Below, one piece after another: positions 1-47,217 of a stretch of DNA of 47,217 nt (positions within the stretch are counted from its first letter, which is position 1; every line of letters starts with the position of its first letter). Source of the DNA: Dysgonamonadaceae bacterium (GTDB lineage: Bacteria > Bacteroidota > Bacteroidia > Bacteroidales > Azobacteroidaceae). A program made the translations under genes and the position numbers. Location of the stretch: assembly GCA_031289145.1 (NCBI GenBank), contig JAITQA010000043.1, positions 1-47,217 of the forward strand, read 5' to 3'. The notes under the pieces were generated by a model. That model did not search any database, was not told the DNA's origin, and saw nothing but the letters and a program-made list of their open reading frames with translations.

Positions 1-425
1 TTTTTATGAAGACCGCGAAAAACCGTGTTCCCGTGATAAATGTAATCTTCTCCCTGCCCCAAATCAAAATAGACGATGTTGATGGAATAGAGTTTTTTGA
101 CACGGGCATAAGGGTCGCCCTCATCAATGTACTCGGCTATTGTTTTGGATACGCCGTACAGCATCCGGTGGAAATAATCCAACTCCCGGTTGTTCTGTAT
201 TTCTATGATGATTAATTCGCCCCGGCTGTTTTCAGCGAGTAAATCGACCCGGTTGAACTTGTCTTCCGGATCGGTTTTGTTACTTTCGCTTTCCAAGAGG
301 CGTTCTATACGGATGTCTTCGCCTAAAAGAGTGGACACCAAGCCCTCCAGGACGACAAAATTTGACTTCTGCCGCAACAGCCGCTTGGCAGCCCAATCGA
401 AACGAACCAGATTACTTTTTCCCAT
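1..425 (-). CDS. Rpn family / PD-(D/E)XK nuclease-transposase, cut by the left edge
   Basis: The frame is open from ATG at 425 to the left edge, so the C-terminus is missing. The first 141 residues start MGKSNLVRFDWAAKRLL and carry the PD-(D/E)XK core: an acidic residue in RVDLLAENSRGELI followed by the E-x-Q of IIIEIQNN. This pattern, followed by a segment like ELDYFHRMLYGVSKTIAEY, is typical of the Rpn/PDDEXK_2 family. Family members are recombination-promoting nucleases or domesticated transposase-like proteins, common in Bacteroidota. No other in-frame ATG lies upstream. It is divergent from gltX. The family call is firm; the biological role is not known from sequence. Confidence 0.8.
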   Translation of the reverse strand, partial: MGKSNLVRFDWAAKRLLRQKSNFVVLEGLVSTLLGEDIRIERLLESESNKTDPEDKFNRVDLLAENSRGELIIIEIQNNRELDYFHRMLYGVSKTIAEYIDEGDPYARVKKLYSINIVYFDLGQGEDYIYHGNTVFRGLHK

Positions 426-537
426 GATGGTATGCTATTGGTAAATGATACTGTACAAAGATAGGTATTAATTATGGATTATGAATTAAAAAATCCATTT
501 CTTTGTTTTTTAGTTGCCTTAAAGTTTTAGCCTCATA

Positions 538-569
538 TTTGTATATTTACAAAATAAGCCGTAAATTTG
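538..569 (+). promoter_or_regulatory. Promoter of gltX
   Basis: TTTG at 538-541 and TAAATTTG at 562-569 are separated by 20 bases, which matches the Bacteroidota -33/-7 consensus. Transcription should start near 576. That makes upstream in-frame start codons, such as one at 503, unusable and supports the gltX start at 674. Confidence 0.6.
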
Positions 570-602
570 TGTCGCCCAAAAATGTTTTAAAGAATTTGCT
601 CG

Positions 603-666
603 CAAGTGTAACCGGTATGTATCCGGTTCCGGCTAACTATCCGGTGGGCGCACTTGTGTTGAGGAG
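603..666 (+). promoter_or_regulatory. Structured 5' leader of gltX ending in the ribosome binding site
   Basis: CAAGTG at 603-608 can pair with CACTTG at 651-656. Inside this, ACCGG at 611-615 can pair with CCGGT at 641-645, and two further CCGG copies lie between. The fold ends a few bases before a GAGGAG Shine-Dalgarno sequence at 661-666, itself 7 bases before the ATG. A strong Shine-Dalgarno is uncommon in this phylum. A role in controlling gltX translation is inferred. Confidence 0.4.
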
Positions 667-673
667 AAATACT

Positions 674-2104
674 ATGCCGAATGAAATAAGAACAAGATTT
701 GCGCCGAGTCCAACCGGTTTTATGCATATCGGAAATCTGCGGACAGCGCTTTATGCCTTTTTGTTTGCGAAAAAAAACAAGGGCAAATTCGTTTTACGTA
801 TCGAAGATACCGATCAGGAACGCTTGGTTGCGCATGCTTTGGAAACGATTTACAAAACCCTGCGTTTTGCCGGATTGGTTTATGATGAAGGTCCGGATGC
901 CGGAGGCGCTTATGGGCCTTATATACAAAGTGAGCGGAAAGCGATTTATGCGGAATATGCACAGAAACTGATAGATTCCGGACATGCTTACCGCTGTTTT
1001 TGTACCAAGGAACGTTTGGAAACTCTGGTCGATGCATCGGGAAACCGCCGTTACGACAAGCATTGCCTGCACCTCAGTCAGGAGGAAATAGCCCAAAAAC
1101 TGGCTTCCGGAATTGGCTATGTAGTTCGACAGCATGTTTCGCAGGAAGGATTTACAAGTTTTTTTGATGCGGTATACGGCGAAATTTCGGTTGAGAACAA
1201 AGAACTGCATGACAATGTCCTGATGAAGTCCGACGGCTTTCCGACTTACAATTTTGCCAATGTGGTAGACGACCATTTGATGGCAATCAGCCATGTATTT
1301 CGTGGTATGGAATACCTGAGCAGCACACCCAACTACAACTTACTGTACGAATCTTTCGGCTGGGATACACCTCAATATGTACACCTGCCGCATATCATGC
1401 GCGATAAGCAACATAAACTCAGCAAACGATATGGAGACGCCAATTTTGAGGACTTTCTGGATAAAGGATTTTTACCGGAAGCCGTGTTGAATTACGTAGC
1501 TTTGTTGGGCTGGAATCCCAAAAACGACCGGGAAAAATTTTCATTGGAAGAATTGACGGCGTATTTCGATATATCCGGTATCTCAAAGTCACCGGCTGTA
1601 TTTGACGAAGCAAAATTACGTTGGATTAATTCGTTGTATATAAAAGAATTACCTTTCGATGTGTTTCACCGGCAAGCGCTTCCGTATTACAATATGTTAT
1701 CACTGCCGGTGGACAGGAATCTGCTGAGCGGCTTGCTACAATCCAGAATCAGTGTTTTTTCCGACATTCCGGAACGCATTGCTTTTCTTGCTGATTTCGA
1801 AGATTACGATGTAAATTTGTTTGTCCAAAAAGATGCTAAATCGGATTTAGCATTGGCAAAAACACTTCTCCCGCATGTTATCGCCGTTTCGGAAGCAATT
1901 GATACTTGGGAGAATACCATTTTATTCGCAGCTTTTGAACCGCTTGCAGACAAGCTGGGCGTCAAAAAAAAGCAATTGTTCTGGATAATCCGAATTGCGG
2001 TAACCGGACATATATCAACGCCTTGTGGCGCAACGGAAGCTTGTGCCTTAATCGGAAAAGCAGCCACTTTGAAGCGTTTGAAATATTCTTGGGATAGACT
2101 GTGA
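674..2104 (+). CDS. gltX: Glutamate--tRNA ligase
   Basis: Charges tRNA-Glu with glutamate in the cytoplasm, using ATP. The protein of 476 residues opens MPNEIRTRFAPSPTGFMHIG, which contains the class I HIGH-type motif. KLSKRYGD is the KMSKS-type loop. The stretch CFCTKERLETL followed by YDKHCLHL resembles the zinc-binding SWIM element of bacterial GluRS. The C-terminal third is the helical anticodon-binding region. An upstream in-frame start would add 57 residues not found in the family. ATG 674 is chosen because GAGGAG lies at the right distance and the promoter at 538-569 excludes the earlier start. A tRNA-Glu gene lies 367 bases downstream. Confidence 0.97.
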   Translation: MPNEIRTRFAPSPTGFMHIGNLRTALYAFLFAKKNKGKFVLRIEDTDQERLVAHALETIYKTLRFAGLVYDEGPDAGGAYGPYIQSERKAIYAEYAQKLIDSGHAYRCFCTKERLETLVDASGNRRYDKHCLHLSQEEIAQKLASGIGYVVRQHVSQEGFTSFFDAVYGEISVENKELHDNVLMKSDGFPTYNFANVVDDHLMAISHVFRGMEYLSSTPNYNLLYESFGWDTPQYVHLPHIMRDKQHKLSKRYGDANFEDFLDKGFLPEAVLNYVALLGWNPKNDREKFSLEELTAYFDISGISKSPAVFDEAKLRWINSLYIKELPFDVFHRQALPYYNMLSLPVDRNLLSGLLQSRISVFSDIPERIAFLADFEDYDVNLFVQKDAKSDLALAKTLLPHVIAVSEAIDTWENTILFAAFEPLADKLGVKKKQLFWIIRIAVTGHISTPCGATEACALIGKAATLKRLKYSWDRL

Positions 2105-2176
2105 ATTTTTTAGAAAAAGTAATGCTAATTGGTAGAAAAGTATTATTTTTGTATTAATTTAATAGCAGGAACAAAT

Positions 2177-2393
2177 ATGGATATCATAGAATTAAATAAA
2201 AAACAGGCTCGTTGATTTTCCTCATATCGCATCTGTCGAACCATTACTCTCCGAATTTGTGAAAGAGTATCGTTCTCTTGTCGTAAAAAAGAAATACAAA
2301 GTTATATACTATATTGATAGAGAAATCATCTATATATCAGCGGTATGGGATTGCCGACAAAATCCGGATAATTTTAAAAGCGGCATACGATAG
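2177..2393 (+). pseudogene. Remnant of a ParE/RelE-superfamily toxin gene
   Basis: ATG 2177 starts the short stretch MDIIELNKKQAR, which hits a stop at 2213. In the next frame, from 2214 to the TAG at 2391-2393, the sequence reads DFPHIASVEPLLSEF, then KKKYKVIYYIDREIIYI and SAVWDCRQNPDNFKSGIR. This is a clear ParE-type C-terminal half. The N-terminal helices expected between the two parts are absent, so the gene has lost an internal segment and the frame. No antitoxin gene is visible beside it. The toxin should be inactive. Confidence 0.7.
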
Positions 2394-2425
2394 AACCTTG
2401 GTCGATACTATTTTTTATCCTGAAA

Positions 2426-2457
2426 TTTGGCACATATCAAAATATGCACTATATTTG
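2426..2457 (+). promoter_or_regulatory. Promoter of tRNA-Glu
   Basis: TTTG at 2426-2429 and TATATTTG at 2450-2457 are separated by 20 bases and lie 14 bases before the tRNA. This is a good fit to the Bacteroidota promoter consensus. Confidence 0.6.
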
Positions 2458-2471
2458 CATCACGGAAGCGA

Positions 2472-2543
2472 GGCCCATTCGTCTATCGGTTAGGACGCAA
2501 GATTCTCATTCTTGAAAGACGAGTTCGACTCTCGTATGGGCTA
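2472..2543 (+). tRNA. tRNA-Glu (anticodon CTC)
   Basis: The cloverleaf can be read by eye. The acceptor stem GGCCCAT pairs with ATGGGCT, with a G-T pair at the end. The D arm GTC/GAC encloses TATCGGTTAG. The anticodon stem CAAGA/TCTTG encloses TTCTCAT, giving CTC. The T arm ACGAG/CTCGT encloses TTCGACT. The discriminator base is A and CCA is not encoded. It lies downstream of gltX on the same strand but has its own promoter. Confidence 0.92.
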
Positions 2544-2552
2544 CTTCTATGA

Positions 2553-2999
2553 TTATTCGTGTGTAAACAGCCTTGTTCTTGCCAGCTGTTCGTATGCTGT
2601 CCCGGGTTTCCCGTAATTGCAGTAAGGATGGATACTGATTCCTCCCCGAGGCGTAAAGACGCCTGTTACTTCAATGTATTTCGGTTCCATCAGATGAATC
2701 AAATCTTTCATGATGATATTGACGCAGTCTTCGTGAAAAGCGCCATGTGAACGGAAACTGAACAGATACAATTTCAAACTTTTACTTTCAACCATTTTTA
2801 TATCAGGAATATAGTCGATATAAACAGTTGCAAAATCAGGTTGCCCTGTAATAGGGCAAAGGCTGGTAAATTCCGGACAATTGAATTTTACCCAATAATC
2901 GTTCTCCGGATGTTTGTTTGTAAAAGTTTCCAAAACGTCCGGTGCATAATCTTGCCTGTATCCTGTTTTATTTCCCAATAAACGAAACCCCTCTTTCAT
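2553..2999 (-). CDS. queF: NADPH-dependent 7-cyano-7-deazaguanine reductase
   Basis: Reduces the nitrile of preQ0 to the amine of preQ1, the last free-base step of queuosine synthesis. The protein has 148 residues, the size of the short unimodular QueF (YkvM type). The catalytic cysteine is in [11 protein letters not shown], and the family signature [13 protein letters not shown] is followed by HGAFHEDC. It lies 11 bases after queC on the same strand and is the last gene of a long minus-strand run. queD and queE are not in the window. Confidence 0.95.
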
Positions 3000-3010
3000 C
3001 TTTTTAGTTT

Positions 3011-3682
3011 TTAATTTTTAGTTTTTAGTTTAAATCCCTCATACCCCCTCAAACCCTCATTACGCAGTTTACAAGCCGGACAGTGTCCGCAACCTTCGGC
3101 AATAATTCCGTTGTAACAAGTTAATGTATCGTTTTTAACGATTTCGAGCACGCCTAATTCGTCGGCTAAAGCCCAAGTTTCCGCTTTTGTCAGCCACATA
3201 AGCGGCGTATGGATAATAAATTGTTCATCCATAGCCAGATTGAGTGTTACATTAGCTGAACGGATAAAAGTATCACGACAATCCGGATAGCCACTGTAAT
3301 CGGCTTGTGAAACGCCGGTTACTATGTTCCGGATACCATGAGAACGGGCAATAACCGCAGCAAATGTCAGGAAAAATAAATTCCTCCCGGGAACAAAGGT
3401 GTTAGGGTAGGCGTCTATCGGTTTTTCCTGGTCCATAACCATTGTGTGATTGGTCAGTGAATTTTCTGATAAACAGCTGATAACATTCGCATCCAATACT
3501 TGAAACGGTACGCCCGCTTTGGATGCGATTTTTTTTGCAAGCTCCACTTCAAGTGAATGGCGTTGCCCGTAAGTGATACACAAAGTTCTGACTTCTTCGA
3601 AGTTCTTTTTCGCCCAAAACAGGCAGGTTGTTGAGTCTTGTCCACCTGAATGGAGGACGAGCGCTGATTGATTGTTTTGCAT
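3011..3682 (-). CDS. queC: 7-cyano-7-deazaguanine synthase
   Basis: Converts 7-carboxy-7-deazaguanine to preQ0 with ATP and ammonia. The 223-residue protein has the PP-loop [13 protein letters not shown] near the N-terminus and the zinc-binding C-terminal motif [14 protein letters not shown], both diagnostic of QueC. It lies 47 bases downstream of the LytM-domain gene and 11 bases upstream of queF, so queC and queF form a pair. A compact hairpin with an A-rich tail occupies the short space before the start and may be a preQ1 riboswitch. Confidence 0.96.
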
Positions 3683-3686
3683 AATT

Positions 3687-3720
3687 CTTTGTTTTTTACG
3701 TGGTTAATCTAAGCTACACG
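3687..3720 (-). promoter_or_regulatory. Candidate preQ1-I riboswitch before queC
   Basis: Read on the minus strand, CGTG (3720-3717) pairs with CACG (3702-3699) around a loop of TAGCTTAGATTAAC. The A-rich tail TAAAAAACAAAG follows and ends 4 bases before the queC ATG. The small stem, the loop ending in TAAC and the tail of A runs with one C are the layout of the preQ1-I class. Loop CTTAG could pair with tail CAAAG, apart from one A-A position. The stem has only 4 pairs, so the call is tentative. The position suggests control of translation. Confidence 0.42.
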
Positions 3721-3729
3721 ATATTTTAA

Positions 3730-4971
3730 TTATTGATACGATTGATTGAGCCAAGGCAAAGGGTCTAATTTTGTCTGCTCTTTCCAGAGTTCGAAATGCA
3801 AGGTAGAATTACCTTTTTCATTATCAGTATAAATTTTCCCCAAAGCTTGTCCTAATTTCACTTTATTTCCTTGTTTTACATATACTTGTTCAATGTTTGA
3901 ATACAATGTCAGGTAATTTCCATGCCGGATAATAATAGAATTTTTGAATCCGGGGATGGTAAAAATTCTGGAAACAATCCCTTCAAACACGGCATTTGCT
4001 TCATTATTGGGTGTTGTTTCAATTTCAATTCCATTGTTATTCAACTTGACCAAAGAAAATTCTTCGTGTTGATAGACGCCGAAATAACCGACAATTTTGT
4101 AATTACCTTTTAAGGGGAAGGGGAGACTTCCTTTGTTGCCTTCGAAGCTAGACGACAAGTTCTTTTCTACCGGCGTCATAGCATAGCCGCCTTTTTCGTC
4201 GGCTACCCGGTTTTCGCTTCCGGCCACTTCCGCCTTTTTTTCGGATAAGGCAATTTCTTCGGCAATAATTCGCTCTATTTCCCGGTTCAGGGCATTGGCC
4301 TGGCGTTGTTTTTTGGCCAACTCTTCCATGAGTTTTTTCTTGTCTTTTTCAAGCGATTTGACCTCCTCATTTTGGGTCGATTTTTGCCGGTTTAATTTAT
4401 CTTCTTCCGTTTGGCGAACATCCAGCAGTTCTAATTTTTTTTGCCGGTTATTTTCTAATAGTAATTTTTCCGTATGAATCTCATTTTGTTTTTCGACAAT
4501 TTTATCCGCTTGTAGTTTGTTCCAAATGGAAAATTCCTTCAAATAACGAATCCGGTGAATGGTTTGTGTGAAATTTTTTGCGGAAAGGATGAACAGTAAG
4601 TTATCCTGAACATTTTTATGGGCATACATCTTTCGGACAGATACGGCATAATCTTTTTTCTTTTTTTCCATATCTTCTTCTAAAGATTTAATTAGTAATT
4701 TCCTGAATGATATTTCTTTATCTAAAACCTCGATTTCCTGATTCAAAACATTGATGACTTTTTTACGGGAATTGATTTGTTGTAAAAGCAAAGACAAACG
4801 GTTGATAGCATTACTGGTAATCTTTTTGTTTTCGTTCAGTAAAAGATTAGTTTGCTCAATTTCCGCCAATGCAGCCGATCTTTCTTTCTCCAGATCCCTT
4901 ATTCTTGCCGATTGCTGTGCCGGTAAGTAAGAAGCGACAAATACCAAAAATAAGACCAGTTTGTACTTCAT
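3730..4971 (-). CDS. EnvC-like murein hydrolase activator with degenerate LytM domain
   Basis: The 413-residue protein has an N-terminal signal sequence ending near PAQQSA. A long coiled coil rich in K, E, Q and L spans about residues 20-240, and a C-terminal LytM/M23 domain spans about 285-405. The usual M23 zinc ligands appear to be missing: the H-x(n)-D region reads NNNGIEIE, and the usual HLHFE motif reads TLHFEL. This matches EnvC-type factors that activate cell-wall amidases rather than cutting peptidoglycan themselves. Its start overlaps the stop of the DUF4292 gene by 4 bases. Placement in the periplasm is inferred. Confidence 0.85.
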   Translation of the reverse strand: MKYKLVLFLVFVASYLPAQQSARIRDLEKERSAALAEIEQTNLLLNENKKITSNAINRLSLLLQQINSRKKVINVLNQEIEVLDKEISFRKLLIKSLEEDMEKKKKDYAVSVRKMYAHKNVQDNLLFILSAKNFTQTIHRIRYLKEFSIWNKLQADKIVEKQNEIHTEKLLLENNRQKKLELLDVRQTEEDKLNRQKSTQNEEVKSLEKDKKKLMEELAKKQRQANALNREIERIIAEEIALSEKKAEVAGSENRVADEKGGYAMTPVEKNLSSSFEGNKGSLPFPLKGNYKIVGYFGVYQHEEFSLVKLNNNGIEIETTPNNEANAVFEGIVSRIFTIPGFKNSIIIRHGNYLTLYSNIEQVYVKQGNKVKLGQALGKIYTDNEKGNSTLHFELWKEQTKLDPLPWLNQSYQ

Positions 4972-5813
4972 TCTGCTTGAATAAATTTAATGATTTGATT
5001 TAAATCAATCCGGTTGTATTTTTGAGGTATAGCGTCATCCAATGCGATATCGGTATCTAAAATAACGTTGGAAAAGGACCAGTCCGTGCGAATCAAATCC
5101 GCCGAGAGGACAGCTTCCATCGTTATTTTCATTGGGAATAATTTTTTATTGGAAGTCAGGCCAAAGTCCTGATAATTACAGTTCAAACCCGCTTCGTTTT
5201 TATTTTTGTACAGTTCCGTTTTGAGTATCCGGTTTTTGTAATCGCTCGTAAATTCATAATGAATACCTTGTTTATCGGTATTCTGCAGGATAACGAGAAA
5301 TGAATCTTCCTTTAAGCTGAAAGAATTGTAATCTTCGGAATTGAATTCATTTTTCCCTGCAATAAACAATTGATTGCTAAGCAAAGCCTGCAAGCTATAA
5401 TAGTCAAACTCAAAAGGAGCTTCTTTTCGGAGATTGTCCATTGTGTCGAGAAAGTAACACTTGTTAATCCGGTCAATAATCATGACTTTCTCCGGACTTA
5501 TGCTTATCCGCCCCGCTTCCGTTCCCAAAATGGGGATTCGCAGAGAGAGTTGAATCATTTTATCCTTTATGATTTTTAGCTGTGCATCGACGGTTGTGCT
5601 CTTTTTATTGTGTCCGGGTTTGATACTAAACCGCAAGGACGAAGATAAAGTCCGGTAGGAAACTGCCGAAAATTGAATTGATTCAATCCGTTCTGTTTTA
5701 TCGGCTTTCATCAATGCGATTTGTGCTGTCTGCCGACTTGTTTTACAAGAACAGACGGTCAATGCAATAGCGAAAAATACCGGCAGGGATATTATTTTAT
5801 TTTTCCGATTCAT
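4968..5813 (-). CDS. DUF4292 lipoprotein
   Basis: The 281-residue protein has a lipoprotein signal, FFAIALTVCSCKTSRQ, with the likely lipidated Cys about residue 21. The rest is predicted beta-rich and resembles LolA/LppX-type folds, as in the Bacteroidota family DUF4292. The role is unknown. A function in the outer envelope is suggested by its neighbours, a TPR protein and an EnvC-like protein. This trio (TPR, DUF4292, M23-like) is a recurring order in Bacteroidota. The gene overlaps the end of the TPR gene by 17 bases and the start of the LytM gene by 4. Confidence 0.82.
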   Translation of the reverse strand: MNRKNKIISLPVFFAIALTVCSCKTSRQTAQIALMKADKTERIESIQFSAVSYRTLSSSLRFSIKPGHNKKSTTVDAQLKIIKDKMIQLSLRIPILGTEAGRISISPEKVMIIDRINKCYFLDTMDNLRKEAPFEFDYYSLQALLSNQLFIAGKNEFNSEDYNSFSLKEDSFLVILQNTDKQGIHYEFTSDYKNRILKTELYKNKNEAGLNCNYQDFGLTSNKKLFPMKITMEAVLSADLIRTDWSFSNVILDTDIALDDAIPQKYNRIDLNQIIKFIQAE

Positions 5814-7536
5814 AATACGTTTTGTTTTTTATCTTTTTTTGAAGAATTTTTGTATCTTTCTCTTTGTCTTTTAATTCCAAGGCTTTTTCCCATTGTTGCA
5901 CCGCCTTTTCCGTATTCCCTGTTTTAAACAAGATATCTCCGTAATGTTCTATGATATCCGGACTTCCTTCTTTATCATCCGATATGGCTCCTTCAATATA
6001 CAATTTGGCTAAAGAATAGTTTCCTCTTTGAAATAAAATCCATGCGTATGTATCAACATAAGTCGGATTATTGGGTTCTGCCTTTATACACTTGCTGCTC
6101 ATTCTTTCGGCTTGTTCCAGGCGGACTTTATCCAAACTTAAAAAATAAGCGTAATTATTCAGTACAAATATATTATTCTCATTGTATTCCAATGATTTAT
6201 CGTATGCGTTGTAAGCTTCTTCTTTTTGCCCCAATTGATAATAACTATCGCCGATTTGTGCATAAAAAGTAGAGAATGCATTTCTCTGTTCCGGCTCAAC
6301 AACTGTAACCCCCTCCAAATAAACGGCCAAGGCGTTTTTGTATTCCTTTTTTTGAGAGAGCGATAGTCCCTTGTAGAAATAAAACTCCGATGCATCCGGA
6401 AAATGGATTAAGGCTGAGTCGCAAAGGTTGATAATTCTGTCCGGATTTTCTTTGCCGCTTGTTATATTTATCAACAGCCGCCACGCCATCAGTTCCTCAG
6501 GATTGGATTCGGTTATTGCTTTGAACTGGAACTCAGCTTCATCTATCTTGTTTATTGATAGCAAAAATTGTGCGTACATCAGATTCAGTTCCATTTCCTG
6601 GGAATGTTGTTTCATGAGCGATTCGAAAAATGTGGTAGCAGTCTCCACTTTTTCACTGTCCCGGCTCGCAATACTGCTGATATATTTCCCTAAGATACTG
6701 AGTTTTGCGTCCATATCAAGCGTAGGAGTGTTTAATGCTGTTTCGATTTCTTTGTTAGCGGCTTCCTCGTCACCTGTCTTTTCATAGTAATTAATCATAG
6801 CGACCTGATAGTAGGGGCTTTGCGGGTCAATCTGATGTGCTTCCCGGTAATAAGATAAGGCCTTATCCGGTTCATTTTCATTCAGATAATGATTTCCTAT
6901 CAATATTGGATATTTGGCTTCCGAGGGATATTTAAGGGCTAATTCTTCTAATTCTTTCAAGGCATTTTCCTTTTGTTCTACGTTCATGTACAACTTGTAT
7001 TTCTGGAGAGAAAGCGCCTCGTTCATTCCCAGATTATTTTCCAGTGCATCCAAAGATTTTATGGATTTATCTATCTGTTTTTCACGTAAATATAAATCAC
7101 TGAGGAAAAAATGCAAATCAGCTCTGTCCGGATTATCTTTTACCAATTCCTCGTAGAGTTGTATCGCTTCGGTATTTTTCTCAAAGTCACGGTAGATGCT
7201 TGCTAAAGAAACTTTGTATTCGAAATTTTCGGGATTGTAATACACCGCCTTTTTCAAAACATCAATTGCCAAAGAATCTTCCTGTAAAAACAGGTAATAA
7301 TCCGATAGTTGAGCCAAGACTACCGAAGAGGTAGAGTCAATTAACAGTGCATGTTGCAAAGCATGGAAAGCATCGCTATGATTCTCTTTTTGTTTCAAGC
7401 GAATGGCTTCCATGAAAAAGTAGTTAAATTTCTGTTTTTGAAAATAGTCCTTATCATCCTCTACCGTTTTTTTATCAGCTGCAAACGCAGGTATCCCGGT
7501 TAATAAGGCAAATACTATAATTGTTATTTTTTTCAT
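5797..7536 (-). CDS. Tetratricopeptide repeat protein, exported
   Basis: The 579-residue protein starts with a signal peptide ending near PAFAADKK. About a dozen TPR-like units follow, with segments such as AIQLYEELVKDNPDRADLHF and ALSYYREAHQIDPQSPYYQV. No catalytic motif is seen. TPR arrays bind partner proteins, so it probably scaffolds an envelope complex. It starts 2 bases after the dUTPase stop and overlaps the DUF4292 gene, so the three are probably co-transcribed and translationally coupled. Confidence 0.85.
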   Translation of the reverse strand: MKKITIIVFALLTGIPAFAADKKTVEDDKDYFQKQKFNYFFMEAIRLKQKENHSDAFHALQHALLIDSTSSVVLAQLSDYYLFLQEDSLAIDVLKKAVYYNPENFEYKVSLASIYRDFEKNTEAIQLYEELVKDNPDRADLHFFLSDLYLREKQIDKSIKSLDALENNLGMNEALSLQKYKLYMNVEQKENALKELEELALKYPSEAKYPILIGNHYLNENEPDKALSYYREAHQIDPQSPYYQVAMINYYEKTGDEEAANKEIETALNTPTLDMDAKLSILGKYISSIASRDSEKVETATTFFESLMKQHSQEMELNLMYAQFLLSINKIDEAEFQFKAITESNPEELMAWRLLINITSGKENPDRIINLCDSALIHFPDASEFYFYKGLSLSQKKEYKNALAVYLEGVTVVEPEQRNAFSTFYAQIGDSYYQLGQKEEAYNAYDKSLEYNENNIFVLNNYAYFLSLDKVRLEQAERMSSKCIKAEPNNPTYVDTYAWILFQRGNYSLAKLYIEGAISDDKEGSPDIIEHYGDILFKTGNTEKAVQQWEKALELKDKEKDTKILQKKIKNKTYYESEK

Positions 7537-7538
7537 TT

Positions 7539-7970
7539 TTATGCTCCTGTATGACCAAATCCACCTTCACCCCTCTGCGTTTCATTCAAGGCGCCGGTTT
7601 GCTCCCATTCCACCCGCTCATGTTTCGCTACCACCATCTGGCAAATTCTTTCTCCGTCGTTGATAACAAACGGGGTGTTGGAAAGATTAACCAAAATCAC
7701 TTTTATTTCGCCCCTGTAGTCCGAATCAATGGTTCCTGGCGTGTTGACCAAGGAAATACCATGTTTAATGGCCAAGCCGCTTCTCGGGCGAATCTGTGCT
7801 TCATAGCCCACCGGTAACTCAATAAACAGCCCGGTCGGCACCAACGTTCTTTCCAAAGGACCTAAAGTAACAGGAGCGGCTATATTTGCCCGCAAATCCA
7901 TTCCTGCCGAATGGAGCGTTTCGTATTCCGGCAAAGCATGTTTTGATTTGTTTATGACTTTTACTATCAT
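7539..7970 (-). CDS. dut: dUTP diphosphatase (dUTPase)
   Basis: Hydrolyses dUTP to dUMP and pyrophosphate, keeping uracil out of DNA and supplying dTMP synthesis. The 143-residue protein has the five trimeric dUTPase motifs in order: [37 protein letters not shown] and [10 protein letters not shown]. The last is the glycine-rich C-terminal arm that closes the active site. The start at 7970 ([11 protein letters not shown]) is preferred over one 7 codons upstream because the family begins at this strand. Confidence 0.95.
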
Positions 7971-8004
7971 GGATGTTCGAATTTTCTGCAAAAGTAGTAA
8001 TAAA

Positions 8005-9294
8005 TTACGGAATAGACCCGATATTTTTTGTGTAATTCCTGATTATGACGTAAATCCAAATCAAAGATAACATGGAAAATAAGACTCCCGTCATTGAAAA
8101 CAGCAAAATTCCCAGACTGAAATTTATGAAATGGATGCCTGTATACAATGCGAGCCAGCGCAACAGCAGATAGAAAACTTCTAACCACAAAGTCTTGTTT
8201 TGTTTATTAAAAATGATGAAAATAGAATTTAACGGCGCTGTTGCCAGCAGCAGAAACATCCAGGGCAGGAGGTAGCGGAAATAAATTCCCGATTCTTCCC
8301 ATTTTGCACCTAAAACGATGCGAAACAAAGGTTCCGCAATGAAAGAAGCGAGTATGAAAAATGGTAAAATATATATACAGATACTTTTGCAATACGTTTT
8401 CAACAAGGGAAAAATAGATTTGCCCTCTCTTTTGCAAGAAGTGATATTCTCAAAAAATGTTGAAAAAAGAGAATTGGTAATAAGACTTATCGGTGTATAT
8501 ATAACAATAAAAGCCATCGAATAAAGGCCGATTTTTTTTTCATCGAAAAAGCCGATTAAATAGAGAATGGGCAGATTGGTTGAAAAAGAACTGAGGAAAG
8601 TCCGACTCAAATTAAATACAGGGAATGCTTTGTATTGCCATGCCGAATATTTTTCCTCTTTCCATTTGCCTTTCATTGCTATTATAACTGATTTATTCAA
8701 AGTACGATATGGAAAAGCAGAAACAAACAGGGCGACTAAGTTCGAAAGAATCAAGCCGATGCCGGTCCATGCGAATAATCCTGTCAACAACCGGAACGTA
8801 GTATTTACCGTATTTTTTACCACATTGGAAGAGGCAATCAACTTGTATTTTTTTTCCCGGTTAGCGAGGTTATTCAATAAAAAGAGCAGGCCGGAAATAA
8901 AAACGGTGAACGGAATATACACCCAATACACTTCTATTTTACTCATTTCGAAGAACTGCAAAACCGGTTTTCTGAAAAAGGCCAGTACTACCAACAGGAC
9001 AATCGAAAAGAGGCTGAGCCATTTGATTGAAAATCCCAGCAGATTGGCAGTCTCCTTGCGGTTTTTAGCAACAACCAAGGATTCCTCATATCGACCTGTA
9101 GCAATGGTTGTCAACAAAGTGCAAACACTTGTAAATAATGCAAATACACCAAAATCAGCTTCCGAATAAATGCGAGTCAGAATGGGGTAAAACAGAAAGG
9201 TAATTCCCTGTCCGAGAATATTTCCGCTCAATAAGACAGAACTGTTCCGGACAATTTCGGATTGAAACAGGGATTTAAAATGTAAATTTTTCAT
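8005..9294 (-). CDS. Polysaccharide flippase (Wzx/MATE-like)
   Basis: A 429-residue integral membrane protein with about 12 to 14 hydrophobic segments. The N-terminal segment [19 protein letters not shown] followed by [17 protein letters not shown] is characteristic of the polysaccharide biosynthesis/flippase family, which moves lipid-linked glycans across the inner membrane. An upstream TTG in frame would add 4 residues; ATG 9294 is preferred. It stands first in the minus-strand run leading to dut. No glycosyltransferases lie next to it, so the glycan it handles is unknown. Confidence 0.85.
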
Positions 9295-9303
9295 ATCTGC
9301 CTG

Positions 9304-9311
9304 CAAAAGTA
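9304..9311 (-). promoter_or_regulatory. Possible -7 box before the flippase gene
   Basis: Minus-strand TACTTTTG fits TAnnTTTG. It lies only 9 bases before the ATG at 9294, so an RNA made from it would have almost no leader. No convincing -33 element is seen. Confidence 0.3.
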
Positions 9312-9426
9312 ACGAAAAAATGAAGTTTAACTATGTAATTATAAAAAAAATCATCAATTCTCTTTCAAATATGGAGAAATTTTACGAAATTTGTCAGCCT
9401 TAACAAACATCTAAAAACAAAAGAAC

Positions 9427-11073
9427 ATGACAAAAAGCGCATTACAAATTGCCAGGGCCAGCTATAAGCCCAAAGTTCCAAAAACATTGGAAGGTATCGT
9501 AGCAATTCAGGAAGGACAAGACACACAGGCTGTCTCAGACCAGGAAGAGATTAAAAGACTTTTTCCCAACACTTGCGGAATGCCTGTAATTACATTTATA
9601 AGCGATACGGAAAAAAAATCTTATTCACCTGTTAATGTGGGCGTTATTCTGTCAGGCGGACAGGCTCCCGGCGGACACAATGTGATTGCCGGCATTTTCG
9701 ACGGCATCAAAGAAATGAATCCGGCAAGTCGTTTGTATGGTTTCATCTTAGGCCCCGGCGGATTGGTCGACCATAAGTATATGGAACTGACGGCCGATAT
9801 TATTAACGAATACCGCAATACCGGCGGTTTCGATATCATTGGTTCGGGACGTACCAAATTAGAAACCAAAGAACAATTCGAAAAAGGATTGGAAATTTTG
9901 AAAAAATTGGCCATTTCGGCTTTGGTTATCATCGGAGGAGACGACTCCAATACCAATGCCTGCGTGCTGGCCGAATATTATGCCCAAATCGGGGCAGGTG
10001 TTCAGGTAATCGGTTGCCCGAAAACCATTGACGGTGACTTGAAAAACGAAATGATAGAAGCGTCTTTTGGTTTTGATACGGCTTGTAAAGTATATTCCGA
10101 GGTTATCGGCAATATCCAGCGTGATTGCAATTCCGCCCGCAAATATTGGCATTTCATCAAACTGATGGGTCGTTCGGCTTCGCATATCGCTTTGGAATGT
10201 GCCCTTCAGGTACAACCCAATATCTGTATTATTTCGGAAGAAGTGGAAGCGAAAAACCAGTCTTTGGACGATGTTATCAACGATGTTGCGGAAAAAGTTG
10301 CCCAAAGAGCCGAAAAAGGTAACAATTTCGGAACAGTTCTGATTCCCGAAGGTCTGATTGAGTTTATTCCGGCTATAAAAAAACTGATGGCCGAACTGAA
10401 CGATTACCTGGCGAACAATGACGAAGAATTCAAACGGGTGAAACGCTCTCAGCAAAGGGCGCATATCATAGACAAACTCAGCCCGGTAAACGCAAAAATC
10501 TACGCCAGTTTGCCGGAAGCTGTTGCCCGTCAGTTGACTTTAGACCGCGACCCGCATGGCAATGTACAAGTTTCTTTGATAGAAACAGAGAAATTATTAG
10601 CCGAAATGGTAGGAAACCGTTTGGCGGAATGGGCTGCCGAGGGAAAATACAAAGGCAAATTTGCTACACAGGTGCACTTTTTCGGTTATGAAGGCCGTTG
10701 TGCCGCGCCCTCCAATTACGATGCGGATTATTGCTATTCTTTGGGATTCACGGCTGCAGGCTTAATCAGTTTTGGTAAGACAGGTTACATGTCATCGGTC
10801 AGAAACACTACTGCGCCGGCGGCAGAATGGATTGCAGGAGGCGTGCCCATCACCATGATGATGAATATGGAGCGTCGCCACGGCGGAATGAAGCCGGTTA
10901 TACAGAAAGCCCTGGTAAAATTAGACGGTGCGCCTTTCAAAGAATTTGCCGCTCACCGGGATGCATGGGCTATCAATACCGATTACGTTTATCCGGGACC
11001 TATTCAGTACTTTGGTCCGACGGAAGTCTGCGACCAACCGACAAAGACTTTGCAGATTGAGCAGAAAGCATGA
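9427..11073 (+). CDS. pfp: Diphosphate--fructose-6-phosphate 1-phosphotransferase (PPi-PFK, long form)
   Basis: Reversibly phosphorylates fructose 6-phosphate with pyrophosphate in glycolysis and gluconeogenesis. The 548-residue protein is the long form found in plants, spirochaetes and Bacteroidota. Visible motifs are [19 protein letters not shown], the phosphoryl donor region [17 protein letters not shown] with the DDS that marks PPi use, and the catalytic KTIDGDLKN. The RNA probably ends in the hairpin just downstream. The gene stands alone and is divergent from the flippase. Confidence 0.95.
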
Positions 11074-11083
11074 TTTATTTACC

Positions 11084-11145
11084 GCAAAGGCGCAAAGAGC
11101 GCAAAGAAATCTATATAAAAAGATTTGCGCTCTTTGCATCTTTGC
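11084..11145. repeat. Long imperfect inverted repeat, possible terminator of pfp
   Basis: GCAAAG(GC)GCAAAGAGCGCAAA in the left arm (11084-11112) pairs with TTTGCGCTCTTTGC(AT)CTTTGC in the right arm (11121-11145), with a 4-base bulge on the left. The left arm is itself built of GCAAAG units. It fills the gap between pfp and the Uma2 gene. No T run follows, so it may be a mobile or simple repeat rather than a classical terminator. Confidence 0.6.
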
Positions 11146-11164
11146 AATTTAAAAGAAGCAATCC

Positions 11165-11842
11165 ATGAAAGAAACAACCAAAATTTATTACGACGAACCG
11201 GACGATTTAATGGAAGACCCGAAAGGGTACCAACGACTTCCTCGAGTAGAAGAATCGGCATTTGTGTATATCAATCCTTCCGAGCGATATACTTATGCCG
11301 ATTATCTTACTTGGATGGATTATAGACGTCGGGAATTAATTGATGGTATAGTGTATGATTTATTCAGTGCTCCCTCGCTTATACATGCCAGGATATCGAC
11401 CAAGTTAGTATCCATCGTTAATTGGTTTATAGAAAGGAGAAAAGGGAAATGCCAAGTTTTTCATGCTCCTTTTGATGTCCGTTTACCAAAAAACGGTGAA
11501 ATTGCAGATAATAAAATTGATACAATTGTCGAACCTGATATTTGTGTGGTTTGTGACCTAAGCAAGTTAGATGAAAAAGGCTGTATCGGCGCTCCGGACT
11601 TGATTGTAGAAGTGCAATCGCCTTCCACACGATCAAGAGATTTGAACGAGAAATTTGTTTTGTACGAAAGATCCGGCGTCAAAGAATACTGGACAATTGA
11701 TCCACCTGCAAGAACGCTTACCGTCTTTCTTTTACAGGCAGATGGAAAATATGATGCAGGAACGATTTATAAGAAAGGAAAAGTCCCGGTTGCCATTTTT
11801 GAAGGATTGAAAATTGATTTGGAAAAACTCTTTGCGATTTGA
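11165..11842 (+). CDS. Uma2 family restriction-endonuclease-fold protein
   Basis: The 225-residue protein belongs to the Uma2/DUF820 family of PD-(D/E)XK nucleases. After a leader of about 40 residues, YTYADYLTWMDYRRRELIDG opens the domain. The core follows as VEPDICVVCD, then PDLIVEVQSPSTRSRDLNEK, then YERSGVKEYWTIDPPARTL. Members are abundant in cyanobacteria and scattered elsewhere; their role is unknown. The acidic residues of the nuclease core look intact. It is a probable accessory gene inserted between pfp and pepT. Confidence 0.85.
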   Translation: MKETTKIYYDEPDDLMEDPKGYQRLPRVEESAFVYINPSERYTYADYLTWMDYRRRELIDGIVYDLFSAPSLIHARISTKLVSIVNWFIERRKGKCQVFHAPFDVRLPKNGEIADNKIDTIVEPDICVVCDLSKLDEKGCIGAPDLIVEVQSPSTRSRDLNEKFVLYERSGVKEYWTIDPPARTLTVFLLQADGKYDAGTIYKKGKVPVAIFEGLKIDLEKLFAI

Positions 11843-11860
11843 AATTTTTTTGTACCTTTG
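11831..11860 (+). promoter_or_regulatory. Promoter of pepT
   Basis: TTTG at 11831-11834 and TACCTTTG at 11853-11860 with an 18-base spacer. The -33 element lies inside the last codons of the Uma2 gene. Confidence 0.5.
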
Positions 11861-11915
11861 ACAATAAATAAATGTGATGTCTGATACGTAAAATAATTCA
11901 TAATTCATAATTCTT

Positions 11916-13139
11916 ATGTCAGTACTAAATCGTTTCCTAAAATACGTTTCCTTCGATACCCAATCGAACGAAACTTCCGCTACCACACCGAGTACGGATA
12001 AGCAAATGAACCTTGCCGTTGCTTTGAAAGAAGAGGTTGAGGCTATGGGTTTAACGGAAATTTCCTTGGATGAACATGCCTATCTGATGGCTACTTTGCC
12101 CGCCAATACGGATGCAAAAATTCCGACTATCGGGTTCATTGCCCATTTAGATACCAGTCCCGATATGTCGGGAGAAAATGTAAAACCGCGTATTGTAGAA
12201 AATTACGATGGCAAAGATATTCTTTTGAACGAGAAAGAAAATATTGTCCTTTCTCCGCTTCTGTTTCCCGAATTGCTTTGTCATACCGGTGAAAACCTGA
12301 TTGTAACCGATGGAACCACACTTTTGGGCGCCGACGACAAGGCAGGAATTGCCGAAATCATGACAGCCGTTCAATACCTGATTGACCACCCCGAAATCAA
12401 ACATGGGAAAATCCGTATTGCTTTCAATCCTGACGAAGAAATCGGTATGGGCGCTTCGAAATTTGATGTTGCCAAGTTCGGTTGTGAATGGGCTTACACC
12501 ATGGATGGCGGTGAAGTAGGGGAGCTGGAATATGAAAATTTCAATGCTGCCGCCGCAGTTGTAAAAATTAAGGGACTGAATGTGCATCCCGGTTATGCCA
12601 AAAACAAAATGGTCAACGCAGGTCTGATTGCCGCGTTATTTGCCGGAATGTTACCGTCTAACGAACGTCCGGAACATACCGAAGGTTATGAAGGGTTTTT
12701 CCATCTGACCGGAATCAACGGTACGGTTGAAGAAGCAAACCTGTCCTATATTGTGCGCGACCACGATAAAAACAAATTCGAACAACGCCTGAAACGGCTC
12801 GAAGATATTACTTTTTACCTGAACAAGGCCTATTTCCAAGGAACCGTTCAATTGGAAATCAAGCAACAATACCGCAATATGCGCGAGATAGTGGGACCGC
12901 AGCAACACATCATCGACTTGGCAAAAAGAGCCATGTCGGAAGTGGGAGTTGAGCCGCTTGTTCGCCCGATTCGCGGAGGTACAGACGGTGCACAACTCTC
13001 GTTCAAGGGTTTACCCTGTCCGAATATCTTTGCCGGCGGACTCAATTTCCATGGAAGATACGAATGGATTCCTGTTCAATCAATGGAAAAGGCGGTAAGC
13101 GTAATTGTGAAGATTGTAGAGCTGAATGTACTCGCCTAA
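11916..13139 (+). CDS. pepT: Peptidase T (tripeptide aminopeptidase)
   Basis: An M20 zinc metallopeptidase that removes the N-terminal residue of tripeptides in the cytoplasm. The 407-residue protein has the metal-binding [10 protein letters not shown], the bridging aspartate in [12 protein letters not shown], and the catalytic glutamates in [15 protein letters not shown] further ligand region is [19 protein letters not shown]. Near the C-terminus, [16 protein letters not shown] matches the PepT signature. Length is as usual for the family. Confidence 0.96.
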
Positions 13140-13148
13140 ATCTTTTAT

Positions 13149-13179
13149 TTTGTGCGTATGCAAAAAAATACTATCTTTG
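13149..13179 (+). promoter_or_regulatory. Promoter of the toxin-antitoxin pair and gcvT
   Basis: TTTG at 13149-13152 and TATCTTTG at 13172-13179 are 19 bases apart, an excellent fit to the phylum consensus. It is the only clear promoter before gcvT. Confidence 0.6.
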
Positions 13180-13213
13180 CACGTGTAATTGAGAGTAAAT
13201 TAATACGTGTAGT

Positions 13214-13468
13214 ATGAATGCAAAATTAACATTAACAATCGAACAATCCATTATTGAAAAGGCAAAAAAAATTGCAAAAAAACAAAAACATAGTTTGTCC
13301 GGTTTAATTGAAAATTACCTGCTTGCGCTGACCAAAGAAAGCGTAAAAGATGGAGAAGACATAGTATTAACTCCTATTGTAAAATCTTTGAAAAGTTCTT
13401 ACAAGGCGCAGAAAGATTTGGATTATAAAAAAGAATTATCCGAACAATTGACCGAAAAATATCTATAA
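13214..13468 (+). CDS. DUF6364 family antitoxin
   Basis: An 84-residue protein. The first half, MNAKLTLTIEQSIIEKAKKI followed by KKQKHSLSGLIENYLLAL, is a ribbon-helix-helix-like DNA-binding domain of the DUF6364 type. The charged C-terminal tail would bind and block the toxin. It ends 2 bases before the PIN-domain gene, the classical antitoxin-first order. It probably represses its own promoter. Confidence 0.85.
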   Translation: MNAKLTLTIEQSIIEKAKKIAKKQKHSLSGLIENYLLALTKESVKDGEDIVLTPIVKSLKSSYKAQKDLDYKKELSEQLTEKYL

Positions 13469-13470
13469 AG

Positions 13471-13899
13471 ATGACAACTATTTTAATAGATACGGATGTT
13501 ATTCTTGATTTCTTTTTCGACCGGGAACCTTTTTCAAAAAATGCAGCGAAAATTCTGTCCCTTTGTGAATCCAAAGAGATAAAAGGATACGTTACTCCTG
13601 TGATTATCAGTAATGTATATTACTTATTGAGAAAAAGAGCCAAACATGAGAAAGTAATCAATGAATTAAGGAACCTGTTATCTATTATCCATGTGTCGGT
13701 AATCAATAAAAATATTATTTTTCAGGCGCTGAACTCTTCTTTCAAGGATTTTGAAGACGCATTACAAAATTATTCGGCAGAATCAAATCCTGAAATAGCT
13801 GTAATTATTACGCGAAACACAAAGGATTATAAATATAGTTCCCTAAGTGTTCTGACGCCTGAAAACTATATAAAAACAATTATAAATTTAAAAATATGA
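13471..13899 (+). CDS. PIN-domain toxin (VapC-like ribonuclease)
   Basis: The 142-residue protein opens [20 protein letters not shown], the first acidic cluster of PIN domains. Later motifs are [15 protein letters not shown], the [13 protein letters not shown] segment and [20 protein letters not shown], all typical of the Bacteroidota VapC-type family. Such toxins cleave RNA, often tRNA, and are held by the cognate antitoxin. The stop codon overlaps the gcvT start by 4 bases (ATGA), so a housekeeping gene is coupled to this module. Confidence 0.88.
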
Positions 13900-14987
13900 A
13901 GAAAACTCCATTTACAGAAATTCATCATGCCCTTGGCGCAAAAATGCATGAATTTGCAGGTTATGACATGCCCATTGAGTATTCGGGTATCATCGACGAA
14001 CATCTTACGGTAGTGGACAAAGTCGGGGTATTTGATGTTTCCCACATGGGTGAATTTTGGGTGAAAGGCCCGAATGCCAAGGCTTTTTTACAAAAAGTAA
14101 CGTCCAATGACATCGCCAATCTGCCGGTCGGGAAAGCGCAATATACCTGTTTCCCCAATGATAAGGGCGGAATCGTGGATGATTTATTGGTTTATCATTA
14201 TGAACCGGAAAAATATCTTTTAGTGGTCAATGCCTCCAATATCGAAAAAGACTGGAATTGGTGCGTAAAAAACAATACCGAAGGCGCCGAACTGGAAAAT
14301 GCTTCCGACAATATGTCACAATTAGCCGTTCAAGGCCCTAAAGCATTGGATACCATACAAAAACTGACGGATATCGATTTGACCGCTATTCCTTATTATG
14401 CTTTTGTGACCGGCAAAGTGGCCGGTGTAGACCAGGTAATTGTTTCCAATACAGGTTATACCGGTTGCGGCGGATTCGAATTGTATTTCTATCCCCAGTA
14501 TGCCGGAAACATCTGGAAAGCCTTGTTTGAAGCCGGCGCCGAATTTGGCATCAAACCCATCGGTTTGGGCGCCCGAGATACTTTGCGCTTGGAAGCAGGT
14601 TTCCCATTGTACGGCAACGATTTGGACGATACTACTTCTCCTCTTCAAGCCGGTTTGGGATGGATTACCAAATTTTCGGACGGCAACAATTTTATTTCCC
14701 GTCCTTTGTTGGAAACTGAAAAAGCCAAGGGTCTTCCCCGCAAATTGGCCGGTTTTGAAATGACAGGCAAAGGCATTGCCCGGCATGGATATGAAATCGC
14801 AAACCGGGAAGGTGAAATTATCGGAATAGTCACCTCCGGAACCATTTCTCCGACAACTAAAAAGGGTATCGGCTTCGGGTATGTGAAACCGGAATATGCG
14901 GCCTTGGGCAGTGAAATTTTTATCCGTATCCGTGAAAAAGACGTCGAAGCAATTGTGGTGAAGCCTCCTTTCCGGAAAAAGAATTAA
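13896..14987 (+). CDS. gcvT: Aminomethyltransferase, glycine cleavage T protein
   Basis: Moves the methylene group from the aminomethyl-lipoyl H protein to tetrahydrofolate and releases ammonia. The 363-residue protein has the family features [33 protein letters not shown], and [20 protein letters not shown] with the catalytic aspartate region. The C-terminal beta-barrel domain ends with GFGYVKPEY. Its start overlaps the toxin stop, so translation is probably coupled to the toxin-antitoxin transcript. gcvH and gcvP are not in the window. Confidence 0.95.
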
Positions 14988-15000
14988 CGCATTTCGCAAT

Positions 15001-15029
15001 CCCTCCTCCCTCTTCAGGAGGTTGGAGGG
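15001..15029. terminator. Hairpin after gcvT
   Basis: CCCTCCTCC at 15001-15009 pairs with GGAGG-TT-GGAGGG at 15017-15029 around CTCTTCA. A T run is absent. The sequence resembles the C/G-rich palindrome inside the dihydroorotase gene and may be a degraded member of the same repeat. Confidence 0.5.
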
Positions 15030-15048
15030 TATTAACCAGATGGTCACA

Positions 15049-15326
15049 TCAGTACATTTTTTCCGGACGGATAAAGAAATTGTAATTGCCCAATGCCCAT
15101 GTACTCGCCCCATTACCAAAATTCGGTAAAAGTGCATATTGGTTTGAACCGATAACACCTGCCAGAACAGTTTCTGCTTCTGCATACTGCAAATCCTGTT
15201 CTATTTGCTTGTAGGTATCTTCAAGGCTGCTGCGTGTAATATTGCCAATAGTCGAGTTGCACACCTGCCTGCGGATTTCCCGTATAATGGACAAAATCAA
15301 AATGTTTGTTGAATTTATCAGTAGTT
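15049..15326 (-). pseudogene. Frameshifted 3' remnant of an unrecognised gene
   Basis: Directly behind the esterase stop, one frame reads TTDKFNKHFDFVHYTGNPQ then AGVQLDYWQYYTQQP and stops near 15218. A second frame, through the same point, continues LEDTYKQIEQDLQYAEAET, VLAGVIGSNQYALLPNF and WALGNYNFFIRPEKMY, ending at 15049. Both pieces look protein-like and join at one shift, so this seems to be the C-terminal end of a broken gene. The family is not recognised; glycoside hydrolase-like or SusD-like fragments are possible. No start of its own is evident. Confidence 0.45.
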
Positions 15327-16157
15327 TTATTCAAAGGCATCCAACCATAATTTTAAGAGCGTCCGCATTTCGTTTTTGTATGCAAATGTATCTTTCATGC
15401 CCCAGCCATGCCCACCGACAGGAAAAATATACATACTTGCCGGAATATTATGCCGTTTCAGGGCTTCATAGTACAAAATACTGTTTTGCGGTACAACACC
15501 TGTGTCATCGTCGCTTAACAGTAATATTGCCGGAGGAGTTTTTGTATCTACTTGTTTATCATTTGAATATAGCTCAAGTTCCTCCTGCGTGGGATTGTCT
15601 CCAAGCAAGTTGACAAACGAGCCTTTATGCCAATACTTATTGTCGGAACTGATGACAGGATAGAAAAGAATTGAGAAATCGGGGCGTGTAATACTGTCGG
15701 TAAAATGAGTGGAAGCAGTCGATGCCAGGTGTCCCCCTGCCGACGAACCGGCAATACCTACCTTGTCGATGCCCCATTCTTTCGCTTTTGAACGGACATA
15801 ACGGAATGTGTTTGTTACATCTTCCAAGGGAGCGGCTTTATACTTTTTATTGGGCAGCCTGTATTTCAGTACAATACCTGCATAGCCATTCTGTTGCAGC
15901 CATTCGGCAATCTGATGTCCTTCGTGTTCCATAGCTAAGTGGGAATATCCACCGCCTGGACAGATAATAACCGCTTTGCGCGTGTTAATTGTCGCATCCG
16001 GTAGATAAATGGTAATTTCCGGATTGAGCGCTGATTGCTCCAACGCGTTTTTCGCTACGTCCGCAGGCGGGTATGTGTCCCACAGTTTGATAGTATTTTG
16101 GGAGTTACCTATCACACACATAATTAATAAGAATAAAGTAAGCACTATTTTTTTCAT
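15327..16157 (-). CDS. Secreted alpha/beta hydrolase, acetyl-esterase-like
   Basis: The 276-residue protein has a signal peptide ending near IGNSQN. The fold is BD-FAE/esterase-like: the oxyanion-region motif CPGGGYSHLAMEHEGHQIA, the nucleophile elbow GIAGSSAGGHLAS, the acid in SDDDTGVVPQNS and the histidine in VGGHGWGMKD. Related Bacteroidota enzymes remove acetyl groups from xylan and other plant glycans. The substrate here is not known. A gene remnant lies directly downstream on the same strand, which suggests a once larger carbohydrate locus. Confidence 0.85.
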   Translation of the reverse strand: MKKIVLTLFLLIMCVIGNSQNTIKLWDTYPPADVAKNALEQSALNPEITIYLPDATINTRKAVIICPGGGYSHLAMEHEGHQIAEWLQQNGYAGIVLKYRLPNKKYKAAPLEDVTNTFRYVRSKAKEWGIDKVGIAGSSAGGHLASTASTHFTDSITRPDFSILFYPVISSDNKYWHKGSFVNLLGDNPTQEELELYSNDKQVDTKTPPAILLLSDDDTGVVPQNSILYYEALKRHNIPASMYIFPVGGHGWGMKDTFAYKNEMRTLLKLWLDAFE

Positions 16158-16288
16158 ACCTTTAGGAATTTTACCATTGCCGCAGGCGCATTTTTCATCG
16201 CGTCAATACAAAGCAAAGGTCTTAATATGCACAAAGATAACAATTGTATTGCAATTTATTGCTTTTTTTTCATTTTTTTTTTCGTTTA

Positions 16289-16320
16289 TTGCTTGTATTC
16301 AAAAAAAATTACTATTTTTG
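16289..16320 (+). promoter_or_regulatory. Promoter of the DUF4870-like gene
   Basis: TTG at 16289-16291 and TATTTTTG at 16313-16320 with a 21-base spacer. The rest of the 16158-16344 gap is AT-rich with no other feature seen. Confidence 0.5.
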
Positions 16321-16344
16321 TGCTATCAATCACATGAAATTTGT

Positions 16345-16389
16345 ATGAATAATAATTTATTTACTAAACTTAAAAAAATAAACTTATGA
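16345..16389 (+). CDS. Possible 14-residue leader peptide
   Basis: ATG 16345 opens MNNNLFTKLKKINL and its TGA stop overlaps the ATG of the next gene (TTATGAC). The overlap would allow ribosomes to restart on the downstream start. The tiny size and lack of comparison make this a weak call. Confidence 0.25.
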   Translation: MNNNLFTKLKKINL

Positions 16390-16727
16390 CAGAAGTGACT
16401 CCTACTCCCGAAGCTAATGATGTTGCGAACAACAAAGTTTTTGCAATTTTGGCTTATTTTGGTATTTTATTTTTAGTGCCTTTATTGGCAGCGAAAGATT
16501 CTCCATTTGCACGTTTCCATGCAAATCAAGGATTGAATCTATTTCTTTTAACGATAGCGCTATATATCGTTTTCTATATCCTTTTGATAATCTCTTATCG
16601 CTTAGCGCTGATTATCAATTTAGTTTATTTAGTAATTGCGGTGCTCGCTATTCTGGGTATAATCAATGCTGCGAAAGGTGAAATGAAAGAACTTCCTTTG
16701 ATAGGAAAGTTCAGGTTTATAAAATAA
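16386..16727 (+). CDS. DUF4870-like small membrane protein
   Basis: The 113-residue protein has an acidic N-terminus followed by three hydrophobic segments: KVFAILAYFGILFLVPLLAA, LFLLTIALYIVFYILLIISY and LIINLVYLVIAVLAILGIIN. The motif ARFHANQGLNLFLL between the first two is typical of the DUF4870/YtjA-like family. It is an inner-membrane protein of unknown role. It is followed by a strong terminator, so it forms a single-gene unit, perhaps with the short leader peptide before it. Confidence 0.8.
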   Translation: MTEVTPTPEANDVANNKVFAILAYFGILFLVPLLAAKDSPFARFHANQGLNLFLLTIALYIVFYILLIISYRLALIINLVYLVIAVLAILGIINAAKGEMKELPLIGKFRFIK

Positions 16728-16757
16728 GTAAAATTTGCATTACTTGTTTTTTTGTTA

Positions 16758-16798
16758 AGCAAGTTGGCCCAAAATCGGGTCGACTTGCTATTTTTTTT
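16758..16798 (+). terminator. Rho-independent terminator
   Basis: AGCAAGT (16758-16764) pairs with ACTTGCT (16783-16789), with an inner GGCCC/CGGGTC pairing, followed by A and eight T at 16791-16798. Confidence 0.85.
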
Positions 16799-16869
16799 AG
16801 TCGGTTGGCAATGATTTCGAATAAATATAGTAATTTTACGGTCAATTTTGGAAACCGTTGAATTAGTCG

Positions 16870-18315
16870 ATGAAGGCAGATAAAACTTTATTATTTATTC
16901 TCCTTGTTATAGCGCTTTTAGCGTTATTATGTGTTGTTTTTCCTGAAAAAGGCATAGCTTTTGGAAGTCGAAGATTGTTTTTTCCCACCTTGGAAGAAGT
17001 GATGGTCAGGGAAAAAAGCCGGTCTGTCGTGGAAAAAATGGAAGAACTGAGAGAAAGTTTGCGCATGCAAATTTTTCAGGATTCCGTATCCACGGCTAAT
17101 TTCCTGACTTGCAATGATTCAATGCTTTTTTACACTCGTTTTGCAATCGAAAATCCGGCAAGAATTCATTTGCCGAACGATGACCTTACTTTTTTTGATT
17201 CCCTTTTTGAGAAACTTTCAAATTGTAAAGTGAATAACGAACTTGTTCATATCCTGCATTATGGCGACTCGCAGATTGAAGGAGACAGAATAACCGGTTT
17301 CATCCGTCAAAGTTTACAGGAAAAATTCGGAGGTAAGGGCCCCGGACTGCTTCCTGCCGTGCAGGTTATCCCGTCAACAGCTGTTAACCAGTCCGCTTCC
17401 GAAAATATGGAGAGATATACCATCTCGGGAAATTTTGTTAACAAAGCGGCACACAACCGGTATGGTATAATGGGGCAGGTAAGCGAAGTTTCCGGATACG
17501 GTTTGTTGTCGGTTCGGGCGCGAAATTCAAAAACAACCTACAAAAACTTGGGAAGTTTTTCAAAAATAAGGTTGTTTGTCGGTCGTAATGAACCGGGTTT
17601 TCAAGCGACACTACTCCCTGCCAAAGAACAGGCAATTACGCAATCCTTGCAAAAATCCGGTGTTCGAACACGTGTTTTAACGTGGAATTTGAAAAAACCG
17701 GTCAAACAATTCTCCCTGCGATTTTCAGGCTCAGCCGAAATCACAGCTATTTCGGTCGATGGAGAAAACGGAGTCGCTGTAGATAACATTCCGCTCCGTG
17801 GTAGTTCGGGCACTTTCTTTTCCATGATTGATACAAATTCTCTTGTATCGGCGATGAGAGAGCTGAATACACAATTAATTCTGCTTGAATTCGGCGGAAA
17901 TATGATGCCGTCGATAAAAAATAAAAAATATATTGCTGCCTACAAAAAAGAAATGGCCAAACAAATAGTACATTTACAGAAAAGCTATCCCGAAGCAAAA
18001 ATTATTTTAATCGGTCCGGCAGATATGTCGGTGAAAGTGAATGGACATTTGCAAACGATTCCTTTCATGGCAGAGACCATTCAGGGGATGAAAGAAGCTG
18101 CCTTGGAAAACGGTGCGGCATTCTGGGATATGTATGCGGTAATGGGCGGTAGAAATTCGATGATTGAATGGGTAAGACACAAACCGGCTTTGGCTGCGCC
18201 GGATTATATCCATTTCACTCCGCGGGGTGCGGAAAGAATCGGGGAAATGTTTTATGAATCCCTGATGATTTACTATGATTTTGTTATTTTCAGAAAAAAT
18301 ATGAATATAAAATGA
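16870..18315 (+). CDS. SGNH/GDSL-type protein, first of the acyltransferase operon
   Basis: The 481-residue protein has an N-terminal membrane anchor (LLFILLVIALLALLCVVFP), so the body lies in the periplasm. SGNH blocks are visible: ILHYGDSQIEGDR with the nucleophile serine, LEFGGNMM as block III, and PDYIHFTPRGAERIGE with the D-x-x-H of block V. The region of about 200 residues between blocks I and III is a beta-rich insertion. Such proteins act with MBOAT proteins to acetylate or deacetylate glycans. The stop overlaps the next start by 4 bases. Confidence 0.82.
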   Translation: MKADKTLLFILLVIALLALLCVVFPEKGIAFGSRRLFFPTLEEVMVREKSRSVVEKMEELRESLRMQIFQDSVSTANFLTCNDSMLFYTRFAIENPARIHLPNDDLTFFDSLFEKLSNCKVNNELVHILHYGDSQIEGDRITGFIRQSLQEKFGGKGPGLLPAVQVIPSTAVNQSASENMERYTISGNFVNKAAHNRYGIMGQVSEVSGYGLLSVRARNSKTTYKNLGSFSKIRLFVGRNEPGFQATLLPAKEQAITQSLQKSGVRTRVLTWNLKKPVKQFSLRFSGSAEITAISVDGENGVAVDNIPLRGSSGTFFSMIDTNSLVSAMRELNTQLILLEFGGNMMPSIKNKKYIAAYKKEMAKQIVHLQKSYPEAKIILIGPADMSVKVNGHLQTIPFMAETIQGMKEAALENGAAFWDMYAVMGGRNSMIEWVRHKPALAAPDYIHFTPRGAERIGEMFYESLMIYYDFVIFRKNMNIK

Positions 18316-19574
18316 AAAAATTACTGTTTGTTTTTATACTTGTTGTCGCTGTTTCTCAATTGTTTGCCAAGGAATTTATTCGGGAAATTCCGCTTATGAC
18401 AGAAATTGACGACAGCTACAACCGTATTCAAATACCCGGTGGAGATTCATGCCGGATAAACGCCTTTTTTCAGAAAATAGATTCCTTATTTGCATTTGGC
18501 ACAGGAAAGATAAATATCTTGCACATTGGAGGTTCACATGTTCAAGCCGATGTATTCACCAACCGGATACGACGAAATTTAGACGAAGTAAACAAAGATT
18601 TCAAGCCTTCGCGCGGGTATATTTTCCCTTTTCGCATAGCCAAAACCAACAATCCGGTGAATTATACCGTGAAGTATACCGGAAATTGGCAATCTGTTCG
18701 TAGCGTGGATAGAAACCGGGAAATACCCATAGGCCTCGGCGGCCTTTCCGTCTATACCAACGACCCCAATGCTGAAATCACGGTATGTTTGAATACCGAT
18801 GTTTTTGACCGTCGTTGGGATTTTGATATATTACAACTTATCGGATATCCGAAAGATGACCATCCGGGCGTAGAACCGCTGCTGAGATACAACTCGACTT
18901 ATTTAAACCCGATATTGGATAAAGATTCCAAAACCTATTATTTTTCACTTCCGGAATTGGCGGATTCGTTTACCATCTGCTTTAAACAGAAAGATGCTAT
19001 TCCGCAAACATTTATCTTAGATGGATTTATTCCGCAGAAAGATGAAGAAGGAATTGTGTATCATTCTGTTGGCGTGAATGGCGCTACCGTTCGTTCTTTC
19101 TTGGAAAGTGAAAATTTTGAAGACGAACTGAAATTAATCCGACCTGATATGGTGATTTTCAACATAGGCATAAATGATGCCACCGGAAAAAATTTCAACG
19201 AAGAATCTTTTATTGCCAACTATAACAGGCTTGTTCGTGAAATAGAACGGGTATCTCCCGGTTGTGCATTCATCTTTATTACGAACAACGATTCTTTTCG
19301 GAGAATTTCACGCCGAAAATATGCAGTGAACCAAAACGGCCTGGTCTCCCAAAGGGCTTTTTATCGTTTAGCGAAACAACACAAAGGCGGTGTCTGGGAC
19401 TTGTTTGCTTTGATGGGAGGTCTCGGTTCGATGCAAAAATGGGAGAAAAAAGGCCTGGCAAAAATAGATAAAATACATTTTACCTACGAAGGTTATACCT
19501 TGTTGGGTGATTTGCTTTATAATGCTTTGATGAATTACTATTTGTATAACGATGATATAGATTTGCAACTATGA
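18312..19574 (+). CDS. SGNH/GDSL-type protein, second of the acyltransferase operon
   Basis: The 420-residue protein has a cleavable signal peptide ending near QLFAKE. SGNH blocks are ILHIGGSHVQADVFTNRI (GGS in place of GDS), FNIGINDATGKNF as block III, and KIDKIHFTYEGYTLLGD as block V. It is a paralogue of the preceding protein with the same block order and insertion. It is probably a periplasmic acyltransferase or esterase that takes acyl groups delivered by the MBOAT protein. Both ends overlap neighbouring genes by 4 bases. Confidence 0.82.
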   Translation: MKKLLFVFILVVAVSQLFAKEFIREIPLMTEIDDSYNRIQIPGGDSCRINAFFQKIDSLFAFGTGKINILHIGGSHVQADVFTNRIRRNLDEVNKDFKPSRGYIFPFRIAKTNNPVNYTVKYTGNWQSVRSVDRNREIPIGLGGLSVYTNDPNAEITVCLNTDVFDRRWDFDILQLIGYPKDDHPGVEPLLRYNSTYLNPILDKDSKTYYFSLPELADSFTICFKQKDAIPQTFILDGFIPQKDEEGIVYHSVGVNGATVRSFLESENFEDELKLIRPDMVIFNIGINDATGKNFNEESFIANYNRLVREIERVSPGCAFIFITNNDSFRRISRRKYAVNQNGLVSQRAFYRLAKQHKGGVWDLFALMGGLGSMQKWEKKGLAKIDKIHFTYEGYTLLGDLLYNALMNYYLYNDDIDLQL

Positions 19575-21418
19575 TTCTGTCATTTTTGAAAGACATATTC
19601 GTCTTTGATTCGCATTTTCCTTTGTTGTTCACCCAATTTTATTTTTGGGCGTTTTTCGCATTTGTATTTGCAGGATTCAGCCTGCTGAAAAATAAAATTT
19701 TACTGCGTAACACCTTTCTCGCCTTTGTCAGCCTCTTCTTCTATTACAAAACAAGCGGATTGTTCGTGCTGATTCTGCTATTTACCACAGCATTCAATTT
19801 CTATCAAGCCAAGGGCATAGACAACGCAGTAAGCGATAAGCTAAAAAAGAAAAAGCTGATTATCGGCTTAAGTGTAAATCTATTAGCGCTTTTTTATTTC
19901 AAATATGCTTATTTCATTACCGGTTTATTCAACGACATTTTCGGATTTCATTTACAAGTGTACGATATATTTGCCCGTATCGGGAATATGCTTGCCGGAA
20001 ACGAACATTTCGATGTCGGCAATATCTTGTTACCGGTAGGAATCTCTTTTTATACTTTCCAGAATATCAGCTATATAGTTGATGTTTTCAGAAAAAAAGT
20101 CAAACCGGTTGAAAGCATATTTAATTTTGCTTTTTATGTCAGTTTTTTCCCGCAGTTGGTTGCCGGACCTATTGTGCGGGCGAACGAATTTATACCGCAA
20201 ATTTATAAGCGCTATTTCATTTCCCGCCGACAGTTTGGCATAGCTATTTTTTGGATATTAAACGGATTGATGAAGAAAATTATCCTCAGCGACTATATTG
20301 CGGTGAATTTTGTCGACCGGGTCTTTGAAAATCCGGGCATGTTTTCGGGATTTGAAAACTTGGTAGCTCTATTCGGCTATTCTTTGCAAGTCTATGCCGA
20401 TTTTTCGGGATATACCGATATTGCCATTGGTGTAGCTATGTTGATGGGATTTTATTTGCCGAAAAATTTCGATTCGCCGTACAAAGCGACCAATCCGGGA
20501 AATTTTTGGAAACGCTGGCATATTTCTCTTTCCAAGTGGTTGCAAGATTATCTGTATATCCCCTTGGGAGGAAACAGAAACGCCACTTTCGGTACATACG
20601 CTTGCCTGATTTCCATTGCGTTGATAGCGATAATTCTGGCAGGAAATATGTGGGTTACTTTGATGATTGCGTTTATCGGATTGGCTGTGGTGTATAAAAT
20701 TCGTTTCTATCCGGAAAATCTGCGGAAAACCCAAACAAATTTTAATATGATGAATACCATGCTTTTGGGTGGACTTTGGCATGGAGCCAGTTGGAATTTC
20801 ATGATTTGGGGCGGACTGAATGGCTTGGGAATCCTTGTCTACAAATTTTGGAAAGACATAAACGTATACAGACGCACTTCTATCTTAGCCGCTTTGACAT
20901 TTCTGTTTGTGTTATTGGCGCTGCTGTTCCAATCTCCGATTTTTACCATCGGGATGGTGTGGATTGCCGGTATTTTTGCCGGGACATTCATTCGGTTGCT
21001 GTACCATTTTTTCGGAGGAAAATACGCTTTCAAACACATAGAAATGTATTGGGCTGTAGCACAGACTTTTGTCTTTATCTCCTTTACCCGTTTGTTTTTC
21101 AGGGCCGGTTCTAATCTGAATCCGGTAGAAGCGAACCAGACGGCTTGGAATACAGCCAAAAGCATGGTCGCTCAAATCGGCGGTAATTGGAATACCTCAC
21201 AAATCGATACCATGATCTATGAGTACCGGTATGTATTTTCCATGATAATCATCGGACTGATTATACATTGGCTGCCGGATAAATGGAAAAGGCGCTACCG
21301 ACTTACCTTTGCACAACTACCCTTTGTGCCGATGGCGCTGGTCGTTGTTATCTGCATTTTTATCATTTACCAATTCATCACCGCCGATTTGCAAGCATTC
21401 ATCTACTTCCAGTTTTAA
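19571..21418 (+). CDS. MBOAT family O-acyltransferase (AlgI/DltB-like)
   Basis: A 615-residue multi-pass inner-membrane protein. Family marks are LLPVGISFYTFQNISYIVDV, FFPQLVAGPIVRANEF, FWKRWHISLSKWLQDYLYIP and the catalytic histidine in LGGLWHGASWNFMIWGGLNG. It is about 100 residues longer than AlgI, with extra C-terminal segments. It would pass acyl groups, probably acetyl, across the membrane to the two SGNH proteins encoded before it. The target glycan is unknown. The RNA ends in the symmetrical hairpin at 21435-21463. Confidence 0.93.
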   Translation: MILSFLKDIFVFDSHFPLLFTQFYFWAFFAFVFAGFSLLKNKILLRNTFLAFVSLFFYYKTSGLFVLILLFTTAFNFYQAKGIDNAVSDKLKKKKLIIGLSVNLLALFYFKYAYFITGLFNDIFGFHLQVYDIFARIGNMLAGNEHFDVGNILLPVGISFYTFQNISYIVDVFRKKVKPVESIFNFAFYVSFFPQLVAGPIVRANEFIPQIYKRYFISRRQFGIAIFWILNGLMKKIILSDYIAVNFVDRVFENPGMFSGFENLVALFGYSLQVYADFSGYTDIAIGVAMLMGFYLPKNFDSPYKATNPGNFWKRWHISLSKWLQDYLYIPLGGNRNATFGTYACLISIALIAIILAGNMWVTLMIAFIGLAVVYKIRFYPENLRKTQTNFNMMNTMLLGGLWHGASWNFMIWGGLNGLGILVYKFWKDINVYRRTSILAALTFLFVLLALLFQSPIFTIGMVWIAGIFAGTFIRLLYHFFGGKYAFKHIEMYWAVAQTFVFISFTRLFFRAGSNLNPVEANQTAWNTAKSMVAQIGGNWNTSQIDTMIYEYRYVFSMIIIGLIIHWLPDKWKRRYRLTFAQLPFVPMALVVVICIFIIYQFITADLQAFIYFQF

Positions 21419-21434
21419 AACTGCGGAATTTGCA

Positions 21435-21463
21435 CTATTAAGTGTAAAAAACACACTTAATAG
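21435..21463. terminator. Symmetrical hairpin between convergent genes
   Basis: CTATTAAGTGT at 21435-21445 pairs perfectly with ACACTTAATAG at 21453-21463. It lies between the MBOAT stop and the GH3 stop and could end transcription from both sides. Confidence 0.7.
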
Positions 21464-21471
21464 CGCGACCA

Positions 21472-23775
21472 TTATTTCAGTGTGAATACCGCTGTTTTCA
21501 AATCTTCGTCTTTAGAAGAAGAGCCGGCCATAACTTTGAAAGTACCCGGCTCTATCATCTGATCCAATCTTTTGCCTAAAAAACGTAATTTGTCATTTGT
21601 GATCGTAAACTCCACTATTTTAGTTTCGCCGGGAGCTAAGGCTACTTTTGTAAAATCTTTTAATTCTTTCACGGGACGGGTTACGGAACTAAATTCATCG
21701 CGAATATACAGTTGCACAATTTCCGTACCCTCACGATCCCCTACATTCGTGACCGGAATACTTACCTTTACGGATTCATTTTCCGTTATTTCCTGTTTGT
21801 CCAATTTGATAATTCCGTATTGGTATTTTGTATAGCTCAAGCCGTATCCGAAAGGGAAAAGCGGTGTATTTTCGCTTAACTTATACCCATGGAAAGACAA
21901 CGAAGGTTTATGGTTATAAACCAATTGGATTTGTCCTACATGGCGGGGAATGGTCACAGCCAACTTGGCCGAAGGGTTTACCAGACCGTAGAGAATTTCG
22001 GCTATGGCTTGTCCGCCGTACATGCCCGGTTCCCAAGCGTTTATCAGGGCATCCACATTCTCGGCTATCCATTCTACGCCCAAAGGTCGTCCTGAAATAA
22101 GCACTACGACAGTCGGTTTCCCGGAAGCTTTTATTTTTTCTATCAGTTCTTGCTGTAAACCGACCAAATTGATGTCCGACCGATCGGTATCTTCGCCACC
22201 GGTGCGCTCCGACCAACGGAAACGCATCATATATTCACCTGCAATTACAATATTCAGATCGGCATCTTTGGCTTTACGAACAGCTTCATCTACCTTAGCC
22301 GGATCCATATTACGGGGATCCCAACCCTGATCGACAAAGGTAATGTCTGTGTTTTTGGCTACCATTTTAAGCCCGTCAAGTACCGTAATCACATTTTCGT
22401 CGTTCTGGAGAGCAGTCCAATCGCCCATAATATTCTGGTCATTGGCGTTGATACCGGTAATCATCACTTTTTTGTATTTTTTCTCATCCAAAGGCAGAAT
22501 GCCATTGTTCGTCAGCAGGACAATACTGTTACGAGCCGCATTCAAAGCTGTTTGGCGATGTTCTTCACACAAACGGACTTTCATTGATGCTTCGGGGTCG
22601 CAATAGGTATCCAAATCGAATAAACCCAGTTTGAATTTCGCATAAAGAATCCGTCTGACCGATTCATCAATCCTGCTCATCTGAATACGACCTTCTTTTA
22701 CCAATTCACAAACGTATTCGTTCCAGTAAACCCCGTGCATGTGCATATCCATTCCGGCCATGATACTCTGAAAGAAAGCCTCTTTGAGCGAAGTAGCGGT
22801 ATGTTGCATATCATACAGGTGCTCGATATCCATCCAGTCGCTTACAATAAATCCTTTGAAATTCCACTCTTTTCTGAGTACGTCTTCCATAAGCCATTCG
22901 TTTTCGTGGGCAGGAATACCATTCACCTCATTATGAGCCGTCATCAACGTACCGGCTCCGGCATCCACACCGGCTTTGAAAGGCGGGAAAAAAACTTCGC
23001 GCAAGGTTCGTTCCGACAAGTCGGCAGGCGCGGCATTCGCTCCGTTGATGGCTTCACTTCCGGCAACAAAATGTTTGATACAGGCCAGTACATCGTTCGG
23101 CCCAAAATTTCCCTGATAGCCTTGTGTCGTCGCAACGCCCATCTTTTCTACCAGGTACGGGTCTTCGCCGAAAGTTTCCCCAACTCTTCCCCAGCGAGGG
23201 TCGCGGGCAACTTCCACATTGGGATTAAAAGTCCAGTGAAGATTCATGGAACGCATTTCTTTTGCCGTTTGATGGGCAATTGTATAAGCCATCGTCGTAT
23301 CAAATGAGCAAGCCAAGCCAATATTGGTCGGATAGACCGTATTATCCGGTGCGTTTGCATTTCCGTGAATAGCATCTATCCCAATGATTAAAGGAATTTT
23401 AAGCCGACTCTTCATAGCAAGGCTTTGCAGGTAATTCGTCTCTTTGATGGTTACAACATGGAGGAAAGAACCTATCAAGCCTTCCTGTGTCCAACGTTCC
23501 ACATCGAAAGAAGTCACACCGGGATAAAAAGCGTTTGCCGTATTATTTTTCAACTCTTCTTCCGAAAGATTACTTTCAGCCCCACGCATGTGCTCCAAGC
23601 CGACAAACTGATTCATCTGTCCGACTTTTTCTTCTAAAGTCATGCGATTTAACAAATCTTCTACCCGTTTTTCTATGGGTTGTTTCTTATCCATATAAAT
23701 TAAATTATCCGCTTTTGATGTAAAAATGCAAAAGTTTAGTAAAACCAAGCCTGCCACAATAGTCTTCTTTATCAT
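21472..23775 (-). CDS. Glycoside hydrolase family 3 beta-glycosidase (BglX-like)
   Basis: The 767-residue protein has a signal peptide (LVLLNFCIFTSKADN). The GH3 N-terminal barrel carries the nucleophile in GFIVSDWMDIEHLYD and the substrate-binding KHFVAGSEAINGAN. The C-terminal domain includes WSERTGGEDTDRSDINL, near the acid/base glutamate, and a fibronectin III-like end (VTNVGDREGTEIVQLYI). Such enzymes release glucose or other sugars from short beta-linked oligosaccharides in the periplasm. It starts 1 base after the GH26 stop and is the last gene of the PUL. Exact sugar specificity cannot be read. Confidence 0.92.
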   Translation of the reverse strand: MIKKTIVAGLVLLNFCIFTSKADNLIYMDKKQPIEKRVEDLLNRMTLEEKVGQMNQFVGLEHMRGAESNLSEEELKNNTANAFYPGVTSFDVERWTQEGLIGSFLHVVTIKETNYLQSLAMKSRLKIPLIIGIDAIHGNANAPDNTVYPTNIGLACSFDTTMAYTIAHQTAKEMRSMNLHWTFNPNVEVARDPRWGRVGETFGEDPYLVEKMGVATTQGYQGNFGPNDVLACIKHFVAGSEAINGANAAPADLSERTLREVFFPPFKAGVDAGAGTLMTAHNEVNGIPAHENEWLMEDVLRKEWNFKGFIVSDWMDIEHLYDMQHTATSLKEAFFQSIMAGMDMHMHGVYWNEYVCELVKEGRIQMSRIDESVRRILYAKFKLGLFDLDTYCDPEASMKVRLCEEHRQTALNAARNSIVLLTNNGILPLDEKKYKKVMITGINANDQNIMGDWTALQNDENVITVLDGLKMVAKNTDITFVDQGWDPRNMDPAKVDEAVRKAKDADLNIVIAGEYMMRFRWSERTGGEDTDRSDINLVGLQQELIEKIKASGKPTVVVLISGRPLGVEWIAENVDALINAWEPGMYGGQAIAEILYGLVNPSAKLAVTIPRHVGQIQLVYNHKPSLSFHGYKLSENTPLFPFGYGLSYTKYQYGIIKLDKQEITENESVKVSIPVTNVGDREGTEIVQLYIRDEFSSVTRPVKELKDFTKVALAPGETKIVEFTITNDKLRFLGKRLDQMIEPGTFKVMAGSSSKDEDLKTAVFTLK

Positions 23776-23776
23776 T

Positions 23777-25450
23777 TTATTTCGTTATAATGTTTATTTT
23801 ATGTGCGTATTTTTCGCCGTTATTTACAATCGTTAACAGGCAGTAGGCTTGATTTGAGTTGGATACGAGAACTGTTTGGGTTCCAATTAATTTGTTTTTT
23901 GCCAAAAGAAGTTTTCCGCTCAAATCGTACAAATATACCTGATATTGATTTTCCGGCGAGGTTTCAATATGTATTGATTTCCCATTGGTATAAACGGCAA
24001 ACTTGTCGGGTGCAGGCGCCTGAATTGAGGTATACAGATTCTCCGGCATATCGTCCAAGCTGATTACATCGGAATCGGATAGGGAATTTGTCCAAAATTC
24101 AAGGCTGTTCCATGCGGCGACTTTTGTATGTTCACCATACCAAGGCATATAGTACGACCAGACAGCTTTGTCGTTTTTCATAGCGGCGATGTCGGGAATA
24201 GCGCCACATTCGCTGACGGTCAGGATTTTTTTTCCGCCATATAATCTTTTGAGTTCTTCAAAAGTCAGCATTTGAGAACTGTGATTTCCCTGTTCGTAAA
24301 TATCAATGCCGATGATGTCTACATACGCATCGCCGGGATACCAATTCAGCGCGTTGTTGTTGGCGTCGGAAGTCCATACCCAGATCAGGTTGTTCAAGTG
24401 GTGTTCGTTTGCGAATCTATCGAACATCACCTGCCATATTTTTTTACAGGCTTCAGGGCCTTGCGCTCCCCACCAGAACCAGCCTCCGGCCGCTTCGTGC
24501 AGGGGTCTCCAAAGAACCGGAACGCCGACATCCTGTAATTCTTTCAAATAACCGGCAACCACATCCATGTCCCGCATCAGGGCTTTGTATTCATCGGAGT
24601 TGGGTTCAAAGATTTTACGGGGGTCGAAAGTTGTCCGTTCCGTATAAAATTCTGCTGTTTTGTAAGATGGGTCTCTCCAATGCCAGCACAGGGCGACAAT
24701 ACCTTTATTGTTTTTCCAGGTGATGGCATCCTGAATCAGGTTGGGGTTGTTTCTGTAAGACGGCGGATTGCTTCCGGTGTGATCCATAAAATCCAGACCC
24801 AGTATGGCCGGTTTTTTTCCGGTTCTTTCGTACAGCCAGCTTATTTCGTTTTGGTCATTTCCGGTTGTTGTAGAAAGGCTTTTCAAAGTCATCACGCCGG
24901 AAATACACTTCTGTTGGAAATTATCCAACAGAAATTGGTATAAATTTTGCGTGTTAGCGGTCGGTTGGGAAGTTACCAACGGGCCTATATTAAATTCGAT
25001 GGGAGGCGTGGAAGACGTCGTTATTTCTATATAATCGAAGCGAATCCAGCCCCAGTTTTTTATCATCTCAATCCGGTGTTCTCCGGCGGATAAATAATAA
25101 TTATCAACTACATTTGCATTCACAAAGGCATTGTTTTGAGGAAAAGTAATATTTCTTGTATTTGTGCCGTCAATCCTGAAAGTAATTGTTTTTTCACCGA
25201 AAGAGGCGCTCACACATGCGGAGATTGCATAATAACCGGCTTCCTGTATCGTAAAGGAGAATCGAAGGTCTCCTTCTCGCGTATTTACATATTTTCCTCC
25301 CGAACAGCCGACGTCATCTACTATCTGCGGGCCGCTGCTGCCACCTCCCGAAAAATCGGCATTCTCAGCCTCCAGCCGAATTGTTCCGGCCCGGCTGTTT
25401 GTCGAAAACAAGCACAAGAGGAAAGTGAAGAAGGAGAATGCGAGCTTCAT
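23777..25450 (-). CDS. GH26 beta-mannanase-like enzyme with CBM and T9SS sorting domain
   Basis: The 557-residue protein has a signal peptide ending near NSRAGT, then a CBM6/35-like domain (IRLEAENADFSGGGSSG, residues about 22-145). The GH26 catalytic domain spans about 155-460. Its acid/base glutamate is in VLWRPLHEAAGGWFWWG and its nucleophile in LTVSECGAIPD. The last 75 residues (YQVYLYDLSGKLLLAKN to the basic end HKINIITK) are a type A C-terminal sorting domain of the type IX secretion system. The enzyme should therefore reach the cell surface through T9SS and cut mannan backbones. Confidence 0.9.
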   Translation of the reverse strand: MKLAFSFFTFLLCLFSTNSRAGTIRLEAENADFSGGGSSGPQIVDDVGCSGGKYVNTREGDLRFSFTIQEAGYYAISACVSASFGEKTITFRIDGTNTRNITFPQNNAFVNANVVDNYYLSAGEHRIEMIKNWGWIRFDYIEITTSSTPPIEFNIGPLVTSQPTANTQNLYQFLLDNFQQKCISGVMTLKSLSTTTGNDQNEISWLYERTGKKPAILGLDFMDHTGSNPPSYRNNPNLIQDAITWKNNKGIVALCWHWRDPSYKTAEFYTERTTFDPRKIFEPNSDEYKALMRDMDVVAGYLKELQDVGVPVLWRPLHEAAGGWFWWGAQGPEACKKIWQVMFDRFANEHHLNNLIWVWTSDANNNALNWYPGDAYVDIIGIDIYEQGNHSSQMLTFEELKRLYGGKKILTVSECGAIPDIAAMKNDKAVWSYYMPWYGEHTKVAAWNSLEFWTNSLSDSDVISLDDMPENLYTSIQAPAPDKFAVYTNGKSIHIETSPENQYQVYLYDLSGKLLLAKNKLIGTQTVLVSNSNQAYCLLTIVNNGEKYAHKINIITK

Positions 25451-25479
25451 AAAAAAACATTTTTATAATGTGCTGATGT

Positions 25480-25539
25480 GTGCCTTATCGTCATTGTGAA
25501 AATGAAACAATTTAAGTTCACTTTCACAATGACGAAGCA
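25480..25539 (-). terminator. Long hairpin inside the PUL, between the SGBP and GH26 genes
   Basis: CGTCATTGTGAAA (25489-25501) pairs with TTTCACAATGACG (25522-25534). An inner TGAA/TTCA pair and an outer GTGC/GCAC pair extend it. It lies in the only gap over 40 bases in the operon. It may attenuate transcription or protect the upstream mRNA so that binding proteins exceed enzymes. Confidence 0.55.
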
Positions 25540-25559
25540 CAATATTTACAGTAATAACA

Positions 25560-27734
25560 CTATTTTTGTTCGTAGCGGATATTGTCAACACAGAAACCGG
25601 TAAAGTCAGAACCGTTAATCCATGTGGCTATTCCCCAATCACCGCCGCTTGAAGGAGTCGGATCATTCAAACCTGCCCATTCGCTCAATGGAATAGCGAT
25701 GGTTTTCCAATCGCCGCCGGTTGTCCAAACGCCTCCTTCTTGCCAGTTTGTACCTTTTTCGTCTAACAGGTAGGATAAGATATTTACAGCCTGACCGCTA
25801 AACATCAGACGCACTTCCGATCTGCCGGCGGTAGGCGCCGGAATATCATTTTTAAGACGAATATCTATCTTCACTACATAATCGGCTTTCCCTGATACGG
25901 ACGGGTGAACCATGTGGTTTTCCGCAAACCACCAATATCCCGTATTCCAATTACTTGCAGTAATTTCATAATACAAGCCTGAAACGCCGTCTTCGGAACT
26001 TTCCTGTCCTACTCCGTTCCAACGTCCACTACCGGCTAAGCCGTTTTCAAAATCATAAATGATCAAAGCAGGGTCTACAACCGGATCTGTTCCTGAAATA
26101 TTAAATTGCGGAGACTCGACTGTTTTGCCGTTATAGGTAGTTAACGTCAATGTTACTTTGCCTTTCTTGGCTGTTTCGGGAACATACACTTCAATCAATT
26201 CTGCGGAACGAAGGCCATAATTGGTGGCTTTCACATTATCGGCGAAGAGGATGGATTCAACCAAATTCAGTTTTGTTCCCTGAATTTTTAACAACCCACC
26301 CGGTTTTACCGAGCTGGATATACTGATGATGACCGGTAAATCAGCCGCTTCAACGTTCAAAGTTTGTGTTGATAGCACTTCATCGCCATTGACTGCCACT
26401 AATTTCACTGTACCGGATGTTGCGGATGGAGGTACTGTGACCGTTATAGCAGTTTCCGACTTCGTTATGATCGTCCCCGGTTCTATAGCCGACTCAAAAA
26501 GTATCAGGCTAACCAAATCCAAATCTTTGCCTTCGATGGTAATGTCATTTCCAGCCATTATGGTAAGCGGCTCTATCTTGGTGATTTGGGGTTTCACATA
26601 AGCAATAGCAGGCGTTTGTACTGTTTTTTCGGCCTGTGTTTGCAAACTTACAGTAGTTGAATTGGCTGCATTCGGTACTTTCACAACCAAAGAAGTAGCG
26701 CTTTTCGAAACAATTTCTCCCGTTAAATCTCCAAATGTAACCGAAGAGACCAAATCCAAGTCATTACCGCTTATGGTCAATTGTGCACCGTTTTTTACTG
26801 TTTTAGGGCTAACATTCAATTCGGAAGGAACCACTAAAGTGATAGGTGTAGCGCTTACAACTTCTACACCGGAAGGAGCAACCAAAGTTACTGCACCATC
26901 TTGTGCATCAACCGGTACCACAACTTCAATTTGCGTAAAACCGCTGTTTTTGGTAAATGCGGTTACCACTTTTTCCCCTGCGAAAATGATTTGATCAACC
27001 AGATCAAAATCACTACCGGTAATGGTTAGTGTACTTCCCGCTTTGATGGTAGAAGGAGCTATTGTATTGATAGCCGGTAGTACGACCAACAAATCCTCAT
27101 CGGAATAAACCCAAACCGGAATACCAAATTCACCGGTTTCATCGGGTATAATGTCGGCGCCATCGGATACAATAATTTTACCTGTTTGGGCTTCCTTTGG
27201 TACAACGACTTCAATAGCTTCTCTGCTTTGGCTCACAAAATCAGCCTTTAATACATGAACATCATCGAAGAAAATAATTTCCTCGATCCGATTTAAGTAT
27301 TCACCGGCGATTTTCAGGACTGCTCCTGCTTTAACCGGATTCGGACTTATGGATGTAATCGAAATGGGTTCATCAAAAGTAATTTCCGTGATGGACTTGA
27401 TTTCTCCGTTAGGTGTATTCAGTGTAATCAATCCTCGTTGGGCGTCCTGAGGAACAATGACCCGGATTTCATCCTTACTTATGACTTTGATAGTTGTGAT
27501 TGCAGCGCTTCCGGGCAGGATTACGCTTTGCACTTTATCTACATTGCTGCCGATGATACGAAGTTCGGCTCCGCGAGGTATCGGACTGGGACCAAACGAC
27601 TTCAAAGTAACTTCCGAACTGTTTAATTGATCTGTATTCACATCTTCGTCCTTGTCGCATGCCGTATATATGAGCATACAACTCATAAACAAGAAGCAGA
27701 TTTTTAGCAGAGCTGTTATATATTTATTTTTCAT
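25560..27734 (-). CDS. Surface glycan-binding lipoprotein with six IPT/TIG repeats
   Basis: The 724-residue protein has a lipoprotein signal (ICFLFMSCMLIYTACDKD). Six tandem IPT/TIG immunoglobulin-like units follow from about residue 40 to 530. Each has a P-x(3)-G-x-L-x-I-x-G pattern, for example IKAGSTLTITGSDFDLVDQI and VKPGGLLKIQGTKLNLVESI. The C-terminal 180 residues (LIIYDFENGLAGSGRWNGVG onward) form a beta-sandwich with many W residues, suited to glycan binding. This is the SGBP layout seen beside SusC/SusD pairs. It shares its C-terminal style with the next protein. Confidence 0.87.
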   Translation of the reverse strand: MKNKYITALLKICFLFMSCMLIYTACDKDEDVNTDQLNSSEVTLKSFGPSPIPRGAELRIIGSNVDKVQSVILPGSAAITTIKVISKDEIRVIVPQDAQRGLITLNTPNGEIKSITEITFDEPISITSISPNPVKAGAVLKIAGEYLNRIEEIIFFDDVHVLKADFVSQSREAIEVVVPKEAQTGKIIVSDGADIIPDETGEFGIPVWVYSDEDLLVVLPAINTIAPSTIKAGSTLTITGSDFDLVDQIIFAGEKVVTAFTKNSGFTQIEVVVPVDAQDGAVTLVAPSGVEVVSATPITLVVPSELNVSPKTVKNGAQLTISGNDLDLVSSVTFGDLTGEIVSKSATSLVVKVPNAANSTTVSLQTQAEKTVQTPAIAYVKPQITKIEPLTIMAGNDITIEGKDLDLVSLILFESAIEPGTIITKSETAITVTVPPSATSGTVKLVAVNGDEVLSTQTLNVEAADLPVIISISSSVKPGGLLKIQGTKLNLVESILFADNVKATNYGLRSAELIEVYVPETAKKGKVTLTLTTYNGKTVESPQFNISGTDPVVDPALIIYDFENGLAGSGRWNGVGQESSEDGVSGLYYEITASNWNTGYWWFAENHMVHPSVSGKADYVVKIDIRLKNDIPAPTAGRSEVRLMFSGQAVNILSYLLDEKGTNWQEGGVWTTGGDWKTIAIPLSEWAGLNDPTPSSGGDWGIATWINGSDFTGFCVDNIRYEQK

Positions 27735-27771
27735 AACTTTATTTTATGTCTAAATGAATGAATGGTATTAA

Positions 27772-29022
27772 TTACTCAATGGGTACTACACGGATGTTGT
27801 CGATCCACATTACCGGAGAACAAGCGGTACCTTCTATTCCGCCATTCCAAACAAAGAACGACAGACCGCCGTAACCGCCCGGGCCGGGAATGGTAGAGGC
27901 AGCGCCTTCGTGCGTGTACTTGAAATTAGAGATGGGAACAGATACGGTTATCCATCCGTTTGTTTCATAAGATCCACTGCTTGCCCAAGGTATCCACAAT
28001 GCACGACCGATAGAGCCTTCGCTGTAATAACCGTTTGTGTTGTTGAGACTCCATGGGGTAAATATGATCTGCATGGCATCTGCGCTCCATGCGCCGTGAA
28101 TATTAATTTCAAATTTCAGTTGAAGAACATCTGCAAAGAAAGGATCGGAAGTATCGAAAAGGTCGCCTTCCGGTCGTCCGTTTGAAGATCCCCACAAGTT
28201 GAAAGAGTATCCGTCTTCATTCCAATCGCCATTATCCAATCCGCCTTGAAATACAACATATTTTCCATTGATGCCGCCTTCGGAAGCCAGATTACCGGAG
28301 CGCCATCCACCGGCTGCCGTCAGGTTATCCCAATCCAGAATCATTCCTCTGTCATCCCGGAACTGAAAGTGAGAACGACCGTTTCCGTACAAAGTGGTTA
28401 CATTGACGAACCCTTTTTGTGCGCCTTCCGGGACAATAAATTTGATCTGTGTTTTTTCAATACTGACCAATTCTTTTACCGGAACATTTCCCCCCATTGT
28501 TATTTCCAACGGAATGTTCGGATCATCAATAAAGTAATCGCCATAGATAACCGCTTCGTCTCCATCTGCTATGTATTCACAAGAAATGGAATTGACAACA
28601 GGGGCAGGCACTTTGGTATAAAATTTGCCGTCTCCTGCCGGATAAATAATTGTTTCCTGCTTGGCCGTAATCAAATAAATTTTATCGGTTACAACCTCAG
28701 GTATACCTCTGGGTACTGTGATAATCAAAGTATGATCGGTCATGAAACTGGTATTTAAAATGGCTTTTTGATCGTTAAAATAGATTTCATGAATACTTTT
28801 CAGGTTGTTTCCGACCAAGCAGATGGTATTACTGAGGAAAGCTCCATCAAGCAATGAGTCTGCACTTGCTATATCAGGAACTCTTACATACAGGACTTCG
28901 GGAATACCGTCTGTCGGTTCAAATGCATCCGGGTCATTTTCACAGGATACAAATCCGAAACATACAATTAACACACAGAGTATGAATTGTATCGGTTTGC
29001 TATATTTTATCATATTCTTCAT
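27772..29022 (-). CDS. Surface glycan-binding lipoprotein, SusD-adjacent
   Basis: The 416-residue protein has a lipoprotein signal with LCVLIVCFGFVSCEND. One or two IPT-like units follow (NTICLVGNNLKSIHEIYFND). The C-terminal domain from about residue 225 starts MILDWDNLTAAGGWRSGN and includes FNLWGSSNGRPEGDLFD and GGLSFFVWNGGIEG, rich in aromatic residues. This matches glycan-binding surface proteins encoded directly after susD. It should sit on the outer membrane and feed glycan to the SusCD pair. No catalytic motif is seen. Confidence 0.85.
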   Translation of the reverse strand: MKNMIKYSKPIQFILCVLIVCFGFVSCENDPDAFEPTDGIPEVLYVRVPDIASADSLLDGAFLSNTICLVGNNLKSIHEIYFNDQKAILNTSFMTDHTLIITVPRGIPEVVTDKIYLITAKQETIIYPAGDGKFYTKVPAPVVNSISCEYIADGDEAVIYGDYFIDDPNIPLEITMGGNVPVKELVSIEKTQIKFIVPEGAQKGFVNVTTLYGNGRSHFQFRDDRGMILDWDNLTAAGGWRSGNLASEGGINGKYVVFQGGLDNGDWNEDGYSFNLWGSSNGRPEGDLFDTSDPFFADVLQLKFEINIHGAWSADAMQIIFTPWSLNNTNGYYSEGSIGRALWIPWASSGSYETNGWITVSVPISNFKYTHEGAASTIPGPGGYGGLSFFVWNGGIEGTACSPVMWIDNIRVVPIE

Positions 29023-29041
29023 AAATATATTGTATTTAATA

Positions 29042-30739
29042 TTAATAAGTAAATTGGGTCACATCTATATCTACCCCCGGTTCCAGCAAATGCCTGTTCG
29101 CGGTCACATCGGTAACCGGGAATGGCAGCGTAAAACTGGCGTTGGTTACATTGGGTATATTCGGTTGCTTTTCGTAATAAACATCGTCCGCATTGAAGTT
29201 ACCTGTTTCGTAATAATTCTGCAAACCAGAATATCCCTCCCGTCTTTGGCCTTTTATTTCATCAATAGCCTTTTGGGGTTCATAATAATGCCAACGAACA
29301 TAATCGTACCAACGGTCGCCTTCTGTTGCCAGTTCCAAACGGCGTTGTTTCCATACATCCTCCCAGGTAATACCGGTTACGGGCGCAGAGAGTGGGCGTG
29401 CTCTCAAAAGCACTTTGTTGTAAGCGTCCAAGGCGCTTGGGTCGGACGTTGAACCATTATTTCCGATAACAGCTTCAGCATAAATCAGATAGACTTCAGC
29501 CAAACGAAGCAGGTGGGTGCTCAATCCGTTGGCCATATTGTACATGGATTCTCCATTGCCTACTATATGGTCATTGTTATTGCCTACTAAATGTTTTACG
29601 ACATTAGCTCCCACGCTATTCACTTCCTGCCGTTCATTGACTACATAAGCAGTCCAGTCAAAACCGCCTTTATCCTGCCAGAATTGATCGTAATGATCGC
29701 CATACATCATCATGGTAGCTTTCCGGCGTTTATCGCTGTTATTACGTGGAGATAGCTGTAAGGCATTTTCACCGAAAGCATCCTGTAAGTCTACAGATGG
29801 GCCTACCCAACCTCCCCAGGTATCGGCAAATTCGGAAAAATTGCTCACTGCCAGGTCGGATTGGAACGTACTTTGCATTGTCCAGGGGTCGCGTCCGGAT
29901 TTCCAATGCCATGACAATAAACATTCTTCATTTTTATTGTTCTTCAGCAGGAAAATATCCGAATATTCGGCCAATAAGTTGCGACCGCTTTCGTCAATTA
30001 CTTTTTTAGCGTATTCGGCAGCCAATTTCAAGTCTTCCGCATTTCTACTTCCGCTCATGCCGAACCCTGATTTTGTCAAATACACTTTAGACAGCAAAGC
30101 ATAAGCCGTATATTTGTCAATTCTTCCCAGATCATTTTTTGCCGGAAGCCATTCAATGGCTTTTTCCAAAGTCAGGATAATATAGTCGTAGACATTGGGA
30201 ATGGTCGCTTTGTATCTGTCGTTATAACCGCCTGCCGATATTTCCGCAGAGTTGTTATGAACAATGGGAACTTCTCCGAATATACGTACCAAGTAGAAAT
30301 ACGCCATTGCTTTCCACACCAAGGCTTCCCCTTTTACCGTGTTTTTTGCGGTTTCACTTACATTGGGACTTGCCTTCATGTTAATATTCTCAATGACGCC
30401 ATTGGCATACGCATTTACAGACCAGAACGAATTGGACATTTTCGCCAAATCGCCGTCCGTATTGCTGGTGTTCAGATTCATATATGAACCGCCTTTATAG
30501 ACATTTCCGGCCATTACTTCTCCGATACTGATGAAACACCGTTGGAAGTCGTACCACGGAGAAGAATAAAGCGGGTTTACGGCTTGAAAGCATTGTTCAT
30601 CCGTCAGATAAAAATTATCTACATTATAGCCGTCCTCAGTCGGACGGTCCAGAAAATCTTCGCAAGATACTAAACATAAAGCCAGTATAGAAGATAATAA
30701 TATCGTCTGTTTTATTATATTAAACTTTTTCATATACAT
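29042..30739 (-). CDS. SusD/RagB family outer-membrane nutrient-binding lipoprotein
   Basis: The 565-residue protein has a lipoprotein signal (SSILALCLVSCEDFLDRP) and the SusD N-terminal LDRPTEDGYNVDNFYLTDEQ. TPR-like helices include AYALLSKVYLTKSGFG, and the C-terminal half includes LAEVYLIYAEAVIGNNGS and WKQRRLELATEGDRWYDYVR. It forms the lid of the SusC transporter and binds glycan. It lies 7 bases after the susC stop. Starts at 30739 and 30733 are both possible (MYMKKF). Confidence 0.96.
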   Translation of the reverse strand: MYMKKFNIIKQTILLSSILALCLVSCEDFLDRPTEDGYNVDNFYLTDEQCFQAVNPLYSSPWYDFQRCFISIGEVMAGNVYKGGSYMNLNTSNTDGDLAKMSNSFWSVNAYANGVIENINMKASPNVSETAKNTVKGEALVWKAMAYFYLVRIFGEVPIVHNNSAEISAGGYNDRYKATIPNVYDYIILTLEKAIEWLPAKNDLGRIDKYTAYALLSKVYLTKSGFGMSGSRNAEDLKLAAEYAKKVIDESGRNLLAEYSDIFLLKNNKNEECLLSWHWKSGRDPWTMQSTFQSDLAVSNFSEFADTWGGWVGPSVDLQDAFGENALQLSPRNNSDKRRKATMMMYGDHYDQFWQDKGGFDWTAYVVNERQEVNSVGANVVKHLVGNNNDHIVGNGESMYNMANGLSTHLLRLAEVYLIYAEAVIGNNGSTSDPSALDAYNKVLLRARPLSAPVTGITWEDVWKQRRLELATEGDRWYDYVRWHYYEPQKAIDEIKGQRREGYSGLQNYYETGNFNADDVYYEKQPNIPNVTNASFTLPFPVTDVTANRHLLEPGVDIDVTQFTY

Positions 30740-30746
30740 TAAATAA

Positions 30747-33700
30747 TTAAAATGAAAGATTTAAACCAACCGTGAATGTCTGTGGAGACGGATAACGTCC
30801 GTAGTCCAAGCCATAAACATTAGGAGTCATGGTGCTTACACCGACTTCGGGATCAAAACCTGTGTATTTGGTAAATGTATAAAGATTTTGTATATTTGTA
30901 AATACACGTACATTGTCTATTTTGTATTTACGCAACCACTTTGAAGGAATGGTATATCCCAAAGTTATATTTTTGATGCGTAAATAAGAGCCGTCTTCTA
31001 TGTATCGATCGCTGATGTTCGTATTATCCGAACTACCATAGGCGCGGGGAGCAGAAGGGTCGTTGGCTAATCTGACATTATTAATGTCTTCAAACCAATT
31101 CCAAACGCCATTTGTTCCTTCATAACTAATATTGGGGTTGATTACCTCTAAATGTGCACGGTCGGTGACATATTTTAACTGGTTATTGTAAATACCGCTC
31201 ATCTGCGATAATTCGACAGCAGAAAAATTGTACACTTTATTTCCGTAATTTCCATTTATAAAAACATTTAAGTCTATATTTTTATAACGGAAAGTATTGG
31301 TCATACCGAATGAGAATTTAGGCATGGGAGAACCCAGATTTGTTTTATCGTAGTTGTCGATTATACCGTCGGGTACGCCATCCGGACCACTGAGGTCTTT
31401 GAATTTGACGTCACCTACCCAGGTCGTGTTGTAACGATTGAAACTGCTTCCGTCGGCAGGGTATTTGCTGGGCTTGGGCGAATTTTTCAAATCGTTCAAA
31501 TCTTTATAATAACCATCCGTTTCATAACCATAGAAATTGTAAAGTGATTCTCCGATATTGGTAAGCGTAATATTCTCGCCTTCACCATCCCATTGCGGCC
31601 AACCTTGTATCGGCACGGAAGATGCGGTGGATATCAATTTGTTTTTGTTGAATGAAATTGTAAAATCGGTATCCCATTCGAACGCTCCGGTCAGGTTTCG
31701 TGTATTCATTGTAATTTCAAGACCTTTGTTATTGATGGTTCCGTAATTACCCCTTGGCGCGTTCAACACGGAAGAGTCGTTGCCGCTCGTACCCATATAG
31801 GAAGGAAGCGTAAGTTTCATCAACATATCTCTTGACGTTTTGTCGTAAAGTTCCACCACAAAATTCAAACGATCTCTGAAGAAATTAATATCCAGGCCGA
31901 GATTCCATTGTTCTTGTGTTTCCCATTTTACATACGGATTAGCGATATTGGATTGACGGTACCCCATGCCTAATCCTGTCGGCATGCGGGAAATACTGGC
32001 TCCCCATTGATATCCGCCAATACTGGAGTTACCTGTTTGTCCCCAGCCTAAGCGCAGTTTTCCGCTGCTGATAACCGACGAAAGGGATTCAAGAAACGCT
32101 TCATTGGTAAATCGCCAGGATCCGGCAAAAGAATGAAAATTAGCCCATCGATTGTTGGGACCGAAGTTGGATGAACCATCTCGCCGGAAAGTATAAGTGC
32201 CCAAATAGCGGTCATCATAATTATACGTTTCACGCGTGAAAAAAGAAGCCATGGCTGAACTGCCGAAACCGGCGCCGACAACCATTGAGGTAGAAGATCC
32301 CAAGCGCGGATTATGAACTTCATTGGAAGTCAAATTGTTGGAAAAACCACTCAGATATTCATATCTTGATTCCCATAAATCCTGACCAACCATTGCAGTG
32401 AATGAATGTTTACTAATGGTCTGGTTATAGGTTAAATAGTTTTTAAGCGCCCAATAATAGTTGTTATTTCTTTGAATAGAACCTTCGTTGATGGTGCGTT
32501 CAGTGTTTCCATATTTATAAGTTGGATAAAACCATTCACCTTTCGAATCCCCGATATCAAAACCTAACTCACTATGCCATACCAGATTTTTTATCGGATT
32601 GATGTCCATAAAGATGCTCCCGTTCAATTTGCTGCGATTCAAGGTAAGATCATCATCCAGGGATTTTGCTATGGGGTTGACACGGGTGTAGCCTTCACGA
32701 ACCTGACTTGCATAATTTCCATCAATATCATATATAGGTATATCTGGAGGCGTAAGTAAGGAAAAAGTCAATATCCCTTCAGCGCCGTTCGCCAGACCCA
32801 ATCTTTCGGATGTGGAAGAATACATGGTATTTAATCCCAATTTCATCCAGGACTTCAACTGTGCGTCTAAGTTGGCTCTGAAAGAATAACGTTGAAATTC
32901 GGTTCCGATAATTGTTCCGTCCTGATTCATAAAAGCGCCGGATACATAGTATCTCACTGTTTCGGTTCCGCCTTGCGCCGAAATCTGGTGTTGCATGATG
33001 GGCGCATTCTGGAAGATTGCATTTTGCCAGTTTGTTCCTTTACCCAATAACGATGGGTCTTGAAATTCCGGTCTGTCGGTGAGAGAATTGGTTTCGGCAG
33101 CAACCGATGCACTAAATTCTGCAAATTCTCTTAAATTCATCATATCCAAACGTTTCGCCTGATGCTGCACGCCATACAAACCTTCATAAGAAAATTTAGC
33201 TTCTCCGGCTTTGCCTCGTTTGGTTGTAATCAAGATAACTCCGTTTGAACCCTGAGCGCCGTAAATAGCGGTAGCGGAAGCGTCTTTCAGAATTTCCATA
33301 GACACAATATCCGCAGGGTTAATGGTAGATAAAGGCGAAATAGTAGATACGGAACCATTCCCTAATTTATCGCCGAGACCTAATCCCGAGCCACTGGTCG
33401 ACCCGCCTTGGACAATGACACCGTCAATTACGTACAAAGGTTCTGCACCGGAATTAATGGTAGCTTGTCCGCGTACACGGATAGATACGGAAGAACCGGG
33501 CGCACCGGAAGTCATCACCGACGAAATCCCGGAAGCGCGTCCTTGAAGCGACTGGTCGAGGTTGGTAATAATCGAACCTTTGATTTTCTCTTCGCCTATT
33601 GAAACGGAAGCGCCGGATAAATCACCCTTTTTCATGGTTCCATAGCCAACCACAACCAATTCGTCCAGCAGTTGACTGTCTTCATCCATTTTTACCTGAA

Positions 33701-33974
33701 GAGTTTGTGAAAAGTTTGTCACCTGAACTTCTTTTTTCTTAAAACCAAGGTAAGCAAACACCAGTACAACTTTGTTCGTAGGAATCGTAAGGGTGAAATC
33801 ACCGTTAACGCCTGTGTTTGTTCCAATGGAAGTGCCTTGTACAGACACAGATACTCCTATCAAGGGTAAGCCGTCCGCACTGGAAACCACAGTTCCTGTA
33901 ATCGTTGTCTGTGCTGAAACATAGATACCGATGCCGAGCATCAGTAATAACAACATTAGTTTTCTCATTTTCAA
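30747..33974 (-). CDS. SusC/RagA family TonB-dependent outer-membrane transporter
   Basis: The 1075-residue protein has a signal peptide ending near YVSAQTT. A carboxypeptidase-regulatory-like domain (TGTVVSSADGLPLIGVSVSV) follows, then a TonB box-like segment (LDELVVVGYGTMKKGDLSGA). The plug domain contains LYVIDGVIVQGG and SMEILKDASATAIYGAQGSN. The rest is a 22-strand-type barrel ending in FTVGLNLSF, with the expected C-terminal aromatic residue. It imports oligosaccharides with SusD, powered by TonB. It is the first gene of the PUL. Confidence 0.97.
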   Translation of the reverse strand: MKMRKLMLLLLMLGIGIYVSAQTTITGTVVSSADGLPLIGVSVSVQGTSIGTNTGVNGDFTLTIPTNKVVLVFAYLGFKKKEVQVTNFSQTLQVKMDEDSQLLDELVVVGYGTMKKGDLSGASVSIGEEKIKGSIITNLDQSLQGRASGISSVMTSGAPGSSVSIRVRGQATINSGAEPLYVIDGVIVQGGSTSGSGLGLGDKLGNGSVSTISPLSTINPADIVSMEILKDASATAIYGAQGSNGVILITTKRGKAGEAKFSYEGLYGVQHQAKRLDMMNLREFAEFSASVAAETNSLTDRPEFQDPSLLGKGTNWQNAIFQNAPIMQHQISAQGGTETVRYYVSGAFMNQDGTIIGTEFQRYSFRANLDAQLKSWMKLGLNTMYSSTSERLGLANGAEGILTFSLLTPPDIPIYDIDGNYASQVREGYTRVNPIAKSLDDDLTLNRSKLNGSIFMDINPIKNLVWHSELGFDIGDSKGEWFYPTYKYGNTERTINEGSIQRNNNYYWALKNYLTYNQTISKHSFTAMVGQDLWESRYEYLSGFSNNLTSNEVHNPRLGSSTSMVVGAGFGSSAMASFFTRETYNYDDRYLGTYTFRRDGSSNFGPNNRWANFHSFAGSWRFTNEAFLESLSSVISSGKLRLGWGQTGNSSIGGYQWGASISRMPTGLGMGYRQSNIANPYVKWETQEQWNLGLDINFFRDRLNFVVELYDKTSRDMLMKLTLPSYMGTSGNDSSVLNAPRGNYGTINNKGLEITMNTRNLTGAFEWDTDFTISFNKNKLISTASSVPIQGWPQWDGEGENITLTNIGESLYNFYGYETDGYYKDLNDLKNSPKPSKYPADGSSFNRYNTTWVGDVKFKDLSGPDGVPDGIIDNYDKTNLGSPMPKFSFGMTNTFRYKNIDLNVFINGNYGNKVYNFSAVELSQMSGIYNNQLKYVTDRAHLEVINPNISYEGTNGVWNWFEDINNVRLANDPSAPRAYGSSDNTNISDRYIEDGSYLRIKNITLGYTIPSKWLRKYKIDNVRVFTNIQNLYTFTKYTGFDPEVGVSTMTPNVYGLDYGRYPSPQTFTVGLNLSF

Positions 33975-34019
33975 AATATTTAAATCCTATATTATTAAAA
34001 TAAAAAATTTACTCTGGTA

Positions 34020-34048
34020 CAAATTTAGTGTTTTATTTAACAAATTTA
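34020..34048 (-). promoter_or_regulatory. Promoter region of the PUL
   Basis: On the minus strand TAAATTTG occurs twice, at 34048-34041 and 34027-34020, 21 bases apart. The second could be the -7 box, giving a leader of about 40 bases before susC. The first overlaps a TTTG that could act as part of a -33 element, though the spacing is short. No regulator gene is adjacent. Confidence 0.45.
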
Positions 34049-34127
34049 AATATTTTCTGGAACATTTTCTTGTAAAAATGTTACATGATTGTCGTTTTTG
34101 ATACAAAAACAGGTGAAATCGGATACA

Positions 34128-35234
34128 TCAGTACCATTTAAAGAAACGCAGGCCTGCTACGAAACAAATTATGCCGAAAACGGAGAGTGCAATGGAGGGG
34201 GTAATTATTTCTATCCAGCCGGCACCTTCGTTAAAAATACTGCGGATACCATCGGCAAGCGCCGTAAGTGGTAAGAGCTTGATTACGCCGAGACTCCATT
34301 CGGGAAAATTGTGATAGCTGAAAAATATACCGGAAAGAAGCATCATGGGCATGGTCACGGCATTGATCCAACCCGTACCTACTTCCGTTTTGGCAGTCCG
34401 ACAGGAAACCAAGACGCCGATTCCGGTAAAAGCCAGATTCCCGGCCAGAAACAACACGGTCAGCGCAGCTATATTCCCCTGAATACGAATACCGAATAGC
34501 AACCAGGCGAAAAAGAATAGAAACAAGGCTTCGACAACGTTCATCAAAATGCGGACAAACATCAGGGCAAAGAGGAAATTCGTTTTTTTCATCGGGGTAG
34601 CCACCATCCGCCGCAACAGTTTTTGGGAGCGCCGTTCGATGATGGTATAGCTGACTCCCCACATGATGGAACTCATCAGTCCAAATGAAATCAAGCCGGG
34701 AATCAGAAAGTCGATATAGCGTACACCTGTCAGTATCAACGGTTTTATGAAATTTGTTTCTTTTACGGCCGTTGAAACGGGTGATTTCAGCAAGGCTGAC
34801 AATTTCATATAAACCAATTGTGCCGTAGCGTTATGTGGGTCAAAATGGTAAACCGCCTTCCCCAAGGAATCGGTAACAATTACATCAACTTCTCCCCGTT
34901 TCAAAGCCACGATTGCCGGTTCCCATTCCGTCCGGAAAAATTTGAATTCCGTATTGCCAAGGGTTTCGTCTTTGATTTTCCATGTATACACGGTTTCGCC
35001 TTTCCGGCTGTCTTGTTGTGCATGTATGTAGAGCAGAGAATCCAATTCCGAACTGTTTTTTTCCACCAACATAATGCGAAACTTCGATTCGGAGCTTTGG
35101 GTAAAAGCAAGGCCTAAACCGATAGAAATAAGAACGGGAAAAAGCATGCCCCAGAAAAGCACCTCCGGTTCTCGGATCGTTTCCAAGAACTGCGTGTAAG
35201 TAAGTTGACAGATTTGTGTATTTTTGAATTTCAT
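34128..35234 (-). CDS. ABC-2 type transporter permease
   Basis: The 368-residue protein has one N-terminal hydrophobic segment (VLFWGMLFPVLISIGLGLAF), a soluble loop of about 130 residues, and five further segments. The motif YTIIERRSQKLLRRMVATPM is the family signature just before the membrane core. Such permeases export drugs, lipids or glycans. The substrate is not evident. It starts 12 bases after the stop of the ATPase gene, so the two genes encode one transporter. Confidence 0.9.
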   Translation of the reverse strand: MKFKNTQICQLTYTQFLETIREPEVLFWGMLFPVLISIGLGLAFTQSSESKFRIMLVEKNSSELDSLLYIHAQQDSRKGETVYTWKIKDETLGNTEFKFFRTEWEPAIVALKRGEVDVIVTDSLGKAVYHFDPHNATAQLVYMKLSALLKSPVSTAVKETNFIKPLILTGVRYIDFLIPGLISFGLMSSIMWGVSYTIIERRSQKLLRRMVATPMKKTNFLFALMFVRILMNVVEALFLFFFAWLLFGIRIQGNIAALTVLFLAGNLAFTGIGVLVSCRTAKTEVGTGWINAVTMPMMLLSGIFFSYHNFPEWSLGVIKLLPLTALADGIRSIFNEGAGWIEIITPSIALSVFGIICFVAGLRFFKWY

Positions 35235-35246
35235 TGTGGGCTGTGT

Positions 35247-35987
35247 TTAGGATGCTGCATCCGGGTTCTCATGCAAGGTTTTTCCGGTAAGATTGATGAA
35301 CAGCTCATCCAGATTGCTTGCGTTTTCATCTAATAAATCGGCTAATTTTCCTTCTCTGAGTATTTTTCCTTCATCGACGATGATGATGTGGTCGCAGAGC
35401 GACTCAGCCTCTTCCATGTAATGCGTGGTCAGAATCAAAGTTGTCTCTCCCTGGTCTTTCAAGGCTTTCAGTATATTCCACAAATCGAGCCGGGAGTGCG
35501 GGTCTAATCCGGTAGTGGGTTCGTCCAAAAAAAGTATTTTCGGATGGTTCAGCAGTGCAACCGCCAAAGCCAAGCGTTGGCGTTGACCACCGGAAAGCGT
35601 TCCCGTCATAGACTTTTGTTTGTGTTCCAAGCCGGTAAGTTCGATTACCTCTTTCACGCGCTCTTCCTCTGTGTCAAAAAAACTGGCAAAAAGACGTAAG
35701 GTTTCAAGAACGGTTAATTTTTCGGTAAAACGTGTTTCCTGCAAAGACAGACCGATTATTTTCCGGAGCGTTTTTTCTTCTTTCCGCCAACTCTTTCCTT
35801 GTATAAATATCTCGCCTTTATCAGGTTGTCGCAAACCTTCCATCATTTCAACCAAGGTGGTTTTGCCTGCACCGTTGGGTCCCAACAGCGCAACAAATTC
35901 CCCGGCACGGATTGTAAGCGATATGCCACGTACCGCCCGCACATCTTTAAAGGACTTGAAAACATTTTTAACTTCTATCTCGTACAT
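35247..35987 (-). CDS. ABC transporter ATP-binding protein
   Basis: The 246-residue protein has all ATPase motifs: Walker A LLGPNGAGKTTLVEMMEG, Q-loop near IGLSLQETRF, signature LSGGQRQRLALAVALL, Walker B ILFLDEPTTGLDPHS and switch H in TTHYMEEAESLCDHI. It belongs to the CcmA-like/DrrA-like group paired with ABC-2 permeases. It is the first gene of a two-gene unit and drives export by the permease that follows. Confidence 0.95.
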   Translation of the reverse strand: MYEIEVKNVFKSFKDVRAVRGISLTIRAGEFVALLGPNGAGKTTLVEMMEGLRQPDKGEIFIQGKSWRKEEKTLRKIIGLSLQETRFTEKLTVLETLRLFASFFDTEEERVKEVIELTGLEHKQKSMTGTLSGGQRQRLALAVALLNHPKILFLDEPTTGLDPHSRLDLWNILKALKDQGETTLILTTHYMEEAESLCDHIIIVDEGKILREGKLADLLDENASNLDELFINLTGKTLHENPDAAS

Positions 35988-36152
35988 TTCAAATTGTTAT
36001 TCGCCGACAAATATAAGCATGAATTTTCTATTGACAAAACTTTTGACAGCTTGGCTTCTCATTCAAAAAAAATACCTGCTAAAAACAGCACGATTTACAC
36101 AATTTCCGAAAATAATCATTGTAGAATCATCTTTTTTGACTAATTTTGACCT

Positions 36153-36263
36153 GTGAAAAAAAAAATAACACAGGCAATCAAAGGTTTGGCTATTTTATGT
36201 GTTGGTGTCAATGCGCATGCGACAAGCGATAACACTGACTTTAGGATAGAAGTCGTAAAATAA
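36153..36263 (+). pseudogene. Truncated secreted-protein ORF (36 codons)
   Basis: From GTG 36153 the frame reads a basic start, then the signal-like ITQAIKGLAILCVGVNAHAT, then SDNTDFRIEVVK and a stop. It looks like the beginning of an exported protein whose body has been lost. A TAATTTTG at 36141-36148 lies too close to the start to give a normal leader. The rest of the 36001-36319 gap shows nothing else of note. Confidence 0.35.
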
Positions 36264-36319
36264 GCTGAAAAACGCGACAAAAAATAAAGGAGTAGGCATA
36301 ACAAAAAAACAATTTTAGA

Positions 36320-37204
36320 ATGAATACGAAAAGAAATTTTTTAATGACTCTAATGAGTCTGTTTGCTATGATAGTAATAAGCTCTTGTGATAAAAATGAT
36401 GACGACAATGGTGATACATTGACAAACACAATTAGCGCTAAATGGGAAATTACCGATTCTAACAGCGCCTATGCGTCTTTTGAATTTAACAAAGACGGCA
36501 ATTACATTGTAATAGAAAACGAAACCATTAATAAAAGTTACGTAACCGGAAAGTCCAAAAGTTCTTTGTTTCAAAACGGCAAAAGTTTAGGTACAGGAAA
36601 TATCGCAACACGTTCTGCCTCTGCTGAATCAAACCTTTCGCCAATACACTATGGAACATACAAAATTGAAGAAAATAGAATAATCCTTACCGGCTTTGGG
36701 GTCATTGATGTTATTTCTATTACAACAGAAGAGTTTACCTTTTCCTTTATTCTTGAAGCAACCGGAGCAAAAGGAGTGTATGTTGCAAGTAAAGCAAAAG
36801 AACCTATTTCTGCTTCAAATCGTACAGATATGTTTTGTCGCACTTGGAAAGCTCAAAAATTATCAATTGACGAAAGCCTTGTGCCAGACGTGGAAAAGAC
36901 TTATTTTATTAACGAGTTCGGAGAAAATTGGAAAGCCGGACTTGAAAAAAGTGCGAATGAGGAAAGAGTAGGTACAATAGTTTTGTTTTCAAAAGCGGGT
37001 ACATATCTTGTATTGTATACTGACGGAGAAGCCGGATTATCAGAATGGAGATGGACAAATAAAGAAGAAAAGGCATTGTATTATTCCTGGGATAATTGGG
37101 AAGATGATTGGGAAAATAATATTGTTCAAATAAATAAGTTGAGCGATTCGACCTTGGAAATTCAAGAAGAATTTTGGATATATGAATTCGTTCTTGCAAA
37201 ATAA
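36320..37204 (+). CDS. Lipocalin-like lipoprotein
   Basis: The 294-residue protein has a lipoprotein signal with SLFAMIVISSCDKNDDD. Two related beta-rich halves follow: ISAKWEITDSNSAYASFEFN with HYGTYKIEENRIILTGFG, and CRTWKAQKLSIDE with VLFSKAGTYLVLYTDG. Patterns of W..., a G-x-Y strand and an IILTG-type strand recall the lipocalin-like families of Bacteroidales. The cellular role is unknown. It stands alone on the plus strand between the ABC genes and bcp. Confidence 0.75.
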   Translation: MNTKRNFLMTLMSLFAMIVISSCDKNDDDNGDTLTNTISAKWEITDSNSAYASFEFNKDGNYIVIENETINKSYVTGKSKSSLFQNGKSLGTGNIATRSASAESNLSPIHYGTYKIEENRIILTGFGVIDVISITTEEFTFSFILEATGAKGVYVASKAKEPISASNRTDMFCRTWKAQKLSIDESLVPDVEKTYFINEFGENWKAGLEKSANEERVGTIVLFSKAGTYLVLYTDGEAGLSEWRWTNKEEKALYYSWDNWEDDWENNIVQINKLSDSTLEIQEEFWIYEFVLAK

Positions 37205-37205
37205 A

Positions 37206-37262
37206 AACCATTCTACTACTCTATTCTGTGATTGTCGCTAAACGGAATGGAGTAATTGGTTT
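37206..37262 (+). terminator. Imperfect inverted repeat after the lipoprotein gene
   Basis: AAACCA with ACTCTATTC on the left (37206-37226) can pair with GAATGGAGT and TGGTTT on the right (37245-37262), with unpaired bases between. There is no T run. It is a weak terminator candidate. Confidence 0.35.
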
Positions 37263-37294
37263 AATAGTGGAATCAGATACCACGTAAAAAACAC

Positions 37295-37302
37295 TATCTT
37301 TG
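37295..37302 (+). promoter_or_regulatory. -7 box of bcp
   Basis: TATCTTTG matches the consensus exactly, 27 bases before the bcp ATG. A -33 element is not clear. Confidence 0.45.
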
Positions 37303-37328
37303 TACCGAATATTATTAAAAGAATAGAT

Positions 37329-37778
37329 ATGAAAATTGGGGATACGGTTCCGGATTTACTGGGTCTCGACCAGGATGGGAAAGAGGTGAAACGCAGTGAT
37401 TACAAAGGGAGTAAGATAGCATTGTATTTTTATCCGAAGGATAATACGAGCGGATGTACGGCTGAGGCATGCAGTTTACGTGATGGATACGCCGATTTAC
37501 GCAAGGCAGGCTACGAGATAATCGGCGTGAGCAAGGACAGTGCGAAATCGCACAAAGGTTTTATCGAAAAGTATGAACTGCCGTTTCGATTAATAGCAGA
37601 TACCGACACTACCCTGCAACAACTTTTCGGCGTATGGGCTGAAAAAAGCATGTACGGACGCAAATACATGGGTACGCTTCGGCAAACTTTTCTGATGGAT
37701 GAAAACGGCGTGATTGAAAATATTATAGAAAAAGTGGATACAAAAAACAGTTCCGAACAGCTATTGAACAGGATATGA
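37329..37778 (+). CDS. bcp: Thioredoxin-dependent thiol peroxidase
   Basis: Reduces hydrogen peroxide and organic peroxides in the cytoplasm with electrons from thioredoxin. The 149-residue protein has the peroxiredoxin active site in FYPKDNTSGCTAEACSLRDG. The first Cys is the peroxidatic one and the second, five residues later, is the resolving Cys typical of Bcp/PrxQ. GVSKDSAKSHKGFIEKYEL and LRQTFLMDENGVIE complete the family pattern. It is a single-gene unit. Confidence 0.95.
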   Translation: MKIGDTVPDLLGLDQDGKEVKRSDYKGSKIALYFYPKDNTSGCTAEACSLRDGYADLRKAGYEIIGVSKDSAKSHKGFIEKYELPFRLIADTDTTLQQLFGVWAEKSMYGRKYMGTLRQTFLMDENGVIENIIEKVDTKNSSEQLLNRI

Positions 37779-37849
37779 CGTCTCAAGGCAAATTGATACT
37801 TCTCATTTGAAAGAAAAGAATATCTTGTGCATTGTATAAAATCTTGTAT

Positions 37850-38425
37850 TTATAATCCGACTGTTAGTTCATTTCCTATTTTACACAACAAATCGTACCA
37901 TTCTTCGCCGAATTTGCGGATAAGCGGTTCTTTCAGGAATCGGTAAACTTTCATATTGTTTTTTTTACCAAGGACAACTGCCGCCTGGCAAACGTTCCAG
38001 CGGTGATAGTTAACCGCCCGGAATCCCTTGTAACGGGCTACCCGGACAGGATATAAATGACAGGAAACCGGTTTGTAGAAATCTGTTTTTCCTTCACGGA
38101 ACGCTTTTTCTATCGCACATTTACAGTATCCTTTTTCGTCGTAACAAGTGAAAATACAGTCTTCGCCATTGACGATGGAGGTGACGTATTCGCCTTCTTC
38201 ATCAATATATACGACACCTTGTTCGTTGATAACTTTTTGTGCTTCAGGAGATAAATCATCCCATACGACCGGAAGTACTTTTTCCAATTCGGCCACTTCA
38301 TCTTCTTCGACAGGCGCTCCGGATTCACCTTCCACACAGCATATCCCTTTACAGGCCGAGAGGTCGCAAATGAAATTTTCTTCTAAAATAGCCAAACTAA
38401 CAATCGTATCATGTATTTGTATCAT
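37850..38425 (-). CDS. DUF3109 family cysteine-rich protein
   Basis: The 191-residue protein has conserved cysteines in FICDLSACKGICCVEGESGA, then DCIFTCYDEKGYCKCAIEKA, then KPVSCHLYPVRVARYKGFRA. This is the DUF3109 pattern, related to the YkgJ-type Cys clusters thought to bind iron-sulfur or zinc. It has no signal peptide and should be cytoplasmic. It lies 24 bases after the dihydroorotase stop on the same strand, so the two are probably in one transcript. Its function is unknown. Confidence 0.88.
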   Translation of the reverse strand: MIQIHDTIVSLAILEENFICDLSACKGICCVEGESGAPVEEDEVAELEKVLPVVWDDLSPEAQKVINEQGVVYIDEEGEYVTSIVNGEDCIFTCYDEKGYCKCAIEKAFREGKTDFYKPVSCHLYPVRVARYKGFRAVNYHRWNVCQAAVVLGKKNNMKVYRFLKEPLIRKFGEEWYDLLCKIGNELTVGL

Positions 38426-38449
38426 CCCTCCATTTTTAATTTTTAGTTT

Positions 38450-39799
38450 TTAACTTTCAGTTTCCAACTCCTTTCCTCTGAAAATTTCATCAAATTTTCC
38501 ATTGTCATATACCAATCTGCCGTTGACAAAAGTTTTTTCCACTTTGTGCGAAAAAGTAGTTCCCTCCATAGGCGACCAGCCGCATTTGTAGAATAGGTTT
38601 TCTTTGGATACCGTCCATGAACGATTGGGATTGACCAATACCAAATCGGCATAATATCCTTCACGGATGAATCCGCGGTCTTTGATTCCAAACAGTTTGG
38701 CAGGGGCATGCGCCATTTTTTCCACGATTAATTCTTCCGTAAAAACGCCTTGCCGACAAAGTTCCAGCATCGCTGTCAAGGAATGTTGAACCATAGGGCC
38801 TCCCGACGCCGCTTTCAGGCAGGAGCCTTTTTTCTCTTCCAAAGTATGTGGGGCATGGTCGGTTGCCAGCACATCAATTTTCCCGTCAATCAGCGCTTGT
38901 CGCAAAGCATCCCGGTCGGTACGGGATTTGATTGCCGGATTCCATTTGATAAAATTACCTTTTGCGGCATAATCTTCGTCTGTGAACCAGAGATGATGTA
39001 CGCAGACTTCGGCCGTTATCTGTTTCTCTTTTAATGGTTTGGATTCTAAAAGAGACAATTCTTTTTCAGTAGATAGATGGAAAAGGTGCAAGCGGGAACC
39101 GTGTTTTTTTGCCAATCGTACAGCTTCGGCGGAAGAGTGGAAACAAGCCTCGGCATCCCGTATTTTTGAGTGAAAAGAACTGTCTAAATTTTCGCCGAAT
39201 TGCCTGATGTAACGGGCTTTGTTGGCGGCAATCACAGCTTCCGATTCACAATGGACAGCAATAATCATGTCCGTTTCGGCGAAAATCCGGTCTAAAGCGC
39301 TCTCATCATCAACCAACATATTGCCGGTCGAAGCGCCCATAAAAACCTTAATGGCAGCAGCCCTGTGCGCTCCGGATTTTTTCAGTTCGTCCGAATTAGT
39401 ATTGGTAGCGCCGATGAAAAATGTGTAATTAGCGAAAGACTCTTTGGCTGCGCGGTCGAATTTTTCGTCTAAGGCTTCCACTGTGATGGTTTGCGGAAGT
39501 GTGTTCGGCATATCCATAAACGAGGTGACGCCACCGGCAAGGGCAGCCCGCGATTCGCTCCGGATATCGCCTTTGTGGGTCAGGCCGGGTTCACGGAAAT
39601 GAACCTGGTCGTCGATGATGCCGGGGAGGAGGAGTAAGCCGGAAGCGTCTATTAACACCTCTCCCCCCGGCCCCCTCCCCACAAGGGAGGAGGAGTTGGG
39701 GGGAGAGGTCACTTTTACGATTCGCTCCCCATCAATCAAGACATCTGCCGCATAGCGTTTTCCTTCATTGATTATCGTAGCATGTTGAATCAGTATCAT
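38450..39799 (-). CDS. pyrC: Dihydroorotase with an in-frame palindrome insertion
   Basis: Cyclises carbamoyl-aspartate to dihydroorotate in pyrimidine synthesis. The 449-residue protein has the metal-binding DDQVHFREPG, the lysine expected to be carboxylated in AIKVFMGAST, further histidines in LHLFHLSTEKEL and VCVHHLWFTDEDY, and the catalytic ATDHAPHTLEEK. It is of the class I, AllB-like type. Residues about 31-48 (PPNSSSLVGRGPGGEV) are encoded by a 53-base palindrome and lie in a surface beta-region before the first metal motif, so activity is probably kept. The start overlaps the glycosyltransferase stop by 4 bases. Confidence 0.95.
   Translation of the reverse strand: MILIQHATIINEGKRYAADVLIDGERIVKVTSPPNSSSLVGRGPGGEVLIDASGLLLLPGIIDDQVHFREPGLTHKGDIRSESRAALAGGVTSFMDMPNTLPQTITVEALDEKFDRAAKESFANYTFFIGATNTNSDELKKSGAHRAAAIKVFMGASTGNMLVDDESALDRIFAETDMIIAVHCESEAVIAANKARYIRQFGENLDSSFHSKIRDAEACFHSSAEAVRLAKKHGSRLHLFHLSTEKELSLLESKPLKEKQITAEVCVHHLWFTDEDYAAKGNFIKWNPAIKSRTDRDALRQALIDGKIDVLATDHAPHTLEEKKGSCLKAASGGPMVQHSLTAMLELCRQGVFTEELIVEKMAHAPAKLFGIKDRGFIREGYYADLVLVNPNRSWTVSKENLFYKCGWSPMEGTTFSHKVEKTFVNGRLVYDNGKFDEIFRGKELETES
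39657..39709. repeat. 53-base C/G-rich palindrome inside pyrC
   Basis: ACCTCTCCCCCC at 39657-39668 is the exact reverse complement of GGGGGGAGAGGT at 39698-39709. Inside, CCCCCTCCC pairs with GGGAGGAGG with slight offset around ACAA. Its composition is unlike the surrounding gene. It looks like a small dispersed palindromic repeat that landed in a coding sequence without breaking the frame. A weaker relative is at 15001-15029. Confidence 0.75.
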
Positions 39800-40533
39800 T
39801 GTTTTTTGGAAGGTTTTTTGAATAAGCTATTCCATTTCAAGTGGATAACACCGAACAGGGCTTCTCCGAATATACCGCTGTTCATTTTGGAGACGCCTTC
39901 CACACGATTGATAAAAATGATGGGAACTTCTTTTAATTGAAAACCTTGTATGTATGCCGTGAATTTCATTTCTATCTGAAAAGCGTAACCCTTGAATTGG
40001 ATTTTATCCAACTCAATAGATTCCAGCACTTTACGACGATAGCATTTAAATCCGGCAGTGGTGTCTTTAATGCGCATTCCGGTAATTATGCGCACGTAAA
40101 TGGATGCAAAATAAGACATCAGCACCCTTGATATCGGCCAGTTTACCACGTTTACGCCGGAGATATACCGCGAACCGATGGCTACATCAGCCCCTTCGAT
40201 GGCACAAGCGTTGTACAGGTGCAACAAATCCTTCGGGTTGTGGGAAAAATCGGCGTCCATTTCGAAAATATACGTGTATTCCCTTTCCAAAGCCCATTTG
40301 AAACCGGCGATATAGGCCGTTCCCAAGCCTAATTTACCCATACGTTCCAAAATGAAAAGCCGTTCGGGAAATTCATTCTGCAAACGTTTGACTATCAATG
40401 CGGTTCCGTCAGGAGAACCATCATCGATAATCAATAGATTAAAAAATTTCTCAAGAGAAAATACCGCCCGGATAATTTTCTCAATGTTTTCTTTTTCATT
40501 ATAAGTTGGAATAATAACAATACTGTCACTCAT
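39796..40533 (-). CDS. DPM1-like polyprenol-phosphate mannosyltransferase (GT2)
   Basis: The 245-residue protein transfers a sugar, usually mannose, from a nucleotide sugar to polyprenyl phosphate. Motifs are VIIPTYNEKENIEKIIRAVF at the start, LLIIDDGSPDGTALIVKRL, the D-x-D region FEMDADFSHNPKDLLHLY, and DTTAGFKCYRRKVLESI. It lacks the C-terminal membrane segments found in some relatives. ATG 40533 (MSDSIVIIP) is chosen over an upstream start that adds 12 residues. The stop overlaps the pyrC start by 4 bases. Confidence 0.9.
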   Translation of the reverse strand: MSDSIVIIPTYNEKENIEKIIRAVFSLEKFFNLLIIDDGSPDGTALIVKRLQNEFPERLFILERMGKLGLGTAYIAGFKWALEREYTYIFEMDADFSHNPKDLLHLYNACAIEGADVAIGSRYISGVNVVNWPISRVLMSYFASIYVRIITGMRIKDTTAGFKCYRRKVLESIELDKIQFKGYAFQIEMKFTAYIQGFQLKEVPIIFINRVEGVSKMNSGIFGEALFGVIHLKWNSLFKKPSKKQ

Positions 40534-40618
40534 GAGTCTGGAATTCATTAAACGATTAATCGCGTACAAAGATAGTATTTTTATAGGAAAAACAAAAAAG
40601 ATTAATAAAAAGTATCAA

Positions 40619-40654
40619 TAATAAAAAGAGACGCTATCTCATTGACAACGTCTC
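40619..40654 (-). terminator. Terminator of the DUF4332 operon
   Basis: Read on the minus strand, GAGACG (40654-40649) pairs with CGTCTC (40633-40628) and is followed by TTTTTATTATTG. It separates the operon from the glycosyltransferase gene. Confidence 0.6.
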
Positions 40655-40694
40655 CTAAGCATACTATTAAAATTCCTGTATTTTAGGTCGTTTA

Positions 40695-41009
40695 TTATTT
40701 CTTTCCACCTAATAGTCCGCCCACTATATCGACCAATCCTCCCAAGGGATTTGAGTCTTTTTCAGCCGTTTTTTTGGTTGTTTTGCTACTTGTCGGTTTT
40801 TTTGTACTTACCGTTTTAGTGCTACTCGTTGGCTTTTTGCTACTTATTGGTGTTTTGCTACTTGCTCCCAGTAGCGAATCCAATTGACCGCCTAATACGC
40901 CGGGCAATTTGTTTTTCAATACAGACATAACTGCTTCTACTGCAATTTTTGCAACCGATTCCGAAATACCGGCCTTAGACGCTACTAATTTTATAATTTC
41001 TTGTTGCAT
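40695..41009 (-). CDS. Small two-part protein with S/T/K-rich linker
   Basis: The 104-residue protein has a helical first part, MQQEIIKLVASKAGISESVA followed by KIAVEAVMSVLKNKLPGVLG, ending in QLDSLLGA. It recalls DUF2267/DUF937-like domains but a firm family is not recognised. A linker of about 35 residues built from KPTSS-type units follows, then NPLGGLVDIVGGLLGGKK, which repeats the glycine-leucine pattern. It is the last gene of a three-gene operon 30 bases after its neighbour. Function is unknown. Confidence 0.7.
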   Translation of the reverse strand: MQQEIIKLVASKAGISESVAKIAVEAVMSVLKNKLPGVLGGQLDSLLGASSKTPISSKKPTSSTKTVSTKKPTSSKTTKKTAEKDSNPLGGLVDIVGGLLGGKK

Positions 41010-41039
41010 AAGGATATATTTTAAAAGGTTTATTGTTAT

Positions 41040-41840
41040 TTATTCTATTTCTAAATTGTTTTCGGGCAAAGTTTCATCATCCGTATTCTCTGTTGTTTTT
41101 GTATAATCTGCTTCATTCAATCCTCTTTCTTTGATAGCGCGGTTTTCACAAAATTTACAGAGATCGGTTATATTTTTCAATTCTCTGGCTTGCGCTACGC
41201 TTCCTTCAAAAATAGAGTCTGTTTTATTGGTATTAATGGATGAACAATCATCATATATGTGGTATTTTTTACCGGATTTGGTCCAATAGACATCATTATT
41301 TCCACCTGTCAGCCATTCTACACGGTCGGTTTGTTCGGCATATTGCTCTTGCGATGGCGGGTTAAAATCATAACTTGCAAGTCCTGCAACAATCAATGCT
41401 ACAGCAGCAATTCCACCCAATATGCCTTTTTGTTTTCCATCTAAATTTTTGTTTGTCAAAATCAGCACTATCAGGGGTAAGAAAGCAATAATTGCGGCTA
41501 CTAATCCTAACTGATTCTGCATAAAGAATTTAAATTTATCTTTTTCGGATGCGGGGTCTAATCTGTTTGATTTTTTCCAAAGCATGGAACCGATAATTAC
41601 GAAAGCCAAATCGACGACAATCAAAACGATTATCCATACCATCAGCAAGGGCTGTTTGAACAATAGCGCGATAGCGCCAACCTCAGCGACAATAGCCAAA
41701 AACCATAATATTCCGGCGATAATACGCAATTGGGTTGCTTTGCCTTTGCTTTCTGCAGTAGGAACAAAAGCAGGTCTTGACACGTTTTCAGTTGATGGAG
41801 TGCCTCCATTAAGACGTGTAACTTTTTTATTTGTAGCCAT
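41040..41840 (-). CDS. Membrane protein with C-terminal cysteine-containing domain
   Basis: The 266-residue protein has a basic N-terminus and four hydrophobic segments: IIAGILWFLAIVAEVGAIAL, VWIIVLIVVDLAFVIIGSML, LGLVAAIIAFLPLIVLILT and GILGGIAAVALIVAGLASY. The C-terminal 80 residues include VYWTKSGKKYHIYDDCSSIN and LKNITDLCKFCENRAI. A histidine and three cysteines are spaced like a small metal-binding domain (Y-H-x(4)-C ... C-x-x-C). The tail is acidic. With four segments the C-terminal domain would be on the cytoplasmic side if the N-terminus is. Function is unknown. Confidence 0.75.
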   Translation of the reverse strand: MATNKKVTRLNGGTPSTENVSRPAFVPTAESKGKATQLRIIAGILWFLAIVAEVGAIALLFKQPLLMVWIIVLIVVDLAFVIIGSMLWKKSNRLDPASEKDKFKFFMQNQLGLVAAIIAFLPLIVLILTNKNLDGKQKGILGGIAAVALIVAGLASYDFNPPSQEQYAEQTDRVEWLTGGNNDVYWTKSGKKYHIYDDCSSINTNKTDSIFEGSVAQARELKNITDLCKFCENRAIKERGLNEADYTKTTENTDDETLPENNLEIE

Positions 41841-41858
41841 ATTCTATATATTGATGCG

Positions 41859-42269
41859 TTAATATTCCAGTACTCTGGGTAATGATTTTGCTTCATCAAC
41901 CCATTTTTCCACTTCTTTCAAAGAGGGTGTACGGCGCGTGAGTTTTTTTACATTGTTTACCTCTTCCATTTTAGCTGTAAGGTTTTCCGCTTTGCGTTGT
42001 GCCAATTCCGGAACCGTATCCACACCAGCCGCTTCCAATAATTCTGAAAACTCCTGTCCTATACCATTGATTCTGAATAAATCTGCCATATTTGCAAATT
42101 TCAGGATCTTTTTTTCGGAAATACCTGTTGCTTCGGCTAAGTCTTTCCTTTGTTTTTTTGTCTTTGTACTGCTTAACAGTTTGTCAGTACTTGCTACGCC
42201 AACTTTACGAAATTTTTCGCCCAATAGTTGTCCGATTCCTTCGATTTCTTCAATTTTGTAGTTTGCCAT
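41859..42269 (-). CDS. DUF4332 helix-hairpin-helix protein
   Basis: The 136-residue protein contains helix-hairpin-helix-type turns in IEEIEGIGQLLGEKFRKVGV and FRINGIGQEFSELLEAAGVD. This is the DUF4332 pattern, related to the DNA-binding repeats of DNA polymerase and ligase accessory domains. It is the first gene of the operon that continues with a membrane protein and a small two-part protein. DNA binding is possible but not shown. Confidence 0.85.
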   Translation of the reverse strand: MANYKIEEIEGIGQLLGEKFRKVGVASTDKLLSSTKTKKQRKDLAEATGISEKKILKFANMADLFRINGIGQEFSELLEAAGVDTVPELAQRKAENLTAKMEEVNNVKKLTRRTPSLKEVEKWVDEAKSLPRVLEY

Positions 42270-42441
42270 GTTTTTATGTTTTTAAATTAAATTTTTTTTA
42301 CTTGCTTCTCTTTTCAGAATCAATCTCTTTTCGGTAATATTAAAGGTATCTTTAAGTGCCATAAATAGTTAAACTAAAAAACTTTATAAAATATACCACT
42401 AATTCTATGTCAACTTTACCAATATACATCCAAATATTGTG

Positions 42442-42470
42442 CAAATATAGATATATTTTTGTAATTGCAA
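42442..42470 (-). promoter_or_regulatory. Promoter of the DUF4332 operon
   Basis: On the minus strand TTG at 42470-42468 and TATATTTG at 42449-42442 are 18 bases apart. The rest of the 42270-42524 gap is AT-rich with no gene seen. Confidence 0.5.
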
Positions 42471-42524
42471 GCAATAATTGACAGTTTTTTTTACACAAGC
42501 TATTTACATTGTTAAGATAAGTCG

Positions 42525-42532
42525 TAACTTTG
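42525..42532 (+). promoter_or_regulatory. -7 box of ispE
   Basis: TAACTTTG fits the consensus and lies 21 bases before ATG 42554. It overlaps the TTG at 42530 that would be an alternative start, which argues against that start. Confidence 0.45.
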
Positions 42533-42553
42533 TTTCCAAAAATTAGCATAAAA

Positions 42554-43366
42554 ATGATTTGTTTTCCGAATGCAAAAATCAATCTGGGTCTGCGCATCAT
42601 TGCAAAAAGGCCTGACGGTTATCACGATATAGAAACCGTTTTTTATCCTGTCAATCTCTGTGACGCATTGGAAATTGTGTCGGTGAAAGAAAGAGCAGGC
42701 CGTTTCGTCCAAACCGGTATCCCTATTGACGGAAAACCGGAAAATAATTTGATAATCAAGGCATTTAATCTATTAAAAAAGGATTTTGATTTGCCTGAAA
42801 CAGACATTTATCTTCGCAAGCAGATTCCTTTTGGGGCCGGTTTGGGTGGCGGTTCGGCCGATGCGGCTTTCATGCTCTTATTACTTAACGATTTTGCCGG
42901 TTTGCAATTGACGGTCAAACAATTGGAAGAATATGCCGGGCATATTGGCGCCGATTGTCCGTTTTTTATTCAAAACAAGCCGGTATTTGCAGAAGGAACA
43001 GGTAATATTTTTTCTCCGTTGAATCTATCCCTTCATGGCTATTTTCTGGTATTGGTGAAACCGGCTATTTCCGTACCTACCAGGGAGTCTTATGCATTGG
43101 TCAAGCCGGGACAACCGGATTTACCCTTGTCCGAAGTCATCCGTTTACCTGTGAACGAATGGAAAGGAAAACTTGTCAATGACTTTGAAGCGAGCGTGTT
43201 TGCCGCTTATCCGGAAATTGGAGCGATCAAACGGAAATTATATGCGACAGGAGCGATTTACGCAAGTATGTCGGGTTCAGGTTCAGCCGTGTATGGGATA
43301 TTTGAAACGCACAAGGATTTAAGTTTGGAATTTTCGGATTGTTTATGTTATAGCATTCAATTGTAG
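42554..43366 (+). CDS. ispE: 4-diphosphocytidyl-2-C-methyl-D-erythritol kinase
   Basis: Phosphorylates CDP-methylerythritol in the MEP route to isoprenoids. The 270-residue GHMP kinase opens MICFPNAKINLGLRI, has the ATP-binding glycine loop IPFGAGLGGGSADAAFML, the segment GADCPFFIQNKP, and the C-terminal MSGSGSAVYGIF. The start at 42554 is chosen over TTG 42530, which would lie inside the promoter. The promoter of cas6 begins just after its stop. Confidence 0.95.
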   Translation: MICFPNAKINLGLRIIAKRPDGYHDIETVFYPVNLCDALEIVSVKERAGRFVQTGIPIDGKPENNLIIKAFNLLKKDFDLPETDIYLRKQIPFGAGLGGGSADAAFMLLLLNDFAGLQLTVKQLEEYAGHIGADCPFFIQNKPVFAEGTGNIFSPLNLSLHGYFLVLVKPAISVPTRESYALVKPGQPDLPLSEVIRLPVNEWKGKLVNDFEASVFAAYPEIGAIKRKLYATGAIYASMSGSGSAVYGIFETHKDLSLEFSDCLCYSIQL

Positions 43367-43368
43367 TG

Positions 43369-43398
43369 TTGAACGATCAAAATCTTTTTATACTTTTG
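43369..43398 (+). promoter_or_regulatory. Promoter of cas6
   Basis: TTG at 43369-43371 and TACTTTTG at 43391-43398 are 19 bases apart. The predicted leader is about 80 bases long. Confidence 0.55.
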
Positions 43399-43487
43399 AG
43401 GTTTTATAATTAATGAACAAATGAGAATACATAGAAAACGAAAAATAAGAAAATAAACAATTTACATAAGCAATTAATATAAAAATT

Positions 43488-44267
43488 ATGCGATTCAAAC
43501 TCACTTTACTGACCGATAAAAAAGCTTTTGGGAACCAACTGCCCTTGAATTATCAATATGAACTTTCGGCTTTTGTGTATCGGTCTATTGCGCAAGCCGA
43601 TAGGGATTATGCTTTGTGGCTTCACGAAAACGGATTCCGGTTAGAAGGAAAACCATTTAAATTATTTACATTCTCTAATTTGCTTATTACGCAGTACAAA
43701 ATCGACAAAAACTCCGACCGGATACGGATCGAAAGCGACCGGGTGGAGTGGTTAGTCTCTTTTTTACCCGAAACGGCGACAGAGAAATTTGTCCACGGAC
43801 TTTTCTCCGAACAGGTGTTTCAAATCGGCGACAAAAAATCGGTGGTGCAATTCCGGATAGCACAGATAGAAGTGCTGCCAATGCCCACTTTTGAACCGGA
43901 AATGCGTTTTCGGACGCTTTCGCCCGCCAGCATTTCGTATCGGAAAGAAGAAGAACGCTATCCGGATTACATCTCGCCGGAACATCCGGAAGCCGCCGGA
44001 ATTGTGCTGAATAATTTGTTGAACAAATACCACACGTTTTATGGTAAGCCTTACGAGAGAAAAATTGACTTTACGTTCCAGCCGACGAATAAACCGAGAA
44101 CCAAACTGATTAAGATAAAATCCGGAATGCCGGAGGAGACTTTTATCAGAGGGTATCTGTTTGAGTTTAAGATGCGGGCGGATGTGGAATTGATGCGGGT
44201 AATGTATGCGTCGGGGATAGGAGAGAAGGGGAGCCAGGGGTTTGGGATGGTGGAGATAATGGGATGA
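43488..44267 (+). CDS. cas6: CRISPR-associated endoribonuclease Cas6
   Basis: Cuts the precursor CRISPR RNA within each repeat to give crRNAs. The 259-residue protein starts MRFKLTLLTDKKAFGNQLPL and ends with the glycine-rich loop ASGIGEKGSQGFGMVEIMG that marks Cas6. Between them are two ferredoxin-like folds with segments such as FTFSNLLITQYKI and LFEFKMRADVELMRVMY. Cas6 of this type uses a histidine near the N-terminus in many members; here LWLHENGFRLEG is a candidate. It has its own promoter and is followed by a 194-base gap before cas8b1. Confidence 0.93.
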   Translation: MRFKLTLLTDKKAFGNQLPLNYQYELSAFVYRSIAQADRDYALWLHENGFRLEGKPFKLFTFSNLLITQYKIDKNSDRIRIESDRVEWLVSFLPETATEKFVHGLFSEQVFQIGDKKSVVQFRIAQIEVLPMPTFEPEMRFRTLSPASISYRKEEERYPDYISPEHPEAAGIVLNNLLNKYHTFYGKPYERKIDFTFQPTNKPRTKLIKIKSGMPEETFIRGYLFEFKMRADVELMRVMYASGIGEKGSQGFGMVEIMG

Positions 44268-44275
44268 TTTATAGC

Positions 44276-44356
44276 AAAAAAAAGGTTTAGTCTTAATCAA
44301 ATATATAATTAATTATTTCAAATCTAAAATAGTTCAATTTGTTTGTAAGACTAAAC
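44276..44356 (-). ncRNA. Candidate crRNA-like guide RNA between cas6 and cas8b1
   Basis: Minus-strand RNA of about 80 bases inferred from a TATCTTTG -7 box at 44370-44363. It would begin near GTTTAGTCTTA (44356-44346, by plus numbering 44346-44356). A repeat-like stretch of 30 bases ends in GATTTGAAAT at 44315. The 16 bases AATTAATTATATATTT (44314-44299) follow as a spacer-like part. TAAGACTAAAC (44295-44285) pairs perfectly with the 5' end, and eight T at 44283-44276 follow. The repeat-like end GAAAT is typical of type I-B repeats. The same 16 bases occur next to CCA in the cas8b1 promoter. Alternative: a plain terminator of cas6. Confidence 0.45.
44299..44314 (+). repeat. 16-base direct repeat, copy 1 (spacer-like part)
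   Basis: AAATATATAATTAATT, identical to 44385-44400. On the minus strand it follows the repeat-like GAAAT directly. Confidence 0.85.
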
Positions 44357-44362
44357 TTTTTG

Positions 44363-44370
44363 CAAAGATA
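44363..44370 (-). promoter_or_regulatory. -7 box of the candidate guide RNA
   Basis: Minus-strand TATCTTTG, part of the 13-base arm TTTGCAAAGATAA at 44359-44371. The arm is the exact reverse complement of 44412-44424, so identical -7 boxes point in opposite directions. Confidence 0.45.
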
Positions 44371-44384
44371 AAAATTATTTTCTT

Positions 44385-44403
44385 AAATATATAATTAATT
44401 TGG
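44385..44403 (-). promoter_or_regulatory. Candidate target site with CCA PAM-like flank in the cas8b1 promoter
   Basis: Copy 2 of the 16-base repeat (44385-44400). Read on the minus strand it is preceded directly by CCA (44403-44401), a trinucleotide known as a PAM in several type I-B systems. Copy 1 is instead preceded by AAT of the repeat-like part. The site lies 12 bases upstream of the cas8b1 -7 box. Confidence 0.4.
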
Positions 44404-44412
44404 ATTATTTGT

Positions 44413-44420
44413 TATCTTTG
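44413..44420 (+). promoter_or_regulatory. -7 box of cas8b1
   Basis: TATCTTTG is an exact consensus match, 41 bases before ATG 44462. The expected -33 area falls in the 16-base repeat at 44385-44400 and has no TTTG. Confidence 0.5.
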
Positions 44421-44461
44421 CAAATAATATTGGAGTAGCATAAAGCATAAAAGCATATAAA

Positions 44462-45877
44462 ATGAAGGAGACCTATAATACAATTGACTATAATTGGCTG
44501 ATTCAACCAACCGGTGACCCGTTTACCGATGTAGGGGGATACGTTATAAAATATCTTTCGGAAAAAGATCCTGAAAAAGATATTTTGGAACTTATTGAAT
44601 ACATGGCTAAGATATACGTGAATAGATGGAGTGGAAAAATAAATCCTTTTTTCCTAAATTCGGCTATAACTCAACCTGCTTTTAAAGGAGATGTAAAGAT
44701 AAAAGAGACGATTAAATATTTTTCATCTTTGCTTAATGAAACAGCGAGCAATGAAACCGGATTTTGCAGAATAACAGGCAGAAAAGCTAAATTATTTAAA
44801 GCAGGGCGAGATAATTCACTCATGTCCGGTTCCGGTGGATTTGTAAATTTCCATCATAATTTTCAATTTGGGTTGATGTTATCGAAGGAAATGCTTATCC
44901 GGATGCTTTTTATTCCTTACGGGTCAATATTTATTGGCGGGCGAATTGCTGTTATTTACAGCAATGATGCACAGGTAAACGAATTTTTTGTGCGTAAAAA
45001 TTGTGAAGCAAACGATAATAATATTGCCATGGCTTCTTCTGACGGAGTGTTAAAATCGGAGTATGGAATTCCGGCTAATGCTTTATTTCGATTTGTAGAT
45101 GATTTGTTTTTAAGTCAGTTGAAAATTGCGACAGATGATGATACCGGTAAATTATCTTTGACGCTATATCATTTTACTAATTTTGGTGCAAGTCCTGAGA
45201 TTGTGATATATAAACTACCCTCCAATGTGTTCAGATTTTATTCAACATGCCAATCTATAAAATTGAAATCCGATTGGCAACAGTTTATCATGGCGCATTA
45301 TGTCAATTCAAAATTTAAAGGAGCCAAATACAATCAATCAGCATCAATTTATGAACTCACTAAAAAAGATAGCATTGAACAAATATCATTTGACGATTAT
45401 AAAACATGGCGTAATGTTGTCTTGGAAAATTTATTGAAAGAAAAATCTATTTTACGATTATTCGTAAATTGGGGAATCAAACATAAATTCAATTTTAATA
45501 TTGTAGAAATCTATCAAAAATATGTACAGAATATGAAACAAGAAACTTTAAACAAGATTAAAGAATTAGCGCTTTTTCTAACAAATACAGGAGAAGATGC
45601 TATAAAGAAAAGTATCCGCGCTTTAGATGGATACAAAAGTTCTTACGAACTTCGCCGGTTCTTTTTAAAGAACGTGGTGGCAAAAAACTATAATGATGGA
45701 AGCAACGACACAATTATTACGATGGAAGAGTTGGTCTATTATTTATTCCCTGATGATGTATCGTGGAGAGACATACGAGATATTTTACTTTTTGCAATTT
45801 ATCAAGAACTTCATGCTAAAAATATTCGTGTCGAAGCAGAATTACCTGAAGAAGAAACATATAATGAAAATGAATAA
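44462..45877 (+). CDS. cas8b1: Type I-B CRISPR-associated protein Cas8b1/Cst1
   Basis: Large subunit of the type I-B Cascade, which recognises the PAM and recruits Cas3. The 471-residue protein opens MKETYNTIDYNWLIQPTGDP and contains TGFCRITGRKAKLFKAGRDN and VNFHHNFQFGLMLSKEMLIR, in line with the Cst1 group. The possible zinc-finger cysteines seen in some Cas8 proteins are reduced here to one or two. Its place between cas6 and cas7/cst2 supports the call. It is 20 bases upstream of cas7. Confidence 0.85.
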   Translation: MKETYNTIDYNWLIQPTGDPFTDVGGYVIKYLSEKDPEKDILELIEYMAKIYVNRWSGKINPFFLNSAITQPAFKGDVKIKETIKYFSSLLNETASNETGFCRITGRKAKLFKAGRDNSLMSGSGGFVNFHHNFQFGLMLSKEMLIRMLFIPYGSIFIGGRIAVIYSNDAQVNEFFVRKNCEANDNNIAMASSDGVLKSEYGIPANALFRFVDDLFLSQLKIATDDDTGKLSLTLYHFTNFGASPEIVIYKLPSNVFRFYSTCQSIKLKSDWQQFIMAHYVNSKFKGAKYNQSASIYELTKKDSIEQISFDDYKTWRNVVLENLLKEKSILRLFVNWGIKHKFNFNIVEIYQKYVQNMKQETLNKIKELALFLTNTGEDAIKKSIRALDGYKSSYELRRFFLKNVVAKNYNDGSNDTIITMEELVYYLFPDDVSWRDIRDILLFAIYQELHAKNIRVEAELPEEETYNENE

Positions 45878-45897
45878 TAAACATAAATAAAATAATT

Positions 45898-46980
45898 ATG
45901 AGTAATTTAAAAGCACAAGGATTTATCCTTATTGATGTAGATGTGGTAGCATTGAATAATGCGGGAAAAAACACACAAAGTAATTTTGATAATGCCGTAG
46001 GCACAAAACGAATTTATAAAGATGGGAAAAGTTATGTTTATGTTTCCGGGCAAGCATGGCGTTATTGGTGGCGAGACACTTTACAAAAAACGTTTAATTG
46101 GGAATTATCTCCAATTACGAGAGAGAGTAAGATCGCGTTTACAGCAGCTGACCCGATAAAATATGCCGATGATGATATTTTCGGTTATATGAAAGCGGCA
46201 TCAGAAGAAGTAACCGATGAAAAAGGAAAAGTAAAAAAAGAAAATGTTACAGTAACAAGGGTTTCTCCGTTAAAAAATTCGGTTCTCGTTTCTGTTGGTT
46301 CTGTTCGACCTGTTGAAAATTGGTCAAGTATGGCTCGTCAGGATGGTGATTCTGTCCCTTATGGAAAACAAGAATATAGCGCTATTATGAAAGGTATGTT
46401 CAGTTTGGATTTGGAGCAATCCGGAACTTTTGCAACCTATAATAAAACCGGATTTAAAAATCTTACAGTTGCACAGAAAAAGCAGGCATTAACCAGTGAT
46501 TTATTAACAGAAAAATGTGCAGTAGAAATTGACGACCCTTTTATGAAAGACGAGAAAGGAAAACCCTATAAACTCGTTCGTTTATTGCCACATATTCGCG
46601 AAAAGAGAATATCAGAAACTATTTTAGCATTAAAAAACATATCTGGCGGAGCCATGCAAACCAATAATATGGGAGATGTGACGCCTAAATTTATCGTTTT
46701 AGCAACATTGAATAGCGGTAATCATCCATTTTCTCACATTACTTCTTCAAGTGGAGTCAATGATGATGTAATTGATTTGAATATTGATGCACTAAAAGAG
46801 GTGTTGAAAGATTACAAAAACAATATTCAGGGAGATGTTTTTATTGGTCGGCGAAGTGGATTTTTCGACAATAAAGCGGATGCTTTAAACGAGATAGAAA
46901 AGGAATTTGCCAATGTGAAAGTTCTCACGATAAATGAAGCTATCGACCAATATACTGAACAACTGAAAAATCAATTGTAA
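45898..46980 (+). CDS. cas7: Type I-B CRISPR-associated protein Cas7/Cst2/DevR
   Basis: Backbone subunit that coats the crRNA spacer in Cascade. The 360-residue protein starts MSNLKAQGFILIDVDVVALN and has the RRM-type segment VYVSGQAWRYWWRDTLQKTF, the SVGSVRPVENWSSMAR region and LLPHIREKRISETILALKNI, all typical of Cst2/DevR. It lies 1 base upstream of cas5. DevR members were first described as negative autoregulators of the dev operon in Myxococcus, which is relevant to the regulatory idea for this locus. Confidence 0.92.
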   Translation: MSNLKAQGFILIDVDVVALNNAGKNTQSNFDNAVGTKRIYKDGKSYVYVSGQAWRYWWRDTLQKTFNWELSPITRESKIAFTAADPIKYADDDIFGYMKAASEEVTDEKGKVKKENVTVTRVSPLKNSVLVSVGSVRPVENWSSMARQDGDSVPYGKQEYSAIMKGMFSLDLEQSGTFATYNKTGFKNLTVAQKKQALTSDLLTEKCAVEIDDPFMKDEKGKPYKLVRLLPHIREKRISETILALKNISGGAMQTNNMGDVTPKFIVLATLNSGNHPFSHITSSSGVNDDVIDLNIDALKEVLKDYKNNIQGDVFIGRRSGFFDNKADALNEIEKEFANVKVLTINEAIDQYTEQLKNQL

Positions 46981-46981
46981 T

Positions 46982-47217
46982 ATGAAAGTTTTCAAAATTG
47001 ATATAACTGCGTGGACTTCAAGTTTTAAATATCCGAATTTAATTTCAGGATTTCAGCCGACACTTGAAGTTCCTCCGCTTAGTACAGTTTTGGGACTAAT
47101 CAATGCCGCAGCGGGAAAATATATTCAGCACAGGAAATTAAAAATCGGATATTATTTTGAATTTGAGGCTAAACAAATTGATTTGGAAACCATCTATCAG
47201 ATTGAGGCTCATGAAAA
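46982..47217 (+). CDS. cas5: Type I-B CRISPR-associated protein Cas5, cut by the right edge
   Basis: ATG 46982 follows the cas7 stop by 1 base and the frame is open to the window end (78 codons). It reads MKVFKIDITAWTSSFKYPNL, then TLEVPPLSTVLGLINAAAGK. The P-P-x-S-T-V-x-G-L-I-N-A-A-A-G segment is the characteristic N-terminal helix of Cas5. Cas5 holds the 5' handle of the crRNA and anchors Cas8 in Cascade. cas3, cas4, cas1, cas2 and the array are expected beyond the edge. Confidence 0.9.
   Translation, partial: MKVFKIDITAWTSSFKYPNLISGFQPTLEVPPLSTVLGLINAAAGKYIQHRKLKIGYYFEFEAKQIDLETIYQIEAHE

Follow-up and report, generated by a model that had tools for sequence, protein, structure and literature searches.

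The type I-B locus and the cas6-cas8b1 gap

The window, by which we mean the whole stretch of 47,217 nucleotides that was analysed, is one (C84) of the 169 contigs into which the 3.94-Mb genome is assembled. At its right end lies a type I-B CRISPR-Cas locus on the plus strand, consisting of cas6 (43488..44267; Cas6b by PADLOC, E 1.5e-74, and TIGR01877), cas8b1 (44462..45877; Cas8b by PADLOC, E 4.4e-26, and TIGR01908), cas7 (45898..46980; Cst2/DevR by PADLOC and NCBIfam) and cas5b (46982..47217; PADLOC), inside which the contig stops. The gap between cas6 and cas8b1 measures 194 nt and has 18% G+C. Cas6 is upstream of the promoter that appears to be targeted, and the presumably repressed operon begins with cas8b1.

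The assembly yielded neither the remainder of cas5 nor the cas1 and cas2 genes of the I-B locus, and its cas3 matches were all below the curated cut-off. Cas1 is encoded on two other contigs of the same genome, C102 and C51 (3.3 kb). On C102 it stands alongside what we take to be Cas9-like, RhuM-like and Cas2-like ORFs (L004:1-4200), and on C51 (L003) it is presumably accompanied by a Cas2-like ORF, with a 771-aa ORF between them; the repeat finder showed no I-B array on either contig. Pattern searches of the genome with the degenerate repeat described below and with the repeat of a relative, at up to 3 mismatches, found no I-B array, and one of the four other matches to the degenerate repeat (L006; 3 mismatches, as in each of the four) showed no array on reading.

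On the minus strand of the gap, all the parts that a preliminary description had laid out are present. The -7 box TATCTTTG (44370-44363), the putative promoter of a guide RNA gene, conforms to the Bacteroidota -7 type, TAnnTTTG. It is followed by the 5' arm GTTTAGTCTTA of an outer stem (44356-44346), seen in sequence and fold, by a degenerate CRISPR repeat, or psi-repeat (44344-44315), with the handle TTTGAAAT and a small CTA/TAG stem, by the guide, or psi-spacer, AATTAATTATATATTT (44314-44299), by the 3' arm TAAGACTAAAC of the outer stem (44295-44285; sequence and fold) and by eight T (44283-44276), the presumed 3' end and terminator of the guide RNA gene after its 11-bp stem. Promoter and terminator are recognised here at the level of motifs; a sigma-70 and terminator scan gave nothing above chance, but Bacteroidota promoters and a 50-nt loop are outside its scope. 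The predicted guide RNA folds with z = -4.14. Its outer stem wraps the guide, the 5' arm of the terminator being placed 5' of the psi-repeat, and in the minimum-energy fold the guide is paired with the repeat, rather than the short repeat stem being formed. Two other identities for this element were rejected: a search of the genome with the inner 20 bases, allowing 0-2 mismatches, gives a single occurrence, which does not suit a mobile element, and Rfam gave one sub-threshold match to a plant microRNA (E 0.53).

All 16 guide bases recur on the minus strand at 44400-44385, in the cas8b1 promoter, and this second copy is the putative target (protospacer). It is found at -62 from the cas8b1 ATG, directly behind a candidate PAM, 5'-CCA-3' (44403-44401, minus strand), and 12 nt from the plus-strand -7 box TATCTTTG of the cas8b1 operon (44413-44420), a motif-level assignment 41 nt before the ATG. 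This bears out what had been said of the recurrence at the outset, and the same applies to the flanks: CCA flanks the target and AAT occupies the same place beside the guide, as should be the case for target and self. The target (44385-44400) overlies the presumed -33 region of the promoter of the guide gene itself, and the guide RNA may therefore limit itself too. It can be observed, moreover, that the protospacer lies over what we take to be the -33 region of both divergent promoters (window:44363-44420), and one Cascade could close them both.

The candidate PAM corresponds to the motif implied for the Bacteroides fragilis I-B system. In B. fragilis I-B protospacers, as described in excerpts of PMC9367070, G is favoured at downstream positions 2 and 3, a trend that, turned to guide orientation, would read CCN, as at the targets considered here. 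The B. fragilis I-B repeat given in the same source is ATTTCAATTCCATAAGGTACAATTAATAC; its reverse complement ends in GGAATTGAAAT and resembles the end of the psi-repeat. A search for phage protospacers with the L015 and L036 arrays (L numbers denote loci) gave two weak matches for the former (E 0.09), neither of them usable, and none for the latter.

Repeat likeness and chance expectation

Eight related loci contain arrays, and their repeats, in crRNA orientation, end in GAATTGAAAT (GAAAC in L036) or nearly so, like the psi-repeat; those of L034, L035 and L038 were read as reverse complements. Examples in this orientation are CTTATAATCGAACCATATTGGAATTGAAAT (L038) and CTTTTAATTGAACCAGAAGGAATTGAAAT (L015). 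The psi-repeat, AAACAAATTGAACTATTTTAGATTTGAAAT, aligns without gaps with the 30-nt array repeats, and against the best of nine reference repeats it agrees at 19 of 24 core positions, a score that 1 in 1000 shuffled gaps also attains. The earlier suggestion that this part is CRISPR-repeat-like is thereby upheld: as is looked for in a CreR RNA, a crRNA-like regulator discussed below, the psi-repeat resembles array repeats, here those of relatives. When a generic repeat was matched across the 47 kb, the psi-repeat was the best site (19), and the next, at 4022, scored 18, so that repeat likeness alone is not unique.

The small stem of the repeat seems to have been conserved through paired changes. 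In place of CCA/TGG the window has CTA/TAG and L016 has CCT/AGG, and both versions are paired. In a count over eight 30-nt rows, from which the 29-nt arrays (L014, L015, L042, B. fragilis) and the psi-repeats of L014 and L015, with a loop that is longer by eye, had been left out, 24 of 24 cells pair and two pairs are changed on both sides; 12 of 500 shuffles equal this. An automatic hairpin finder gave mixed stems.

The 16-base identity is the longest direct repeat of the gap, and none of 400 dinucleotide shuffles reaches this length (shuffles 7-13). A scan devised once the complete pattern had been recognised required TTGAAAN followed by a guide with positions 1-5 and 7-11 found again, after CCN, no more than 700 nt away. 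It returned a single site in the window, the device in the cas6-cas8b1 gap, and none in 20 block shuffles of the window (same-strand targets only). Over 342,809 bases from 26 loci the scan gave eight rows, namely four gap devices (window, L014, L015, L016), three array repeats of L040 and one other site in L037. With 9/10 allowed, and near cas8 only in 17 loci, L036 and one site in L044 were added. Among 3000 shuffled gaps each (same-strand), a pair arose 0 times for the window, once for L014, 0 times for L015, once for L016 and 15 times for L036 (at 9/10).

Guide and target in related loci

Upstream of the cas8 match, 17 Cas8b1-like loci were inspected, and the device is present in five, namely the window, L014, L015, L016 and L036. 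The other 12 of these loci are without it; in several, the ORF preceding cas8 leaves little or no space. For L043 and L044, which have partial Cas8 matches only, the stretch read is not the true upstream region of cas8, and the whole loci were pattern-scanned. L014 and L015 come from Paludibacter MAGs and L016 from a Bacteroidales MAG, with Cas8 proteins 76-77% identical to that of the window; the Cas8 of L036 has 52% identity. Further searches for relatives gave 9 distant matches in the phylum and 3 in the class, and the pattern scan found no device in eight of these 12 loci (L046-L053; L054-L057 were left out). A search in the family of genome G204 (21 genomes) added one weak match.

A hairpin that is kept without the matched bases, an outcome that would have spoken against the preliminary description, is not what these four relatives show: in each of them the guide still has its matching target. 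A CCN PAM is found in five of five (CCA in the window, L014 and L036; CCT in L015 and L016). From the end of the PAM to the TAnnTTTG box there are 9 nt in the window, 32 in L014, 23 in L015, 23 in L016 and 19 in L036. If a usual footprint length and -33 position are assumed, the L015 target may reach the -33 region of the guide gene, and the L014 target should not. All four relatives have a separate hairpin 3' of the guide instead of the wrapping stem of the window, and L036 has two repeat-like parts.

L014, L015 and L016 have a common guide, ATGAAAAAAAAT, and a common target, ATGAATAAAAA. Over the first 20 positions, guide and target differ at 6, 13 and 18 in L014, at 6, 12 and 20 in L015, at 6, 12, 18 and 20 in L016, at 7 in L036, and at 17, 19 and 20 in the window. 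According to excerpts of PMC8501985, pairing in haloarchaeal creA involves positions 1-5 and 7-11 and leaves out 6 and 12. Within the first 12 positions, the mismatches of L014-L016 are confined to 6 (and 12), positions that type I guides do not read. The mismatch of L036 is at 7, not 6, and a ranking of sites by uninterrupted match did not place its target among the first five.

Cross-matching distinguishes three guide types. Each agrees 10/10 (L036 9) with targets of its own type behind CCN, and with those of the other types at most 8/10 behind CCN, or up to 9 without a PAM. Because the guide types match their own targets and poorly those of others, it would seem that a joint replacement of the two has taken place at least once between genomes with 77% identical Cas8. 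As a control, 180 array spacers were compared with their own gaps (59 from L014, 57 from L015, 64 from L036): none agreed 10/10 behind CCN, the best being 8, and one L036 spacer matched its own gap 10/10 without a PAM. Two spacers, one each from L014 and L036, match their own loci outside the gap 10/10 behind CCN, and therefore one seed match in 20 kb is weak evidence alone. L014 also has a second 10/10 seed match, 9.8 kb off and without a PAM.

Small repeat arrangements of other kinds were noticed as well. At L042:3816-3908 (minus strand), upstream of cas8, there are two degenerate repeats about 35 nt apart, preceded, by eye, by a TACTTTTG box; no target of this mini-CRISPR was found within the 20-kb locus. 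In L038, a 748-aa ORF is closely followed, at 9740-9836 of the reverse complement, by two repeat copies spaced about 37 nt apart, one of them degenerate; the main array (start 15472) is 5.6 kb away. Among the sites listed for this 19-kb locus there was no 10/10 seed match behind CCN; the pair is another possible regulatory mini-CRISPR.

Between the targeted promoter and cas8, an ORF of 62-71 aa is present in L014 (9784-9978), L016 (2557-2766) and L036 (4147-4362). It is separate from cas8 in L014 and L036, overlaps it in L016, and in L015, from 9809, is continuous with it in a single ORF of 536 aa. The latter, which had no NCBIfam match at E 0.001, was named Cas8 by its 77% identity to the Cas8 of the window. 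The small ORF had no PADLOC match in L014, L016 and L036, and weak matches only in Pfam and PHROGs. The window and its congener L058 (Cas8 72% identical; the contig begins at the box) are without it, and in each of them box and ATG are 41 nt apart. Since the ORF overlaps cas8 in one locus and runs into it in another, the evidence points to a leader or partner of Cas8 rather than a toxin.

A proposed guide RNA for Cascade and its place among known systems

In our opinion the gap very probably contains a one-repeat CreR gene, the RNA of which would guide Cascade onto the cas8b1 promoter and block cas8b1-cas7-cas5. The observations behind this are the repeat likeness, the guide-target identity, the PAM agreement, the conservation and co-change in four relatives and the promoter and terminator motifs. 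CreR is described as a crRNA-like RNA with a partial match to a cas promoter, generally without a toxin gene, and has been reported for types I-B, I-E and V-A (excerpts of PMC12737573, PMC13131331, PMC12948488). A CreR-type RNA in Bacteroidales fits the device of the window and is well supported by its sequence. The initial proposal of a Bacteroidota version that is probably an autorepressor also fits, repression itself being something we infer, together with transcription, Cas6 processing, Cascade binding and release. Of the comparison with CreTA made at the same time, the crRNA-like guide in a cas6-cas8 gap stands, but CreR is the better name, because the targeted promoter of the window drives cas8b1 and there is no room for a toxin gene.

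By analogy with what is published on CreA (PMC8501985) and CreR, the mechanism can be pictured as follows. A short minus-strand RNA, from about 44356 to 44276, would be made between cas6 and cas8b1, and its degenerate repeat would be taken as a crRNA handle by Cas6 and the Cascade proteins. The guide would bring Cascade to the CCA-flanked site overlapping the cas8b1 promoter, where transcription of cas8b1-cas7-cas5 would be blocked. Cas3 would not be recruited, the match being too short (16 bases, in a guide that runs for about 18-20 up to the presumed terminator stem). Diversion of Cascade by array crRNAs or phage inhibitors would free the promoter and give rise to more Cascade. As cas6 lies upstream of the targeted promoter, processing could continue while Cascade is kept low. 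The L015 locus holds Cas3, Cas4, Cas1 and an array, so that a full system would be present there to be kept from self-cutting. Type I-B guides of up to 24 nt in Haloarcula and up to 26 nt in Parageobacillus give repression without cleavage in the excerpts of PMC10989794 and PMC10551041, which suggests that a 16-base match is below the I-B cutting need. In the former source, about 65-67% of the transcript remained with guides of 16 and 20 nt, and repression here may therefore be mild.

It could be imagined that the crRNA look is accidental, the gap holding no more than a bidirectional terminator hairpin and a chance AT-rich duplication. There are indeed T runs on both strands of the 11-bp stem, and the gap is 82% A+T. 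However, the shuffle tests for repeat likeness and for the whole pattern oppose such an origin, and the CCN-flanked guide-target pairs upstream of cas8 in four relatives, in other sequences, count heavily against it; we find it hardly credible. A final repeat-spacer unit in decay, or a CreR that this genome has ceased to use, would suit the degenerate repeat and the failure to find an own array, cas3 and the cas1/cas2 of the locus. Yet the 16-base identity of guide and target has been kept in DNA that is very rich in A+T, with an intact PAM and a compensated change in the stem, and the contig end in cas5 could explain the missing array and genes, which makes decay unlikely.

The small ORF after the targeted promoter in L014, L016 and L036, at 62-71 aa and with no PADLOC match, might in turn call to mind a guard of the CreTA/CrePA kind, in which the guide holds down a toxin and loss of CRISPR harms the cell. 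In the window, however, the -7 box is only 41 nt from cas8b1, with the same spacing in L058, and no toxin gene is present; furthermore, the ORF is fused to cas8 in L015 (536 aa) and overlaps it in L016. A toxin guard is accordingly very improbable.

Taking the CreR reading further, a Bacteroidales CreR lineage is conceivable in which guide and target change together and the PAM stays constant. In the window, the footprint would shut both divergent promoters and leave cas6 on, amounting to a self-limiting Cascade sensor; in the relatives, the switch would control a new small protein before, overlapping or fused to Cas8. This extended scheme is offered tentatively, as a possibility that we judge to be rather less than even.

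If the CreR reading holds, RNA-guided self-control of CRISPR would be carried into the I-B systems of Bacteroidales, and an immune system could restrain its own synthesis for as long as it is not required. The predictions of guide, target and PAM are exact and can be tested by reporter assay. The paired change of guide and target, with mismatches at positions that Cascade does not read, represents sequence-level evidence of function. A further suggestion is that small ectopic repeats next to cas genes merit attention in Bacteroidota. A literature search for CreR in this phylum gave one unrelated paper, and a wider one showed no such report by title or start of abstract among the matches listed; the primary CreR paper, reportedly that of Liu et al. 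in Cell Host Microbe in 2023, could contain such cases.

Several known systems invite comparison. The scaRNA of Francisella novicida Cas9 is alike in that an RNA with a degenerate repeat makes a CRISPR effector a repressor, and different in belonging to type II, with Cas9 and a lipoprotein operon as target (excerpts of PMC9458426). With CreA of Haloarcula hispanica, as portrayed in excerpts of PMC8501985, the device shares the one repeat, a T-rich terminator (putative here), the place in the cas6-cas8 gap and the seed of positions 1-5 and 7-11; CreA, in contrast, targets a toxin promoter with the PAM TTC, whereas here the cas8 operon would be targeted, with CCA or CCT. The likeness to CreR, as far as the excerpts cited for it go, is that the guide of the window partly matches a cas promoter, with 16/16 bases in that of cas8b1, and that there is no toxin gene. 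The device differs from CreR in its Bacteroidales host with Cas8b1, its one repeat, the putative terminator stem that wraps the guide, and a target that overlaps the presumed promoter region of the guide gene itself.
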